Below are positions 1 through 64,000 of a DNA stretch of 64,000 nt, piece by piece. Source of the stretch: an uncultured Trueperaceae bacterium (GTDB lineage Bacteria; Deinococcota; Deinococci; Deinococcales; Trueperaceae); NCBI GenBank assembly GCA_937873495.1, contig CALMXZ010000012.1:248001-312000 (forward strand), read 5' to 3'. The notes below the pieces were generated by a model, which was not told where the DNA came from, did no database searches, and saw only the letters and a list, made by a program, of their open reading frames with translations. The position numbers and the translations under genes were made by a program. Each line of letters begins with the position of its first letter. The stretch's first letter is position 1.

Positions 1-1
1 C

Positions 2-664
2 GCCAGGGTCGACCTGCAGAGGGGGGACGCCGGGCTGTTCGTCTCGAGCGAACCGAAGGACGCGCAGGTGTTCCTCGACGGCGTCGCCCTCGGTAGGACC
101 AGCCACCTCGACGTGGCCATGGTGGTGCCTGGTCGCTACCAACTCGAGGTGCGTAAAGAGGGCTTCCTACCAGACGTCCGCATGGTCGAGCTGCGCTCGG
201 CCGACACGGCGTTCGTCCACGTCGTTCTGACGGCCATCTCCGGCGGCAGCATCCAGGTCATCGCCAACCCCCGCGCGCACGTCTTCCTCGACGGTGTCGA
301 GGTCGGCAGGAGCCCGCTCACCGTCGCCGCCCTCCCTGGCACGCACCGGCTCACGCTCACCCGCGAAGGCTTCGCGGACGAGCAGATCGACGTGCTCGTG
401 CGCAACTACCGCGTCACGCGCGTCGATCGCGAGCTGACGCCTGCGGTCGATCCGCTCGTCTTCTGGGAGGAGCGTCGCGAGGTGCTCGTCTACATCGACG
501 GCGCCTTGCAGCCCGGCGCGTACGCGCAAGGCGTGAGGCCGGGCCTGCGCACCTTCGAGCTGCGCGAGGCCCGCGAGTCGCGCACCTACCTGCGAGCGGT
601 CCCGGAGCACGGCGTCTACCGGCTCGACCTGGTCACGGGCGAACTGGTACGGGTCGGTAACTGA
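2..664 (+). CDS. PEGA-domain protein, 3' part
   Basis: The reading frame is open to the left edge, so the true start lies outside the window. Two PEGA-type repeats are visible. One is around positions 35-220 (SSEPKDAQVFLDGVALG, then PGRYQLEVRKEGF). The second is at about 250-390 (VIANPRAHVFLDGVEVG, then PGTHRLTLTREGF). PEGA modules are short beta domains common in bacterial surface proteins and in the outer parts of kinases or S-layer-associated proteins. The C-terminal 90 residues match nothing I recognise. The gene converges on the next one with a 20-bp gap containing a hairpin. Domain assignment is solid; the whole protein's role cannot be seen here. Confidence 0.8.
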   Translation, partial: ARVDLQRGDAGLFVSSEPKDAQVFLDGVALGRTSHLDVAMVVPGRYQLEVRKEGFLPDVRMVELRSADTAFVHVVLTAISGGSIQVIANPRAHVFLDGVEVGRSPLTVAALPGTHRLTLTREGFADEQIDVLVRNYRVTRVDRELTPAVDPLVFWEERREVLVYIDGALQPGAYAQGVRPGLRTFELREARESRTYLRAVPEHGVYRLDLVTGELVRVGN

Positions 665-688
665 CGCCGCCTTGGCGGCCCCCGTCAG
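661..688. terminator. Hairpin between convergent genes
   Basis: CTGACG at 661-666 pairs with CGTCAG at 683-688, enclosing a second GCCGCC/GGCGGC hairpin. It lies between two converging stop codons and overlaps both gene ends. It could serve as a bidirectional terminator, though no T-tract is present. Confidence 0.45.
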
Positions 689-1683
689 CGCCCGCTCGGT
701 AGCGGCACGCTCAGCCCGAGCGAGGCGGCGTACGCCGTGCCGCTCGCTACTCTCCACGCCGAGCCGACCCCCAGATCGCTCCCGAGGTCGGCCGCCAGTT
801 CCCACGTCCCACCCGTGAACGCCGGCGCGCTCGCGGCGGCATGCACGCGCAGGGGGCGCAGGTCGAGGCGGAACGGCTCGTAAGCCGCGTCCAGGCTGAC
901 GCGCACGGGGCCGAAGTCCTCGACGACGCTCACGCGCCCGCCCACAGCGAGGCCGGCGGGGGAGGCGCCCACGAGTGCCACGAAGGTCCAGTCGGGTGCC
1001 CGGCCCCGCGTGAGCGTCAGCCCGACCCCGCCGGCGCCCGAGGCCGTGGCCAGCCCCGGCGGCGCGTAGCCGAGCGCGACGGCGAAGAGTTCGTCGTCCC
1101 CGAGCGCCCGTAGCCAGCGCAAGCGCGCCTCGCCCCGCAGCGCGACGCCGCCGGCGAAGTAGACCTCCGGCGTCGCCTCGAGCACCAGGTCGCGGTTCGG
1201 TCTCCACGTGACACCGGCCTGGACGCCGAAGGCCGCGCTCGCGAGGTCCGGGCGATCGGTGGCGGCCAGGGCCTCTTGCCGGAGCAGTCGCTCTGGGCCG
1301 AACCCCGCCACGGCGAGGCGCACGGCCACCGGGCCGAGCACGCCCCGCGCGCCCAACCGCGCCTCGGCGCTTCCGTCGACTCGGAGGGTGCCCGAGGCAT
1401 CGAAGACGACGTTGCCTAGCGGGCCGAAGGCGCGGCTCGTGCTCAAGGCCAGGCCGACCTGAGGGGCGCCGGCGTAGCGCAGGTCGAGCGTTACCGTCCC
1501 ACCCTCGACCCGCATCCCCTCGAACCGGATGCCGAACGCCGCTCCGGCGGGCGCACTGGTGGGCGCGGTGGCGGGGGAGAGCGCCCCCAGCCAGACCCTG
1601 ACGCCCTGGGCGCCGGCGGTGGCGGCGCAGGCCGGCGTGACGAGCGTGACGACCGTGAGAGCCAGGCGAAGGACGCGAAACAT
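685..1683 (-). CDS. Secreted beta-rich protein, unknown function
   Basis: The 332-residue protein starts with a clear signal peptide (basic Met-Phe-Arg, hydrophobic core to about residue 20, cleavage near AGAQG). The rest alternates short polar and hydrophobic stretches with many Gly, Val, Leu and Arg, as expected of an outer-membrane beta-barrel or a large periplasmic beta sheet. I recognise no family. The start is supported by a TAGCGT box 6 nt upstream of ATG (1690-1695) and no Shine-Dalgarno, the leaderless pattern seen repeatedly in this window. An outer-membrane location is inferred from composition only. Confidence 0.65.
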   Translation of the reverse strand: MFRVLRLALTVVTLVTPACAATAGAQGVRVWLGALSPATAPTSAPAGAAFGIRFEGMRVEGGTVTLDLRYAGAPQVGLALSTSRAFGPLGNVVFDASGTLRVDGSAEARLGARGVLGPVAVRLAVAGFGPERLLRQEALAATDRPDLASAAFGVQAGVTWRPNRDLVLEATPEVYFAGGVALRGEARLRWLRALGDDELFAVALGYAPPGLATASGAGGVGLTLTRGRAPDWTFVALVGASPAGLAVGGRVSVVEDFGPVRVSLDAAYEPFRLDLRPLRVHAAASAPAFTGGTWELAADLGSDLGVGSAWRVASGTAYAASLGLSVPLPSGR

Positions 1684-1689
1684 GCCATG

Positions 1690-1695
1690 ACGCTA
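1690..1695 (-). promoter_or_regulatory. Leaderless-type -10 box TAGCGT
   Basis: TAGCGT read on the minus strand lies 6 nt before the ATG at 1683, leaving no room for a ribosome binding site. Confidence 0.45.
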
Positions 1696-1725
1696 CCCCG
1701 AACGCGGCCAACGGACGCGCGGTGT

Positions 1726-1731
1726 TACACT
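1726..1731 (+). promoter_or_regulatory. Possible -10 box upstream of glgP
   Basis: TACACT sits 83 nt upstream of the glgP ATG. No clear -35 hexamer and no strong Shine-Dalgarno are visible before the start, so the promoter assignment is tentative. Confidence 0.3.
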
Positions 1732-1814
1732 GCCGTCCGCCCTTAGCGGGGTATGGGCGCAGAACCAGCCCGGCTGCCGGCGCCTGACCTGATACGAAGC
1801 GAGCATCCCTGAAC

Positions 1815-4355
1815 ATGAGCATCCTCGGTCGACTGACACTCCTTCCCAGACTGCCCGAACCGCTGGCGCGCCTCGAAGAGCTCGCGCACGACCTCTACTG
1901 GAGCTGGCGCTCCGATGCCAGGCGCATCTTCCGGCGGCTCGACGTCGGCCTCTGGGAAGCCTGCGGGCACAACCCGGTCGCGATGCTGCGCGACGTCGCC
2001 CAGGAGCGCCTCGACGCAGCCGCTCTCGACCCGGAGTTCCTGGCCGAGTACACGGCGGTCATGGCGCGTTACGACGCCTACCTGGCGAGCAGGAGTTGGT
2101 TCGACTCCGCCGCCCCGAGCGACCACCTCTACGCTTACCTGTGTGCCGAGTACGGCTGGAGCGAGGCGATAGCCCTCTACTCCGGCGGCCTCGGCGTGCT
2201 GGCCGGCGACCACACGAAGGCGGCCTCGGACCTCGGCGTCCCGCTGGTGGCGGTCGGCCTCTACTACCCGGAAGGGTACTTCCATCAGCGGGTGGGGCCG
2301 GACGGGCGCCAGGAAGCCGTCTACCAACGCTCGAGCCCCGCCGCCCTCCCGTTCCGACCCGCGCTCGACGCGGCCGGGCAGCGCGCCACGCTCGCCGTCG
2401 AGATCTTCGGACGCCGGGTCCTAGTGCAGGCGTGGGAAGTGCGCGTCGGCAAGGTGCGCGTGTTGCTGCTCGACGTCGACGTGGACGGCAACGACCCCGC
2501 CGACCGCAAGCTCCTCTACCGCCTCTACGGCGGCGATCAGCGGACCAGGGTCGCCCAGGAGATGATCCTCGGGATAGGCGGCGTGCGCATGCTGAGGGCG
2601 CTCGACGTGCAGCCGACCGCCTGGCACATGAACGAGGGGCACTCGGCGTTCTCCGTCCTCGAGCGCTGCCGCGAACTCGTCGCAGGCGGCCTGCCGTTCC
2701 CGGCGGCGCGCGCGAGCGTCGCGGCGGCGACCGTGTTCACCGTCCACACCCCGATCGCGGCCGGTAACGACGCCTTCGGCTTCGACCTCGTCGACCAGGG
2801 CTTCGGGCGGTTCTACGAAGGCCTCGGGCTCACGCAGGCCGAGTTCAACGACCTGGGCGGCGCCGACCTCGGCTGGGGACCGGTCTTCAGCATGCCGGCG
2901 CTAGCCATCCGCTTCTCGTCGGGGCGCAACGGCGTCGCGGCCCTGCACGGCGACACGAGCAGGCACATCTGGTCGCGGCTCTGGGAGGGCGTGCCGGTGG
3001 CCGAGGTCCCCATCGGGCACGTGACGAACGGCGTGCACATCGCTACCTGGACGTCGCCGGAGATCATCGACCTGATCGGCAAGGTCGTCGGATCCGATTG
3101 GCGCGAGCGCACGGACGACCCGGAGGCGTGGCGCGCCTTCGAGGGGGTGCCGGCCGACGAGCTCTGGCAGGTGCGGCGCCAGATGAAGGCGCGCAGCGTG
3201 CGCTTCCTGCGCAGGCGCCTCCTCAGCCAGCTGAGCCGCCATGAGGCGAGCCCGACGACGCTGCACGACACGAACACGCTGTTCGACCCGGACGCGCTTA
3301 CCATCGGCTTCGCCCGCCGGTTCGCCAGCTACAAGCGCGCCACGCTGATCTTCTCCGACCTGGAGCGCCTGGCGGCCATCATGACGAGCGCCGAGCGCCC
3401 CGTGCAGCTCGTGTTCGCCGGCAAGGCCCACCCCGCGGACGCGGAGGGCCAGCAGCTCATCGCGCGCATCCACAACCTCTCTCACGACCCGCGCTTCCAG
3501 GGCAGGGTGCTCTTCGTCGAGGACTACGACATGGCGATCGGGCGCGCGCTGACGCGGGGCGTCGACGTGTGGCTCAACAACCCCCGTCGTCCGCTCGAGG
3601 CGTCTGGTACGAGCGGCATGAAGGCCGCCATGAACGGCGTGCTGAACCTCTCCATCCTCGACGGCTGGTGGCCGGAAGGGTTCGACGGCACCAACGGCTG
3701 GGCCATCGGCACCGGCCGGACCTACCAGGACGACGCGCGCTCGGACGCCGCGGATGCCGACGCGCTCTACGACCTCCTCGAACGCGAGGTCGTCCCGCTC
3801 TACTACCAGCGCGACGCTCGCGGCGTACCGGACGCCTGGATGCGACGGTCGGCCAAGGCCATCGCGACGATCTCTCCGCGCTTCAACGCTCAGCGCATGG
3901 TCCGCGAGTACGTCGAGAGCTACTACATCCCGGCCAGCGAGCGCGGCGCCACTTTGAGCGCAGACGGTCACCGCAAGGCCATCGAGCTGGCCGAGTGGGT
4001 TCGTAAGGTGCGCGAGCAGTGGCCGCAGGTGCGGTTCACGGCCGGCCCGCTCGCCGAGCAGCCGTTGCGGATCGGCGACGAGGTGCAGTTGAGCGCCGAG
4101 CTGAACCTCGGCGGGCTCGCCGCCGATGACGTGGTGGTCGAGATCGTCTACAGCCGGGAAGGCGACGCGCTCGAGGAGCGCCTGGAGCTCGTGCGCATGG
4201 AGAAGCGGGGCGACCGCGCGCCGGACGGCACGCAGGAGTACTCGGCGCGGTTCAGGCCGAAGCTCTCGGGCAGACTCGTCTACGGCGCGCGCGTCGTGGC
4301 CACCAACCCCCTGCTCAGCTCGCCGTTCGACGCTCACGCCATCAAGTGGGCCTGA
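1815..4355 (+). CDS. glgP: Alpha-glucan (glycogen/maltodextrin) phosphorylase
   Basis: PLP-dependent glycosyltransferase family 35 enzyme that releases glucose-1-phosphate from alpha-1,4-glucans. The N-terminus (LPEPLARLEELAHDLYWSW) is the DUF3417-type domain typical of the short phosphorylases of Thermus and Thermotoga. The substrate core WHMNEGHSAF is near residue 270. The PLP site EASGTSGMKAAMNG places the cofactor lysine at residue 603. The C-terminal 100 residues form an extra beta domain. At 846 residues it fits this subfamily rather than the longer E. coli type. It stands alone on the plus strand and converges on pgl; both act in glucose-phosphate metabolism but are not co-transcribed. 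Confidence 0.93.
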   Translation: MSILGRLTLLPRLPEPLARLEELAHDLYWSWRSDARRIFRRLDVGLWEACGHNPVAMLRDVAQERLDAAALDPEFLAEYTAVMARYDAYLASRSWFDSAAPSDHLYAYLCAEYGWSEAIALYSGGLGVLAGDHTKAASDLGVPLVAVGLYYPEGYFHQRVGPDGRQEAVYQRSSPAALPFRPALDAAGQRATLAVEIFGRRVLVQAWEVRVGKVRVLLLDVDVDGNDPADRKLLYRLYGGDQRTRVAQEMILGIGGVRMLRALDVQPTAWHMNEGHSAFSVLERCRELVAGGLPFPAARASVAAATVFTVHTPIAAGNDAFGFDLVDQGFGRFYEGLGLTQAEFNDLGGADLGWGPVFSMPALAIRFSSGRNGVAALHGDTSRHIWSRLWEGVPVAEVPIGHVTNGVHIATWTSPEIIDLIGKVVGSDWRERTDDPEAWRAFEGVPADELWQVRRQMKARSVRFLRRRLLSQLSRHEASPTTLHDTNTLFDPDALTIGFARRFASYKRATLIFSDLERLAAIMTSAERPVQLVFAGKAHPADAEGQQLIARIHNLSHDPRFQGRVLFVEDYDMAIGRALTRGVDVWLNNPRRPLEASGTSGMKAAMNGVLNLSILDGWWPEGFDGTNGWAIGTGRTYQDDARSDAADADALYDLLEREVVPLYYQRDARGVPDAWMRRSAKAIATISPRFNAQRMVREYVESYYIPASERGATLSADGHRKAIELAEWVRKVREQWPQVRFTAGPLAEQPLRIGDEVQLSAELNLGGLAADDVVVEIVYSREGDALEERLELVRMEKRGDRAPDGTQEYSARFRPKLSGRLVYGARVVATNPLLSSPFDAHAIKWA

Positions 4356-4398
4356 CCCCCTTGGGTGGCGGCGCCGGCTGACCCGAGAACTGCCGCGC

Positions 4399-5136
4399 TC
4401 AGGCGAGGTCCAGGTCGGTGATCACCACTAGTCGTTCCAACGCCGTCACGGCCAGTGCGGGGTGGGCATCGATCTCGCTGGCCGCTTCCGGCGACCACGG
4501 TGGGCCTTCCCCAACGTATGGAGCGGCGGCTCCGAACGTCGCCGCGGCGGCGGCGGCCTTGCCGGCGCCCTGCACGAGGAAGAGCACCAACCGGCTCCGG
4601 CTCAGCGTCCTGGCGCCGAGGCTGAGGCGCTCCGTGACCGCGGCGCCGCTCGGGGCCGTGGTGGCCAACGCGAAGCTCCCCGCGAGAGCGGCGCCGGTGC
4701 GGGGGAAGAGGCTCGCCGTGTGGCCGTCGTCGCCCAGGCCAAGGATCGTCACGTCGAACACGGGCTCAGGGCCGAGGGCGGCCTCCAACACCCCCTGATA
4801 GGCGGCGGCCGACGCCTCGCCGCTCGCCAGTAGCGGCCAGAAGTGGATGTGCTCCTCCGGCACGTCCACGCGGTCGACGAGCGCCTCGAGCGCAGCATGC
4901 GCGTTGCTGTTAGCGTCGGTGATGGGCACACGGCGCTCGTCCCCCCACACGAAGTGGATGCGCTCCCAGGGGAGGTCGATAGCCGCGAGCCGGCGGTAGA
5001 GGGGCAGCGGCGTCGAGCCGCCCGCGAGGACCAGGCTGGCATGCCCCCGGAGCGCGACGGCGCGCCGCAGGCCGTCCACGACCAGCGGCAACGCCGCCGC
5101 CGTCACGTCTCGCGTGTGTAGCAGCTCCGCGCTCAT
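4399..5136 (-). CDS. pgl: 6-phosphogluconolactonase
   Basis: Cytosolic DevB/SOL-type lactonase of the oxidative pentose phosphate pathway, hydrolysing 6-phosphogluconolactone to 6-phosphogluconate. Diagnostic blocks are VLAGGSTPLPLYRRLA, HFVWGDERRVP followed by SNAHAALEALV, and ILGLGDDGHTASLFP. A longer in-frame extension exists upstream but is Arg/Pro-rich and unlike the family. The ATG chosen here gives 245 residues, the normal length, and has TATACT ending 5 nt before it. It is divergent from the HD-domain gene, which has its own box. No zwf or gnd gene is nearby in the window. Confidence 0.9.
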   Translation of the reverse strand: MSAELLHTRDVTAAALPLVVDGLRRAVALRGHASLVLAGGSTPLPLYRRLAAIDLPWERIHFVWGDERRVPITDANSNAHAALEALVDRVDVPEEHIHFWPLLASGEASAAAYQGVLEAALGPEPVFDVTILGLGDDGHTASLFPRTGAALAGSFALATTAPSGAAVTERLSLGARTLSRSRLVLFLVQGAGKAAAAAATFGAAAPYVGEGPPWSPEAASEIDAHPALAVTALERLVVITDLDLA

Positions 5137-5141
5137 GCCGG

Positions 5142-5147
5142 AGTATA
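5142..5147 (-). promoter_or_regulatory. Leaderless-type -10 box for pgl
   Basis: TATACT on the minus strand ends 5 nt before the pgl ATG, which fixes the start against the longer frame. Confidence 0.55.
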
Positions 5148-5256
5148 GCCATGCGCCGAGTAGGGCTTCGCGGCGCCAGCGGCGACCTGAACGAAGGCCG
5201 GTCCCGTGGGAGCGGCAGGGGCACGGACGCTCAGGGGCGGGGCGCGGCCACGGCGT

Positions 5257-5262
5257 TACACT
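5257..5262 (+). promoter_or_regulatory. Leaderless-type -10 box for HD-domain gene
   Basis: TACACT ends 5 nt before the ATG at 5268. A longer in-frame extension begins upstream of this box and is therefore unlikely to be translated. Confidence 0.55.
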
Positions 5263-5267
5263 CGCGC

Positions 5268-5852
5268 ATGGAACCGACACGTGAAGAGGCCCTGCGCCTC
5301 ATGGAGGAGTGGACGCCGTCCGAGAGCCTGCGCAAGCACATGCTCGCCGTCGAGGCGGCGGTCAGCGCCTACGCGGACAAGTACGGCGAGCCGACGGAGC
5401 CGTGGGCCGTGGCGGCCTTGCTGCACGACTTCGACTACGAGCGTTATCCCGATGTCGGGGTCGACGGGCACCCGTTCGTCGGCGTCGCGGAGCTCGAGGC
5501 CAGGGGCTACCCGCGCCTGATCCTCGATGCGATCCTCGGACACGCCGGTGAGGTGACGGGCGTCCGGCGCGAGACATTGCTTGCGAAGGTGCTCTTCGCC
5601 TGCGACGAGCTCACCGGCCTGATAACGGCCGCGGTGCTCGTACGGCCCGACAAGGACATCGCCGGTCTCGGCCTCGCCAGCTTGAAGAAGAAGCTCAAGG
5701 ACAAGGCGTTCGCGAGGGGCGTCAACCGCGACGACGTCCGCCAAGGTGCAGAGGAGCTCGGCGTCGAGCTCGACGAGCACATACAGTTCGTGCTCGGCGC
5801 CATGCAGGCACGGGCGGCCGAGCTGGGGCTCGACGGATCCCTAGCCGGCTGA
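5268..5852 (+). CDS. HD-domain phosphohydrolase-like protein
   Basis: A 194-residue protein with an HD-superfamily metal-binding core. LRKHMLAVEAAV supplies the first His, ALLHDFDYERYP carries the HD pair, and ILGHAGEV and LFACDELTGLITA supply later ligands. The pattern resembles the widespread HDIG-type single-domain proteins annotated as hydrolases of unknown substrate. The alpha-helical C-terminus (VNRDDVRQGAEELGVELDEHI) is typical of these. Nothing in the sequence identifies the substrate. It is divergent from pgl and convergent with lepB (20-bp gap). Confidence 0.8.
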   Translation: MEPTREEALRLMEEWTPSESLRKHMLAVEAAVSAYADKYGEPTEPWAVAALLHDFDYERYPDVGVDGHPFVGVAELEARGYPRLILDAILGHAGEVTGVRRETLLAKVLFACDELTGLITAAVLVRPDKDIAGLGLASLKKKLKDKAFARGVNRDDVRQGAEELGVELDEHIQFVLGAMQARAAELGLDGSLAG

Positions 5853-5872
5853 GGTAGCGAAAGGCTCGACGC

Positions 5873-6457
5873 TCAGCGGACGGCGGCCAGCGGCCAGCGC
5901 CACCCCGCGGGCGAGAACGGCGAGCGAACGTGCGCGACGACGCGCCCGCGCAGCGCGGAGAGGCTGACGGGCCCGAACTGCCGCGAATCGCGGCTGGCGA
6001 GGGGCAGCCGGTTGTCGCCAAGGAGGAAGACAGACCCGGCCGGCACCGCGACGCTCGGGTAGGACGCGTGCGCGCCGGCAGTGCCGGCCAACCACGGCTC
6101 GGCGAGCGGCTCGCCGTTCACCGCCACGCGGCCATCGACGAGCGCCACCGCCTGGCCGCCGGCCGCCACGACGCGTTTGACGAGCAGGGTGCGGCCGGCG
6201 AAGGGAGCCGGGCTCCCCGATCCGCTGGTCGGGTCTGGCACTACCACGATGTTCCCGGCCCGCCCGGCCTCCGCCATGGCGCCGAGGCTCGCCAGCAGGC
6301 GGGCCAACGGCTCGCGCACGACGAGCACGACCTCGCCGTCGGCGAGCGTCGGCTCCATGCTGACCCCGGTGACCCGCATGAGCGTGGCGCCCCACTGCGT
6401 GAGCCCTACACCGAGGAGCAGCCCGAACGCGGCCGCGAGTACGTAGCGACCCTTCAA
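5873..6457 (-). CDS. lepB: Signal peptidase I
   Basis: Membrane serine protease of the S26 family that removes signal peptides from Sec-exported proteins. One N-terminal membrane segment (residues 5-22) precedes the catalytic Ser33 in GVSMEPT. The Lys of the Ser-Lys dyad is Lys94 in LLVKRVV. The conserved box GDNRLPLASRDSRQFG follows. No ATG is available at the right place; a TTG whose last two bases overlap the TGA of the upstream patatin gene gives a 194-residue protein of normal topology. A longer frame upstream is Arg-rich and lies over the patatin gene. Translational coupling to the upstream gene is likely. Confidence 0.88.
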   Translation of the reverse strand: MKGRYVLAAAFGLLLGVGLTQWGATLMRVTGVSMEPTLADGEVVLVVREPLARLLASLGAMAEAGRAGNIVVVPDPTSGSGSPAPFAGRTLLVKRVVAAGGQAVALVDGRVAVNGEPLAEPWLAGTAGAHASYPSVAVPAGSVFLLGDNRLPLASRDSRQFGPVSLSALRGRVVAHVRSPFSPAGWRWPLAAVR

Positions 6458-7440
6458 GCGCGCTTCTTGCCGCCCCTGCCGATCACCCTGGTCAAGGTGG
6501 TCTTGGCGACGGCCGCCACGCTCTGCTCGCCGGGCTGGGGCGCCTCGTCGGGGGCAGGCAGGCGTTCGCCATCGGCGTCGGGGTCGGCCTCGGCGCGCAC
6601 GCCCTTCCAACCGCCGGCGGCCGCGAGGGCGAGCTCCGCGGCCCGCTCACCCTCCCACACGATCTCCTCGAAGCTGGTGAACGACTCGATCCGGTGCTGC
6701 GGCATGGGGATGCGGATGCGCAGGTCGGCCGGGTGGATCGTGGCGTTGATGTCGACGAGGATCGACTGCTGGATGTCGGAAGCGCGGAAGAGCATCTGGG
6801 CCATGGGGTTGCGCCGCTCCAGCTTGACGGTGGCGACCATCCGCTCCCACCAGCTCCCCTCCGCCTCGACGGTCGTGTAGACGGACTGCCTCGGCGGCGT
6901 GACGTCGGACGCGATCACGCGGTTGGCGCCGAGCCAACTGGCGGCGTTGATGGGCAGGTTGTTGATGATGCCGCCGTCGGCGAGCGTGCGGCCGGCGATG
7001 GACACGGGCTCGAACGCCCCGGGGAACGAGGCGGACGCCCGCACGGCGCTCACCAGGTCGCCCTCCGTCATCACCACCTCCTCGCCGGACTCGATGTCGG
7101 TCGCTACCACCGCCAGCGGCAGCTTCAGCTCCTCGAAGGTGGCTGGGAGTCGTTCGGCGAGGAAGCCGGCGAGGCGGTCGCCCTTCATCAGGCCGGTCTT
7201 GAGGGACAGGTCGACGACGTCGGTCCAGTCCGTGGCCGTGGCCAGCTGGTAGAGGTCCTCGGCGGACGTGCCGCTGGCGTAGAGCGCCCCGAGGATGGCC
7301 CCCATGGACGTACCGGCCACCACGTCGAACTTGGCCCCCGCGCGCTCGAGGACCCGCAGCACTCCGATGTGCGCGAACCCACGCGCCCCGCCGCCAGACA
7401 GAACGAGCCCAACACAGATATGACGTCCAGCACGCTCCAT
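6454..7440 (-). CDS. Patatin-like phospholipase
   Basis: A 328-residue lipid acyl hydrolase with a Ser-Asp dyad. The oxyanion-hole motif GGGARG is at residues 16-21. The nucleophile elbow GTSMG places Ser at residue 45. LADGG places Asp at residue 155. The family includes RssA and YjjU-like cytosolic or membrane-peripheral esterases; the substrate is not predictable here. The C-terminal 40 residues are Lys/Arg- and Pro-rich. Its stop overlaps the lepB start, so the two form an operon. The start has TACGAT 6 nt upstream and no Shine-Dalgarno. Confidence 0.88.
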   Translation of the reverse strand: MERAGRHICVGLVLSGGGARGFAHIGVLRVLERAGAKFDVVAGTSMGAILGALYASGTSAEDLYQLATATDWTDVVDLSLKTGLMKGDRLAGFLAERLPATFEELKLPLAVVATDIESGEEVVMTEGDLVSAVRASASFPGAFEPVSIAGRTLADGGIINNLPINAASWLGANRVIASDVTPPRQSVYTTVEAEGSWWERMVATVKLERRNPMAQMLFRASDIQQSILVDINATIHPADLRIRIPMPQHRIESFTSFEEIVWEGERAAELALAAAGGWKGVRAEADPDADGERLPAPDEAPQPGEQSVAAVAKTTLTRVIGRGGKKRA

Positions 7441-7446
7441 GTCGGG

Positions 7447-7452
7447 ATCGTA
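7447..7452 (-). promoter_or_regulatory. Leaderless-type -10 box for patatin-lepB
   Basis: TACGAT on the minus strand lies 6 nt upstream of the patatin ATG, marking the promoter of the two-gene unit. Confidence 0.5.
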
Positions 7453-7483
7453 GCATGGGCCGTACGGGGTGCCGTACGCAGAT

Positions 7484-7527
7484 GAGCGGCGGCTCGCGGC
7501 CTCGGATCTGGCCGCGAGCCGCCGCTC
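7484..7527 (-). terminator. Perfect 18-bp stem-loop after htrA
   Basis: GAGCGGCGGCTCGCGGCC (7484-7501) pairs perfectly with 7510-7527 around an 8-nt loop. It lies 56 bp past the htrA stop and 30 bp before the patatin promoter, so termination of htrA is the simplest role. There is no T-run, which is common in high-GC genomes. Confidence 0.65.
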
Positions 7528-7582
7528 GAATGAGGGCGCCGTCGTCGAGTGCGTGAGCCGCCCGCCTCGGCGCCTGGTTCGG

Positions 7583-8875
7583 TCAGTTGCCGCTGCTCTC
7601 CTGCTGGGGTTGGGCTACGACTTGCAGGGTGACGTCGACCGTGCGCGTCTCGCCGTCCCGCCAGACCTCGAGCGTCATCTCGTCGCCGGCCTTGGCGCCG
7701 ATGAGCAGCTTCTGCAGGTCGGTGGGCCGCTCGATGCGCGTGCCGTTGGCGGAGAGGATCACGTCGCCGCCCGCCGGGTAGCTGCTGTTGCCGATGGTCG
7801 CCTGGAAGGCCGGTCCCTCGATGCCGGCGGCCTTGGCGGGGCCGTCGGGAGCCACGTTGACGACCATGAGGCCGTGGTCGGGCAGCCGCAGGACCTTGCG
7901 GGCCTCGGCCGGGATGTCGGTCACGGCGCCCACCTCGATGCCGATGCGCGGGCGGTTGACGATGTCGAGGTTCTGGGCGTACAGGCCGACGAGGCCGCCT
8001 TCGCGCATGAGCGGGAGCGCCTCGATCAGCAGCTCGCTCGGCACGGCGAAGCCGATGCCGATGTTGCCGGCGCTGCCGCTGCTCGTCATACCGGGGACGA
8101 TCATCGTGTTCACGCCGACGAGCCGCCCGGCGGAGTCGAGCAGCGGGCCGCCCGAGTTACCGGGGTTGATCGCGGCGTCCGTCTGCACCATCGGGATCTC
8201 GATCTGGCCGATGGACGGCAGTTCGCGGCCGATGGCTGACACGATCCCCTGTGACACGCTCGACTGCAGGCCGAAGGGGTTGCCGATGGCGATGACCTTC
8301 TGACCGACGCGTACGGCGGTGCTGTCGGCCAGCTCGAGCGGCCTGGCGGCGGCAGGCATCTTGGCGCCGTCGACGAGCCTGAGGAGGGCGAGGTCGTAGT
8401 CGGGGTCGGCGCCGACGACTTCGGCGTCGTACTCGTCGTCGACGTCGGGGAAGACGACCTTGATGGTGGCGCCATCCACCTTCGCGACGCCGTTACTGGT
8501 GAGCGCGTTCTCCACGACGTGGTAGTTCGTCACGATCTCGTTCTCGCCCACCACGAAGCCGGAGCCGCTGCTCTGCTGCACCTGGGGCTGCTGCGGGAAG
8601 AGCTGCTGCGGCAACAGCTGCCTGAACTGCTGCGGGAGCCCCTGCAGCGGGTCTTGCACGACGCGGCTGCCGCGCACCTCGACGTTGATGGCGACGACGC
8701 TCGGCCCCCACTGCGTGACGATGTCGACGGTGTTCTGTTCGTCCTGCAGGAGAGCCGAGGTCTCCCGCGCCGTGCTCGTCTGGGCGACGGCAGGTCTGCC
8801 TGGCAGCCAGACGGCGACCAACGCCAGCAGCAGGAGCGCGGTACCGAGGACGCTGAGCGAACGGTTTCTGAGCAC
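7583..8875 (-). CDS. HtrA/Deg-type trypsin-like serine protease
   Basis: Exported chaperone-protease for envelope quality control. Residues 8-31 form a signal peptide or anchor. The chymotrypsin-fold domain carries His119 (TNYHVV), Asp161 (DYDLALLRL) and Ser241 (NPGNSGGPLL). One PDZ-like domain follows at about 320-420 (VAPDGPAKAAGI, GGDVILSANGTRI). A Gln/Pro-rich linker (about 80-102) precedes the protease core. The GTG start is supported by GGAGG 6 nt upstream. It is monocistronic, bounded by hairpins on both sides. The specific orthologue (DegP, DegQ or DegS) cannot be assigned. Confidence 0.9.
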   Translation of the reverse strand: MLRNRSLSVLGTALLLLALVAVWLPGRPAVAQTSTARETSALLQDEQNTVDIVTQWGPSVVAINVEVRGSRVVQDPLQGLPQQFRQLLPQQLFPQQPQVQQSSGSGFVVGENEIVTNYHVVENALTSNGVAKVDGATIKVVFPDVDDEYDAEVVGADPDYDLALLRLVDGAKMPAAARPLELADSTAVRVGQKVIAIGNPFGLQSSVSQGIVSAIGRELPSIGQIEIPMVQTDAAINPGNSGGPLLDSAGRLVGVNTMIVPGMTSSGSAGNIGIGFAVPSELLIEALPLMREGGLVGLYAQNLDIVNRPRIGIEVGAVTDIPAEARKVLRLPDHGLMVVNVAPDGPAKAAGIEGPAFQATIGNSSYPAGGDVILSANGTRIERPTDLQKLLIGAKAGDEMTLEVWRDGETRTVDVTLQVVAQPQQESSGN

Positions 8876-8919
8876 TGCAATCCTCCAATTAGCTCTCAGG
8901 TGGGTCGGGAGCTTGGGAA

Positions 8920-8939
8920 GGGGCGCGTCATCGCACCCC
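8920..8939 (-). terminator. Possible terminator of the DUF368 gene
   Basis: GGGGCGCG (8920-8927) pairs with CGCACCCC (8932-8939) with one G-T pair around a 4-nt loop, 17 bp beyond the DUF368 stop and before htrA. Confidence 0.35.
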
Positions 8940-8955
8940 TCTCACGTGCTGGAGG

Positions 8956-9945
8956 CTAACGCCGTGGGGTGAAGCGACGGGTAGATGAGAATGAGGTTCG
9001 TGAAACCGAGGCGGCTCTCGCGAGCTTGTCGACGCCGATCACGATGGCCAGCCCCGCCAGGATGAGCCCGCTCATGAGGAGGGCGGCTCCGGCGTCACCG
9101 GTCGCCCACGGCCAGGTCGCGGCCCCGGCGCCGTCGACGTACGGCCACACCTTGCGCAGGCTCCCCAGCATGAAGCCCGTGAGGAGGGCGAGGGTGGCGT
9201 CGTGGAAACGCCGGAGGAGGTAGGTGAGGAAGCGCGCGAAGGAGAGGAGGCCTACCGCGGCGCCGAGCACGATCGGGACGATCACGGCGAGATCGAAATT
9301 GCCAAGGGCCGTGAGCGCCAGCTCGTACTTCTCGAGTAGCACGAGGATGAAGGCGCCGGAGATGCCGGGCAGCACCATGGCGCAGATCGCCAGGAAACCC
9401 GAGAGGAAGAGGAAGGTGGGTCCAGAGGGGGTCTCGACCGGCGTCAGGCCGACGATCACGAAGCCCGCCGCGGTGCCGAGCGCGAGCAGCAGGGCGATGG
9501 GCGCGTTCCAGCGGCGTACGTTGCGCCCGACGACGATGACCGATGCCGCGACCAGGCCCGTGAAGAAGGCCATCAGGTAACCGGGATGGCGCTCGAGCAG
9601 GTAGGCGACCACCCTCGACAGCAGGACGATGGCCGTGCCGATGCCGGCCGCGAGCAGGAACAGGAAGCCGCCGTGCATGGCGGTGAACGCTTCCCTGAAC
9701 CTGCCGCGCAGGAGGGGGCGCAGGAAGTCGCCTTTGGTCAAGGCCCCGATGCTCTCGAGCAGGCCGCCGTACACGCCGACGATCAGCGCGATCGTGCCGC
9801 CGCTCACGCCAGGGATGATGTCGCAGCTCCCCATGAGGAGGCCCTTGCAGTACAGAAGGGCCGCTTCGGCGAAGCTCTTCGGGGCGTGGCTTCCTCCCCC
9901 GAAGCCAAGACCGTTACGCTCGGTGGTGGCGCTCGGCTCCGACAC
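8956..9945 (-). CDS. DUF368 membrane protein, PopT-like polyprenyl-phosphate transporter
   Basis: A 329-residue polytopic membrane protein with about eight hydrophobic segments and two inverted pseudo-repeats. The signature glycine-proline motifs are MGSCDIIPGVSGGTIAL near residue 40 and CAMVLPGISGAFILVLLEKYE near residue 190. DUF368 proteins include PopT, reported to recycle undecaprenyl phosphate to the inner leaflet. If so, it would supply lipid carrier for peptidoglycan and surface glycan synthesis, which fits the PAP2-type phosphatases elsewhere in the window. The GTG start lies 7 nt after TAACAT, without a Shine-Dalgarno. Confidence 0.82.
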   Translation of the reverse strand: MSEPSATTERNGLGFGGGSHAPKSFAEAALLYCKGLLMGSCDIIPGVSGGTIALIVGVYGGLLESIGALTKGDFLRPLLRGRFREAFTAMHGGFLFLLAAGIGTAIVLLSRVVAYLLERHPGYLMAFFTGLVAASVIVVGRNVRRWNAPIALLLALGTAAGFVIVGLTPVETPSGPTFLFLSGFLAICAMVLPGISGAFILVLLEKYELALTALGNFDLAVIVPIVLGAAVGLLSFARFLTYLLRRFHDATLALLTGFMLGSLRKVWPYVDGAGAATWPWATGDAGAALLMSGLILAGLAIVIGVDKLARAASVSRTSFSSTRRFTPRR

Positions 9946-9952
9946 GGCGCGG

Positions 9953-9958
9953 ATGTTA
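9953..9958 (-). promoter_or_regulatory. Leaderless-type -10 box for the DUF368 gene
   Basis: TAACAT on the minus strand lies 7 nt before the GTG. The inverted repeats at 9972-10020 cover the region where its -35 contacts would fall. Confidence 0.45.
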
Positions 9959-9971
9959 TCACGCCCCTAAG

Positions 9972-10091
9972 CGGCCGCCTCGCGCCGCCTACCCGGCCGC
10001 GGGTAGCCGGGAGGCGGCCGTAGGCATCGGTGATGTCAATGAGGCGCGCCTACCCGGCCGCGGGTAGCCGAGAGGGACGGACGCCCGTCCC
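9972..10091. repeat. Cluster of inverted repeats with a duplicated hairpin
   Basis: The hairpin CTACCCG-GCCG-CGGGTAG occurs twice, at 9989-10006 and 10050-10067, within a longer shared stretch of 23 bases. The first copy is enclosed by CGGCCGCCTC (9972-9981) and GAGGCGGCCG (10011-10020). A third hairpin, GGGACGG/CCGTCCC, is at 10074-10091. All lie between two divergent promoters (9953-9958 minus and 10105-10110 plus). They could be operator sites, a terminator cluster or a dispersed repeat. Confidence 0.55.
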
Positions 10092-10104
10092 GGGGGTCAT
10101 GCGT

Positions 10105-10110
10105 TACTCT
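10105..10110 (+). promoter_or_regulatory. -10 box for the two-gene unknown unit
   Basis: TACTCT lies 17 nt before the ATG at 10128; GGAGG and GGAG lie between box and start, so this transcript would carry a short leader. Confidence 0.35.
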
Positions 10111-10127
10111 GGAGGCCGGAGCCACGG

Positions 10128-10409
10128 ATGAGCGATTCACAAGTGATGGCACGGCTGGCAGAGACTCTGGAAGGCCTGGGGCTGGAGCAGGGGAGCCTCG
10201 AGGACTTGGCGTCCCACCTCCTGTGGCGGATCGGCAGGTTGGCGGACGACGGCCCCGTCACCGTGCGTGTCGGCCTGGCGTCGAGCGCCGAGTCCTTCCA
10301 GGACCTGCAACGCCTGCGCGGCGCGAGCGACGCCGAGGTGGAGGCCGCCGCGCTGGACGGCACGCTCAGGGTCGAATGGGTCGGTCAGCGCCTGAAAGGC
10401 GAGCGGTGA
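10128..10409 (+). CDS. Small acidic protein, unknown (DUF3248-like?)
   Basis: A 93-residue soluble protein with no motif I can tie to a function. It is rich in Glu, Leu and Arg with an alternating pattern suggesting one helical half and one alpha-beta half (TVRVGLASSAESFQDLQRLRG). From memory it resembles the small Deinococcus-Thermus DUF3248 proteins, but I could not verify this. Its stop overlaps the start of the next gene as GTGA, so the two are translationally coupled. A GGAG motif lies upstream of the ATG. Confidence 0.6.
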   Translation: MSDSQVMARLAETLEGLGLEQGSLEDLASHLLWRIGRLADDGPVTVRVGLASSAESFQDLQRLRGASDAEVEAAALDGTLRVEWVGQRLKGER

Positions 10410-10999
10410 TCCCCGAAGCGACGGACGAGGCCCACAGTCCTGGTCGTGGCGAGCGCAGGCTCCTTAGGCTGGAGCGCGAGGTCTCGTTCCGCCTGCGGGC
10501 GCCCCTCCCCCAGGACGCCGCCCGCGCTTTCGTGCAGGACGTGCCCGGCTCGCTCGCGTACGCCGACTTCCTCGCCGGGGTGCGCCTCCGGCCTGGCGAC
10601 CCGCCGCTGCTCGAGGCGCGCCTGCCCGTGAACGCCGCCGTCTTCGGGGTGCGAGACGTTCCTTTCGTCAGCGCCGTCGTTCCGACGGGCTCAGGGGCGA
10701 AGTTGACCCCCGCCGGGCCGGTCGACCACGACCACGCTTGGGCGGAGGTGGGCGGCGAGGCGCGCGTCGAGCCGCTCGATGGCGGTAGCCGCCTCGACTA
10801 CGCGCTCACCGTCACGGTGTTCCTGGTCATGCCGAGCGTCGAGCGGTGGGGGGCGCAGGCGCTCATGAAGATGGTCGAAGTCACTGCCGCCAGCGTGCTG
10901 CGCAAGGTAGGCGAGCGCTTCCCGCGGGCCGTTGAGTTGGCCGCCGAGGCGGCGGCGCGTGGCGCGGCGGCCGCGGCCTCTTATGGCGCGCCTTCCTAG
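10406..10999 (+). CDS. Unknown SRPBCC-like protein (DUF3809-like?)
   Basis: A 197-residue soluble protein. The frame is open further upstream, but that stretch is Arg-rich and overlaps the preceding gene. The GTG overlapping that gene's TGA gives a protein whose start (LLRLEREVSFRLRAPL) looks genuine. The layout of beta strands and a long C-terminal helix (WGAQALMKMVEVTAASVLRKVGERFP) resembles the START/SRPBCC fold used for lipid or hydrophobic-ligand binding. I recall a Deinococcus family DUF3809 of similar form, unverified. The last 20 residues are Ala-rich. Confidence 0.6.
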   Translation: MIPEATDEAHSPGRGERRLLRLEREVSFRLRAPLPQDAARAFVQDVPGSLAYADFLAGVRLRPGDPPLLEARLPVNAAVFGVRDVPFVSAVVPTGSGAKLTPAGPVDHDHAWAEVGGEARVEPLDGGSRLDYALTVTVFLVMPSVERWGAQALMKMVEVTAASVLRKVGERFPRAVELAAEAAARGAAAAASYGAPS

Positions 11000-11061
11000 G
11001 CTGCGATCGCGCCTCGCCGCGCTGCCGACGGCCGGCTATAGCGTTCGGCGGAGCGAGACCG

Positions 11062-12441
11062 TCATTTCCCGACGCAGAAGCGCGAGAAGATGCTCGCGAG
11101 CGTCTCCTCGCCGATGCCATCGCGCCCCGTGATGTCGGCCAGCGCGCGCATGGCCTCCTGCAGGTCGAGGGCCGCCAGCTCGTACCAGCCGCCAAGCGCC
11201 TGGGCCCCGCCGCGTTCGACCGCCTCCAAGGCCGCCGTGATGGCCGCCACGTGGCGTTCGTTCCCGAGCCACACCTCCGCCCCGGCGGCCGAGCCGAGCA
11301 GCGCGTCGACCACGGCGGCCTCCAGCTCGCGTAGGCCCGCGCCCGTGAGCGCCGACACCCGCACCGGCGGCCGGGTACCAGGCGGCAGCCGTAGCTCGGT
11401 CTCCTCCCACGCTGCGCCGAGGTCGCCCTTGGTGATAACCACCAGCGTGCGCCCCTTGGCGAGTTCCGCCGTCAGCGAGCCGCCCTGCTGCTCGCCCAGG
11501 CTGGTCGAGCCGTCGAGCAGCAGGAGCCGGAGGTCGGCCTGCTCGGCAATGCGCTTGGCAAGCGACACGCCGGACGCCTCGATGTCGTCTTCCGCCTGCC
11601 GTATGCCGGCCGTGTCGATGGCTGTCACGGGAACGCCGCCGAGCGTGAGGGGCGCCTCGAGGTAGTCGCGCGTCGTGCCGGGCGTAGCGCTCACGAGCGA
11701 GCGTTCGTAGCCGAGGAGGGCGTTGAGGAGGCTCGATTTGCCCGCGTTCGGCCGCCCGACGAGCGCCAGCCTCGCGCCCATGCGACTCAGCCTGCCGGCC
11801 TCGGCCGTGGCGAGCAGCCGCCGCAGCTCGAGCGCCGCGCGCGCGACCGGCTCCTCCAGCGCCTGCTCGGGCACGTCGTCGTCGGGGTAGTCGAACGCGG
11901 CCTGCACGGCGGCGTAGGCCTCGAGGATGTCCGACTGCACGGCGCCGAGGCGCTCGCCCAACGCGCCGCTGAGGCCGAAGCCGGCGTTGCGCAAGGAGGC
12001 GTCGGTCTGCGCCTCGACCACGTCCATGACGCTCTCCGCTTGCAGCAGGTCGATGCGGCCGGCGAGGTAGGCGCGCAACGTGAACTCGCCCGGGCCGGCG
12101 AGCCGCGCTCCGGCGCGCAGGCAGGCGTCGAGCGTCGCCCGCAGGGCGGCCGGTCCGCCGTGCGTCTGGAGCTCGACGACGTCCTGCCCGGTGTAGGAGC
12201 GCGGCGCCCTGAAGGTCAGGAGCAAGGCCTCGTCGACGCGGCGGCCGCCGTCGACCACGCGGCCGTACACGACCCGGCCCGGTCTGGTGGCGCTCGGCCT
12301 CGAGCCGCTGGCCGGGGCGAAGACCGCGTCGGCCACTGCGTAAGCGCCCGGGCCTGAGACCCGTATCACGCCGACGGCCCCCATGCCGGGCGCGGTCGCG
12401 ATGGCGGCGATGGTGTCGTCGCTCGGTGGGAGGTTCGCCAT
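11062..12441 (-). CDS. mnmE: tRNA uridine-5-carboxymethylaminomethyl modification GTPase
   Basis: Works with MnmG to modify U34 of tRNAs reading split codon boxes. The N-terminal folate-binding domain begins DTIAAIATAPGMGAVGVIRVSG. The G domain has its P-loop at residues 229-236 (GRPNAGKS), the switch ATPGTTRD, and DTAGIR. The C-terminal catalytic motif is intact as FCVGK at the very end. The ATG giving 459 residues is preceded by a GGGGG tract; a 22-residue longer frame exists but lies in the shared promoter region. It is divergent from the PAP2 gene. mnmG is not in the window. Confidence 0.95.
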   Translation of the reverse strand: MANLPPSDDTIAAIATAPGMGAVGVIRVSGPGAYAVADAVFAPASGSRPSATRPGRVVYGRVVDGGRRVDEALLLTFRAPRSYTGQDVVELQTHGGPAALRATLDACLRAGARLAGPGEFTLRAYLAGRIDLLQAESVMDVVEAQTDASLRNAGFGLSGALGERLGAVQSDILEAYAAVQAAFDYPDDDVPEQALEEPVARAALELRRLLATAEAGRLSRMGARLALVGRPNAGKSSLLNALLGYERSLVSATPGTTRDYLEAPLTLGGVPVTAIDTAGIRQAEDDIEASGVSLAKRIAEQADLRLLLLDGSTSLGEQQGGSLTAELAKGRTLVVITKGDLGAAWEETELRLPPGTRPPVRVSALTGAGLRELEAAVVDALLGSAAGAEVWLGNERHVAAITAALEAVERGGAQALGGWYELAALDLQEAMRALADITGRDGIGEETLASIFSRFCVGK

Positions 12442-12524
12442 CCCCCAATGCTCGCATCCTCGGGGCGACCACGGCTGGTAAAATCGCGCTCTAGGCGCGA
12501 GCCGCACCGCGCTACGGAGGCCAA

Positions 12525-13403
12525 GTGGACACCATCATCACCCTGCAACGACTCGCGTCGCCTGCTCTCGACAGGGTGATGCTCCTCGTCACCGACCTCT
12601 GCTCGCAGGAAGCGTTCACGGTGTTGCTCGTCCTCGCGTTCCTGGCAGTCGACGCGTCGTTCGGGCGGCGCCTCGGCATCGTGTTCCTTGGCGGTGCCTA
12701 CCTCAACGACGTGATCAAGACGCTCGTCGACGCCCCGCGGCCGTTCCAGGTGCAGCCGGAGGTGCTGCGACCCGGCGCGGCGGACACCGCGCCTGGCAGC
12801 TCGTTCCCTTCCGGCCACGCCCAGTCGGCCGTCATCTTCTGGACGCTGTCCGCCTTGCAGTTCAAGCGGGCGTGGTTCTGGGTGGTGGCCGGCCTGATCG
12901 TTGGCGCCGTCGCCCTCTCGCGCGTCTACCTCGGCGTGCACTACCCCGTCGACGTCCTCGGGGGTCTGGCCGTCGGCCTGAGCGTGGTGGTGATCGCCCA
13001 GTTCGCCCGGCGCCTCGCCTTCGCGCCAGGCAAGGCCGTGATCGTCGCGCTCGGGCTGCTCGTCCCACTCGGCGTCCAACTGCTCTTCACCACCGAGACC
13101 TCGTACGTCTTCCTCGCGGTCGCCTCGGCCTTCATCGTCGGCCCTGAGTTCGTCGCGCACCGCGCCGCCGGCGGGGTGATCACCCGCCTTGGCATGGGCG
13201 TCGTCGGGGTGGTGCTCGTGGCGGCCGTGCTCAGCGCCACCTCGGCGCTCATGTCGGAGGAGCTGAAACACGCGCCGCTCACCGGCTACCTGCGATACCT
13301 GGTCATCGGCCTCACCGGCACCGTCCTCGCGCCCCTCGTGTGCCGCTGGGCGCGGCTCAGCGGCGGGCCGGTCGTAGCGACGGGTAGCGCGAGGCGCGCC
13401 TGA
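12525..13403 (+). CDS. PAP2-family membrane phosphatase
   Basis: A 292-residue integral membrane acid phosphatase with all three catalytic motifs: KTLVDAPRP (65-73), SFPSGHAQ with His98, and SRVYLGVHYPVD with Arg133 and His139. About seven membrane segments are predicted by eye. This family dephosphorylates lipid phosphates such as undecaprenyl diphosphate or phosphatidate. A long extra C-terminal membrane region follows the core. The GTG start has GGAGG upstream, and TAAAAT at about 12478 is a candidate -10. truA follows 1 nt after its stop, so the two are co-transcribed. Confidence 0.88.
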   Translation: MDTIITLQRLASPALDRVMLLVTDLCSQEAFTVLLVLAFLAVDASFGRRLGIVFLGGAYLNDVIKTLVDAPRPFQVQPEVLRPGAADTAPGSSFPSGHAQSAVIFWTLSALQFKRAWFWVVAGLIVGAVALSRVYLGVHYPVDVLGGLAVGLSVVVIAQFARRLAFAPGKAVIVALGLLVPLGVQLLFTTETSYVFLAVASAFIVGPEFVAHRAAGGVITRLGMGVVGVVLVAAVLSATSALMSEELKHAPLTGYLRYLVIGLTGTVLAPLVCRWARLSGGPVVATGSARRA

Positions 13404-13404
13404 C

Positions 13405-14241
13405 GTGCCGGACGGACGCGAAGCACCGCGCTCGCCGGGCGCGGTCGGCAAGAGGCGCCTGCGCCTGACGCTGGAGTTCGACGGCACCGGCTTCCTGGGG
13501 TGGCAGCGTCAGGCGGGCGGCGAGCGGACCGTGCAGGCCACCGTGGAGGGGGCGTTCGCGGCGCTGCCGGGCGAGCACTCGAGCGTGCTGGCGGCCGGTC
13601 GCACGGACGCCGGCGTCCACGCCCTGGCCATGGCTGCGCACGTCGACACGACCTGGACCCAACCCAACGAGAAGCTGCGCCTCGCCCTCAACGCGCATCT
13701 GCCGCCGGACGTCAAGGTCGTCAGGGTCTCGGACGCCGCGCCCGACTTCGAGGCGCAGTTCCACTGCCTGTACCGCCGCTACCTCTACCGTATGCGCATC
13801 ATGCGCGACGACCCGCGCGGCATCGCGATCCAGCGCGACCGCGTGCTCGCGGTCCACAGGCACGTCGACCTTGGCGCCATGGCCGCGGCCACGCGCCACC
13901 TGCTCGGCACCCACGACTTCTCGACGTTCGCCACCCAGGAGACCAGATCGACGGTGCGCACGGTGCACCTCTGCGAGCTGCGCCTCGAGCGGGGAGAGGT
14001 GCGCCTACACATCGCCGCGGACGGCTTCTTGCGCAACATGGTTCGCACCGTCGTCGGCACGTTGCTGTGGGTCGGGAAGGGGAAACTCGCCCCGGACGAC
14101 ATGCCTGGGTTGCTGGCCGCGCGCGACCGGCGGCGCGCTGGCCACAACGTCGGTCCGCAAGGCCTCTACTTCGCCGAGGCCGGCTACGCGCCGTGGGACC
14201 TGGACGTGTCCGAGCGCGCCATCGACGACCTGGTCGTCTGA
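13405..14241 (+). CDS. truA: tRNA pseudouridine(38-40) synthase
   Basis: Converts U38, U39 and U40 in the anticodon arm to pseudouridine. The catalytic aspartate is Asp68 in AAGRTDAGVHA. Other family blocks are LEFDGTGFLGWQRQ near the start, FHCLYRRYLYRM, and GDGFLRNMVRTVVGTLL-type residues (here ADGFLRNMVRTVVGTLLWVG). The 278 residues match the usual length with a short 16-residue basic N-terminal extension. It starts with GTG one base after the PAP2 gene stop. Confidence 0.93.
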   Translation: MPDGREAPRSPGAVGKRRLRLTLEFDGTGFLGWQRQAGGERTVQATVEGAFAALPGEHSSVLAAGRTDAGVHALAMAAHVDTTWTQPNEKLRLALNAHLPPDVKVVRVSDAAPDFEAQFHCLYRRYLYRMRIMRDDPRGIAIQRDRVLAVHRHVDLGAMAAATRHLLGTHDFSTFATQETRSTVRTVHLCELRLERGEVRLHIAADGFLRNMVRTVVGTLLWVGKGKLAPDDMPGLLAARDRRRAGHNVGPQGLYFAEAGYAPWDLDVSERAIDDLVV

Positions 14242-14252
14242 GACGGCTTACG

Positions 14253-14258
14253 TATACT
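14253..14258 (+). promoter_or_regulatory. Leaderless-type -10 box
   Basis: TATACT ends 7 nt before the ATG of the following GNAT-like gene, with no Shine-Dalgarno between. Confidence 0.5.
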
Positions 14259-14265
14259 CGGGTGC

Positions 14266-14739
14266 ATGAGCATCCGCATCAGGCCGCTCGTCGAAGGGGA
14301 CCTCGAGCGACTAGCCGAGTTGGACGGCGCCTACGCCTCCGGCCACGGTCTCGAGCGCGTCGTCAACCTCGCCGCCTTGCGGTTCTTCGAGCGCAGCGGC
14401 CACTCGTTCGTCGCAGAGCTCGTGGACGGCGGCGGTTCGCAGCTCGCGGGAGCGCTCCTGGCGCAGGCCGTGTGGACGGGCGAACGCCCGACCGTTCACG
14501 CCCACCGGCTCCTCGCGCGCGTGGACGGCGCGGCGGCGGTGCGCGCCGCTCTGGCGCGGGCCCTGGTCAAGAGCGCCTACGATGCGGGGGTGTACGACCT
14601 CGTGTTCCGTACGCCGAAGGCCGACGACGCCTTGCGGACCGCGCTGCTCGGCGAGGGCTACCTTGAGGACGACCACGTGACGTTGACGCTCGTCCTCGGC
14701 ACGCGGGCGGCGGCGTGGGCGGAGGGCAAGCGTGGCTGA
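14266..14739 (+). CDS. GNAT-fold protein (DUF1999-like?)
   Basis: A 157-residue protein starting [18 protein letters not shown], the usual first strand and helix of GNAT N-acetyltransferases. The later region ([23 protein letters not shown]) matches the final helix-strand of that fold. The acetyl-CoA pyrophosphate loop (RGxGxG/A) is not obvious, so catalytic activity is uncertain. From memory, Thermus and Deinococcus DUF1999 proteins look like this. It overlaps the next gene by 8 bp, forming a two-gene unit. Confidence 0.6.
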
Positions 14740-14953
14740 CGCCATCGCCAGGGTCCTGATGGGCGTGCGGGGCATGGACACGCTCGAAGCGCGCGAGCGC
14801 GTGATGGCCACGCTGCGGGTAGTGCCTGGCGTGCTGGAGGTGACGCCGGGCGATGCCGGGCGGGTCGCCGTCGAGTACGACGCGGGCGAGATAACCGCCA
14901 TGGACCTGATCCGCGCGCTGAGGAAGATCGGCTTCCTGGCCGGCATGGAGTGA
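14732..14953 (+). CDS. HMA-like ferredoxin-fold protein lacking the metal cysteines
   Basis: A 73-residue protein with the beta-alpha-beta-beta-alpha-beta pattern of heavy-metal-associated domains. [20 protein letters not shown] occupies the place of the usual GMxCxxC helix start, and [11 protein letters not shown] is the usual last helix. Both metal-binding cysteines are replaced (Thr and Ala), so copper chaperone activity is unlikely. The GTG start lies inside the end of the preceding gene, indicating co-translation. Its role is unknown; a protein-protein interaction module is one possibility. Confidence 0.6.
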
Positions 14954-15013
14954 CGGCCGGAGCGCACCATGCTCGCGATCGGCGGGGAGCTCGGTGGCTC
15001 CGGTACAATGCGC

Positions 15014-15019
15014 TTCGTA
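15014..15019 (+). promoter_or_regulatory. -10 box for asp23-fakA unit
   Basis: TACAAT (in CCGGTACAATGCG) lies about 50 nt upstream of the Asp23 ATG. GGAAGGTTGAGG just before the ATG supplies a ribosome binding site, so this transcript has a conventional leader. The position is approximate by a few bases. Confidence 0.4.
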
Positions 15020-15063
15020 ACGCGCGTGGCAGCCGGCGCCAAGGGCGCCAGGAAGGTTGAGGC

Positions 15064-15636
15064 ATGGACGACGAGACCGGACACGCCGCCGCCCCGACCG
15101 AGCGGGCGGCCGACGCGACCGCCCCGGCTCCGGCCGAGGGCCCGCCAGGAGCGGGTCCAGAGGTGGCGGGTGCGCAGGTGGCCAGTGAGGGCAAGAAGAA
15201 GGCGCCAGCCAAGGGCGTCACCGGCATGTTCGGCACGTTCGCCAAGCCGAAGGCCGAGGCGCGTGGCAAGGCCAGGGCGGCCAAGGCCGCACCCCGCGCC
15301 GTCGACCATGTCCGCGTGTCGGACGGCGCGCTCGCGAGCATCATCGGCTTGTCGGCCCACGAGGTCCCCGGGGTCGTGGGCATGGCGCCCGCGAGCTTCT
15401 CGGAGGGCATCAGGCGCATCCTTGGCGCCAGTCAGGTCGACGAGGGCGTCGTCGTCGAGCACCCCAACGGCGACGACCGGGCCGACATCGAGCTGCACGT
15501 CGTCGTCGCCTACGGCGTGAACATCCCCGTCGTAGCCGACTCGGTCAGGGAGCGCGTGCGCTACGCCGCCGAGCATCTGGCGGGCATCCGCCTCGACCAG
15601 GTGCGAGTGAAGGTCGTGGGTGTCAGTCGTGGCTGA
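15064..15636 (+). CDS. Asp23/Gls24 family envelope stress response protein
   Basis: A 190-residue protein in two parts. Residues 1-78 are low-complexity Ala/Pro/Lys/Glu with a basic patch (KPKAEARGKARAAKAAP). The conserved Asp23 domain follows from about residue 83 (VSDGALASIIGLSAHEVPGVVGMAPAS to LDQVRVKVVGVSR). Asp23 proteins are membrane-associated through partners and affect envelope homeostasis. As in many Gram-positive bacteria, it is immediately followed by a DAK2-domain gene, here with overlap. The extended N-terminus is unusual for the family. A second, shorter paralogue is at 44061. Confidence 0.85.
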   Translation: MDDETGHAAAPTERAADATAPAPAEGPPGAGPEVAGAQVASEGKKKAPAKGVTGMFGTFAKPKAEARGKARAAKAAPRAVDHVRVSDGALASIIGLSAHEVPGVVGMAPASFSEGIRRILGASQVDEGVVVEHPNGDDRADIELHVVVAYGVNIPVVADSVRERVRYAAEHLAGIRLDQVRVKVVGVSRG

Positions 15637-17254
15637 GCGTTCCACCGCCACCGCTTGGTCGGCCCAGGAGGTCGCGCGCGCCTTCGTGTTCGCCACCGAA
15701 TGGCTCGGGGTGCACGTGGACGAGGTGAACGCCCTCAACGTCTACCCGGTGCCGGACGGCGACACGGGTACGAACATGCACCTCACGCTCCAGTCGGTGC
15801 GGCGCCAACTCACCGAGCAGGACCACGAGCGCATGGAGCAGGTCGCGCGGGCGTTGTCGTACGGCTCGCTCCTTGGTGCCCGTGGCAACTCCGGCGTCAT
15901 CCTGTCGCAGGTCCTCAAGGGCTTCGCCGACTCCATCAAGGTCCACGATGACGTCGACGCGACCGCTCTCGTCGACGCCCTCCGGTCCGGCTCCGAGGCC
16001 GCTTACGCGGCCGTGATGAAGCCCGTGGAGGGCACGCTCCTGACGGTCGTGCGCGAGTCGGCCGAAGCGGGGGAGAAGTCCCTCCGAGCCGCCCACGCGC
16101 GCCCCGGCGTCAACGGAGTGGCACAGGAAGGCGTCCTGCGCGAGGTCCTCGCAGCGGGCAGGCTCTCGCTCGAGCGGACCCCCGAGCTGCTCCCCATCCT
16201 CAAGCAGGCCGGCGTGGTCGACGCCGGCGGCCTCGGCTACGTCCACCTCCTCGACGGTCTGCTGGCCTACTTCGACGGCCGCGACCTTCCACCCCCTCCC
16301 AAGATCGAGCGCCGCGCGCAAGAGCAGTTCGAGGAGCAGGCGTTCGGCTTCTGCACGGAGTTCCTCCTGGCCGACGTCACGGCCCCGACGAGCACCATCC
16401 GCGAGCTCGTCGCGCCGTTCGGCGATTCGCTCCTGGTCGTCGGGGCGGAAGGGTTCGTCAAGGGCCACATCCATACCGAGGAGCCGGAGAGGCTGCTCGC
16501 CACGGTCGCGCGCTACGGGCGGATGGTCCGTTCCAAGGTCGAGGACATGAGCGAACAGCACTCCGAGATCCTCGCCGACGTCGACGCGGCCAAGGCCGAG
16601 GCGCCGGCCAGCGCCGCCGTCGCCGTCGCCAACGGCTACGGCATCACCAAGGCCTTCCGCAGCCTCGGGGTGCGGGTGGTGGGCGGCGGTCAGACGGACA
16701 ACCCGTCGGTAGAGGACATCGCGGACGCCGTGCGCAGCGTGGGGGCCGAGAGCGTCATCGTCATGCCGAACAACAAGAACATCATCATGGCGGCCGAGCG
16801 CGTCGCGGAGCTGGTGCCCGACAAGCACGTGCGCGTGCTGCCGACGCGCACGATCGGTCAGGGCCTCGCGGCCGCCGTGCTCTTCCAGGAGGCGGTCGAC
16901 GCCGACACCCTCTTCGAAGAGATGCGCTCGGCGGCGGACGGAGCCCTCACCCTCGAGGTGACCCGCGCCAGCCGCGACGCCGAGATCGACGGCGTGAGCG
17001 TCCGCGTCGGCGACGCGATAGGGCTGGCGGACGGCGTACTGCTCGTGGCGGAGAGCGACGCGCCCGCCTGCTTGCTGGCGCTGCTCGCTGCCCGCGCCGC
17101 CGACTACGGCGTCGCCACGTTGTTCCACTCGACGGAGGCCGCCGAGGAGGTGCCGGGGCTCGTCGAGAGGATCGCGGCGGCGCACCCAGACCTGGAGCTC
17201 GAGGTGCACGCCGGCGGGCCCGACCTCTACGCCTACGTGATGGTGCTCGAGTAG
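15620..17254 (+). CDS. DAK2-domain fatty acid kinase subunit (FakA/YloV-like)
   Basis: A 544-residue protein. The N-terminal DhaL/DAK2 ATP-binding domain shows NVYPVPDGDTGTNMHLTL (three Asp metal ligands) and GARGNSGVILSQ. The middle contains EEQAFGFCTEFLL and GHIHTEEPERLL. The C-terminal domain shows VIVMPNNKNIIMAAERV. This order is that of FakA, which phosphorylates fatty acids bound by FakB/DegV proteins for phospholipid synthesis. No FakB is in the window. GTG at 15620 has AAGG 6 nt upstream; GTG at 15629 is an alternative. Overlap with the Asp23 gene is a known conserved pairing. Confidence 0.88.
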   Translation: MSVVAERSTATAWSAQEVARAFVFATEWLGVHVDEVNALNVYPVPDGDTGTNMHLTLQSVRRQLTEQDHERMEQVARALSYGSLLGARGNSGVILSQVLKGFADSIKVHDDVDATALVDALRSGSEAAYAAVMKPVEGTLLTVVRESAEAGEKSLRAAHARPGVNGVAQEGVLREVLAAGRLSLERTPELLPILKQAGVVDAGGLGYVHLLDGLLAYFDGRDLPPPPKIERRAQEQFEEQAFGFCTEFLLADVTAPTSTIRELVAPFGDSLLVVGAEGFVKGHIHTEEPERLLATVARYGRMVRSKVEDMSEQHSEILADVDAAKAEAPASAAVAVANGYGITKAFRSLGVRVVGGGQTDNPSVEDIADAVRSVGAESVIVMPNNKNIIMAAERVAELVPDKHVRVLPTRTIGQGLAAAVLFQEAVDADTLFEEMRSAADGALTLEVTRASRDAEIDGVSVRVGDAIGLADGVLLVAESDAPACLLALLAARAADYGVATLFHSTEAAEEVPGLVERIAAAHPDLELEVHAGGPDLYAYVMVLE

Positions 17255-17271
17255 CGCAGGACCTGGAGCCG

Positions 17272-17288
17272 TGAAGATGGGCTCTTCA
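17272..17288 (+). terminator. Weak stem-loop after fakA-like gene
   Basis: TGAAGA-TGGGC-TCTTCA, 6-bp stem followed by TTAAGG, lies 18 bp after the stop codon. Confidence 0.3.
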
Positions 17289-17335
17289 TTAAGGGCCGCA
17301 AGTCCGCTGCCCACGTCGTTCATCGCGCAGCACAT

Positions 17336-17341
17336 TAGAGT
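17336..17341 (+). promoter_or_regulatory. Promoter -10 and strong RBS of lipoprotein gene
   Basis: TAGAGT lies 30 nt before the ATG, and GGAAGGAGG is centred about 9 nt upstream of it. This is one of the few strong canonical ribosome binding sites in the window, suggesting high expression. Confidence 0.45.
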
Positions 17342-17371
17342 GCGCTTTGTACTTCCGGAAGGAGGCCTCGC

Positions 17372-18208
17372 ATGAAGCGCTTCAACCTGACCATCGCGGC
17401 CGTCGCCGCCGCTACGCTCCTGCTGTCCGCCTGCAACATCATCGTCGTTCCTCCCGGTCCGCCGCCGGCGGACTACACGGTGAGCGCGAACGCCAGCCCG
17501 ATGACGCCGGTGTGGAGCGGCAGGATCGCTGCCGGCCAGTCGCTCAACTTCAAGCTCACGGTGCCCCCCGGCGTGAGCGCCGCCAACGACGTGGTCTACA
17601 TCGAACTCGATCAGGACCTCAACCTCGAGCTGCGCAACCCGAGCAACTACGAGGTCGTCGCCAGCAGCTCCAGCGCGCGCTACTACGCTCCCGAGCGCGG
17701 CGGCATCGTCCTCACCGCCGCCGATATCGAGGCGCAGGCCATCACGGAGACGCTCAGCTGCCGCGGTAGCTGCATCATCATCCCGGCCGGCGGCTCGGCG
17801 ACCTACTACGCGCGCGTCGTCAACCCGGGTGCCAGCGGCTCCGACGTGAACCTGTACTTCTTCGGCGAGGCCGAGATGGACACCGGCGAGGACAACGACT
17901 CCATCGCCACGGCCAGCCTGTTCGACGTCGGCGCCCCGAGCGGCGACCAGGGCACGATCGAACTGCTGTACGACAAGGACTACTGGCGCGCCTCGTCCTC
18001 CGGCACCGTCGAGTTCATAACGGCGGCCGGTAACCCGCTCGACCTGCGCCTCGAGGTCGTGAACGGCGCCGGTCAGCGGCTCCTCGGGCCCGTCGGCAAC
18101 GGCGGCTCCGTGAGTGTCATCACCGGCGACTATCTGCTCGTCTACTCGGCACAGAGCCGCGCCGGTGCGCCGGCCACGAGCCAGTACACGCTCCTGGGCG
18201 GCCTCTAG
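17372..18208 (+). CDS. Lipoprotein with pre-peptidase-like beta domain
   Basis: A 278-residue exported lipoprotein. The signal peptide ends in the lipobox LLSAC with lipidated Cys at about residue 21. The mature part is all-beta. The segment EDNDSIATASLFDVGAPSGDQG through DYWRASSSGTVEFITAA strongly resembles bacterial pre-peptidase C-terminal (PPC) domains, which begin with E-x-ND-x-xxTA and include a D-x-D/Y-W/Y-xF motif. The function is unknown. It lies between two possible promoter regions and is probably monocistronic. Confidence 0.72.
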   Translation: MKRFNLTIAAVAAATLLLSACNIIVVPPGPPPADYTVSANASPMTPVWSGRIAAGQSLNFKLTVPPGVSAANDVVYIELDQDLNLELRNPSNYEVVASSSSARYYAPERGGIVLTAADIEAQAITETLSCRGSCIIIPAGGSATYYARVVNPGASGSDVNLYFFGEAEMDTGEDNDSIATASLFDVGAPSGDQGTIELLYDKDYWRASSSGTVEFITAAGNPLDLRLEVVNGAGQRLLGPVGNGGSVSVITGDYLLVYSAQSRAGAPATSQYTLLGGL

Positions 18209-18295
18209 GCCCGACGGGCGTCAGGCGCGCAGGGGCCACCGCTCGAGCGCGCGGCGGCCGCCTCGGCGCTCTCACCACCTCCACGCATGGGTCGG

Positions 18296-18301
18296 TACAC
18301 T
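18296..18301 (+). promoter_or_regulatory. Leaderless-type -10 box
   Basis: TACACT ends 6 nt before the ATG at 18308. It decides the start: an upstream in-frame ATG at 18287 lies before this box. Confidence 0.55.
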
Positions 18302-18307
18302 CGGCCC

Positions 18308-19240
18308 ATGCGTTCTCGTTTACCGCGCGCGGTGCTGACCATGGTGCTCCTCGTCCTGCCGTTGGCCGGTGCGGCGTTCGCCCAGGTCTGTCAGGCCGAG
18401 CTGGCCGCCGATTTCGACGCGGCCTCGCTGAGCCGGCCCCCTACGGGCCTCGACGCCGCCGTGGCGCTGCGACGCGCCGTCGAGCTCGTCGAGCCGGCGT
18501 TGCCGCCGTTGCAATACGACAAGCCCGTGCCGGTGGATACGGGCTCCCCCGGCTACGCGAGCGTCAAGTACCTCGTGGAGCGCAAGCTGCTGCCGCAGGG
18601 CTGGGGGGAAGGCGAGCTGACCGGCGAGGCCTGGGCGGCCATGCTGGGAGCCTTCCTCGCCTGGTACGAGCTGCCCCCTGGCCGGTACGACGCCCCCGCC
18701 GACGTCGCGGAGCTGCTCGCGGACGCGAGCGAGGCGCTCGGCCGCGTGTCGCGGGCCATCAGGCCCGCCGCGCTCTTGGCGACGGACCAGTCGGACGGTA
18801 GTCGCACCTCGTTCTGGGCGATCATCTGGAACTGGACGGTCTACCCGCGCCTGCTCGTGGTGCGCCCCGACGCGGACGCAGGCACGCGTCCGAACGACGC
18901 GCTAGCAGCGCTCTCCAACTGCGCCGTGCACGTCTCCGCCTACATCTCGGCGCCGGAGGAGACGGCCAAGAGCCTGTTCCTCACGCATAACAGCTCGCGC
19001 ATGTACGTGGTGGCGAGCCAACCGGGCAAGAACGGCTTCTGGCCTTACGCCGTTGCCCCCGGCGAGGAGCTGGCCGCGTTCGGGTTCGGCCTCCCCGACC
19101 TGAGCGGGGTGCGGGTGTACGCGGCGGTGTTCGACGGCCCCGAGGTGGGCTTCGGGACGCTCCTCGGCCTACTGTGGCGGGTGCGCACCAACGTGGCTCC
19201 CATGGCGTTGATGGGCTACCTGAACACGCCGCGCCACTAG
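18308..19240 (+). CDS. Secreted protein, unknown function
   Basis: A 310-residue protein with a classical signal peptide (MRSRLPRAVLTMVLLVLPLA, cleavage near AFAQ). The mature protein is rich in Ala, Leu, Pro and Trp and has two Cys (VCQAEL, LSNCAVH) that might form a disulphide. I recognise no family. The segment SVKYLVERKLLPQGWGEGELTGEAWAAML could belong to an SLH-like fold, but the match is weak. It converges with pyrF; the stop codons abut. Confidence 0.6.
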   Translation: MRSRLPRAVLTMVLLVLPLAGAAFAQVCQAELAADFDAASLSRPPTGLDAAVALRRAVELVEPALPPLQYDKPVPVDTGSPGYASVKYLVERKLLPQGWGEGELTGEAWAAMLGAFLAWYELPPGRYDAPADVAELLADASEALGRVSRAIRPAALLATDQSDGSRTSFWAIIWNWTVYPRLLVVRPDADAGTRPNDALAALSNCAVHVSAYISAPEETAKSLFLTHNSSRMYVVASQPGKNGFWPYAVAPGEELAAFGFGLPDLSGVRVYAAVFDGPEVGFGTLLGLLWRVRTNVAPMALMGYLNTPRH

Positions 19241-20149
19241 TCAGCTCCTGGCCGCCAGCGCCACCGCCAGGTCCTCGCGCATCAGCGCTGCCGCGGCGCG
19301 CGCTGCCGCGCCGACTTCCTTCAGGCTCGCCGCCGCCGCTGCGGCAGCGGGGTAAGTGATGCTCCTGGCCGCGTTGACGACTGCGCCCCGCCCGTGCGCG
19401 TCGAAGGCGTTGGCGGCATCGGTGGCGCTCCCGCCCTGGGCGCCGTAACCGGGAACGAGGAAGAGGCTCGCCGGCAGCTCGCCCCGCAGCTCGGAGCTCG
19501 CCGCAGGTTGGGTGGCGCCGACGACGGCGCCGAGCGAGGTGTAGCCATGCGCGTCGCGCGGCAGCGACGCGGCGCGCTCGCCGAGCGCGCGCGCCAGGTG
19601 GAGGTAGAGCGGCTCGCTGGCCGCCGAGCGCACTTCCTGCAGGTCGGCGCTGCCAGGGTTGGACGTGCGCACCAGCACGAAGAGGCCGCGCCCGTGCTTC
19701 TCGGCGGCGGCGATGAACGGCTCGAGCGTGTCGAGGCCAAGGTACGGATTGACGGTCAGGGCGTCCGCCGCCAGGTCGCCTTCCGTCAGGTAGGCGCCCG
19801 CGTACGCCTCGGCGGTCGAGCCGATGTCGCCGCGCTTGGCGTCAAGGATGATGGGGAGGTCGAGGCTGCGAGCGTGGTCCATGACCGCCGCGAGCGCCTC
19901 GAGCCCGGGCAGCCCGAGCGCTTCGAAGAAGGCGGACTGCGGTTTGCAGCACGCCACGAGGTCGTGCGTGGCGTCGAGCACGGCGCCGAGGTAGGCGGCG
20001 ACGGCCTTCGCCGTCCGCCGGGCGTCGGCCTTGCCCGCCGTCAACGGGTGGGCGTCTGGGCGTGGGTCCAACCCGAGGCAGACGACCGAACGTGCGGCGG
20101 CGGCCCTGGTGTGGAGGCGTTCGCTGAACGTGTCGCCGCGCTCGGGCAC
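19241..20149 (-). CDS. pyrF: Orotidine 5'-phosphate decarboxylase (type 2)
   Basis: Last step of de novo UMP synthesis. The 302-residue length and the block ILDAKRGDIGSTAEAYA identify the PyrF type 2 subfamily found in Thermus and Mycobacterium. Catalytic residues are Asp103, Lys105 and Asp108. Substrate-binding blocks CLGLDPRPD near residue 25 and VPGYGAQGG near 230 are present. Starts with GTG 23 bp after the secA stop, so it is probably carried on the secA transcript. No other pyrimidine genes are in the window. Confidence 0.93.
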   Translation of the reverse strand: MPERGDTFSERLHTRAAAARSVVCLGLDPRPDAHPLTAGKADARRTAKAVAAYLGAVLDATHDLVACCKPQSAFFEALGLPGLEALAAVMDHARSLDLPIILDAKRGDIGSTAEAYAGAYLTEGDLAADALTVNPYLGLDTLEPFIAAAEKHGRGLFVLVRTSNPGSADLQEVRSAASEPLYLHLARALGERAASLPRDAHGYTSLGAVVGATQPAASSELRGELPASLFLVPGYGAQGGSATDAANAFDAHGRGAVVNAARSITYPAAAAAAASLKEVGAAARAAAALMREDLAVALAARS

Positions 20150-20172
20150 GGCCGGGGTGGCAGGGGAGGAAC

Positions 20173-23004
<2,832 letters not shown>

Positions 23005-23008
23005 CTCG

Positions 23009-23125
23009 TTAAGGACCTTTCCGCGCAGGCGCCTGGACGCTCACCTTGAGGAGCCCAGGGGTGCTTACCGCCTGGCGCGCTTCGAAGCCAACGGCTGCTG
23101 GCCGGCGCGCCCGCTGCGGAGTCAA
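23009..23125 (-). CDS. Candidate leaderless leader peptide upstream of secA
   Basis: A 38-codon frame starts at TTG, 6 nt after TAGAGT (23132-23137), and ends in TAA 4 nt before the secA ATG. The peptide is basic, has no hydrophobic segment, and ends Gln-Ala-Pro-Ala-Arg-Lys-Gly-Pro. The layout repeats that of leaders before oppB and the GNAT at 40048. Translation is inferred from position only; TTG as a leaderless start is weaker than ATG or GTG. Confidence 0.3.
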   Translation of the reverse strand: MTPQRARRPAAVGFEARQAVSTPGLLKVSVQAPARKGP

Positions 23126-23131
23126 CAGGGC

Positions 23132-23137
23132 ACTCTA
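23132..23137 (-). promoter_or_regulatory. Candidate secA promoter -10 box
   Basis: TAGAGT on the minus strand lies in the 258-bp gap between rsmD and secA. It is the best -10 candidate in that gap. Confidence 0.35.
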
Positions 23138-23262
23138 GCACGCGGCCCCGCGCGTCCCTCGCAGCGTGTGGCACGTCCTCGAGCGACCAAGGACCGCCGG
23201 CGGCCGCGCCGCGGAAGGCCGTGGCGGCTGGCGCCTCGCCTACGAGTTCAGGTCGGCCGACC

Positions 23263-23805
23263 TCAGGTCGGCGCCCTGACGAGCGTCAGCGTGTTGGTGC
23301 CGTACTGCTTCCGCCGCACCTCGGCGCCGGCGAGGGCGGCAGGGAGGGCGGGGGAAGCCAGCTCGCTCGGATGCTGGAACACGTACAGGCCGCTCGGGCG
23401 AACGGCGCCGGAGGCCAGCAACGCCGCGAAGATGGCCGGCAGGTCGTCCGGGTACGGCGGGGCGGCCACGAGGACGTCGAACTCGCCCGGGTGAGCCCGA
23501 GCGTACGCCACGGCGTCGCCGAGGAGCACCGCGACCGCGAGCCCGAGGTCGCGGGCGTTGGCGCGGGCGACGGCCGCCGCGGAGCGCGACAGGTCGACGC
23601 AGACGGCCTCCCAGCCCCGGCTGGCCGCCTCGAGGCCCATGGCGCCGCTGCCGGCGTAGAGGTCGAGGAACCGGCCGCGGGGCTCGAAGGCGATGATGTC
23701 GAAGAGCGCTTCGCGTAAGCGCGCCGGGCTGGGCCGCGTGCCGCGCGGCGGCACCTTCAGCGCCTTCCCTTTCGCACTGCCTGCCAGTATGCGCGGGCTC
23801 GCCAT
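23263..23805 (-). CDS. rsmD: 16S rRNA (guanine966-N2)-methyltransferase
   Basis: SAM-dependent methyltransferase acting on the small-subunit head. The start MASPRILAGSAKGKALKVPP and RPSPARLREALFD are typical RsmD substrate-binding blocks. Motif I is FLDLYAGSGAMGLEAASRG. Motif IV reads VAAPPYPDD, that is APPY rather than DPPY or NPPY; I recall the Thermus homologue also having an APPY form. The 180-residue length is normal. TATGCT lies 7 nt before the chosen ATG, while a farther ATG falls inside that box. It lies 258 bp upstream of secA in the same direction. Confidence 0.88.
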   Translation of the reverse strand: MASPRILAGSAKGKALKVPPRGTRPSPARLREALFDIIAFEPRGRFLDLYAGSGAMGLEAASRGWEAVCVDLSRSAAAVARANARDLGLAVAVLLGDAVAYARAHPGEFDVLVAAPPYPDDLPAIFAALLASGAVRPSGLYVFQHPSELASPALPAALAGAEVRRKQYGTNTLTLVRAPT

Positions 23806-23812
23806 GCCAACG

Positions 23813-23818
23813 AGCATA
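23813..23818 (-). promoter_or_regulatory. Leaderless-type -10 box for rsmD
   Basis: TATGCT on the minus strand ends 7 nt before the ATG at 23805 and excludes the in-frame ATG at 23817. Confidence 0.5.
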
Positions 23819-23926
23819 ACCGTGTCCGCGCCGCCACCGGGCGGTGCGCCTAGGCGGCTCGGGGCGAGGCGGGAGCGCGCCCGCCCGGCGCGCTTCGCCC
23901 TCCGTCATGTCGGCGGCGAGGCACGC

Positions 23927-23932
23927 TAGACT
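23927..23932 (+). promoter_or_regulatory. Leaderless-type -10 box
   Basis: TAGACT ends 8 nt before the GTG at 23941; no Shine-Dalgarno intervenes. Confidence 0.45.
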
Positions 23933-23940
23933 GGGTCCTC

Positions 23941-24831
23941 GTGATCCGCAACCTCGAGCCCGACGAACTCGTGTGGTTCATGGGCCGCGCCCTCGCTTTC
24001 GTGGGGCACGCCGATCCGCACGGGCTCGCCGTGCGCCTCAACGCGCGCCTGAAGGACCCGGTGGCCGATGCAGCGCGGTGCTACGTCAACTCCCGCTCCG
24101 GCGCCGAGCCTAGCGCCGGGCTGTTCGTCGAGGTGCGCGGTAGGGGGGCCGGTGCGCGCACGGCTACGCTCACGAGCGTCTGGCATGCCGGCGACCCGGC
24201 GGCGCTCGTGGCGCTGATCGAGGACGTGATCGAGCGCGAGGCGCCGGAAGCGGTGAGCGTGCCCCTCCATCTGCTCGGCACGGCCACGGCGCGCACCCTC
24301 GGGGAGCTGCTCGCGCCGCTCGGCTTCGAACGCGACGAGGTGCGCCGCATGCGTTTCGAGCTCACCGAGGTCCCGCCCCTCGGGCGACCGCTCGTCCTCG
24401 AGGCGTGGCAGCCGCACAGCGAGCTCGGTTTCCGCGAGCTGTTCGAGACGTGCGAGGGCGGACGCGTCGGCGACGCCAGGTGGTCGTACATGAAGCGCCA
24501 GGCCGGGGCGTTCCAGCCGGACCTCTGGTTCGTGGCGCGCGACGGGCTCGACCAGGAACCGGTCGGCTACGCGTTCACCGGCGCCACGAGCCAGGAGCTC
24601 GACGCGAGCTACGAGCTGATCGCCGTCGGGGTGCTCAGGAGCCACCGGGGCGACAGCGAGATGCTGAGGCGACTGGTGGTCAGCACCTTGCGCGAGTTGG
24701 CGGGGCGGAGCCCGGTCGGCAGCGTTCACATGGCGCAGGGTTCGGCCGACCCGAAGCTCGGCGGGATCCTCGCCTCGCTCGGTTTCACCGCCTTCGAGAA
24801 GACGCCGACGCTCGTGCGGTTGCCGCGCTGA
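23941..24831 (+). CDS. Two-domain GNAT-type acetyltransferase
   Basis: A 296-residue protein divergent from rsmD. The C-terminal half has the GNAT pattern: WFVARDGLDQEPVGYAFTG (strands 4), ELIAVGVLRSHRGDSEMLRRLVVSTLREL (acetyl-CoA strand and helix) and ILASLGFTAFEKTPTLVRL (final strand). HRGDSEM occupies the pyrophosphate-loop position but deviates from the RGxGxG consensus. The N-terminal half may be a second, degenerate GNAT domain. The substrate is unknown. A similar tandem layout occurs in many Deinococcus acetyltransferases. Confidence 0.68.
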   Translation: MIRNLEPDELVWFMGRALAFVGHADPHGLAVRLNARLKDPVADAARCYVNSRSGAEPSAGLFVEVRGRGAGARTATLTSVWHAGDPAALVALIEDVIEREAPEAVSVPLHLLGTATARTLGELLAPLGFERDEVRRMRFELTEVPPLGRPLVLEAWQPHSELGFRELFETCEGGRVGDARWSYMKRQAGAFQPDLWFVARDGLDQEPVGYAFTGATSQELDASYELIAVGVLRSHRGDSEMLRRLVVSTLRELAGRSPVGSVHMAQGSADPKLGGILASLGFTAFEKTPTLVRLPR

Positions 24832-24871
24832 CCGGCCGGCGCCCTGCGGCCGCGGCGGTGGGCGCCGGCCG

Positions 24872-25378
24872 TCAGGGTCGCCCGCGGTGGGCGGGCAGGT
24901 AGCGTTCCCAGATCGGGTCGATGTCCGGCATGACCCCGTAGGCGCTCGAGAACATGAAGCGCGGCGCGTACGGCTTGCGCAGCAGGTGCAGCCCGGCCTC
25001 CTCCGGCGTGCGGTCGCGCTTCTTGGCGTTGCACGCCTTGCAGCAAGCCACGACGTTCTCCCAGGTGGTCCCGCCGCCCCGGCTCCGCGGCATGACGTGG
25101 TCGAGCGTCAGGTCGAACGTGTGGCGCGAGCAGTACTGGCAGGTGTGGTCGTCGCGGCGGAAGACGTTCTTGCGGTTGAACGCCACGCGCTGCCTGAACG
25201 GTCCGCGCACGAAGCGGCGCAGCTTGACGACGCTCGGCACGGGGAAGAGGGCGTTGGGGGAACGCAGGAAGTAGCCGGAGTCCTCGACCCGCTCGACCAC
25301 GTCGTGCATCAACAGCGTCACGGCGCGCTTGACGGAGCACACGTGCAGGGGCTCGAAGGAGGCGTTCAGGATGAGCAC
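24872..25378 (-). CDS. HNH endonuclease-family protein
   Basis: The protein contains RVLILNASFEPLHVCSVKRAVTLL at its start and an HNH core: RRDDHTCQYC with a first Cys pair, LDHVMPRSRGGGTTWENVVACCKACN with the His and second Cys pair, then KRDRTP. Such stand-alone HNH proteins are common in Deinococcus, cyanobacteria and actinobacteria; the target is unknown. The frame is open back to 25558, but a TATACT box at 25528-25533 lies inside that extension, which is Ala/Glu/Thr-rich. GTG at 25378 gives 168 residues, the family length. The exact start is uncertain. It follows ddl by about 200 bp in the same direction. Confidence 0.8.
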   Translation of the reverse strand: MLILNASFEPLHVCSVKRAVTLLMHDVVERVEDSGYFLRSPNALFPVPSVVKLRRFVRGPFRQRVAFNRKNVFRRDDHTCQYCSRHTFDLTLDHVMPRSRGGGTTWENVVACCKACNAKKRDRTPEEAGLHLLRKPYAPRFMFSSAYGVMPDIDPIWERYLPAHRGRP

Positions 25379-25527
25379 CCGCGCCCCGTTCAGGTTCTCG
25401 AGCGGGCGGACGCCGCCCGCGGACGCTTCGGCTCGCGGCTCGCGAGCCTCGGTGGCCGGTGCCGTTACGGCGGTACTGGTGTCGGCTTCGGTAGCGGTCC
25501 GGCCTCCATCGCGCAGCGTTGCGCGAG

Positions 25528-25533
25528 AGTATA
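25528..25533 (-). promoter_or_regulatory. Candidate -10 box for the HNH gene
   Basis: TATACT on the minus strand lies between ddl and the HNH gene. The first ATG after it (18 nt on) opens only a 14-codon out-of-frame ORF (MEAGPLPKPTPVPP), so the true start is unclear. Confidence 0.4.
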
Positions 25534-25580
25534 GCAGGCGCCCGTCCGGCCGGCGCACCCACTAGGTCGGGCGGCGCCGG

Positions 25581-26690
<1,110 letters not shown>

Positions 26691-26709
26691 GCGCGCGAGC
26701 CCCAAGTCG

Positions 26710-26740
26710 TGTGTAAGTTACACATGCGTAGTAGCCTACT
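26710..26740. promoter_or_regulatory. Two adjacent palindromes upstream of ddl
   Basis: TGTGTAA-G-TTACACA (26710-26724) is a perfect 7+1+7 dyad. AGTAG-C-CTACT (26730-26740) is a second perfect dyad 5 bp further. They lie 20-50 bp upstream of the ddl start in an unusually AT-rich patch and look like repressor operators. The minus strand of the first contains TAACTT, a possible -10. Confidence 0.45.
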
Positions 26741-26801
26741 GCTTGGCCTCATGCGAGGCAAGCCGCAACGACCCGTGACGCCCGCACGCACGGTGCGCTG
26801 C

Positions 26802-27593
26802 TCACGCCTGCCAGGACGGCTCGCGCCGCTCGAGGAAGGCGCGCACCCCCTCTGCCAGCTCCGCGCCCGTCCTGGCCGCGACGTTGACGGCGACGGCCAG
26901 CCGCAGGCCCTCCTCGAGCGGGCGACCAGGCGCCTCGAGGAGCAGCCGCTTGGTGAGGGCGAGCGAGCCGGGGGCGTTGCGGGCCAGCTCCGCGGCCTTG
27001 ACGCATGCCGCCTCGAGGACGTCGCCGTCGGCGACCACGCTGTTCACGATGCCAAGGCGCTCGGCCTCCTCGGCCCCGACGAGGCGCGCGCTGAGGAGCA
27101 GGTCGCGGGCGTGCTTCTCGCCCACCTGGCGCACGAGCAGCACGCCGACGAGCGCGGCCACGAAGCCGATGCGCGCTTCCGTGTAGCCGAGCGTCGCGCT
27201 GCTTCCCATGACCGCCAGGTCGCAAGCGGTCACGAGCCCCGCTCCGCCGGCCACTGCGGGGCCGTTCACGGCCGCGACCACCGGTTTAGAGAGCGTGAGC
27301 AACCGCAAGTAGAGCTCCGCCAACGCCTCGGAGTCGCGCCTATGCTCCGCCTCGTCGTACGCGAGGGTGCTCTCCAGCTCGGCCAGGTCCAGCCCGGCGC
27401 AGAACGCCTTGCCGGCTCCCGTGAGCACGACCGCGCGCACCGTGTCCTCGCCCTCCGCCCACGCGAGGGCGGCCGCTAGGTCGGCCCGCAAGGCGCGCGA
27501 GAGCGCGTTCCGCCGCTCAGGACGAGCGAGGGTCAGCACCGCCACCTTGCCGCGCACCTCGCGCGAGACGGTCGACGCTTCGGGGATGGGCAT
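26802..27593 (-). CDS. Enoyl-CoA hydratase/isomerase family protein
   Basis: Crotonase-fold enzyme of 263 residues acting on acyl-CoA thioesters, probably in fatty acid degradation. The CoA/oxyanion blocks are GAGKAFCAGLDLAELE and VAAVNGPAVAGGAGLVTACDLAV. The two catalytic glutamates of classical hydratases would sit in the following GYTEARIGF (Glu present) and in the second block, where AGGAG shows Ala/Gly instead of Glu, so activity may be isomerase- or hydrolase-like. TATCAT lies 5 nt before the ATG. No other beta-oxidation gene is adjacent. Confidence 0.85.
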   Translation of the reverse strand: MPIPEASTVSREVRGKVAVLTLARPERRNALSRALRADLAAALAWAEGEDTVRAVVLTGAGKAFCAGLDLAELESTLAYDEAEHRRDSEALAELYLRLLTLSKPVVAAVNGPAVAGGAGLVTACDLAVMGSSATLGYTEARIGFVAALVGVLLVRQVGEKHARDLLLSARLVGAEEAERLGIVNSVVADGDVLEAACVKAAELARNAPGSLALTKRLLLEAPGRPLEEGLRLAVAVNVAARTGAELAEGVRAFLERREPSWQA

Positions 27594-27598
27594 GCCGG

Positions 27599-27604
27599 AT
27601 GATA
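27599..27604 (-). promoter_or_regulatory. Leaderless-type -10 box for enoyl-CoA hydratase gene
   Basis: TATCAT on the minus strand ends 5 nt before the ATG. Confidence 0.5.
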
Positions 27605-27745
27605 CCGGTAGGGGCGTAGGCAGGCGCCCGAGGGGCCGCCCGCCGCCACCGCTCAGAGGCGCTGCGACCCCCGGAACGAGGGGCTCCGCGAGCTTCCGAG
27701 CCCGCCCTGCGAACTAACCGACTGCGCACGCGCGGCGTAGGCGGG

Positions 27746-27751
27746 TACGCT
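27746..27751 (+). promoter_or_regulatory. Leaderless-type -10 box
   Basis: TACGCT ends 8 nt before the GTG of the LEA14-like gene. Confidence 0.4.
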
Positions 27752-27759
27752 CGGTAAGC

Positions 27760-28662
27760 GTGAAGGCCCGCTCGCTCATCACGCTCCTGGCCGCGGCCCT
27801 GACAGGCGCCGCGCTGCTGGCGGCCTGCGCCCCCGGCGCCGCCGTCCTCTCGCCGCCCACGTTCAGGCTGAACGCCGCCGACTCCGGTTTCATCCGCATC
27901 GACCCCCCTGGCGTCGGCGACGGCTCCGCGCTCTTCCGCCTGGCGCTCACCGTCGAGAACCCGAACCCGGTCGGCGTGCGCCTCGCCGGCCTCGACGGCG
28001 ACCTGTACCTGCGGGACGCGCGTGCGGCCTCCTCCTCGTTCCGCGGCGGGATCGACCTGCCGGCTCGCGCCACGGCTCCGCTCGTGCTCGACGTCAAGGT
28101 GCCCCTCGGGGCCGCGCCGATCCTGCTCGACGTGATCGCCAACTTCGTCGCAGGCAACCCAATCCAGTACCGCTTCGATGCGGCCGTCACCATCGACGTC
28201 CTCGGCGCTCCCCAACGCTTCCCCGCCTTCACGCTGGCGCGCGGCGAGCTGTCAAGGCCGGCCGGGCTGGCGGCGCCCCAGTTCGTCCTCACGGGCACGG
28301 AGCTGCGCTTCGAGGCGGTCGACCGCGTGAGGCTCAGCCTGCGAGCCGAGTTGACCAACCCCGGCCTCATCGGCTACCTCGCCGAGGTGCCGCAGGCCAC
28401 GCTGTCCGTCGGCGGCGCGGCGGCCGCGACCGTCGCGCTCGCACCCGTCCAGGTGCCGGGCGGCGGCACCGTGCCCGTCGCCATCGAGTTCACGTTCGCC
28501 CCCTTGAGCCTCGGCGCGGCCATCGCCGCGCAGGTCCAGGCGGCCTCGGTGGGGGTCGGTGGGCTCAGCCTGCAAGTGAACGGCGCCTGGCGCCTCGATG
28601 CGCCAGGCATCGCGACCACGACCTTGGGAGCGACCACCATCCTGCGCGACGCGTTGCGTTAG
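27760..28662 (+). CDS. LEA14/WHy-domain lipoprotein
   Basis: A 300-residue exported lipoprotein with lipobox ALLAAC (Cys at about residue 23). Two tandem LEA14-like (WHy) modules follow. The first contains LALTVENPNPVGVRLAGLDGDLYL at about 65-90; the second contains LSLRAELTNPGLIGYLAEVPQATLSV at about 200-225. The NPN/NPGLIG motifs are the family hallmark. LEA14-type proteins are linked to desiccation and stress tolerance. The last 18 residues are encoded by the first unit of a 56-bp tandem repeat that continues past the stop. Confidence 0.78.
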   Translation: MKARSLITLLAAALTGAALLAACAPGAAVLSPPTFRLNAADSGFIRIDPPGVGDGSALFRLALTVENPNPVGVRLAGLDGDLYLRDARAASSSFRGGIDLPARATAPLVLDVKVPLGAAPILLDVIANFVAGNPIQYRFDAAVTIDVLGAPQRFPAFTLARGELSRPAGLAAPQFVLTGTELRFEAVDRVRLSLRAELTNPGLIGYLAEVPQATLSVGGAAAATVALAPVQVPGGGTVPVAIEFTFAPLSLGAAIAAQVQAASVGVGGLSLQVNGAWRLDAPGIATTTLGATTILRDALR

Positions 28663-28773
28663 GCATCGCGACCACGACCTTGGGAACGACCACCATCCTG
28701 CGCGACGCGTTGCGCCAGGCATCGCGACCACGACCTTCGAAGCGACCACCATCCTGCGCGACGCGTTGCGCTA
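28606..28773. repeat. 56-bp tandem repeat, three copies
   Basis: Copies start at 28606, 28662 and 28718 with period exactly 56 bp and only a handful of substitutions. The first copy encodes the C-terminus of the LEA14-like lipoprotein (GIATTTLGATTILRDALR) and supplies its TAG; copies two and three are downstream. Since 56 is not a multiple of three, each copy shifts frame. The third copy also ends in a TAG. Confidence 0.9.
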
Positions 28774-28843
28774 GACGCCGCCGAGGGCGGCGCCGGGAGC
28801 AGGCCGGTAGCCGGGGCGGCGAGCGCCTCGCCGACGGGGCGGC

Positions 28844-31069
28844 TCAGTCCGTGTCCGACCTGCGCGCTCCGAAACGCGGTAGCCACCAGTTCGATCTTCC
28901 CGCCAGCGTCATCACCGACGGGACGAGCGCGAGCCTGACGAGCGTCGCGTCGAGGATCACCGCCACGCTCAGGCCGACGCCGAGGGTGCGGATCAGCTCG
29001 ACGTGCGAGAAGATGAGCAGGGCGAACACCGTCACCATGACCGCGGCGGCGCTCGTGATCACGCCGCCCGTCGTGGAGATCGCGGTGGCCACCGCGTCGT
29101 GGTCCGACATGCCGCGCTCGTGCGCCTCGTGGATGCGCGCCACCATGAAGACCTCGTAGTCCATGCTCAACCCGAAGACGATGGCGAAGATGAAAAGGGG
29201 CGCGGACGTGTCGACGTAGCCGAGGACCTCGCCCAGCCCGAACAGGCGGTAGAGGATCCCGTCCTGGTGCACGAGCGTCATGACCCCGAACGCGGCGCAG
29301 ACGGTGAGGGCGTTGAGCAGCACGGCCTTGATGGGGATGAGGAGCGACTTGAAGGCCATGCCGAGGAGGAGGGCCGTCGTGAGGGCCACGAGGGCGAGTG
29401 CTAGCGGGAAGTAGGCGTACAACGCCTGTGTCCACTCGGTGCCCTGGACATACACGCCGCCGATCGAGCCGGTCAGGCCCAGTTCGGTGAGCGCCGCCTC
29501 GATTCCACCGTAGACCTGCGCCCCCTGGGCGGGCGTGAGCGCCCCGACGGGCACGAGCTTGGCGAGGGCGTAACGGCCGTCGCCCGACACGGTCGCCCGG
29601 GCCAGGGGCGCGATCTCGCTCGCCAGCGCGAGCTCCGCGGTCGCGTAGTACTGGTAGAGGAAGAGCTTGGGGATGCTCTCGAGCGCCATGGGCGACGACA
29701 CGCCGGCCACGTGCTCCAGCTCGCGCAGCCGCTGCGTGAGGAGCGAGACCTTGCGCACGTTCGCCGGCCGGTAGAAGCCCTCGGCGCCGAAGTCTACGAC
29801 GACGTCGAACGGGTTCAGCAGCCCCTCGAGCCCGAGCCCCTGGAGCGCGTTCAGGGTGCGGCGGGCGTCCGTGCTCGACGTCAGGCCGCGGGCGCCGGGA
29901 TCGGCGACCTGCATCCTGAGCGCCGGGAGCGAGAGGCCGACGAGCACGAGCACGCCCGTCACGAACCAGAAGCGGGGGCGGCGCATGATGCGCGTGGCCT
30001 GATCGCGCCAGAACGCGCGGCTGCGCAGGCCCGGCTCGCGCTTCGTAACGCGCAGCCAGTTCACGCGGTGGCCGAGGAGCGCGAGCGTGGCGGGCACCGC
30101 CGTGATCGCTACGAGGACGCTGACGGACAACACGACCATCGCCCCGACGCCGATCGAGCGGATGAACGCCACGGGCGGGACGAGCAGCGCCATCAGGCCG
30201 ACTATCACGGTGAGGCCGCTGAACGCGACGGCCTTGCCGGCCGTCTCGGCGGTGCGCGCGGCGGCCTTGCGCGCGTCGAACGTGCTGCGCAGCTCCTCCC
30301 TGAAACGGTTGACGATCAGGAGGGCGTAGTCGATACCGGTCGCCAGGCCGAGCATCGTCACGATGGTCTCGGTGAACACGGCGAACTCGATCTGGTGGCC
30401 GACGAAGTACAGCAGGCTCAAGGACGTGATGATCGTCGTGACGGCGCTGAGCAGCGGCAGCACCGACGCCACGACCGCCCCGAACGCCACCACCAGGATG
30501 AGCAGGGAGATGGGCAGGCCGAACACCTCGGCCCTCCTGGCGTCGCGCTCGCTGACCTTCTCGAGCTCGACGACCGTCGCCGGTCCGCCGGAGAGGTCGA
30601 AGCGCAGCGCCTTCACGCCGTCCAGGGCCGCGCGCACGGCCTCGGTCACGCGCTTGCCCTCGTTCAGGCCGGAAGCGTCGAGCCCGACGATGAGCACGGA
30701 GAGGTCGTTGACCTCGTCGAGGAGGTCGAGGCCGCTGGCGGTACGGTAGTCGCGCACGGAGGTCGTTCCCGGAATGAGGGCGAGGCGCGCCTTGGCGTCG
30801 TCGAGGGCCGCGGCGTACTCGGGGCTCCCCGCTCTCACGCTCACGCCGTGGGCGACGGCCACGAGGGTCACCTCCTCGCCGCCCTGGAACGCCGTGGCGA
30901 GCAGGGCCTGGACGGCGGCCGCCGTGCCCTGGCTTGGCGCCTCGGGCTGCGCGCTCAGCACGTCGCCGACCCGCAGGGCGAACGGCAGCGACACGGCGCT
31001 CACCACGAACCAAGCGCCCAACACCCAGCGGGGGTAGCGCGCTACGAGTCCGGCGAGAGCCTTGAACAT
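28844..31069 (-). CDS. MMPL/RND-family membrane transporter
   Basis: A 741-residue efflux protein with two homologous halves, each with one leading membrane helix, a large external loop and a block of about five helices. The diagnostic acidic sites are GLATGIDYALLIVNRFREE (about 245-263) and FGLSMDYEVFMVARIHEAHERG (about 590-611). This layout is that of MmpL and HpnN-type transporters, which export lipids such as glycolipids, hopanoids or mycolates. It is the last gene of an overlapping run that includes a glycosyltransferase and an acyl-condensing enzyme, which favours a lipid substrate. The start is 10 bp after the ATPase stop. Confidence 0.88.
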   Translation of the reverse strand: MFKALAGLVARYPRWVLGAWFVVSAVSLPFALRVGDVLSAQPEAPSQGTAAAVQALLATAFQGGEEVTLVAVAHGVSVRAGSPEYAAALDDAKARLALIPGTTSVRDYRTASGLDLLDEVNDLSVLIVGLDASGLNEGKRVTEAVRAALDGVKALRFDLSGGPATVVELEKVSERDARRAEVFGLPISLLILVVAFGAVVASVLPLLSAVTTIITSLSLLYFVGHQIEFAVFTETIVTMLGLATGIDYALLIVNRFREELRSTFDARKAAARTAETAGKAVAFSGLTVIVGLMALLVPPVAFIRSIGVGAMVVLSVSVLVAITAVPATLALLGHRVNWLRVTKREPGLRSRAFWRDQATRIMRRPRFWFVTGVLVLVGLSLPALRMQVADPGARGLTSSTDARRTLNALQGLGLEGLLNPFDVVVDFGAEGFYRPANVRKVSLLTQRLRELEHVAGVSSPMALESIPKLFLYQYYATAELALASEIAPLARATVSGDGRYALAKLVPVGALTPAQGAQVYGGIEAALTELGLTGSIGGVYVQGTEWTQALYAYFPLALALVALTTALLLGMAFKSLLIPIKAVLLNALTVCAAFGVMTLVHQDGILYRLFGLGEVLGYVDTSAPLFIFAIVFGLSMDYEVFMVARIHEAHERGMSDHDAVATAISTTGGVITSAAAVMVTVFALLIFSHVELIRTLGVGLSVAVILDATLVRLALVPSVMTLAGRSNWWLPRFGARRSDTD

Positions 31070-31079
31070 CCCCCGACGC

Positions 31080-31817
31080 TCAACTGGCCAGGAACATGTC
31101 GATCGCTTGACGGACCTCGGTGCCCTGGGCGCTCACCTCTCCGGCCACGCGGCCGTCGCGCAAGAAGACGATGCGGTCCGCGACGGTGGCAGCGGCCGGG
31201 TCGTGCGTGACCATCACGACCGTCCAGCCGGACTCGTCGACCCCGCGCCTGAGGAGGGCGAGGACCTCGGAGCCGGTCTTCGTGTCGAGGTTGCCGGTCG
31301 GCTCGTCCGCCAGCACCACCGCCGGGTCGTTGATGAGGGCGCGCGCCAGCGCGACCCGCTGCCGTTGGCCGCCCGACAGCTGCCGCGGTCGGTGGTCGAG
31401 GCGGTCCTCGATGCCGAGCAGGGCGGTGAGGCCGGGGAGCTTGGCGCGGGCCTCGGCGAGGCGCCCAGCCACCTCGGCCGGGAGCAGGATGTTCTCCCTG
31501 GCGCTAAGGGAAGGGATTAGCTCGAACGACTGGAAGATGAAACCGAGGTGGTCGCGGCGCATGGCCGTGAGCTCGTCGTCCGACAGGCCGGCCGTCTTCC
31601 GCCCCGCCACCTCGACCGCGCCCGAGTCGGGCTGGTCGAGGAGCCCGAGCATGTGCAGCAAGGTGGTCTTGCCGCTCCCGCTCGGGCCCATGACGGCCAC
31701 GAACTCGCCCGCCGCGACCTCGAGGGTGACGCCCGCGAGCGCCGGGATGGCCTCGTCGCCCAGGTGGTAGCTCTTGCGCAGGTCGCGGGCCGAGATGGAG
31801 AAGGGTTGCTCAGACAT
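31080..31817 (-). CDS. ABC transporter ATPase (LolD/MacB type)
   Basis: A 245-residue nucleotide-binding subunit: Walker A GPSGSGKTTLL, Q-loop FIFQSFELIPSLSARENILL, signature LSGGQRQRVALARAL, Walker B VVLADEPTGNLDTKTG, and the switch VTHDPA. The sequence is typical of the MacB/LolD/FtsE subfamily that pairs with FtsX-type permeases, here the gene immediately upstream, whose stop overlaps this start by 8 bp. ATG at 31817 has GGAG 5 nt upstream; GTG at 31823 is an alternative. These complexes work mechanically on envelope substrates rather than importing solutes. Confidence 0.93.
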   Translation of the reverse strand: MSEQPFSISARDLRKSYHLGDEAIPALAGVTLEVAAGEFVAVMGPSGSGKTTLLHMLGLLDQPDSGAVEVAGRKTAGLSDDELTAMRRDHLGFIFQSFELIPSLSARENILLPAEVAGRLAEARAKLPGLTALLGIEDRLDHRPRQLSGGQRQRVALARALINDPAVVLADEPTGNLDTKTGSEVLALLRRGVDESGWTVVMVTHDPAAATVADRIVFLRDGRVAGEVSAQGTEVRQAIDMFLAS

Positions 31818-34431
31818 GCTCACTCCAGGAGGCGAAGGCTTTCGTTGGCGCCATGTGGGCGGCCCGTCGGGCGGGGAAGAGCGACGCGACCAACCCGACG
31901 ACCGGCGATGCGAGCAGGGCCAGCAGCGCCAGGTGCCACGGCAGGCGCGGCTGCAGTGCGAAGCCCGTCAGGGCGCCGGCGCCGTTCGTGATCACGTTGG
32001 CGAGGAGCAGGCCGAAGCCGACGCCTATCACGGCGCCGATCGCCGTCACGATCACGCCTTCCGCCGTCACCAGCGCGCGCACTCCGCCCCGCGTCAGGCC
32101 GATGGTGCGCAGCACGGCGATCTCGTGACCCTTGTTCACTAGGTTCATGCCCAACGTGTTGGCCACGCCGAGCGCCGCCACGAGCACGGCGATGGCGAGG
32201 AGTATGCGCGTGGTGGCGAAGGCCTGGCTGGTGACGGCGAGGATGTGCTCGCGATAGTCGGCGTTGAGGGTGACGTCGAGGGCCAGTTCGGGGAAGGCGG
32301 CGAGGAGCCGTTCGCGGACCGCCGCCTGCGTGTTGCCCGGCTGGACGGTGAAGATGAAGAGGTTGGGGTTGCCGCCCCCGAACCGGTCGATGCTCCCGAT
32401 GCTGCCGACGACGGCCTCGCCCCCGCCGGTGAAGTCGACGACCACGCCGCCGATAGGGAAAGCCTCGAAGCCGTCGGAGGTCCGCAGCTCCAGGCTGTCG
32501 CCCCTTCCGAGGCCGTAGCGGTCGCGCATGGTGTTGGCCACGAGCATCTGGCCGTCGACGAGCGCGCGGTAGCCCGCCTCGTCGTCGCCCTGGCCGGGCA
32601 GGTACTGGAAGCGCCCGAAGCCGCCCTGCGGGTTGAAGCGCTCCGGGTCGACGAGCACCAGCGCCACGGAGCGCCCGCGGTTGTCCGTGGGCGTAGGCGG
32701 GGTGTCGGTCGGCGGCCCGCTGTCGACCGGCAGCTTGCTGCCGACGCTCTCCCTGAACCGCACGGCCGTGATCTTGACGCCGCTCACGACGTCGACACCA
32801 GGGACGGCGCCGGCCCGCTCGACGAAGTCGTCGGGGAAGGTGACAGGGGTGGTGACGAACAGGTCGCCGACGACGGTCGTGTCGATCCAGTCGGAGATGG
32901 CGCGGTTGGTGCTGGCCACCATGCTCCCGACGCCGATCACGAGGCCCGTGCCGACCACCACGGTGCCGATCGCCACGCCGTTGCGACCCGCGTTGCGCTG
33001 GGCCGCGTCGGCGCCGAGGCGACCGGGCGCGCCGAGGAGCCTGGTGAGCGGGCCCCTCGCCAGGCGGCTGACGGTCGGCAGCAGGGCGGGGGCCGTGAGC
33101 GAGACGCCGACGAAGAACAGCCCGAGCGCCGCGGTGGTGGCGTAGAGGGCGGTCGTGCCTGGCCACGGCAGGAGCGCGGCGACCACCCCGAGCGCGGTCG
33201 CCAGCAGGCCGAGCAGCACGGTGCTCCGCGGCACAGGACCGGAGGCCGCCTGCAGCGAGGCTATCGGCGACGCCTTGCCGGCGTTCAGCGCCGGGACGAC
33301 GCCGGCCACGAGCGCCGCCGCCACGCCGAGGACGCTCGCTATGATCACGTTCTTGACGGGGATCACGAGCGTCCTGAACTCGTAACCGAGCGTGGTGGCG
33401 TTCACGTACGTCATGAGGTAGGAGAGCGCAATGCCGAGCAGGACGCCGGCCACGACGCCAAGGCCGGCGAGCGCGAGCGCCTCGTAGACGGCCAGCCGCC
33501 TGACGCCGGCGCGCGTCATGCAGATGGTACGCAGGAGCGCGTACTCGCCGCCCCGCTCGACCACGGTAGCCATCAGGCTGTTGTAGGCGAGGAACGCGCC
33601 GAGGGCGAGGAGCGTGGCGGCCAGGACGCTCAACCCCGACTGCAGCGTCTGGACGATCCCGAACGTGAAGTCGCCGGTCGTGGCGGGCAACGTCACGGTG
33701 TAGTCGTCACCGACGACGGCGGTGAGCCTCAGCCTGGTGGCGTCGACCTGGTCGGCGCTGACGGCCTCGACCTCGAGGTTGGAGACGCGCCCTTCCAGGC
33801 GGAGCACGCGCTGGAGGTCGGTCAGGTGCATGATGCCTACGCGGCCCCCGTTGGTGCTCGCCACCCCGACGGCGTCGTCGAGAAGCCCGGTCACGGTGAA
33901 CTCGGCGGGTCCGCCCGAGGTGGTGAACGCGACGGAGTCGCCGACCGCGATCCCGCGCGAGCGCGCGAAGCCGTCGGCGATGGCGATGCCGAGCGACCCG
34001 GCGGCGGGCAGCGCGCCGCTATCAAGGCTCGCGGGTAGGTCGTCCGGGTGGTCGGTGAGGCGGCCCTGGATCTGGAAGCCGCTGTCGATGCCGGGGATGA
34101 CGGAGCGGTCGACGACGCGCTCCGAGCGGGCCGGCTCCGCGCGCGTCTGGAGCACGGGGTAGGCGGCCCTGACGCCGTCAGTCGCCCTGACGGCGCCGAG
34201 GAGCGGCTCCTCGGCGAAGACCGCGCGGCCTCCCGGGCCGGGCGTAACGACGAGGTCCGCTTTACCCGCCGCCGCTTGCAGCGCGCTTCGCAGGTTCGCC
34301 TCGACGTTGGCCCCGACGGAGAGGGTCGTGAGCACCGCGGCGATGCCGAGGCCGATGCCAAGGGTGGTGGCGAGCGCGCGCCATGGGTGTCTGAAGAGGT
34401 TGCGCAGCGCCATGCGCCAGAGCGTGCTCAC
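31810..34431 (-). CDS. FtsX-family ABC permease, duplicated form
   Basis: An 873-residue permease with two FtsX cores. Each has an N-terminal helix, a large MacB-type periplasmic domain and three C-terminal helices. The first core is residues about 20-380 (ALATTLGIGLGIAAV, then FLAYNSLMATVVERGGEYALLRTICMTR). The second is about 480-860 (GVAIGTVVVGTGLVIGVGSM, then LGVANTLGMNLVNKGHEIAVLRTIGLTRGG). This matches LolE-like or DevC-like lipid and lipoprotein exporters. Its GTG start overlaps the glycosyltransferase stop as GTGA, and its end overlaps the ATPase gene. Confidence 0.9.
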   Translation of the reverse strand: MSTLWRMALRNLFRHPWRALATTLGIGLGIAAVLTTLSVGANVEANLRSALQAAAGKADLVVTPGPGGRAVFAEEPLLGAVRATDGVRAAYPVLQTRAEPARSERVVDRSVIPGIDSGFQIQGRLTDHPDDLPASLDSGALPAAGSLGIAIADGFARSRGIAVGDSVAFTTSGGPAEFTVTGLLDDAVGVASTNGGRVGIMHLTDLQRVLRLEGRVSNLEVEAVSADQVDATRLRLTAVVGDDYTVTLPATTGDFTFGIVQTLQSGLSVLAATLLALGAFLAYNSLMATVVERGGEYALLRTICMTRAGVRRLAVYEALALAGLGVVAGVLLGIALSYLMTYVNATTLGYEFRTLVIPVKNVIIASVLGVAAALVAGVVPALNAGKASPIASLQAASGPVPRSTVLLGLLATALGVVAALLPWPGTTALYATTAALGLFFVGVSLTAPALLPTVSRLARGPLTRLLGAPGRLGADAAQRNAGRNGVAIGTVVVGTGLVIGVGSMVASTNRAISDWIDTTVVGDLFVTTPVTFPDDFVERAGAVPGVDVVSGVKITAVRFRESVGSKLPVDSGPPTDTPPTPTDNRGRSVALVLVDPERFNPQGGFGRFQYLPGQGDDEAGYRALVDGQMLVANTMRDRYGLGRGDSLELRTSDGFEAFPIGGVVVDFTGGGEAVVGSIGSIDRFGGGNPNLFIFTVQPGNTQAAVRERLLAAFPELALDVTLNADYREHILAVTSQAFATTRILLAIAVLVAALGVANTLGMNLVNKGHEIAVLRTIGLTRGGVRALVTAEGVIVTAIGAVIGVGFGLLLANVITNGAGALTGFALQPRLPWHLALLALLASPVVGLVASLFPARRAAHMAPTKAFASWSEHV

Positions 34432-35660
34432 GTGCGCCAGTGTACTTGTACGGCCCGCCGGCCCGGAGCCGCGGCGAGGGTCGCCTTGCTCACGCTCTCG
34501 AAGTTGCCGAGCGCTCCGGGAGCGGCGACCGGCAGGGCCTCGCCGCGCGCCATGGCGGCGATGAGCGCCGCCGCCCGCGCCGTCATGCCGGGGAAGTCGA
34601 GGGCCGCGGCGGTTCGCGCCGCCGCGGCGAGGCGCTCAGGGGCGTCGCGCCAGGCCGTCGCCGCTTTGCCTACCTCACCGACCTTCGTCAGGCCGCCGAG
34701 CCCGTGCGCTGCGAGGAACCTCACCACCGCGAGCTCGTTCAGGCCGGCGTAGGCCGTCACGAGGACGGGCCTGCCTACGGCCAGCGCCTCCATCGTGCTG
34801 GCCGGGCCGGCCTTGCCGACGACGACGTCGGCCGCGCTCAGGAGCTTGGCCATCTCGTTGGTGAAGCCGAACACCGTCAGGCCGGCGCGTGTTCCGGCCA
34901 GCGCCTCGAGCCTTGATCGCAGTTCGGCGTTGCGCCCGGCCACGGCCAGCACCGCCACGCCGCTGTCCAGCAGGCGCTCGACCATCACGAGCGCCTCGCC
35001 GGCCACGCCCTCCGCCCCCAACGACAGAAGGCAGGTGAAGCCGTCGGCGAGCCCGAGCTCCGAGCGCGCGGCGGCCCGCGTGCTCGGATGGAGGAAGGCC
35101 TGCCTCACCGGGTAACCGACGACCCGCAGCCGGTCGTCCGGCACGCCGAGGCGCGCGAGGTCGGCTGCCGCCGCCAGGCTGGGCGCCAGGACGAGCTCCG
35201 AGCGCGGCTCCGACCACAGGGCGCTGGCGTCGAACGGCTCGGTCGCGAAGACGCCGACGGGCGCCCGGAGCCCGTAACGACCGCGCGCCGCTGCGAAGAC
35301 CGTCGCGAGCCAGCCGTGGTTCGCGACCACCAGGTCGGGGGCCAGCTCGTTCAGCTCCTTGGCGATGCGCCTCGCGAACGAGTCGAGCAGCGCGCCCTGC
35401 GACGCGCGCGTCACGGCCGGCGTAAGGTCCATGACCTTCTGACCCCACCTGACGAGCCGCGGTTGCGCGAGCAGCGCCTTCCACTGCGCCTTGTGGCGCC
35501 GGTCGAGCTCGGCGGCGCCGAACTCCGCCATGACGTCGCTGACGCGCGTCTCGAACTCGCCCTCGTAGCCGGCGTGCAGCGCTTCGGAGAGGGCCGTCGC
35601 CGTGGCGACGTGGCCGCCGCCGGCCGCGATGGTGGCGAAGAAGACGGCGCGCCTGCTCAT
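34428..35660 (-). CDS. MGDG-synthase-type glycosyltransferase
   Basis: A 410-residue enzyme of the GT28/MurG-like group. The N-terminal lipid-acceptor domain begins FFATIAAGGGHVATATALSEAL, and VVANHGWLATVFAA follows. The C-terminal sugar-nucleotide domain has VFGFTNEMAKLLSAADVVVGKAGPASTMEALAVGRPVLV. This is the arrangement of plant MGDG synthase and bacterial processive diacylglycerol glucosyltransferases, which add hexose to a lipid such as diacylglycerol or ceramide at the membrane surface. ATG overlaps the upstream SDR stop as ATGA; the longer frame upstream is Arg-rich and discarded. Confidence 0.87.
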   Translation of the reverse strand: MSRRAVFFATIAAGGGHVATATALSEALHAGYEGEFETRVSDVMAEFGAAELDRRHKAQWKALLAQPRLVRWGQKVMDLTPAVTRASQGALLDSFARRIAKELNELAPDLVVANHGWLATVFAAARGRYGLRAPVGVFATEPFDASALWSEPRSELVLAPSLAAAADLARLGVPDDRLRVVGYPVRQAFLHPSTRAAARSELGLADGFTCLLSLGAEGVAGEALVMVERLLDSGVAVLAVAGRNAELRSRLEALAGTRAGLTVFGFTNEMAKLLSAADVVVGKAGPASTMEALAVGRPVLVTAYAGLNELAVVRFLAAHGLGGLTKVGEVGKAATAWRDAPERLAAAARTAAALDFPGMTARAAALIAAMARGEALPVAAPGALGNFESVSKATLAAAPGRRAVQVHWRT

Positions 35661-36691
35661 CGCTTGTGCCCCGGGAGACCGGTACGTTGGCGCTTGCCGC
35701 CGCTCGGCGCCACGCCGAGGGCGGCCACGCTCCTGGCGATGCCCTCGCGCCACGTGTAGCGCGGCGCGTAGCCGAGCTCCTCCACCGCGTGGCGCAAGGA
35801 GAAGTGGACGTCGTTCAGCATCAGCCCGGCCCGGTAACTCGTCACGGGCGGTTCGGTGCGCGGGAAGAGGGTCGACCAGGTTGCCTCGACGCCCGTGGCG
35901 AGGGCGCGGGTCGGCCTGCCAGGCAGCCGCAGGCGGGGCGAGTCCCCGCCGACTGCCTGCGCGACGGCGTCGAAGAGCTCCCGCCAGCTTGGCATGCCGT
36001 TATCGGCCAGCACGTACACGTGGCGGGCGGCGGCCGGGGCGTGGAGCGCTAGCACCACCCCGTGGGCGAAGTTCGGCGCGTAGGCGGTGTTGATGACCGT
36101 CGTGCCGCGCCGCACCAACGGCAGGGTGCCGGTCAGGACGGCGTTGGCCACCCTGCCGAACGTGGCGTCGCGTTCGCCGAAGGGCCACAGGCCCGGACGC
36201 ACGACGACGCCCTCGAGGCGCTTCTCGCCAAGTACGAGGTCCTCGGCGAGGATCTTCGAGTAGGCGTAGGCGTTGCGCACGTTGTCGCGCGGTTGAGTGC
36301 GCGGGTCGGCGTCCCTGAAGCCGGAGTAGCGGTGGACCGCGACGCTCGAAACGAACACGAAGCGCGAGCAGCCCGCGCCGGCCGCCTCGTGCAGCAGCGC
36401 CCTGGTGCCAACCACGTTGGTGCGGTAGAAGGCGTCCCACGGACCCCAGTCGGCCACGCGGGCGGCGGCGTGGACGACGGCGTCTACCCCCTCGCAGACC
36501 CCGCGCACGCTCGCCTCGTCCGTGAGGTCGGCGCGGGTCACCTCCAGCCGCTCGTTGTCGAGGAGGTGGGCGAGGTTGGCGTCCGAGCCCCACGGCGTGA
36601 CGAGGGCGCGAACGGCGTCGCCGTTGGCGAGCAGTGCCTCGCTGACATGGCTCCCCAGGAAGCCGTGGGCCCCGGTGACGAGTACCTTCAT
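35657..36691 (-). CDS. Extended SDR, NAD-dependent epimerase/reductase family
   Basis: A 344-residue oxidoreductase. The Rossmann motif VTGAHGFLG is at residues 5-13, and the active-site Tyr142-x-x-x-Lys146 is in AYAYSKILAEDL. Extended SDRs of this type (3-beta-HSD-like) include sugar epimerases, dihydroflavonol reductases and the bacterial ceramide-pathway reductase CerR. Its place between an SPT-like synthase module and a lipid glycosyltransferase makes a 3-keto lipid reductase role attractive, but this is inference. TACCGT lies 7 nt before the ATG, suggesting an internal promoter. Its stop overlaps the glycosyltransferase start. Confidence 0.85.
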   Translation of the reverse strand: MKVLVTGAHGFLGSHVSEALLANGDAVRALVTPWGSDANLAHLLDNERLEVTRADLTDEASVRGVCEGVDAVVHAAARVADWGPWDAFYRTNVVGTRALLHEAAGAGCSRFVFVSSVAVHRYSGFRDADPRTQPRDNVRNAYAYSKILAEDLVLGEKRLEGVVVRPGLWPFGERDATFGRVANAVLTGTLPLVRRGTTVINTAYAPNFAHGVVLALHAPAAARHVYVLADNGMPSWRELFDAVAQAVGGDSPRLRLPGRPTRALATGVEATWSTLFPRTEPPVTSYRAGLMLNDVHFSLRHAVEELGYAPRYTWREGIARSVAALGVAPSGGKRQRTGLPGHKR

Positions 36692-36698
36692 CGCATCG

Positions 36699-36704
36699 AC
36701 GGTA
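36699..36704 (-). promoter_or_regulatory. Leaderless-type -10 box for the SDR gene
   Basis: TACCGT on the minus strand lies 7 nt before the SDR ATG, within the 25-bp gap after the CPBP-like gene, so transcription may restart here. Confidence 0.4.
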
Positions 36705-36716
36705 GCAGGTTGCGGC

Positions 36717-37454
36717 TCAGTTGAGCAGGTGTCCGGTGCGCGCGAGGACCGCCACGTCGAGCGAGAGGCCTATGACCAGGTGCAGGAGCGCCGGGTAGAG
36801 GATCGAACGCGAGCGCACGGCCAGTACCGCGAAGAGCAGCGAGGCGGGGGCGGCGGCGAGCACTTCGACGACCGGCTTGCCCAGGTGCACGAGCGTGGCC
36901 ATCGCGACGCTCAGCCATACCGCGGCCGCCGGCGTGGCGGCGCGCGTGGCGACGTCGAGCACGAAGCCGCGGTAGAAGGCCTCGAACGACAGGTAGTAGC
37001 AAGCGTAGGCGACGAGCCAGATGGCCATGGTGGTGAGGCTGCGGCCCGCCCACTGCCCGGGCCAGGGATAGGTGGTCGCGAGGGCCGGGTCGGAGCTAGC
37101 GAACGCCATGAGCACCGCCGCCGCCAGCGCGAGCGGGACCACGGCCGCGAGCCCGAAGCGCCAGTCGCCGAGGCGCAGCCCGGCCGGTTCGAGGTGGCCG
37201 ATCAGCACGCGGTAGAGGACGGCGGGGACGAACAGGAGGAGCACGACGGACCAAGCGACGCTGTTCACGGCCGTCACCGGGTCTTGCGGCGCGAGGCGCA
37301 GGATGGTCGGCCCCGGGGTGGCTAGGTACCAGAACGCGGCCTGTAGGCCGAGGGAGGCGAACAGCAAGAACCAGTACTTGGCGCGCTCGCCCCGCGGCGC
37401 CAGCTCGCCGAGATCGGCCAGCACGAGCCGCAAGGCGGCGGCCGGGCGACTCAC
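36717..37454 (-). CDS. CPBP-like (type II CAAX protease family) membrane protein
   Basis: A 245-residue protein with about seven hydrophobic segments. The CPBP signature is partly present: FEAFYRGFVLDV occupies motif 1, where the family has EExxxR; the Arg and second Glu are there but the first Glu is Phe. MATLVHLGKP supplies the motif-2 His, and LLHLVIGLSLD the third. Loss of the first Glu may mean it is not a protease. GTG overlaps the upstream GNAT stop as GTGA, so it is co-translated with the lipid genes. A longer frame upstream is Arg-rich and rejected. Confidence 0.72.
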   Translation of the reverse strand: MSRPAAALRLVLADLGELAPRGERAKYWFLLFASLGLQAAFWYLATPGPTILRLAPQDPVTAVNSVAWSVVLLLFVPAVLYRVLIGHLEPAGLRLGDWRFGLAAVVPLALAAAVLMAFASSDPALATTYPWPGQWAGRSLTTMAIWLVAYACYYLSFEAFYRGFVLDVATRAATPAAAVWLSVAMATLVHLGKPVVEVLAAAPASLLFAVLAVRSRSILYPALLHLVIGLSLDVAVLARTGHLLN

Positions 37455-38560
37455 AACTCCTTCTGCACCAGCCGGTACGTTTTGTAGCGCTTCCCTCCGA
37501 TCGCCTCGATGGCCCGGTTGATGGCGTGGTTGTCCTCGAGGGTCCAGCCGCACTCGCCCTCCTGGACGCCGACGGCCTTGGCGCGGCGCACGACCTCGTC
37601 GATGAGCACCAGGTCGAAGCCGCGGTTGCGGTACTCGGGCAGGACGCCGAGGATCATGAGCCTGGCCCGGTTCACGATCCGCTTGCGCCGGAGCAGGGGG
37701 AGGATGCCGTTGATGAGCCGACCGTCGAAGCGCGCCAGGACCTGGTTGAGGTCGGGGATGGCGATGCACACGGCGACGGGCTCGCCCTTGAGCTCGAGGA
37801 ATAGCGCCATCTCCGGGTCGATGATCATCTTGAGGTCGTTGGCGAGGTGCTCGATCTCGGAGTTCGTGAAGGGGACGTTGCCCCAGTTCTTCTCCCACGC
37901 TGCGTGGTGGATGCGCTGGAGGACCTTCACTTCCTCGTGGAGGCGCTTCATGTCGGCCGTACGGATCACCGGCTGGTAGCGCTCGCGCGCCCGGTGGGTG
38001 AGGCGCTTGACGCGCTCAGGGACCCGGCCCTCGTTGACGACGTGGAACGCGTACAGGTCCTTGACCTTGGCGTAGCCGGCGGCCGCGGCCCAGGTGAGGT
38101 ACTTGGCGGGGCTCTGCGGCATCATCACGTAGGGCAGCTCGTCGAAGGCGTCCAGCTGGAAGCCGGCGCCGTCGTTCATCGTCGGGTTGACCGGCCCGCG
38201 GAGCGCCCGCCTGCCAAGGCCGCGCGCCTCCGCCTCCACCGCGGCGAACAGCGCGGCCGCGACCGCCTCGTTCTCGGCCTCGAAGAAGCCGAAGAAAGCG
38301 AGGTTGTCGTCCGGGTGGGTCTGGTTGTGCAGGTCGTCGTCGAGCATGGCGATGCGGCCGACCACCTTGCCGCCCTCGCGCGCCAGGTAAAGAGTGGCGC
38401 GCGCATGCTCGAAGAACGGGTTCTTCTTCTGGTCGAGGAGCTCGAACTGGGAGACGCGTAGCGGCGCCACCCAGGTCGGGTCGGACGCGTACTTGCGGTA
38501 CGGGTAGAGGACGAACTCCCTGAACGCTCGACGACCGCTGACGCGCTCGACGTTGACCAT
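37451..38560 (-). CDS. Large GNAT-type N-acyltransferase, candidate ceramide synthase
   Basis: A 369-residue protein much longer than simple acetyltransferases. The first half has WVAPLRVSQFELLDQKKNPFFEH and RGPVNPTMNDGAGFQLDAFDELPYVMMPQSP, a set of blocks I associate with a bacterial GNAT-like family often next to serine palmitoyltransferase genes. The second half (ARLMILGVLPEYRNRGFDLVLIDEVVRRA) is a clear GNAT acyl-CoA site with loop PEYRNRGFD, and ends WTLEDNHAINRAIEAIGGKRYKTYRL. It starts 7 bp after the SPT-like stop. N-acylation of a sphingoid base is an inference from context. Confidence 0.7.
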   Translation of the reverse strand: MVNVERVSGRRAFREFVLYPYRKYASDPTWVAPLRVSQFELLDQKKNPFFEHARATLYLAREGGKVVGRIAMLDDDLHNQTHPDDNLAFFGFFEAENEAVAAALFAAVEAEARGLGRRALRGPVNPTMNDGAGFQLDAFDELPYVMMPQSPAKYLTWAAAAGYAKVKDLYAFHVVNEGRVPERVKRLTHRARERYQPVIRTADMKRLHEEVKVLQRIHHAAWEKNWGNVPFTNSEIEHLANDLKMIIDPEMALFLELKGEPVAVCIAIPDLNQVLARFDGRLINGILPLLRRKRIVNRARLMILGVLPEYRNRGFDLVLIDEVVRRAKAVGVQEGECGWTLEDNHAINRAIEAIGGKRYKTYRLVQKEL

Positions 38561-38567
38561 GCGCGCC

Positions 38568-39803
38568 CTAGATGACTCCGAAACGCCTGCCGACCTCCGC
38601 GAATGCGTGGAGGAGACGGTCGAGGTGCTCCGGTTCGTGGTTGGCGTTGACGCTCGTGCGGATGATGGACCTGCCAGGAGCCACGCCAGGCGGCAGGGCG
38701 GGCGTCGTGAAGACGTCCAGCTCCCAGAGCGCCTTCCAGAAAGCCATCGTGAGCTCGTCCGGTCCGATCAGGACGGGTACGATCGGGGTCTGTGACCCGA
38801 GGGTGTCGAACCCGAGCGCGTTCATGCCGTCGCGCAAGTGCTTCACGTTGCGCCAGAGCTTGTCGAGGTGCTCCGGCTCGGACTCGATGATGTTGAGGGC
38901 CTCGAGGGCGGCGGCCATCTGCATGGCGGGCAGCGCCGCCGTGAAGATGAAAGGCCTGGCGTGGTGCTTGACGTAGTTCACCACCGCGCGGTCGCCGGCC
39001 ATGAAGCCGCCGACGCTGGCGAACGACTTGGAGAAGGTGCCGACGATGACGTCGACCTCGTCCTCGAGGCCGAAGTGCTCGCCCGTGCCGCGGCCGTGCT
39101 TGCCGAGGACGCCGCTGGCGTGGGCGTCGTCGACGATCAGCCGCGCCCCGTAGCGCTTCTTCAGCTTCACGATGCCAGGCAGGTCGGCGATATGGCCGCT
39201 CATGGAGAACACACCGTCCGTGACGATGATCCTGCCGCCCGGCTTGCCGGCGTCGGCCTCCAGCATGCGCTCGAGGTCGGCCAGGTCGCCGTGCTCGTAC
39301 TTGCGCAAGGTGGCGTAGGAGAGGCGCGCGGCGTCGTAGAGCGAGGCGTGGTTCTCGCGGTCGTAGTAGAGGATGTCGTGCCTGCCGGCGAGTGCCGAGA
39401 CGACGGAGAGGCAGCCGAGGAAGCCGGCGCTGAAGGTGAGGACGGCTTCGCGTTGGAAGAAGACCGCGAGGCGGCGCTCGAGCTCCTCGTGGAGCGTCAG
39501 GGTGCCGGTCAGGAAGCGTGAGCCCGTGCAGCTCGTGCCGAAGTCGTCGAGGGTGCGCCTGGCCGCCTCCTTGAGGCGCGGGTCCTGGGTGAGGCCCAGG
39601 TAGTCGTTCGAGCCGGTGATGACCATCTCGCGGCCCGCGACCGTGACCGTGCCGCCGTGCTGCGAGGCGATGGCCTTGAAGTACGGGTGCATGCCCATGC
39701 TCACGGCCTCGTCCGCCCTGCGGAACTGGATGGCCTTCGTGAACGCGTCCTGCGCCTTGACTACCGGCGCCCTGTCACTTCCGCTGGGCATGACCTCTGA
39801 CAA
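38568..39803 (-). CDS. Serine-palmitoyltransferase-like alpha-oxoamine synthase
   Basis: PLP enzyme condensing an amino acid with an acyl thioester. With the TTG start (GGAGG 5 nt upstream, 411 residues), the PLP lysine is Lys259 in GTFSKSFASVGGF. His152 (NHASLYD) stacks on the cofactor; Asp225 and His228 (VDDAHASG) contact it. MGMHPYFKAI, GTSCTGSRFLTGTLTLHEELE and RPFIFTAALP resemble bacterial SPTs more than KBL (RFICGT, LGKALG) or BioF (FGKALGS). The Thermus KBL/BioF enzyme, as I recall it, lacks the FSKS motif. ATG at 39791 or 39845 are alternative starts. It heads the eight-gene lipid run. Confidence 0.75.
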   Translation of the reverse strand: MSEVMPSGSDRAPVVKAQDAFTKAIQFRRADEAVSMGMHPYFKAIASQHGGTVTVAGREMVITGSNDYLGLTQDPRLKEAARRTLDDFGTSCTGSRFLTGTLTLHEELERRLAVFFQREAVLTFSAGFLGCLSVVSALAGRHDILYYDRENHASLYDAARLSYATLRKYEHGDLADLERMLEADAGKPGGRIIVTDGVFSMSGHIADLPGIVKLKKRYGARLIVDDAHASGVLGKHGRGTGEHFGLEDEVDVIVGTFSKSFASVGGFMAGDRAVVNYVKHHARPFIFTAALPAMQMAAALEALNIIESEPEHLDKLWRNVKHLRDGMNALGFDTLGSQTPIVPVLIGPDELTMAFWKALWELDVFTTPALPPGVAPGRSIIRTSVNANHEPEHLDRLLHAFAEVGRRFGVI

Positions 39804-39948
39804 AATCTCCTCCACTTTGCTTCTCGCTTCGGCCGATCCTAGCATCCCGGGGAGTGGCGGGCTAGCCACGCCGTCGAGCGCCGGCCATGAGGAGCGCCCG
39901 GGCGCCGATGTGAGAGGCCCGACACGGCGGGGGCCCCGGCGGCGCTGA

Positions 39949-39954
39949 TACAAT
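39949..39954 (+). promoter_or_regulatory. Leaderless-type -10 box
   Basis: TACAAT ends 6 nt before the GTG of a 27-codon leader ORF. Confidence 0.5.
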
Positions 39955-39960
39955 CCCCTG

Positions 39961-40044
39961 GTGCCCCAACGCGGCGACGCGCATAACGTTCGGTGCCGCA
40001 TCACGTTCGGTGTCAGCGACAGCGGCGTGACGACAGCGCCCTAA
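39961..40044 (+). CDS. Candidate 27-aa leaderless leader peptide
   Basis: GTG at 39961, placed 6 nt after TACAAT, opens a 27-codon frame ending TAA, exactly 3 nt before the GTG of the following GNAT gene. It contains a direct repeat (ACGTTCGGTG twice, encoding NVRCR and TFGVS). The peptide has no recognised motif. Likely use is translational coupling by re-initiation. Translation is inferred from layout only. Confidence 0.4.
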   Translation: MPQRGDAHNVRCRITFGVSDSGVTTAP

Positions 40045-40047
40045 GAG

Positions 40048-40578
40048 GTGACCGGCTTGCTTCCGACTCTCTCCCCGGTGCGTACGCGCGCCGCCTCGGC
40101 CGCCGACGCGGCCACGATCCAGGAGCTGTACCAGGCGACGCCGGGCTACTTCGAGGTCATCTCGATCCCGGTGCCGACGGTAGACGAGGTCCGCACGGAC
40201 CTCGCCACCGCCACGAACGACCCGCGGCGGCACGTCGAGATCGTGCTCGTCGAGCCGGAGCGCGCGGCGGCCGGGGTCGGCATCGACCCCGTGACGGGGG
40301 CCGCGGTGGTCGGCTACCTCGACTACAAGCTCGACTACCCCGAAGCGGGCGACGCCACTGTCAACCTGATGCTCGTGCGAGGCGACATGCAGAGCCACGG
40401 TATCGGCCGCGCCTGCGCCGTCGACCTGGAGGGGCGCCTCAAGGGGCGCAGCCGGCGGCTGCTCGCGAGCATCTACGGGGAGAACCCGCGCGCCAAGGCG
40501 TTCTGGGAGAGCCTCGGCTACCGCTTCGCCATCGACGCGCGGCCGCTCCTGGAGTGGTACGCCAAGCGGCTCGCATGA
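40048..40578 (+). CDS. GNAT-family N-acetyltransferase
   Basis: A 176-residue GNAT enzyme. It begins VRTRAASAADAATIQELYQATPGYFEV. The strand pair VVGYLDYKLDYPEAGDATVNLMLV precedes the acetyl-CoA helix MQSHGIGRACAVDLEGRLKGR, with Q-S-H-G-I-G as the pyrophosphate loop. AKAFWESLGYRF is the classical C-terminal block. Substrate unknown. The stretch between residues 60 and 75 (VEPERAAAGVGIDPVTG) is a small insertion. The gene starts 3 nt after the leader ORF stop. The next gene follows after 25 bp and may be in the same unit. Confidence 0.85.
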   Translation: MTGLLPTLSPVRTRAASAADAATIQELYQATPGYFEVISIPVPTVDEVRTDLATATNDPRRHVEIVLVEPERAAAGVGIDPVTGAAVVGYLDYKLDYPEAGDATVNLMLVRGDMQSHGIGRACAVDLEGRLKGRSRRLLASIYGENPRAKAFWESLGYRFAIDARPLLEWYAKRLA

Positions 40579-40603
40579 GGCGGCGGCCGGTGGAGGGGCG
40601 CCC

Positions 40604-41527
40604 GTGAACGACGGGGTCCTCGACGTCGTGAGCGTGTCGCTCGGTTCGGTCAAGCGCGACACGGACCAGGAGGTCGAGGTGCTCGGCAGGCGCGTGCGCC
40701 TCAGGCGGGTCGGCACCGGCGGCGACCTCGCCGCGGCGCGCGCCATGATCGAGGAGCTCGACGGCAAGGTGGACGCCATCGGGCTGGGCGGCATCGACCT
40801 CTACTTCGCCGTCAAGGACAAGCGTTACTACGTGCGTGACGCGTTGCGCCTGGCGCGCGCCGCCAAGCTCACGCCCGTCGTCTGCGGCGCCGGTCTCAAG
40901 AACACGCTGGAGCGCATGAGCATCCGGGCGCTCGCCCCGACGCTCGCTTGGCCCGGCAGGCGCGTCCTGATGGTGTCCGCCGTCGACCGCTTCGGGATGG
41001 CTGAGGAGCTCGCGCGCCAGGGGGCCGACGTCTTCTACGGCGACGTCGTCTTCGCGCTCGGCCTGCCCGTGCCGGTCCGCACCCTAGGGGGCCTGGTGCG
41101 CCTCGCCAACGTGCTGGCGCCGATCGTCGTGCGGGTGCCGTTCAAGTGGCTCTACCCGACCGGCAGCGCGCAGGAGAAGGAGCCGGACGAGCGTAAGTTC
41201 GCCCGCTACTACGAATGGGCCGAGGTCCTCGCCGGCGACTGGCACTTCATCAAGCGTTACGCCCCGGCCTCGCTCGCCGGCAAGGTCGTGCTGACGAACA
41301 CCACGACCCCGGACGACGTCGAATTCCTCCGGCGCAGGGGGGCGAGCAAGCTGATCACCACCACGCCGCGCTTCGGCGGACGGAGCGTCGGCACGAACCT
41401 GCTCGAGGCCACCTTCGTCGCCATGGAGGGCGCCAGGGGCGAGCTGACCCCGGAGCGCTACGCCGAGCTCGTGACGGCCGCCCGCCTGGAGCCGACCACG
41501 ATCGACCTGCAGGGCGGAGCGGCCTGA
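40604..41527 (+). CDS. Quinate/shikimate 5-dehydrogenase-like protein
   Basis: A 307-residue protein of a family annotated quinate 5-dehydrogenase in Deinococcus. Visible blocks are VSLGSVKRDTDQEVEVLGRRVRLRRVGTGGDL, AIGLGGIDLYFAVKDKRYYVRDALRL, and KLITTTPRFGGRSVGTNLLEATFVAM. The final block suggests a nucleotide- or substrate-binding loop. I do not see a textbook NAD Rossmann motif, so enzymatic function is unproven. It starts with GTG 25 bp after the GNAT gene and ends 128 bp before efp. Confidence 0.6.
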   Translation: MNDGVLDVVSVSLGSVKRDTDQEVEVLGRRVRLRRVGTGGDLAAARAMIEELDGKVDAIGLGGIDLYFAVKDKRYYVRDALRLARAAKLTPVVCGAGLKNTLERMSIRALAPTLAWPGRRVLMVSAVDRFGMAEELARQGADVFYGDVVFALGLPVPVRTLGGLVRLANVLAPIVVRVPFKWLYPTGSAQEKEPDERKFARYYEWAEVLAGDWHFIKRYAPASLAGKVVLTNTTTPDDVEFLRRRGASKLITTTPRFGGRSVGTNLLEATFVAMEGARGELTPERYAELVTAARLEPTTIDLQGGAA

Positions 41528-41655
41528 CCCCGTCGTCGCTAGGACCATTACTGCCCGGGTGGTAAGCTTGAACCGTCTTGAGCCCTGCTACCGCGCGGTC
41601 GGGAGCTCGCGAGATCGAGCCGCCCCGCGGCGCAAGCGCGTCGGAGGATAACTAG

Positions 41656-42213
41656 ATGATCAGCGTGACTGACCTGAGGAACGGCACCAAGGTCGAGATG
41701 GACGGCGGCCTGTGGGAGTGCGTCGATTACCAGCATCAGAAGATCGGCCGAGGCGGGGCCAAGATGGTGGCCAAGTTCCGCAACCTGGAGACGGGCTCCA
41801 TCGTCGAGCGGTCGTTCAACGCTACGGAGAAGCTGCAGGACATCTTCATCGAGTACCGCCAGATGAGCTTCTTGTACGGCGACGGCGACGAGTACACCTT
41901 CATGGACCTCGAGACGTTCGAACAGCCCATCCTCACCAAGGCCCAGATCGGCGACGGCTCCCGCTTTCTCAAGGAGAACACCGAGGTCACGGTCGACTAC
42001 TACGGCGGCAAGCCGCTCAAGGTCACCCTACCGAACGTCGTCGAGCTGACGATCGTCGAGACCGACCCTGGCGTGCGCGGCGACACGGTCTCGGGCGGCT
42101 CCAAGCCGGCCAAGCTCGAGTCTGGTGCGGTGGTCAACGTCCCCCTCTTCATCGAACGGGGTGAGGTCATCAGGGTCGACACCCGCTCGGGCGACTACTT
42201 GGGCAGGGCCTGA
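41656..42213 (+). CDS. efp: Elongation factor P
   Basis: A 185-residue factor that relieves ribosome stalling at polyproline. Three beta-barrel domains are complete, ending VKVDTRTGEY-like (here [14 protein letters not shown]), with [14 protein letters not shown] joining domains II and III. The tip loop KIGRGGAKM carries Arg where E. coli has the beta-lysylated Lys. I recall the Thermus EF-P also having Arg here. No epmA, epmB or earP is present in the window. GGAGG lies 9 nt before the ATG. It heads the efp-accB-accC-asp23-nusB-folD run. Confidence 0.95.
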
Positions 42214-42214
42214 C

Positions 42215-42709
42215 GTGGACGTCAAGGAGATCCGGCGCCTGCTCGAGGCCCTCGCGGCCACGGACGTGCGGGAGTTCACCTACGAGACGGGGGACTACAA
42301 GCTGACCCTCAAGCGCGGGGAGGAGGCCAGGCAGACGATAACGTACCTGCCGCCCACCGCGGCTCTCCCCGTGCAGCAGGCCCCCGTGCAGGTCGGGCAA
42401 GCCTCGCAAGCCTCGGCGCCGGAAGCCGCCGCTCCCGTGGTGGTGGCCTCGTCGTCGCCGGCCTCGAAGCTCGTCGAGGTGCAGGCGCCCATCGTCGGCA
42501 CGTTCTACGCTTCGCCCGCCCCCGACGCCGGGCCCTTCGTCAAGGTCGGCGATCGGGTCGCGGCCGGCACGGTCCTGTGCATCATTGAGGCGATGAAGCT
42601 CATGAACGAGATCGAGGCGGAAGGCGCCGGTGTCGTGCGTGAGGTGCTGGTCGGGAACGGCGAGCCGGTCGAGTACGGCCAGGTCCTGTTCCGCATCGAG
42701 CCGGCCTGA
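42215..42709 (+). CDS. accB: Biotin carboxyl carrier protein of acetyl-CoA carboxylase
   Basis: Carries biotin between the carboxylase and carboxyltransferase for malonyl-CoA synthesis. The N-terminus ([24 protein letters not shown]) is the standard first helix. A Pro/Ala/Gln linker spans about residues 45-85. The lipoyl-like domain carries biotinylated Lys128 in [17 protein letters not shown] lies one base after the efp stop and gives 164 residues; the longer frame overlapping efp is Ser/Arg-rich and false. accC follows immediately. Confidence 0.93.
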
Positions 42710-42717
42710 GTGCGCCC

Positions 42718-44064
42718 GTGAGCGCGATGTTCCGCAAGATCCTCATCGCCAACCGCGGCGAGATCGCGTTGCGCATCCTGCGGGCGGCGCGCGAGCTCGG
42801 GGTGCAGACGGTGGTCGCGTACTCCAAGGCCGACGAGAACTCGCTCCCCGTGCTGCTGGCCGACGAGTCCATCTGCATCGGACCCGCCCCGGCGCCCGAG
42901 AGCTACCTCAACGTCCGCAACCTGCTGGCGGCCGCCCTCGTGAGCGGCGCCGAGGCCATCCACCCCGGCTACGGCTTCCTGGCCGAGAACGCCGAGTTCG
43001 CTGCCATGTGCGAGGAGCACGGCCTCACCTTCATCGGGCCGAGGCCGGAGAGCATCTCCCGCATCGGCGACAAGGCCTCCGCGCGTGCCCTGGCCGTCGA
43101 GGCCGGCGTGCCCATCACGCCAGGCAGCGGACCCCTCCCCGACCTGCCGGCCGCCACGCGCTTCGCTGACGAGATCGGCTTCCCCCTGATCCTCAAGGCT
43201 TCCGCCGGCGGGGGCGGGCGCGGCATGCGCGTCGTGCACAACCACGCAGACCTCGAGCGCCAGTTCTACAACGCTCAGGAGGAGGCGCGCGCCGCCTTCG
43301 GCAACCCCGAGCTCTACATGGAGAAGTACCTAGAGGAGCCCAAGCACATCGAGATCCAGGTGTTCGGCGACGGCAACGGCGAGGTCGTTCACCTCTTCGA
43401 GCGCGACTGCTCCATCCAACGCCGCTACCAGAAGGTGCTCGAGGAAGGTCCTAGCACGCTCGCGCCCGAGCTGAGGGCCAGGATCGCCGAGTCGGCCGTG
43501 CGCCTCGCCAAGTACATCGACTACCGCGGGGCGGGCACCTGCGAGTTCCTCGTAGACAAGAGCGGCGGCTACTACTTCTCCGAGATGAACACGCGCATCC
43601 AGGTCGAGCACCCCGTCACGGAGATGATCACCCAGACGGACCTGGTGCAAGAGCAGCTGCGCGTGGCCGCCGGTCTCGGCATGGCGTTCAAGCAGTCCGA
43701 GCTCGCCGTGCGGGGCCACGCCATCGAGCTGCGCGTCAACGCCGAGGACCCGGACCATGACTTCAGGCCGAGCGCGGGCGTGATAACCGACGTGCACTGG
43801 CCGGGAGGCCCTGGCATCAGGGTCGACTCGCACGTGTACGCCGGCTACCGCATCCCTCCCAACTACGACAGCCTGATCGCCAAGATCATCGCCTGGGCGC
43901 CGAGCCGCGAAGAGGCCATCGCCCGGATGGAGCGCGCGCTCAAAGAGACTGTCGTGGAGGGCGTCAAGACGACCATCCCGTTCCACCTGAAGGTCCTTGG
44001 CAACGCGTTCTTCAGGCGCGGCGACGTGTACACGAACTTCATCGCTCGTAGGATGAGCTCATGA
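42718..44064 (+). CDS. accC: Biotin carboxylase subunit of acetyl-CoA carboxylase
   Basis: ATP-grasp enzyme carboxylating the biotin of AccB. It begins FRKILIANRGEIALRILRA. The glycine-rich ATP lid KASAGGGGRGMRVV is near residue 160. EKYLEEPKHIEIQVFGD, ERDCSIQRRYQKVLEE and EMNTRIQVEHPVTEMIT are the conserved catalytic and metal blocks. Length 448 matches E. coli AccC. GTG at 42718 is used; ATG three codons later is an alternative. The stop overlaps the following Asp23 start. accA and accD are not in the window. Confidence 0.96.
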   Translation: MSAMFRKILIANRGEIALRILRAARELGVQTVVAYSKADENSLPVLLADESICIGPAPAPESYLNVRNLLAAALVSGAEAIHPGYGFLAENAEFAAMCEEHGLTFIGPRPESISRIGDKASARALAVEAGVPITPGSGPLPDLPAATRFADEIGFPLILKASAGGGGRGMRVVHNHADLERQFYNAQEEARAAFGNPELYMEKYLEEPKHIEIQVFGDGNGEVVHLFERDCSIQRRYQKVLEEGPSTLAPELRARIAESAVRLAKYIDYRGAGTCEFLVDKSGGYYFSEMNTRIQVEHPVTEMITQTDLVQEQLRVAAGLGMAFKQSELAVRGHAIELRVNAEDPDHDFRPSAGVITDVHWPGGPGIRVDSHVYAGYRIPPNYDSLIAKIIAWAPSREEAIARMERALKETVVEGVKTTIPFHLKVLGNAFFRRGDVYTNFIARRMSS

Positions 44065-44489
44065 CAGAAGGACCGGACCTTGCCATCGCGGGCGACGTGC
44101 TCCTCAACATCGCCCAACTGGCGCTGGAGCAGGTCGACGGGGTGCGCCCCACGCAGCCGCCCTCCAGCGTCACCGACCTCCTTGGCGGCAGGCGCTCCCG
44201 CGGGATCGCCATCGAACGGGACGGGGAAGACGTCTGGGTGGACCTGACGCTCGCCGTCGAGTACGGGGTCGAGATCCCGAAGGCCGCGAAGGCGGCGCAG
44301 CAGGCCGTGCGGGAAGGCATGACCTCCATGACCGGCCTGAACGTGCGGAGCGTGAACGTCGCGGTCGAGTCCGTCGAGCTGGTCGCCGCGGCACCGACCG
44401 CGGGGTCAGGTGGCTCTCGCGCCCAGGCAGGCCAGGACCCGTGGGAGCGCGGGGCGACGCGCGAGGGCGGACCGGCGGCTAGTGAGTAG
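44061..44489 (+). CDS. Asp23/Gls24 family protein (second paralogue)
   Basis: A 142-residue protein with a complete Asp23 domain (residues about 5-110: IAGDVLLNIAQLALEQVDGVRPTQPP, VDLTLAVEYGVEIPKAAKAAQQAVREGMTSMTGLNVRSVNV) and a disordered Gly/Ala/Glu tail. It sits between accC and nusB, as in many Gram-positive genomes where asp23 (yqhY) links acetyl-CoA carboxylase and nusB. YqhY has been implicated in tuning ACCase activity, so a similar role is plausible. ATG overlaps the accC stop as ATGA; its end overlaps nusB by 8 bp. Confidence 0.87.
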   Translation: MTEGPDLAIAGDVLLNIAQLALEQVDGVRPTQPPSSVTDLLGGRRSRGIAIERDGEDVWVDLTLAVEYGVEIPKAAKAAQQAVREGMTSMTGLNVRSVNVAVESVELVAAAPTAGSGGSRAQAGQDPWERGATREGGPAASE

Positions 44490-45051
44490 ACAACGTGCGC
44501 GGGAGCTCGCGTTCCGTACCCTCTTCCAGTCGGAGCGCGGGGCGGAGCCGCTCCTCGAGGTCTGGCGCAACGTGCGCATCGAGGTGGCGGAGGAGGAGGC
44601 CGAAGCGCCTGAGGACGCCGTCTACGGCGGCGCGCTCGGGTTCGACGACCTGACGTTCGCGGAAGGGCTGCTGCAAGCCTTCGCGGAGCATCGCGATGAG
44701 CTCGACGCGCGGCTGGCCGCGGCCATCACCGGCTGGTCGTTCGGCCAGATGGCCCAGACCGACCTCAACGTCCTGCGCATCGCCAGCACCGAGATGAGCT
44801 ACGGCTCGGAGCCACCCGAGGTGGCCATCGAGATGGCCGTGAGGCTCGCCAAGAAGTTCGGCGGCGACGAGTCGGGCAGGTTCGTCAACGGCGTGCTGGC
44901 GAAGCTGATCAGGGAGGACGAGGCGCGCGCCGCCGCTGAGGCCGCGCCCGCGCCCGTGCGAGACGCGGTAGGTGGCCCGGAGACGGACGCTGGACCGGCC
45001 ACCGTCGATGGCGACCAGAGCGCGGAAGCGGCGGATGACGGTAGCGCCTGA
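44482..45051 (+). CDS. nusB: Transcription antitermination factor NusB
   Basis: All-helical RNA-binding protein that, with NusE/S10, acts on boxA of rRNA operons. Blocks are SRQRARELAFRTLFQSE at the start, ITGWSFGQMAQTDLNVLRIASTEM, and PPEVAIEMAVRLAKKFGGDESGRFVNGVLAKL. GTG inside the preceding gene gives 189 residues. About 40 residues after the core form a low-complexity acidic Ala/Asp/Gly tail that ordinary NusB lacks. folD starts inside this tail (17-bp overlap). Confidence 0.93.
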   Translation: MSRQRARELAFRTLFQSERGAEPLLEVWRNVRIEVAEEEAEAPEDAVYGGALGFDDLTFAEGLLQAFAEHRDELDARLAAAITGWSFGQMAQTDLNVLRIASTEMSYGSEPPEVAIEMAVRLAKKFGGDESGRFVNGVLAKLIREDEARAAAEAAPAPVRDAVGGPETDAGPATVDGDQSAEAADDGSA

Positions 45052-45883
45052 GGCGGTGCGGCTCGACGGCAAGGTCGTCTCCGCCGCGGCGGTGGCCGAC
45101 CTGCAGGCCGCCGTCGCCGGCCTCGACTACCGGCCGCAGCTCGTCTTCGTGCGCGTTGGCGAGGACCCGGCCAGCGCCTACTACGTCCGCTCTAAGGAGA
45201 AGCTGGCCGCCAAGGTCGGCGTGCGCTCAAGGACCGTCGTGCTCCCGGAAGGGACGGGCGCAGATGCGCTCCTGGCGCTGGTGGCCGAGTTGAACGCCGA
45301 CGATGACGTCGACGGCATCCTCGTCCAACTGCCCGTTCCGGGCGTCGACCCGACGCGCGTGCTCGCGGCGATCGATCCGGCCAAGGACGTCGACGGGCTG
45401 AACCCCGTGAACGTCGGGCGCCTGTGGTCGGGTGGCGACGCGCTCGTGCCGGCCACCCCGCTCGGCGTGCTTGCCCTCCTCGACCATTACGCCGTGCCGC
45501 TGGTGGGCAAGCGGGCCGTGGTCGTCGGTCGCTCCAACCTCGTCGGCAAGCCGCTCGCCGCCCTGCTGCTGCAGCGCGACGCCACCGTTACGATTGCCCA
45601 CTCCCGCACGCGCGACCTCGGGGCTCTCACGCGGGAGGCGGACGTGCTCGTAGCGGCCGTCGGGAGGCCGCGCCTCATAACGCCTGAGATGGTCAAGCCC
45701 GGCAGCGCCGTCCTGGACGTCGGCCTGACGCGGGAGGACGGCGCCATCGCGGGCGACGTCCACTCGGACGTCGCCGGTGTCGCCGGCTACCTGACGCCCA
45801 TGCCGGGCGGCACCGGGCTCATGACCGTCGTCATGGTCATAGCCAACACCCTCACGGCCGCCAGGCGGCGGCGGGGCGCATGA
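45035..45883 (+). CDS. folD: Methylenetetrahydrofolate dehydrogenase/cyclohydrolase
   Basis: Bifunctional enzyme interconverting methylene-, methenyl- and formyl-THF, supplying formyl groups to purine synthesis (purQLF lie 10 kb away). Lys54 of SAYYVRSKEK is catalytic. DGILVQLPVPG and KDVDGLNPVNVG are folate-binding blocks. The NADP site is VVVGRSNLVGKPLAALL, and PMPGGTGLMTVVMVIANT is at the C-terminus. The ATG giving 282 residues overlaps the nusB tail; a 21-codon longer frame is basic and unlikely. Confidence 0.95.
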   Translation: MTVAPEAVRLDGKVVSAAAVADLQAAVAGLDYRPQLVFVRVGEDPASAYYVRSKEKLAAKVGVRSRTVVLPEGTGADALLALVAELNADDDVDGILVQLPVPGVDPTRVLAAIDPAKDVDGLNPVNVGRLWSGGDALVPATPLGVLALLDHYAVPLVGKRAVVVGRSNLVGKPLAALLLQRDATVTIAHSRTRDLGALTREADVLVAAVGRPRLITPEMVKPGSAVLDVGLTREDGAIAGDVHSDVAGVAGYLTPMPGGTGLMTVVMVIANTLTAARRRRGA

Positions 45884-45905
45884 GCGGCGCACCCTGCAGG
45901 GCGGC

Positions 45906-46349
45906 ATGAGCGGCGTCATCGGCAACCTCGCGCTCTGGTCGGCCGTGGTGGCGACCGTCGTCGCGCAGGTCCTCAAGGTCGCGCTCGTCCTGATCACGGA
46001 GCGACGCTTCGCCCCCGAACGGCTCCTCGACACCGGCGGCATGCCGTCGTCGCACACCGCCTCCGTGACGGCCCTCGCCACGAGCATCGGCCTGCTCTAC
46101 GGCTGGGGTAGTCCGACGTTCGCCATAGCCGCCGTGTTCGGCTCCATCGTGATGTACGACGCCACGGGCATCCGCAGGGCGGCCGGCCAGCAGGCGGAGG
46201 CCATCAACGAGCTCGTCAAGGAGCTTGCGCACCTGTTCGACGCCGGCTTTCAGCCCAAGGCCCTCAAGACGCTCCTAGGCCATACCTACCCGCAGGTCTT
46301 CGCGGGTGCCATCCTCGGGATCCTGACCGCCGTCCTGATCGTCCTCTGA
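45906..46349 (+). CDS. Divergent PAP2-family (DUF212) membrane protein
   Basis: A 147-residue protein with three to four membrane segments. The signature RLLDTGGMPSSHTASVTALATSIGLLYGW and the motif IVMYDATGIRRAAGQQAEAIN define the DUF212 or divergent-PAP2 family. The PSSH motif aligns with the PSGH of PAP2 phosphatases, but the other catalytic residues differ, so activity is uncertain. Plant and bacterial members are called acid phosphatase-like. It lies 22 bp after folD and likely ends that transcription unit. Confidence 0.87.
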   Translation: MSGVIGNLALWSAVVATVVAQVLKVALVLITERRFAPERLLDTGGMPSSHTASVTALATSIGLLYGWGSPTFAIAAVFGSIVMYDATGIRRAAGQQAEAINELVKELAHLFDAGFQPKALKTLLGHTYPQVFAGAILGILTAVLIVL

Positions 46350-46368
46350 AGGGGCTACCGACTACGTC

Positions 46369-47208
46369 TTAGCCCGGCTCGGGTGGCTCGGGCGCCTCGG
46401 CGGCCGACCTTCGAACCGTGCGCGCCACTACGGCGCAACGTATACCGGCAGCCCCGCGCCCAAGCAATGCCTTACCGGCCGACTCGAGGGTGGCGCCGGT
46501 CGTGAGGACGTCGTCGACGAGCAGGACGTTGCGGCCGGGGAGGTAGCGCGCTTCGAACGCTCCGGCCAGGAGCGCGGCGCGCTCGGTCCGGCCCCGGGCC
46601 GCGAGCTTGGCCGTGGTCCGCACGCGGCGCAGGGCGGCCACCCGGCGCACGCCGAGGTGGGCGGCCACGGCGGCGGCCAGCAGCTCCGCCTGATCGAAGC
46701 CGCGCTCGCGAGCGCGCCCGGCGGTGGTCGGCACATGAGTGACGAGGTCGAGGCGACGCGCGCCGGAGCACCAGCCCGCCTGGGTGACCCGCAGTGCCAG
46801 GAGCTCGCCGAGGAAACCGGCCAGGCGCCGGGCACCCCGGTACTTCAGAGCGTGTACGAGCCGCAGCCACGTGCCGGCGTAAGGCCCGAGCCAGACCACG
46901 TCGCCGGGCCGCTCGGTCAGTTCCGCCGTGGCGGCCCGCAGGAGCGTGCGGCACGGACCGCACACGCCGGTTGCGCCGGCCGGCCGGACGCCGCAGGCGG
47001 GGCATGGAGCGAGGCCGGCGAGGAGATCGGCGAACGCCGTGAAGAGGGTGGTAGGCGGCTCCGGCCGTGCGACCGCCCCTGCCCCTGCCTCGTGCCCGGC
47101 CGGGCGAGCCTCGCCCGGCGCGCCCTGGTCGTGGACGCCGGGGCGCTCGCTCGGCCCGTCACGAGCGACCCGTTCGACGCGTGACGAGCCGGCGCGTTCG
47201 CGGGTCAT
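46369..47208 (-). CDS. comF: ComF-family phosphoribosyltransferase-like protein
   Basis: A 279-residue protein related to competence protein ComFC/GntX. A zinc-binding CPACG...CGPC pair lies near residues 69-85. The PRTase core follows: VWLGPYAGTWLRLVHALKYRGARRLA, DLVTHVPTTAGRARERGFDQAELLA, and the PRPP loop VLLVDDVLTTGATLESA. The first 55 residues are Pro/Gly/Ala/Arg-rich and probably disordered. TAGCAT lies 6 nt before the ATG. ComF is needed for DNA uptake in naturally competent bacteria such as Deinococcus and Thermus. Confidence 0.87.
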   Translation of the reverse strand: MTRERAGSSRVERVARDGPSERPGVHDQGAPGEARPAGHEAGAGAVARPEPPTTLFTAFADLLAGLAPCPACGVRPAGATGVCGPCRTLLRAATAELTERPGDVVWLGPYAGTWLRLVHALKYRGARRLAGFLGELLALRVTQAGWCSGARRLDLVTHVPTTAGRARERGFDQAELLAAAVAAHLGVRRVAALRRVRTTAKLAARGRTERAALLAGAFEARYLPGRNVLLVDDVLTTGATLESAGKALLGRGAAGIRCAVVARTVRRSAAEAPEPPEPG

Positions 47209-47214
47209 GGGGCG

Positions 47215-47220
47215 ATGCTA
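47215..47220 (-). promoter_or_regulatory. Leaderless-type -10 box for comF
   Basis: TAGCAT on the minus strand ends 6 nt before the comF ATG and supports the long N-terminus. Confidence 0.45.
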
Positions 47221-47332
47221 GCCGCTCGGGTGCGCGGGCGGGGCGACGGGCTAGGCAGATGCCGGGTCGGGAACGGCGCCCACCCACAGCCGCGCCGTGC
47301 GGCTCGCGGCGGGGTTCGCGGCGGTGGCGCTC

Positions 47333-48358
47333 TCAGGCCGCCCTGGCGGTCAGGCCCGCGAGCAGCTCCTCGATGGCGCGCGCGGCGCCCTGGTCGGGGA
47401 GGGTCCGCAACCAGGCGCTTATGCCGGCCAGTCCCGCGGCGGAGCGCTCCTCCGCGACCGCCTGGGCGTACGCGACGGAGCCGGCCTCCACGAGCGCGGT
47501 GAGGACCTCCGCCATCTCGCTCCGCGTCTTCTCGGCGCGAGGACGGGCCAGCAGCGCTACGACGCGTTCGCGCCGCTCGCTTGGCGCGGTGCGGAGGAAG
47601 TGCGCCAGTATCAGGGTGCGCTTGCCCTCGTACAGGTCGCCGGCATGCTCCTTGCCGTAGGCGGGGGCTGCGCCAAGGTTGAGAACGTCGTCGCGGATCT
47701 GGAACGCGACCCCCAGGTCGATGGCGTGCTCCTCGAGGCCGGACGGCGGTACGGCGCCGGCGCACGCGGCGCCGAGCGTGAGTGGCGACGCCACGGTGTA
47801 GTAGGCGGTCTTGAGCGTGACCATGCGCAGGTACTCGGCCTCGCTCACGTCGAACCTGCCGGCCTCGACCCAGGCGAGGTCGAGGTGTTGGCCGGCCGCG
47901 GTGGCGAGCAACATGCGCGTGAACTCGGCGAGCGCCAGCCGGCGGTCGAGGGGCGGGCGCTCGTCCAGCCGAGCGAGGTGGCGCCACATGAGCATGTGCA
48001 TGGCGTCGCCGACGTTGAGCGCCACGCCCATGCCGACCTGGCGGTGCAGGGCCGGCCCGCCGCGGCGCTCCTCAGAGCCGTCCTCGATGTCGTCGTGCAC
48101 CAACACCCAGTCCTGGAACAGCTCCAGGGCCTCGGCGAGCAGCAGGGCCGAGTTCTCGTCGTGGGCGCCGTGCGCGCGGGCGGCCAAGACCAGCAACTGC
48201 CCGCGCAGCGTCTTCCCTTGGCGCTCGGGGTAGTCGCGCAGGAGCGCCGCGAAGCGCTTCAGCTCCGCGCCGACGCGCCCTTCCTCGGCGGCACCGGGGA
48301 CGGAGAAGTCGGTGAGCGCGTCCAGGACGCCTTGGCGGATGGTGTCGGCTAGGCTCAC
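47333..48358 (-). CDS. Polyprenyl (trans-isoprenyl) diphosphate synthase
   Basis: A 341-residue head-to-tail prenyltransferase extending allylic diphosphates with IPP. The first Asp-rich motif is DDIED at residues 89-93 (VLVHDDIEDGSEERRGGP), with Arg-Arg following. The second is FQIRDDVLNLGA. GKEHAGDLYEGKRTLIL matches the GDL-KRTL block. The chain length (geranyl, farnesyl, geranylgeranyl or longer) is not determinable by eye. GTG follows TATACT by 7 nt. A longer upstream frame runs through the palindrome and is rejected. It could feed carotenoid, quinone or carrier-lipid synthesis. Confidence 0.9.
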   Translation of the reverse strand: MSLADTIRQGVLDALTDFSVPGAAEEGRVGAELKRFAALLRDYPERQGKTLRGQLLVLAARAHGAHDENSALLLAEALELFQDWVLVHDDIEDGSEERRGGPALHRQVGMGVALNVGDAMHMLMWRHLARLDERPPLDRRLALAEFTRMLLATAAGQHLDLAWVEAGRFDVSEAEYLRMVTLKTAYYTVASPLTLGAACAGAVPPSGLEEHAIDLGVAFQIRDDVLNLGAAPAYGKEHAGDLYEGKRTLILAHFLRTAPSERRERVVALLARPRAEKTRSEMAEVLTALVEAGSVAYAQAVAEERSAAGLAGISAWLRTLPDQGAARAIEELLAGLTARAA

Positions 48359-48365
48359 GCAGTCG

Positions 48366-48371
48366 AGTATA
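48366..48371 (-). promoter_or_regulatory. Leaderless-type -10 box for prenyl synthase gene
   Basis: TATACT on the minus strand ends 7 nt before the GTG. It fixes the start and shows the upstream palindrome is outside this transcript. Confidence 0.55.
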
Positions 48372-48401
48372 TGGTGCCGCGTCGGGGGCGCCGAGCAGGC
48401 G

Positions 48402-48455
48402 CCGGATGGGTGAGGGCCGGGAGCACTGCAGTGCTCCCGGCCCTCACCCATCCGG
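48402..48455. terminator. Perfect 54-bp palindrome, likely opp operon terminator
   Basis: 27-bp arms (48402-48428 and 48429-48455) match without a mismatch and without a spacer. It follows the small membrane protein gene stop by 3 bp and precedes the prenyl synthase promoter, so termination of the opp operon is the simplest role. The length and lack of spacer are extreme for a terminator. Confidence 0.6.
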
Positions 48456-48458
48456 TTG

Positions 48459-48626
48459 CTAGTCGAACACCACGGCTGTCAACAGCCAGGTGACGACCAG
48501 CATCACGACCACGAACAGCACGATGTACGGCAGCGAGGCGGCGTAGCTGGCTAGGATCAGCCGGAGCAGCTCGCGGGGCGGGATGCGCCTCGCGTTGCTG
48601 CTCCGACCGTCACGCTTGTCAGCCAC
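48459..48626 (-). CDS. Small single-span membrane protein in opp operon
   Basis: A 55-residue frame with GTG start, 22 bp after the oppF stop and ending just before the palindrome. The N-terminal 25 residues are basic and polar ([20 protein letters not shown]). The rest is one strongly hydrophobic helix ([22 protein letters not shown]) ending in Phe-Asp. The composition contrast is what a real small membrane protein shows. No Shine-Dalgarno is clear. It could be an accessory subunit of the transporter; no family was recognised. Confidence 0.6.
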
Positions 48627-48648
48627 GCTTGCCCGTCACGCCACCGCC

Positions 48649-50666
<2,018 letters not shown>

Positions 50667-50833
50667 CTGTGCGCACGCTCCTCCAGTTTGGATTGGCACG
50701 CCGAGCCGCTAGGCTACAGCACGCAGACGGGATACCGAGCCAGGCGGCTGAATAGTGCGCAGCGCGCCCTGCAAGATATGCCTGATGCTTGTGGAAATAT
50801 GCCAGCGGTGCTCGCAGCCGAGCAGCGTGGGGG

Positions 50834-52129
50834 CTACCTTCGCTTCTTAGGGTCGAAGGCGTCCCTAAGACCATCGCCTAACAGGTTCCAGCATAACACT
50901 GCGAAGAGGATGGGTATGCCAGGTATCAACAGCCACGGCACGAACTGGATGCTTATGCCCCGCGCGGTCGCGTCCCGCAGGAGGAGGCCCCAGCTGGCCG
51001 TGTCGAGTTCGCTCGGTCCGAGGCCGAGGAACGACAAGCCCGTCTCCGCGAGGATGAAGCCGGGGATGGAGAGGGTGAGGTCGACGATCACGTAGCTGGC
51101 CGTGCTCGGCAGGAGGTGGCGCCATAGGATCCGTGTCTCACCGGCGCCGAGCGCCTTGGCGGCGGCCGCGTAGTCGAGCTCACGCGCGGAGAGGATGAGG
51201 CTCCTGATGACCCTGGCGAGGCCGCCCCAGCCGACGAAGCCGAGGACGATGACCGTGAGCAGGAACGTCTGCGCCGACGTCATCTGGAGGCCGAAGGCTT
51301 TGGCAAGCGGGTTGTTCGGGTCCCTGAGCAGCGAGGCGAGCACGATGAGCAAGAAGAGCCCCGGTATGGCGGCGAAGACCTCGACGAGGCGCATGATGAT
51401 GTCGTCGACCAGGCCGCCGTAGTACCCGGCGATGCCGCCGAGGAGGAGGCCGAGGAAGAACGCCACCCACACCGCCAGGATCCCGATGGTGAGGCTGACC
51501 TGACCCCCGTACAGCACGCGCGAGAACAGGTCCTTGCCCAGGTTGTTCGTGCCCCAGAGGAACACTCTGGCCGGGTCGTCCACCCCGAACAGGTGGAGGT
51601 CCGACTTGAAGAGCCCGAGGATCTTGTACGGTTGCGACGGGCGGTGGACGAAGAACTTGATCGGGTACCGGACGTCCGTGCTCTCCTCGTACACGCGCTG
51701 GCGCGTGACGGGGTCGCGGGTCTCGACCACGTCGTAGACGAACGGCCTGGTGAGCCTGCCGGTGTCGGGGTCGGTCCAGTGGACCTGCGTCGGCGGTCTG
51801 AAGGCGGCCGACGGGCTGCGGCGGTACTCGTTGAGCCCGTAAGGTGCCAGGAAGCCGGCGAAGATCGCCGACAGGTACATGAACACCAGGATCCAGCCGC
51901 CGATGAGCGCGGCCTTGTGCCGGCGGAACTGTTCCCAGACGATGCGGCCCTGGGACTTGCCTTCCTGGGTGAGGAGTGGACCGGCGCCGCGCTCGAACTC
52001 GACGGAGTCGGCCGGCGCATGCTCGAGCGGAACCTGCGGCGCTGCGGCGGTCGGGCCGCCGATGGCGGCGTCGGCGTCGCTGTCGGCGCCGGCGGCGGGC
52101 GTGTCTGGGAGGTCGCCTTTATCGGTCAC
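50834..52129 (-). CDS. oppC: Peptide ABC transporter permease OppC
   Basis: A 431-residue inner-membrane permease with six helices. The first 70 residues are a low-complexity acidic lead (DTPAAGADSDADAAIGG) absent from standard OppC. After the first helix lies a periplasmic insert of about 110 residues with tyrosine-rich repeats (VYDVVETRDPVTRQRVYEES). The permease EAA loop AAKALGAGETRILWRHLLPS is present. It ends DALRDAFDPK-like (GDGLRDAFDPKKRR), typical for OppC. The start is 9 bp after the oppB stop. Confidence 0.92.
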   Translation of the reverse strand: MTDKGDLPDTPAAGADSDADAAIGGPTAAAPQVPLEHAPADSVEFERGAGPLLTQEGKSQGRIVWEQFRRHKAALIGGWILVFMYLSAIFAGFLAPYGLNEYRRSPSAAFRPPTQVHWTDPDTGRLTRPFVYDVVETRDPVTRQRVYEESTDVRYPIKFFVHRPSQPYKILGLFKSDLHLFGVDDPARVFLWGTNNLGKDLFSRVLYGGQVSLTIGILAVWVAFFLGLLLGGIAGYYGGLVDDIIMRLVEVFAAIPGLFLLIVLASLLRDPNNPLAKAFGLQMTSAQTFLLTVIVLGFVGWGGLARVIRSLILSARELDYAAAAKALGAGETRILWRHLLPSTASYVIVDLTLSIPGFILAETGLSFLGLGPSELDTASWGLLLRDATARGISIQFVPWLLIPGIPILFAVLCWNLLGDGLRDAFDPKKRR

Positions 52130-52138
52130 GGCGCGGCC

Positions 52139-53140
52139 TCAGTTGTACCTGATCCGCGGGTCGACCGCGGCGAGGAGGAGGTCGGAGATCAGGTTGCCTG
52201 CCATCAGGAGTAGGGTCGTGATGACGAGCAGCCCGAGGACGACGTAGATGTCCTGCGACTGGAGCGCCGTCAGGAACGTGGGGGTGATGCCGGGCCACGA
52301 CATGACCACCTCGACGAGGCCGGCGCCGCCGACGAGCGCAGGCAGCAGGTTGCCGATGCCGGCGACGAACGGGATGATGGCGGGCCGCAACGCGTGCTTG
52401 TAGGTCACCTTGGTGTGGCCGACGCCCTTGGCGCGCGCCGTCCTGATGAAGTCCGACCCGAGGTACTCGATCATCTGCGCCCGCAGCACGCGGGTGAAAC
52501 CCGCCATGCCCGAGGTCGCGACGACCAACGACGGGATGAACATGTGCCACATGACGTCCCAGAACTGGTTCCACGGGCTCATGCTGAGGTAGTTGCTGCT
52601 CGTCATGCCGGCGACGGGGAAGATGAGCTGGTTGAAGCCGAACCAGTCCTTCGTCAGGGTCCTGGTCAGGAAGAGCGCGAGGATGATGACCTGGGCGAGG
52701 AAGAAGTTGGGCGTCGCGAGACCGAGGTAGGAGATGACGCTCACCGCCTGGTCTCCGAACGAGTACTGCCTGACGGCCGAGTAGACGCCGGCCGGTATGG
52801 ACACGAGCCAGAGCAGGATGATGGAGAGGATGGCCAGGTACATGCTGTTGCGCATGGGCCGCGCGATACGCTGCCACACGGGCTGGTTGGACACGAAGGA
52901 CTGCCCGAGGTTGCCGACCGCCAGGTTCTTCATCCAGTTCACGTACTGCACGTAGACGGGCTTGTCCAACCCGAACTCGGCGCGCATGCGCTGGATGGTC
53001 TCGGGGCGGACGTTCGGCTCGAGCTCCTTGGCTTTGAAGAAGTCGCCGGGCACGAGCTGGCTGATCAGGAACATGAGCATCGTGGCGCCGATGAAGGTCG
53101 GGATGAGCTGGAACAGGCGCTTGATGATGTATACGAACAT
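52139..53140 (-). CDS. oppB: Peptide ABC transporter permease OppB
   Basis: A 333-residue inner-membrane permease. The N-terminus MFVYIIKRLFQLIPTFIG and LVPGDFFKAKELEPNVRPETIQRMRAEFGLDKPVYVQY are standard DppB/OppB blocks. The EAA loop is RTARAKGVGHTKVTYKHALRPA, and the end DLLLAAVDPRIRY is classical. It is separated from the binding-protein gene by a strong hairpin and is preceded by a candidate leader ORF that stops 3 nt before its ATG. Confidence 0.93.
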   Translation of the reverse strand: MFVYIIKRLFQLIPTFIGATMLMFLISQLVPGDFFKAKELEPNVRPETIQRMRAEFGLDKPVYVQYVNWMKNLAVGNLGQSFVSNQPVWQRIARPMRNSMYLAILSIILLWLVSIPAGVYSAVRQYSFGDQAVSVISYLGLATPNFFLAQVIILALFLTRTLTKDWFGFNQLIFPVAGMTSSNYLSMSPWNQFWDVMWHMFIPSLVVATSGMAGFTRVLRAQMIEYLGSDFIRTARAKGVGHTKVTYKHALRPAIIPFVAGIGNLLPALVGGAGLVEVVMSWPGITPTFLTALQSQDIYVVLGLLVITTLLLMAGNLISDLLLAAVDPRIRYN

Positions 53141-53143
53141 CGG

Positions 53144-53221
53144 TCAGATCCCCCGGCCGACGCGGACCCGGACGACGGCCGAGTCGCCTCGCGGCGTCTT
53201 CATGATCTCAGGGATGAACAT
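53144..53221 (-). CDS. Candidate 25-aa leaderless leader peptide upstream of oppB
   Basis: ATG at 53221 is 7 nt downstream of TATCTT and opens a 25-codon frame (MFIPEIMKTPRGDSAVVRVR...) ending TGA exactly 3 nt before the oppB ATG. It lies just after the hairpin that follows the binding-protein gene, so it would belong to a second promoter for oppBCDF. Translation is inferred from the position of box, start and stop. Confidence 0.45.
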   Translation of the reverse strand: MFIPEIMKTPRGDSAVVRVRVGRGI

Positions 53222-53228
53222 ACGGTTC

Positions 53229-53234
53229 AAGATA
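53229..53234 (-). promoter_or_regulatory. Candidate -10 box for the oppBCDF unit
   Basis: TATCTT on the minus strand lies 10 bp past the hairpin and 7 nt before the leader ORF ATG. Confidence 0.4.
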
Positions 53235-53243
53235 AGTCGTTTA

Positions 53244-53276
53244 GCGGAGTGGGCGGCGTGTAGCCGCCCACTCCGC
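53244..53276 (-). terminator. Hairpin between binding-protein gene and oppB
   Basis: GCGGAGTGGGCGGC (53244-53257) pairs perfectly with 53263-53276 around a 5-nt loop. On the minus strand it is followed by TAAACGACTTATCTT, mildly T-rich. It probably terminates or attenuates transcripts, giving more binding protein than permease. Confidence 0.7.
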
Positions 53277-53297
53277 GGAGTTGAGGCTAGCCCCGGA

Positions 53298-55052
53298 TCA
53301 GCGGGCCATGAAGACGAGCGGCAGCTCGTACGCGCCGAGGAGCGGGTTGATCTGCCCCTCGTTGTGGTAGCCGTGCAGGCTGGCGGACCAGCTGTAGTGC
53401 GCCATCGGGCTGACGGCGTACAGGATCGGCATGAGGTCGGCCTCGGTGGCCTGGATCTCGTAGCCGATGTCGCGGGCGGCTTCCGTGTCGAGCGTCTCGC
53501 GGCCGACGTTGAAGAGCTGACCCATGAGGGTCTCCTGCGCGGTGATGCAGGCGTCGCTCGTGTTGTACATGTGCAGGTTCGTGGCGCAAGGGATGACGTT
53601 CACGCCGAACGGCCAGTCGCGCGAGCCGCCGGTGAGGCCGATGAGGATGGCGTCGAACGGACGGTCCTCGCCCTCGGAGAGGAGCTGGTCGACGAGGAGG
53701 TTGAAGTCGATGGCCTGCACCTGGACGTCCACGCCGATCTCGCGAGCGGCGTCGCCGAAGATGGCGGCGATCTGCTCACGCGCCGTGTTGCCGGCGTTCG
53801 TGGCGAGGATGAACGAGGCGGTCTTGCCTTCAGCGTTGATCAGGAGGCCGTCGGCGTTCTTGCGGTCGTAGCCGATGGAGGCCATGAGCTCGCTGGCCTT
53901 CTCGGGATCGTACGGGTACTTCTCGACGTCGTGGTTGACCCAGTAGTCGTTGATCGGGTAGACGTTCGTGTACATCGGGAGGCCGGCGCCGTTGTAGACG
54001 AGGTCGATGATCGCGTCGCGGTCCATGACGTGGGCCATGGCGCGGCGGAAGTTCGCGTTGCGGAAGAGGGCCTGCTTGTCGGGGTCGGAGGCCTTGTTCC
54101 AGTTCCAGACGATGAACTGGCTGGAAGCGACCGGGCTGACCGACTCCATGACGGTGACGTCGATGTCGCCGTTGTTGACGGCGTTGTTGATGACGCCGAT
54201 GTCGTCGAGGTTACGCGGGCTGAACTGGTCGATGTCGCCGGCCAGGTAGAGGTTGAGGGCGGAATCGAGGTCGCCCGCGATCGTCATGCTGTAGGTGTCG
54301 AGGTAGGGCAGGGCGTTGCCCGCGGAGTCGACGTTCCACTCGCCGAAGTACGGGTTGCGCTGCAGGATGATGCGCTCGCCGGGCTGGAAGACGGTGGGGA
54401 CGAAGGCGTTGGACCAGATGGTGCTCGCCACGTCGACGTCGGTGCCCCAGAGGGCCTTGACGGCCTCGGCGCCACCGGAGCGGTACGCCGCGCCGAAGAC
54501 GGCGTCGGGCACCGGAGCGACGGCGACGACGGGGAAGGCGAGGCGGTCGGGGCGCGGGAAGTGGAAGCGCAGGCCGTTGTCGCCGACCTTCTCGACCGTG
54601 ATCTGGTCGTCACCCATGAACCAGCTGTCGTAGCCGTTGGAGCCGATGTCGGGGTCGGTCTCGAGCACGTAGCGGAGGTAGTAGTCCTGCGCCGTGATCG
54701 GGCTGCCGTCTGACCACTTCATGCCATCGCGCACGGTCACGTCGACCGTCATGCCGTCTTCGCTCGCCGTGAAGGAGGAAGCGCCGTAGGGGAGCCATTC
54801 GTCGGAGTCGGGCCCACGGATGATGAGCACGGCGGCGCCGTTCGTGAAGAGGTAGTCGGACAGGGCCTGCGACTCGGCCGAGGTGACGGGGTTGAACGTA
54901 CGCGGATCGCCGATGAGGCTGATGCGCAGTTCGCCGCCCCTGACGGCTTCGCCGGGCGTGGCGTTGGACCAGGAGTCCGGCCAGACGAACGGCTGGGCGA
55001 ACGCGGATGCCGCGAGCGCCATGAGGCTGATAAGGGTGAGCAGTCTCTTCAT
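53298..55052 (-). CDS. Peptide ABC transporter substrate-binding protein
   Basis: A 584-residue exported SBP_bac_5 (family 5) protein. A signal peptide (MKRLLTLISLMALAASAFA) is followed by GGELRISLIGDPRTFNPVTS, the usual first strand. DGMKWSDGSPITAQDYYLRYV is the family hallmark. IDQFSPRNLDDIG and NANFRRAMAHVMDRDAIIDLVYNGAG follow. DACITAQETLMGQLFN and two Cys near the C-terminus are consistent with a disulphide. GGAGGAG precedes the ATG. It is the first gene of the transporter locus and probably the most highly expressed one. Confidence 0.93.
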   Translation of the reverse strand: MKRLLTLISLMALAASAFAQPFVWPDSWSNATPGEAVRGGELRISLIGDPRTFNPVTSAESQALSDYLFTNGAAVLIIRGPDSDEWLPYGASSFTASEDGMTVDVTVRDGMKWSDGSPITAQDYYLRYVLETDPDIGSNGYDSWFMGDDQITVEKVGDNGLRFHFPRPDRLAFPVVAVAPVPDAVFGAAYRSGGAEAVKALWGTDVDVASTIWSNAFVPTVFQPGERIILQRNPYFGEWNVDSAGNALPYLDTYSMTIAGDLDSALNLYLAGDIDQFSPRNLDDIGVINNAVNNGDIDVTVMESVSPVASSQFIVWNWNKASDPDKQALFRNANFRRAMAHVMDRDAIIDLVYNGAGLPMYTNVYPINDYWVNHDVEKYPYDPEKASELMASIGYDRKNADGLLINAEGKTASFILATNAGNTAREQIAAIFGDAAREIGVDVQVQAIDFNLLVDQLLSEGEDRPFDAILIGLTGGSRDWPFGVNVIPCATNLHMYNTSDACITAQETLMGQLFNVGRETLDTEAARDIGYEIQATEADLMPILYAVSPMAHYSWSASLHGYHNEGQINPLLGAYELPLVFMAR

Positions 55053-55220
55053 TTCTCCTCCACTTGACGAGGTCGGCGTGGGCGCTGACCAAAGGCTATG
55101 ACCGGCGCCTTCACGCTTGAGTTTACGACGGCTTACGGTAACCTCAAAACGACGGTCCTGCAAGGAGGTGAGGCGAAGACCGCCTCACGGTTCCTTGAGG
55201 AAACGTCCGAGAAGTCATGT

Positions 55221-55451
55221 TCAGCGCGGTATCAGGCCCAGCAGGAGCGCCATGAAGCCCCACGCCGCCGCCAGGTAGATGGTCGTACGGTGCAGTCCGC
55301 CGGCCGTGCCACCGAGGCTCGCGCCGAAGTCGCCGCCGCCCCCGCCGCCCAGGGCGTCGCCCAGGCCGGACTGCTTCGGCTCCTGCATGAGCACCGCAAC
55401 GGTGAGCACCACCGAGACGATGCAGAAGATGATGAACGCGATCCAGAACAC
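55221..55451 (-). CDS. secG: Preprotein translocase subunit SecG
   Basis: A 76-residue membrane protein with two helices. The first is FWIAFIIFCIVSVVLTVAVLMQEPKQSGLG, with the conserved LMQEPKQSGLG block. A glycine-rich loop (GGGGGGDFGASLGGTAGG) precedes the second helix YLAAAWGFMALLLGLI. SecG assists SecYE and SecA in protein export. GTG with GGAGG 7 nt upstream is the start. A hairpin separates it from the tRNA gene upstream in the same direction. Confidence 0.93.
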   Translation of the reverse strand: MFWIAFIIFCIVSVVLTVAVLMQEPKQSGLGDALGGGGGGDFGASLGGTAGGLHRTTIYLAAAWGFMALLLGLIPR

Positions 55452-55467
55452 CTTTGTGCCTCCAGTC

Positions 55468-55488
55468 GCCGGCTGCGCCGCAGCCGGC
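55468..55488 (-). terminator. Hairpin between tRNA-Leu and secG
   Basis: GCCGGCTGC (55468-55476) pairs with GCAGCCGGC (55480-55488) around 3 nt. It lies 27 bp past the tRNA 3' end and 16 bp upstream of the secG start, so it could end the tRNA transcript or regulate secG. Confidence 0.5.
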
Positions 55489-55515
55489 TGGCCGCTACCG
55501 TCTGTGAGAAACGTT

Positions 55516-55599
55516 TGGTGCCGAGAGCGGGACTCGAACCCGCACGGGTCGCCCCGGTTGATTTTGAGTCAACTGCGTCTACCGTTCCGCCATCTCGGC
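55516..55599 (-). tRNA. tRNA-Leu (anticodon CAA)
   Basis: An 84-nt class II tRNA with encoded CCA. The acceptor stem GCCGAGA pairs with TCTCGGC, discriminator A. The anticodon stem GTTGA/TCAAC encloses loop CTCAAAA with anticodon CAA, reading UUG. The long variable arm is CGGGGCGACCCGT-like, and the T arm GCGGG-TTCGAGT-CCCGC is standard. It lies 111 bp upstream of purQ on the opposite strand. Confidence 0.96.
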
Positions 55600-55693
55600 G
55601 CCTCGCTCGCTCCTGCTTGTCATAGCGCGCGGACGGTTGAGGATACTACCAACCGAGCGCCGGGCGGGGCAAGTCGGCGGCCTGCCCGCATGG

Positions 55694-55699
55694 TAGCTT
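55694..55699 (+). promoter_or_regulatory. Possible -10 box of the purQLF unit
   Basis: TAGCTT lies 11 nt before the purQ ATG, giving at most a very short leader. Confidence 0.35.
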
Positions 55700-55710
55700 A
55701 CCCACTTGAG

Positions 55711-56412
55711 ATGCGCGTGGCCATCGTGACCTTTCCCGGCAGCAACTGCGACACGGACGCGGTCCACGCCTTCGAGGCCGTCCTCGGGGCAAGCGTGTGG
55801 ACGACCTGGCACACCAGCGACGACCTGTCGCGCGCGGGCCGGGCGCCCGATGCCGTCGTCATCCCGGGCGGCTTCAGCTACGGCGACTACCTCCGGTGCG
55901 GCGCCCTCGCCGCCCGCAGCCCCGTCATGGGCGCGGTCCGGGCGTTCGCCGCCGCGGGCGGACCGGTCATCGGCATCTGCAACGGCTTCCAGGTCCTGAC
56001 CGAGGCGCGCCTGCTCCCCGGACAACTCGTCAGGAACGCGGAGCTCGAGTTCCGGTGCCAGGACGTGCACCTGCGCGTCGAACGCGCCGATCTGCCGTTC
56101 ACGCGCCTGGCGCGCGTCGGGCAGGTGCTGCGGCTGCCCATCGCGCACGCCGAGGGCCGCTACCATGCCGACGCCGCTACCCTAGACCGCCTGCGCGGCG
56201 ACGGTCGGGTCGTGTTCAGGTACGTCGACGCCGCGGGCGAGGCGACGCAGGCGGCCAACGTCAACGGCAGCGTCGACGCCATCGCGGGCATCGTGAACGA
56301 GCGCGGCAACGTCCTAGGCATGATGCCGCACCCAGAGCGCGCCGTCGAGGCGCTGCTTGGCGACGGTCGGGAGGACGGCCGCGTCGTCCTCGGTTCCATC
56401 CTCAACGCCTGA
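55711..56412 (+). CDS. purQ: Phosphoribosylformylglycinamidine synthase subunit PurQ
   Basis: Glutaminase subunit of FGAM synthase in de novo purine synthesis. It starts MRVAIVTFPGSNCDTDAVHAFE. The nucleophile Cys is in GPVIGICNGFQVLTEA; the His and Glu of the triad are in GMMPHPERAVE. VIPGGFSYGDYLRCGALA is the second family block. Length 233 is normal; longer frames back to the tRNA gene are unsupported. PurL follows after 95 bp. Confidence 0.95.
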   Translation: MRVAIVTFPGSNCDTDAVHAFEAVLGASVWTTWHTSDDLSRAGRAPDAVVIPGGFSYGDYLRCGALAARSPVMGAVRAFAAAGGPVIGICNGFQVLTEARLLPGQLVRNAELEFRCQDVHLRVERADLPFTRLARVGQVLRLPIAHAEGRYHADAATLDRLRGDGRVVFRYVDAAGEATQAANVNGSVDAIAGIVNERGNVLGMMPHPERAVEALLGDGREDGRVVLGSILNA

Positions 56413-56481
56413 TGGCCGCACCGCGCCGCCTTGACCAACGCCAACCCAGACCACACGAGACCCGAGCGGAGTGACCCAACC

Positions 56482-56533
56482 ATGCCAGATGTCACGAGGG
56501 CGCGACCATGCCAGATGACCTGAGGGCGCGCGC
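56482..56533 (+). repeat. 26-bp tandem duplication at the purL start
   Basis: ATGCCAGATG plus four variable bases plus GAGGGCGCG occurs twice, at 56482 and 56508. The second ATG is the purL start. The first ATG is out of frame by the 26-bp period and opens a 13-codon ORF ending inside purL. GGAG lies about 11 nt before the first ATG, so ribosomes could load there. Confidence 0.75.
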
Positions 56534-58745
56534 CGCCACGTTCGGCCTGACGCTCGAAGAGTTCGACGACGTCGTGCGCAAGGTCGGCAGGCAGCCGAAC
56601 GCGCTGGAGGCCGCCATGTTCGGCGCCCTGTGGAGCGAGCACTGCGGCTACAAGAACTCCAAGCCGCTGCTGCGCCGGCTCCCGACCGCCGGTCCGCAGG
56701 TCGTCCAGGGCCCGGGCGAGAACGCCGGCGTCGTGGACATCGGCGAGGGTTGGGCCGTCGCCTTCAAGATGGAGAGCCACAACCACCCGAGCGCCGTCGA
56801 GCCCGTCCAAGGGGCCGCCACCGGCGTAGGGGGGATCCTCCGCGACATCTTCGCGATGGGCGCGCGCCCGTTCGCCACCTTGAACGCCTTGCGCTTCGGC
56901 GAGCTCGACCAGGAGCGCAACCGCTACCTGCTTGGCGGCGTCGTGCACGGCATCGCCATGTACGGCAACGCCATCGGCGTGCCGACGGTGGGCGGCGAGG
57001 TCGAGGTCAACCCCTGCTTCGCCGAGAACCCGCTCGTCAACGTCATGGCGCTCGGCCTGCTCAGGCACGACGAGCTGCAGAAGGGCACGGTAGGGCTACC
57101 AGGCAACCGCCTCTTCTACGTCGGCTCGAAGACCGGCCGCGACGGCCTCGGCGGCGCGGTCTTCGCCTCCGCCGACCTCTCGGGAAGCTCGAGCTCCGAC
57201 CGTCCGGCCGTCCAGGTGGGCGACCCGTTCATGGAGAAGCTCCTGCTGGAAGCCTGCCTGGAGGCCTACGCCGCCGGCCTCGTCGCCGGGGTGCAGGACA
57301 TGGGCGCGGCCGGGCTCACGAGCTCGGTCGGCGAGATGGCGCACCGGGCCGGGCTCGGCGTCGACCTCCACGTCGACAAGGTCCCGACCCGCGAGGCAGG
57401 GATGACGCCGCTCGAGATCATGCTCTCGGAGTCGCAGGAGCGCATGGTGGTGAGCGCCGCGCCCGGCAAGGAGGCCGAGCTGCTCGCGCTCCTCGCCAAA
57501 TGGGAGCTTGACGCCGTCGAGGTGGCCACCGTCGCTGGGCACGGCCGCTTCAAGGTCTTCGAGCACGGCGAGCTCAAGGCGGACATCCCGGTGGCGGCGC
57601 TCAACGAGCCGCCTGAGTACGTGCGTGGCGGCGTCGAGGACCCCCGCGTGCGAGCGGCGCGTGGGCGCGACTTGAGCGCCATACCCGACGTCGCCGACCC
57701 GGCCGCCGCCCTCCTGACCCTGCTTGCGAGCCCGACGGTGGCCTCCAAGCGCCCGATCTACCGCCAGTTCGACCACCAGGTCATGACGAACACGGTGGTC
57801 GTGCCTGGCGCGGCGGACGCCGCCGTCATGCGCGTCAAGGGCACGAGCCTCGGGGTGGCCGCCACCGTCGACTGCAACTCGCGGTACGTCTACCTCGATC
57901 CCGAGCTCGGCGCGGCACATGCGGTGGCCGAAGCGGCCAGGAACCTCTCCTGCGTCGGCGCGCTGCCGCTCGCCGTCACCGACAACCTCAACTTCGGCAA
58001 CCCGACGAACCCCGGCGTCTACTACCAGTTGGAGCGGGCCGTAGCGGGGCTCGCGCGGGCCTGCCTCGCCCTCGACACGCCCGTGATCGGCGGCAACGTC
58101 AGCCTCTACAACGAGTACGCGGCGCCAGAAGGCCGGCGCGCCATCCACCCGACGCCGACGGTCGGCATGGTCGGCGTGATGCAGGACGTCGACAGGCGCG
58201 CGACCGCCGGGTTCAAGCGGCGCGGTGACGCCGTTCTGCTGGTAGGGCGCGCCGCCGGCACGCTCGGCGCGAGCGAGTACCTCTACCGCGTCCACGGGCT
58301 CGAGGCCGGTGCCCCGCCGCCCATCGACCTCGTCGAGGAGGCCAAGGTCCAGGCCGTCGTCAGGGGCCTGATCGCGGACGGCCTCTGCGACACGGCTCAC
58401 GACACGAGCCAGGGCGGTCTCGCGGTGGCGCTCGCCGAGATGGCGCTGGCGGGTAGCGCGGGAGCCGCGGGCCTCAGGGCCGACCTCGGGGCGGGTGCCG
58501 GCGCCGCCGAGCTCCTGTTCGGCGAGGCCGGCGCCCGCGTGGTGCTCGCGCTGGCCGAAGACGCCGTGGCCGAGGCCATGGCGCGCTGCGAGGCGGTCGG
58601 CATCCAGGGGAGGGTGATCGGTACGGTGGAAGGCGAGACGTTCGAACTCACCGCGGCCGGGACGAGTCTCGTCCTGGGTTCGGAAGCGTTGCGCACCGCG
58701 TACGAAGGCACGTTCGCCGTGGCGCTTGGCGCGCAGGGCGCATGA
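56508..58745 (+). CDS. purL: Phosphoribosylformylglycinamidine synthase subunit PurL
   Basis: ATP-dependent synthetase subunit that forms FGAM from FGAR with ammonia from PurQ. The 745-residue small type needs PurQ and PurS. Blocks are [71 protein letters not shown], and the second AIRS half [11 protein letters not shown] and [19 protein letters not shown] lies upstream of the ATG. No purS is found between purQ and purL or just upstream. purF overlaps its stop. Confidence 0.95.
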
Positions 58746-60178
58746 TCGAGCTGCCGACCGCGACCAGAGACAAGCCGCGCGAGGAGTGCGGCGTGTTCGG
58801 TGTCTGGCTGCCCGAGCCGGCGGACGTCGCCGGCATCTGCCACCTGGGCATCTTCGCCCTGCAGCACCGCGGCCAGGAGTCCTGCGGGATCTGCGTCGCC
58901 GGTCCGGAGCAGGTGCGCCTCGAGAAGGACATGGGCCTGGTGGCCGAGGTGTTCACCGAGGAGCGCCTGGAGAAGCTGCGCTTCCCTGGCGCCAGACAGG
59001 GGGTGGCGCACACGCGCTACTCCGTGACGGGCTCGAGCTTGCGCTTCAACGCGCAGCCGCTCACGGCCCGGTCGAACAAGGGCCACTTGGCGCTCGTGCA
59101 CAACGGGAACTTCACGAACGCCCGCGAGATCCGCGACGCACTGCTCGCCCAGGGCGTCGTGTTCCAGACGACCAACGACAGCGAGGTGATGCTGAACCTC
59201 ATCGCCCGCTACAGCGACCTGGGGCTCGCGGACGCCACGGCGCGGGCGATGAGCGAGCTGGAGGGCGGCTTCGCCGTCGTGCTCATGGACCAGCGGCGCG
59301 TGATCGGCCTGCGCGACGCGCACGGGGTGCGCCCGTTGGTGATCGGCAGGCTCGACGGCGGCTACGTCTTCGCCTCCGAGCCCGCCGCGCTCGCCCTGGT
59401 GGGCGCCGAGTACGTTAGGGACGTCGCCCCCGGGGAGCTCGTGACGGCGGACGAGGGCGGCCTGACGTCGCGGCAGGTCCTGCACGGCGTGAGCACGCCC
59501 TGCGCCTTCGAGTGGATCTACTTCGCCCGCGGCGACGCCACCCTCGACGGCGTCGACGTGCATGCCGCCCGCGTGCGCATGGGCGTCGAACTCGCTCGCG
59601 AGGCGCCGGTGGAGGCCGACGTGGTGGTGGGCGTGCCAGAGTCCGGCCTCGCGGCCGCCGTCGGTTACGCGCGCGGGAGCGGCGTGCCGTACGACATCGG
59701 GCTCTACAAGTCGCCCTACGCCGGGCGTACGTTCATCAACCCTACCCAGACTCTGAGGGACCTCAAGGTGAAGCTCAAGCTGCGCCCGACGGCGGCCGTG
59801 CGCGGGAAGCGCGTCGTGCTCGTCGACGACTCCATCGTGCGCGGCACCACGTCTGGTCGCATCGTGCAGCTCCTGCGCGAGGCGGGAGCGGCCGAGGTCC
59901 ACTTCCGCGTCTCGAGCCCACCGATCCGCTACCCGTGCTACTACGGTATCGACACGGCCGCGCGCAAGGAGCTGGTGGCCGCGACCATGAGCCTCGAGGG
60001 GATCCGGCGGCGCATCGGGGCGGACACGCTCCACTTCCTGACCATGGACGGTCTGGTGAAGGCTCTCGGCCTGCCCAGCGTCTGCCTCGCCTGCTTCGAC
60101 GGCCGGTACCCGGCCGGGCGGCCGAGCGAGCTGGCGGAGGCCGAGGGGTTGGAGCCGGCCGGCTGGGGCGCTCGGTAG
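58742..60178 (+). CDS. purF: Amidophosphoribosyltransferase
   Basis: First committed step of purine synthesis. The N-terminal nucleophile Cys16 (EECGVFGVW) is preceded by a 15-residue propeptide, as in Bacillus-type enzymes. The glutaminase block [13 protein letters not shown] and NAQPL follow. The PRPP loop is [18 protein letters not shown]. Cys residues in [16 protein letters not shown] and [10 protein letters not shown] match the Fe-S ligands of the B. subtilis enzyme, suggesting an oxygen-sensitive [4Fe-4S] cluster. ATG overlaps the purL stop as ATGA. Confidence 0.95.
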
Positions 60179-60196
60179 ACGGCCTGCGGCGCGGTC

Positions 60197-60973
60197 TCAG
60201 CGCTGCGCGGTTGCGGGGCGCCCTTGGCGCAGCACCAACCATAGGAACCGTGCCAGCCGCGGCACGCGCTTCCAGCGCCGCCGGTCGAGCGTCACCCTGA
60301 AGAGCCACTCAACGCCCAGGCGCGTCGTCCAGGCCGGCATGCGCTTGACCTCGCCGGCCAGCACGTCGAGGGTGCCGCCGACGCCGATGAGGACCTTGGC
60401 GCCCAGCGCGTGCTCGTTGCGCCGCAGGAACAGCTCCTGGCCCTCGCCGAGCCCGGCCAGCAGGAGGTCGGCGTTCGCGGCCCTGACGGCGGCGCAGACG
60501 TCGTCCGCCTCGGTGACGCGGTCGAAGTAGCCATGATGGTGCCCGACGACCGTGACGCCGAAGCGCCGCGCGGCCTCGGCGGCCGCGCGCTGCGCGACCC
60601 CCGGCCGCGCGCCGAGGAAGTACACGCGCAGGCTCGACCCGGCCTCGCGGAAGAGCTCGGTGACGAGGTCTACGCCCGGCACCCGCCCTGGCAGCGGTCG
60701 ACCGGCCCGGCGCGCGGCCAGCGCGATGCCGACGCCGTCGGCGACGCTCAGGTCGGCGCTCCGCAGCACGGCGGCGAGCTCGGGGTCGGCCAGCCCTTGC
60801 ACCACGATCTCGGGGTTGAGGGTCACGACCAGGCGGGCGCCCCCGTTCGAGCTCCCACGGGAGCTCGAACGGGGAATGCCGGCCGGCTCGAGGGCGTCGA
60901 GGACCCAGCACGCCGCCTCCCGCAGGTCGACGACGTCGACGGGGAAGCCGAGGACGAAGACCCGCTCTGGCAT
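60197..60973 (-). CDS. WecG/TagA/CpsF-family glycosyltransferase
   Basis: A 258-residue GT26 enzyme that transfers a sugar, in known cases N-acetylmannosamine(uronic acid), to a polyprenyl-linked acceptor. Blocks are VVTLNPEIVVQGLADPELAAVLRSADLSVADGVGIALAAR, VPGVDLVTELF, VYFLGARPGVAQRAAAEAARRFG, and GQELFLRRNEHALGAKVLIGVGGTLDVLAGEVKRMPAW. ATG at 60973 is used; TTG at 61039, overlapping the comB stop, is an alternative. A perfect 16-bp inverted repeat lies inside the coding region near residue 40, encoding a Ser/Gly/Arg-rich insert. Confidence 0.9.
   Translation of the reverse strand: MPERVFVLGFPVDVVDLREAACWVLDALEPAGIPRSSSRGSSNGGARLVVTLNPEIVVQGLADPELAAVLRSADLSVADGVGIALAARRAGRPLPGRVPGVDLVTELFREAGSSLRVYFLGARPGVAQRAAAEAARRFGVTVVGHHHGYFDRVTEADDVCAAVRAANADLLLAGLGEGQELFLRRNEHALGAKVLIGVGGTLDVLAGEVKRMPAWTTRLGVEWLFRVTLDRRRWKRVPRLARFLWLVLRQGRPATAQR
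60841..60874. repeat. Perfect inverted repeat inside the glycosyltransferase gene
   Basis: CCCCGTTCGAGCTCCC (60841-60856) pairs perfectly with 60859-60874 around 2 nt. It encodes the segment GIPRSSSRGSSNGG, where the family normally has a short turn. It looks like a palindromic insertion kept in frame. Confidence 0.75.
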
Positions 60974-61000
60974 GACGACCGGTCGGGCTCCCGCCGCGGC

Positions 61001-61024
61001 GCCGGTGCCGCCGACGGCACCGGC
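61001..61024 (-). repeat. Hairpin between comB stop and glycosyltransferase start
   Basis: GCCGGTGCCG (61001-61010) pairs with CGGCACCGGC (61015-61024) around CCGA. It lies just after the comB stop and within the possible TTG-initiated extension of the next gene. It could moderate downstream translation. Confidence 0.45.
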
Positions 61025-61035
61025 GGTCCGGTCGG

Positions 61036-61755
61036 TCAAGCGGCCTCGAAGCGGAAGAGCGGCCCGTGCTCGCCCGGCTCCACCGAGCGCAGCTCCGGAA
61101 CGCTCTCGCTCGCGGACACGCGGGCCGCGTAGCCGATGTCCTGCTCGAGGCCGATGGAGCGTAGGTAGAGCCCGGCGAGCGAGCGCCACAGCACGTCGAC
61201 CGGTTCGGGGAAGGCGCGCAGGAGCGCCGTCGCGAAGCGCGTGGCGCCCCTCACCCGCGCGCCCTCGACCCGCCGCTTCACGAGGCCGGCGATCAGGGCG
61301 GCGGCGAGGGTGTCGTCGAGGTCCGGCTCCCCGGCGAAGCCGGAGCAGACGAGGTCGACACGCTCGGTGGCCACCTCGGCGGCGCGCCTCGCGACCGCCT
61401 CGGCGTTGTAGAGCGAGCCGAGCAGGACGTGACGGGCCCCACCGAGCTGGTCGAGCCAGCGCGGGGCGTTCTCGGAGACCATGATCACGTCGAGCCCCGT
61501 CACCGAGGCGTGGACGAGGTTGGCGGGCGAGTTGCCGTGGTTGAAGCCCTCGGGCGGCACGCCCTGGCGTTCGCCGACCAGCACGCGCCCGCTGCCTGCT
61601 TCGGCGCGCGCGCGCCGCATGGAGGGCGTGAGCGACAGGCTGGCGGCGCCCTGGTCGAAGAGCATGGGTGCGACCGTGCATGTCCTTAGCACGTCTATGA
61701 GGACGACAACGTCTGAGTATGGTCCGCTAGGAACGATATCTGTATTGATCAACAT
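61036..61755 (-). CDS. comB: ComB-family 2-phosphosulfolactate phosphatase-like protein
   Basis: A 239-residue Mg-dependent phosphatase-fold protein (PF04029). The start VVVLIDVLRTCTVAPMLFDQGA is the family's first strand and Asp/Arg site. Later blocks are VLVGERQGVPPEGFNHGNSPAN, LGSLYNAEAVARRAAE, and VCSGFAGEPDLDDTLAAALIAG. The named reaction belongs to coenzyme M synthesis; in bacteria without that pathway the substrate is unknown. It is upstream of the glycosyltransferase in the same direction. The 312-bp leader before it has strong folding potential. Confidence 0.85.
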   Translation of the reverse strand: MLINTDIVPSGPYSDVVVLIDVLRTCTVAPMLFDQGAASLSLTPSMRRARAEAGSGRVLVGERQGVPPEGFNHGNSPANLVHASVTGLDVIMVSENAPRWLDQLGGARHVLLGSLYNAEAVARRAAEVATERVDLVCSGFAGEPDLDDTLAAALIAGLVKRRVEGARVRGATRFATALLRAFPEPVDVLWRSLAGLYLRSIGLEQDIGYAARVSASESVPELRSVEPGEHGPLFRFEAA

Positions 61756-62067
61756 AAGTGTCTTGTAGTGACGCCGGCGGCGCTGTCACACGCCCACCGG
61801 GGTGAGATACGGCTGCCCGAGGTCCGTTGAGCCCTGGTCGGCCGCGATGCTCGCGGTTCCCCCTTCGTGGGAAGGTGGTTTCCTCCCACCGCTGGCGGCG
61901 TGAGTCTATCACGAAGAAGCCGGCTTGCCAGCCAGGGGCTCGTGGCGCCCTTCGCCGCTGCGCGCGGGCCCGTAGCCCGGAGCCGCAACTGGTATGACGC
62001 CGCGGCCGCCTGGTCCGCCCGTAGCCCGAAGCGCCACCGCGCGCGCGCGTGCCGTATAAGCTGCGCC
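61756..62067 (-). other. 312-bp gene-free region with RNA folding potential
   Basis: Between divergent comB and bshC. On the minus strand there are consecutive hairpins: GTGGGAGG paired with CCTTCCCAC (61867-61889, one bulge), CCGCGA-GCA-TCGCGG (61842-61856), and a long-range helix CACGCC/GGCGTG (61897-61902 with 61789-61794) enclosing about 100 nt. AAGGGGGAACCGCG at about 61850-61863 is reminiscent of T-box or c-di-AMP riboswitch cores but matches neither fully. TAGACT at 61903-61908 is a possible -10. No coding frame here is convincing. Confidence 0.45.
62057..62062 (+). promoter_or_regulatory. Leaderless-type -10 box for bshC
   Basis: TAAGCT ends 5 nt before the GTG at 62068. An in-frame extension upstream starts before the box and is Arg/Ala-rich. 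Confidence 0.5.
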
Positions 62068-63633
62068 GTGCCACCACGAGCGACGCCCCCGATCGACTTC
62101 GCGCACGCTTACTCCTCCGGCTCGCTCGACGACTTCTTCGAGGTCGCGCCCGGCGACCTGGAGCGGGCGCTCGCGCTGCCCCGTCCACCGGAGCGCGCCG
62201 CCCTCGTCGCGGCGCTCAGGCGCCACGCCCTCGCGCTCGGCGCGCCGGCGCCGGTCCTCGCCAACCTCGAGCGCCTCGCGCACCCTGAGGCGCGCGCCGT
62301 GGTCACCGGGCAGCAGACGGGCTTGCTCCTCGGACCGACGTACAGCCTGTCGAAAGCCATGACCGCCATCGCGTTGGCCAAGCGCCTCGACTCGGAAGAG
62401 CGGCCCGTCGTGCCCGTCTTCTGGCTCGCCACGCAGGACCACGACGCTCACGAGATGGACAACACCTACCTCCTCGATGCGAGCGAGACCCTGCGGAGGA
62501 TCTCCGTCACGCTGCCCGAGGGCGTGGCCGTCGGCCGCGTTCCGCTGACCAAGGAGCTGGTGGCCGAGGTGGCCGCCGGCCTCGCGACCCTCACGCCCGC
62601 GCCGCGCTTCCGCCGGAGCGTGTGGGAGCTCCTCGAGGGCGCCGCAAGCTCCGTCGCGACGTACAGCGACTGGTTCGCCGCGCTGTTCACGCGCCTGCTC
62701 GGTGACGCCGGCCTCGTGCTCATCGACCCGCTGAGGCCGGACGTCGCGGAACAGTTCGTGCCGATCATCGAACGGGAGCTGGCCGACCCGCTCGCGACGC
62801 CGGCCGCGATCAACGCCGCCGGCAGGCGCCTCAAGGAGCTCGGCTACGAGCCGCAGCTCGGGCGGGCCCAAGGCGCCACCAACCTGTTCGTCGAGTCGGA
62901 TGGCAAGCGCCTGCTGCTCAGGGCGACCGCCGGTGGCTTCATGGCAGAGGACGAGCGCTTCACGCGCGCGGACCTCATGGCACTGCTCGCCGCCGACCCG
63001 ACGGCCATCACGCCGGCCGCCGGCCTACGACCGGTCACCCAGGACTTCGCGCTCCCGACGGCCGTGTTCGTGCTCGGCCCCGGCGAGCTGCGCTACGTCT
63101 CGCAACTCAAGGACGTCTACCGTTTCCACGGCGTGCCCATGCCTCTCGCCTGGCAACGCGCGACGGCCACCGTCATCGAGCCCGTGACCGCCCGGTTACT
63201 CGCCGGCCTGGGGATCAGCGCGGCGAGCTTCAGGGCGCGGCGCCGGGAACTGCAGGAGCAGGTGCTGTTAGAGCGCCACGGGCATGCCGAGAGGTTCAGG
63301 ACGGCGGCGGGCCGCATCGAGGCGGAGCTCGAGGGGCTGCTGACCGAGGTCGACGGCATCGACCCTACGCTGGCCGGCACGGTGAAACGCGGCAGGCGCT
63401 ACCTGGAGGAGACGCTCGCGCGCCTGCGGGGCAAGACGAGCGCTGCGCTCGCCGCGCGCGACGAGGTGACGACCAGGCAGTTCGACCGCCTGGCTGCGCA
63501 TCTGCTGCCCCTCGGCCAACCTGCCGAGCGCGTGCTCAGCCCCTTCAGCCACGCGCTGAAGTTCGGCATCGAACCGCTCATGGACCGCTTCGCAACCTTG
63601 GCGCCCGAGCACGATCAGGAGCTGTTCCTCTAG
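62068..63633 (+). CDS. bshC: Bacillithiol biosynthesis cysteine-adding enzyme
   Basis: Last enzyme of bacillithiol synthesis, adding Cys to GlcN-malate. Family blocks are AVVTGQQTGLLLGPTYSLSKAMTAIALAKRL, VVPVFWLATQDHDAHEMDNTYLL, LRPVTQDFALPTAVFVLGPGELRYVSQLKDVYRFHGVPMPLAWQR-type residues, and a C-terminal coiled coil (RELQEQVLLERHGHAERF to KTSAALAARDE) followed by SPFSHALKFG. Length 521 is normal. GTG is chosen from the promoter position. Bacillithiol is the known low-molecular-weight thiol of Deinococcus. bshA and bshB are not in the window. Confidence 0.93.
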   Translation: MPPRATPPIDFAHAYSSGSLDDFFEVAPGDLERALALPRPPERAALVAALRRHALALGAPAPVLANLERLAHPEARAVVTGQQTGLLLGPTYSLSKAMTAIALAKRLDSEERPVVPVFWLATQDHDAHEMDNTYLLDASETLRRISVTLPEGVAVGRVPLTKELVAEVAAGLATLTPAPRFRRSVWELLEGAASSVATYSDWFAALFTRLLGDAGLVLIDPLRPDVAEQFVPIIERELADPLATPAAINAAGRRLKELGYEPQLGRAQGATNLFVESDGKRLLLRATAGGFMAEDERFTRADLMALLAADPTAITPAAGLRPVTQDFALPTAVFVLGPGELRYVSQLKDVYRFHGVPMPLAWQRATATVIEPVTARLLAGLGISAASFRARRRELQEQVLLERHGHAERFRTAAGRIEAELEGLLTEVDGIDPTLAGTVKRGRRYLEETLARLRGKTSAALAARDEVTTRQFDRLAAHLLPLGQPAERVLSPFSHALKFGIEPLMDRFATLAPEHDQELFL

Positions 63634-63655
63634 GGCTCGTGCGCCCGCCGACGAC

Positions 63656-63678
63656 CCTCGCGGCGCCGCGCCGCGAGG
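63656..63678. terminator. Hairpin between convergent bshC and guaB
   Basis: CCTCGCGGCG (63656-63665) pairs perfectly with CGCCGCGAGG (63669-63678) around CCG, 22 bp after bshC and 19 bp after guaB (opposite strand). A bidirectional terminator is likely. Confidence 0.6.
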
Positions 63679-63697
63679 CGCAACCCCGCCGCCGCCG

Positions 63698-64000
<303 letters not shown>

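Follow-up and report, generated by a model that had tools for sequence, protein, structure and literature searches.

A probable sphingolipid operon in Trueperaceae in which an extended SDR outside the CerR clade may stand in for the ceramide reductase

Introduction

Could members of the Trueperaceae make sphingolipids and, if so, which enzyme would carry out the reduction step? The question is raised by a run of eight genes in a 64,000 nucleotide stretch of DNA from an uncultured Trueperaceae bacterium (contig CALMXZ010000012.1, positions 248,001 to 312,000), here referred to as the window. A first-pass annotation of this DNA interpreted the run as a locus for the synthesis, glycosylation and export of a ceramide-like lipid, and noted that sphingolipids are not known to have been described for the phylum Deinococcota.

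The core sphingolipid enzymes have been characterised in Caulobacter (PMC11087976, PMC11324152). Spt-like genes and sphingolipid gene sets have already been reported from 38–40 phyla, in a survey whose main text, as far as available, does not mention Deinococcota (PMC11334938). No sphingolipid papers on Deinococcota, Truepera or Rubrobacter were found in the open literature searched. A first-in-phylum claim is nevertheless of limited weight, because of the many phyla already known to encode Spt-like genes.

Layout and conservation of the gene cluster

Inspection confirmed eight tightly packed open reading frames on the minus strand at 28844–39803. Their spacings are +7, -4, +25, -4, -4, -14 (or -8 with an ATG at 31817) and +10 bp in the order of transcription. 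The domain calls of all eight genes are consistent with Pfam and NCBIfam: Aminotran_1_2 in the synthase, for which serine palmitoyltransferase (SPT), KBL and BioF models all score high, followed by GNAT, Rce1-like/CPBP, extended SDR, a GT28/MGDG-like glycosyltransferase (GT), a duplicated FtsX permease, a LolD/MacB-type ATPase and an MMPL transporter. The packed run proposed earlier is thus real. A scan of the minus strand found no terminator-like site inside the run, and a promoter scan found no sigma-70-like site. The neighbourhood comparison revealed conserved boundaries on both sides. Upstream and outside the run lies a divergent set of plus-strand genes (40604..44064), comprising a gene without Pfam match (40604–41527), EF-P (41656), an AccB-like gene (42125) and AccC (42718). 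Downstream, a convergent plus-strand gene encodes a LEA_2 domain (27760..28662).

The first-pass annotation had suggested conservation in relatives as a check. Most SPT-bearing Trueperaceae (f1), in the genus of the window and across the family, indeed keep the order SPT-GNAT-CPBP-SDR-GT-(inserted genes)-FtsX-LolD-MMPL, and core-gene identities across SPT-bearing members are mostly 40–98%. The interval between GT and FtsX in relatives holds genes for LPG-synthase-TM proteins, a GT4, UDP-galactopyranose mutase, a GT2 and an SDR-SDR fusion, all compatible with glycolipid building. Linkage and phylogeny, like the gene identities, were observed directly.

Export genes

The last three genes of the run encode the duplicated FtsX/MacB-type permease (31810..34431, minus strand), its paired LolD/MacB-type ABC ATPase (31080..31823, minus strand) and the MMPL transporter (28844..31069, minus strand), for which MmpL3 provides the nearest solved structures. 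All score below the equivalog cut-offs: 106.7 of 362 bits for LolCE, 205.9 of 308 for LolD and 254 of 1400 for MmpL3 (NF052608), with membership of the MMPL superfamily supported.

The earlier proposal that these genes export the lipid is the weaker part of that reading. MMPL tracks SPT only partly, being found in 15 of the 22 family genomes with SPT versus 3 of the 17 without (Fisher p 0.003, ignoring shared descent); in one of those three, G109, SPT is absent only because the contig ends inside it. MMPL is therefore a reasonable candidate for the exporter, as judged from its distribution. FtsX is near-universal in the family (35 of 39 genomes) and equally present with SPT (19/22) and without it (16/17), which does not support FtsX-LolD as a sphingolipid-specific exporter. 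Furthermore, FtsX-LolD occupies the same EF-P/acc neighbourhood in several SPT-less genomes, in the absence of sphingolipid genes, and probably has the longer history at this locus. We consider it an even question whether FtsX-LolD, and with it perhaps MMPL, exports a lipoprotein or another glycolipid and is co-located with the sphingolipid genes only through descent of the locus. The enrichment of MMPL with SPT speaks against such a reading, as does the packing of FtsX, LolD and MMPL into one apparent transcription unit in the window.

The synthase is SPT-like

The first gene of the run (38568..39803, minus strand, TTG start behind GGAGGAG) encodes a 411 aa alpha-oxoamine synthase. In a quick tree of 74 rows, with SH-aLRT as the only support measure, long outgroup branches and CqsA left out, this protein falls outside the KBL of E. 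coli, the separate KBL encoded in its own genome, Thermus KBL/BioF, BioF and ALAS. It groups with known SPTs, with a support of 95 when the cysteate acyltransferase is included and 90 when it is not. Its subclade (98) consists of Trueperaceae, three Rubrobacter-type sequences, four genomes of the sister family f3 and three Acidobacteria, and stands apart from the classical SPTs. Within the phylum, only f1 and f3 contain relatives of at least 56% identity, followed by KBL/BioF-like proteins at up to 45%. The catalytic His/Asp/His/Lys residues are present, and so is the GTFSKS motif, characteristic of SPTs (PMC10196870) and absent from the KBL, BioF, ALAS and cysteate enzymes compared. The SPT-like identity first proposed is in accordance with both tree and motif.

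The best match in the PDB is the SPT of Sphingobacterium multivorum (3a2b, 8guh; 338 bits), which has the active-site residues and GTFSKS in common with the window protein and belongs to another subclade; Thermus KBL/BioF scores 294 bits and the cysteate acyltransferase 253. SerpalmtaseCFB (NF047600) is the top-scoring NCBIfam model, at 427.8 bits against a cut-off of 640, so that the synthase is SPT-like without being a member of this curated subgroup. It is, as judged from these comparisons, a candidate serine palmitoyltransferase.

Since the synthase scores below curated SPT cut-offs, its amino-acid substrate (serine, alanine or glycine) is not fixed. Use of alanine, glycine or cysteate would lead to 1-deoxysphingolipids or a sulfonolipid instead of classical ceramides, a reading compatible with the separate position of the window clade; 1-deoxysphingolipids have been reported from environmental bacteria (PMC11334938). 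We consider this unlikely. The synthase is nearer to the S. multivorum SPT than to the cysteate acyltransferase, it has GTFSKS and not STFAKS, and its GSR motif has the conserved Ser, a position taken by Ala in cysteate acyltransferase, by Val in KBL and by Thr in ALAS. Score and motif both make a sulfonolipid synthase the less likely identity.

A bCerS-type acyltransferase next to the synthase

The second gene (37451..38560, minus strand) encodes a GNAT of 369 aa, previously suggested to be of the bacterial ceramide synthase (bCerS) kind. A bCerS-type profile was derived from sphingolipid-cluster GNATs of Sphingomonas, Roseomonas, E. coli (YghO), Streptomyces and Aureispira. Caulobacter CC_1154 and CerR were outside the comparison set, and cluster homologues from Sphingomonas, Roseomonas and E. 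coli served as stand-ins. The window GNAT is the sole match to this profile in its own genome, over its full length (338 bits, E 6e-101), in good agreement with the suggestion. The same type of GNAT adjoins SPT in Rubrobacter, Acidobacteria, Myxococcota, Gemmatimonadota, Zixibacteria and others, and SPT-GNAT-reductase is a recurrent cluster among 80 loci from many phyla. The AlphaFold model (pLDDT 91.6) predicts a tandem GNAT fold, and its structural matches include N-myristoyltransferases; such a predicted fold shows no function by itself. Profile and SPT adjacency point to a bCerS-type protein and a candidate ceramide synthase.

By sequence, the nearest named relatives of the window SPT and GNAT are those of Rubrobacter. 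The plasmid-borne SPT-GNAT-SDR trio of Rubrobacter radiotolerans (NZ_CP007515) is 72% (SPT) and 54% (GNAT) identical to the window proteins.

A second SDR type in the position of CerR

The fourth gene (35657..36691, minus strand) encodes an extended SDR, and the expectation that it would resemble CerR failed. Most full-length CerRs, among them the ones from five Trueperaceae genomes, score about 220–420 bits against operon-linked CerR profiles; the window SDR reaches 131–163 bits. In a tree of SDRs, 25 CerRs form one clade (support 99), and the window protein belongs to a separate clade (95), here called SDR2. Scores and tree rule out a canonical CerR; OleD (148 bits, cut-off 580) and HpnA (141 bits, cut-off 368) are ruled out by NCBIfam cut-offs. 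Position in the operon, repeated swaps and decay, presented below, nevertheless favour the job of CerR for SDR2.

Among the SPT-bearing genomes of the family, CerR is found in G076, G077, G078, G080 and G103, the other operon-bearing genomes have SDR2, and none encodes both. In G103, SPT-GNAT-CerR is located on one contig and CerR-GT-FtsX on a second, and CerR and CPBP-SDR2 therefore occupy one and the same operon slot. A careful tree of SPT+bCerS shows at least two switches of the label between CerR and SDR2 on starred branches, and three on the best tree; one row deciding this count, G095, has 9% contamination, with its SDR2 and SPT on the same contig. The swap has occurred at least twice, and probably three times.

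In SPT-containing operons SDR2 has kept the Rossmann Gly and the Tyr and Lys residues. Genus g8, which has neither SPT nor the operon GNAT, retains an SDR2 in which TGAHG has become TRAEG, with loss of the NAD-binding glycine and of the catalytic Lys; its branch is 1.27 changes per site long. Such decay without SPT is the pattern expected if the redox chemistry of SDR2 serves the product of SPT and bCerS.

The CPBP/Rce1-like membrane protein encoded by the third gene (36717..37454, minus strand; PF02517, 36.5 bits) conserves a Glu/Arg motif and two His motifs. It is found together with SDR2 in the operons, in the genomes G073 and G074, and in the Clostridia MAG L154, where GNAT-CPBP-SDR2 form a run and SPT lies elsewhere in the genome. 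Our inference is that CerR has been replaced by SDR2 together with its CPBP neighbour.

A different role for the pair has been considered. SPT, bCerS and GT might make a keto-ceramide or a glycosylated lipid, with SDR2-CPBP doing other work, such as sugar or polyketide-type modification, and 3-keto reduction being unlinked or missing. SDR2 does score about equally with the OleD, HpnA and CerR profiles, and G084 keeps SPT and bCerS without SDR2 or any reductase of CerR grade. A separate role is still improbable in our view, given the mutual exclusion of CerR and SDR2 in one slot, the repeated swaps, and the decay of SDR2 where SPT is absent. SDR2 and CPBP as the replacement of CerR may even constitute a second, independently evolved ceramide-reducing module, repeatedly displacing CerR in Trueperaceae and also present in at least one Clostridia MAG. 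We offer this last proposal tentatively, as a possibility slightly short of even.

If such a module exists, genome surveys requiring CerR would overlook SDR2-CPBP clusters. The ‘clade B’ Spt-like genes from Black Sea MAGs follow the same gene logic as the window; that study queried known CerR, so that an SDR2-type replacement would be missed (PMC11334938).

The glycosyltransferase

The fifth gene (34428..35660, minus strand) encodes a GT of 410 aa that matches PF04101 and UgtP-like models. It stays below the MGDG/UgtP cut-offs (PF06925, 23.1 of 25 bits; NF010135, 68.6 of 500 bits), and its matches place it in the wider GT28-like group. A homologue follows CerR in G103 and in L103, a Rubrobacterales-like actinobacterial MAG, and the link between GT and ceramide genes that the first-pass annotation drew thus extends outside the phylum. 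L103 also shares an LPG-synthase-TM protein, an SDR-SDR fusion and a GT4 with Trueperaceae. Unlike the window, both R. radiotolerans and L103 have canonical CerR and not CPBP-SDR2, and FtsX, LolD and MMPL were not found beside their clusters. The GT following CerR in an actinobacterial MAG, together with UDP-galactopyranose mutase in relatives, makes glycosylation of the lipid by this candidate ceramide glycosyltransferase plausible. Since genus g8 lacks SPT but keeps the pair of SDR2 and GT, the substrate of the GT may be a different lipid.

Proposed pathway

Taken as a whole, the run is probably a sphingolipid operon, by which ceramide would be built and glycosylated with SDR2 standing in for CerR. 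Each catalytic step and the lipid product are predictions from sequence comparison. SPT would join a fatty acyl thioester to an amino acid, most likely serine, in a condensation that yields a 3-keto long-chain base, and the tandem-GNAT bCerS would add a second acyl chain. SDR2, with or beside the CPBP protein, would reduce the 3-keto group in place of canonical CerR, and the GT would add a sugar, giving a glycosylceramide. MMPL, and perhaps the older FtsX-LolD exporter too, would move the product towards the outer membrane.

The ceramide pathway of Caulobacter crescentus (Spt, bCerS and CerR; CC_1162-1165 and CC_1154) likewise has an Spt-type synthase, a GNAT-type bCerS and an extended SDR encoded nearby. 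The window run differs in having neither AcpR/AasR beside SPT nor LptF2/G2 or CPG genes, in an SDR that is not CerR, and in the additional CPBP protein, GT, FtsX/LolD and MMPL.

That the synthase is instead a KBL/BioF-type housekeeping enzyme in an unrelated envelope operon, as the high-scoring NCBIfam KBL and BioF models might suggest, is very improbable and largely refuted by the tree, GTFSKS, the separate KBL gene and the linkage to bCerS across phyla. A sphingolipid in place of LPS, as in Sphingomonas, is not supported as a family trait, since 35 of 39 Trueperaceae, among them the genome of the window, encode LpxC.

Implications

Sphingolipid genes are already predicted in about 40 phyla, and the operon is for this reason a variant of a known theme. 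What is new is that SDR2 with CPBP has displaced CerR repeatedly in a glycosylation-equipped Trueperaceae cluster. The cluster is also present in the Trueperaceae genome G108, which we take to be that of the Truepera radiovictrix type strain. This strain contains a complex mixture of glycolipids that was never characterised in detail (PMC3072082), and the prediction is therefore directly testable by lipidomics in a cultured species.

At what point in the pathway the reduction occurs, where it takes place and what supplies the electrons are open questions (PMC11087976), and the CerR/SDR2 swap represents a natural experiment on all three. If our reading is correct, there would be two unrelated solutions to the bacterial ceramide reductase step, and glycosphingolipids would be part of the envelope in a radiation-tolerant branch of the Deinococcota.

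Gene clusters in Trueperaceae and other bacteria

A trio of genes encoding SPT, GNAT and the canonical ceramide reductase CerR is carried on plasmid 1 of Rubrobacter radiotolerans (L081:13917-17284). Since this trio is plasmid-borne and its SPT is 72% identical to the SPT of the window, gene transfer between Trueperaceae and Rubrobacter-type bacteria is suggested by the sequences. A fusion of an extended and a classical SDR is common to Trueperaceae clusters (L034:12757-14598) and one actinobacterial MAG (L103:14157-16019).

An E. coli plasmid record contains a sphingolipid gene cluster (L085:2570-13125), which adjoins glc genes and encodes SPT, ACP, a CerR-like protein, a fatty acyl-AMP ligase, the bCerS-type YghO and LptF/LptG. 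Some E. coli appear to carry a complete sphingolipid cluster.

In g8, a Trueperaceae genus without SPT, the gene for SDR2, the putative replacement for CerR, is located next to those for GT and FtsX (L235, L236 and L237). The reading frame is intact, the Rossmann glycine and the catalytic lysine are gone, and the g8 SDR2 is a predicted pseudo-enzyme. In the window, 3.1 copies of a 56-bp unit form a tandem repeat (28599-28774) immediately 3' of the MMPL gene.

LpxC and possible lipid A

LpxC was found in 35 of the 39 Trueperaceae genomes surveyed, the own genome (C12:73619-74365, outside the window) and 34 others. It was missing in G085, G089 and the one-contig, SPT-positive G084, and in the Thermus and Deinobacterium controls of the same survey. 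This distribution among Trueperaceae suggests that the family has lipid A, with loss in particular lineages.
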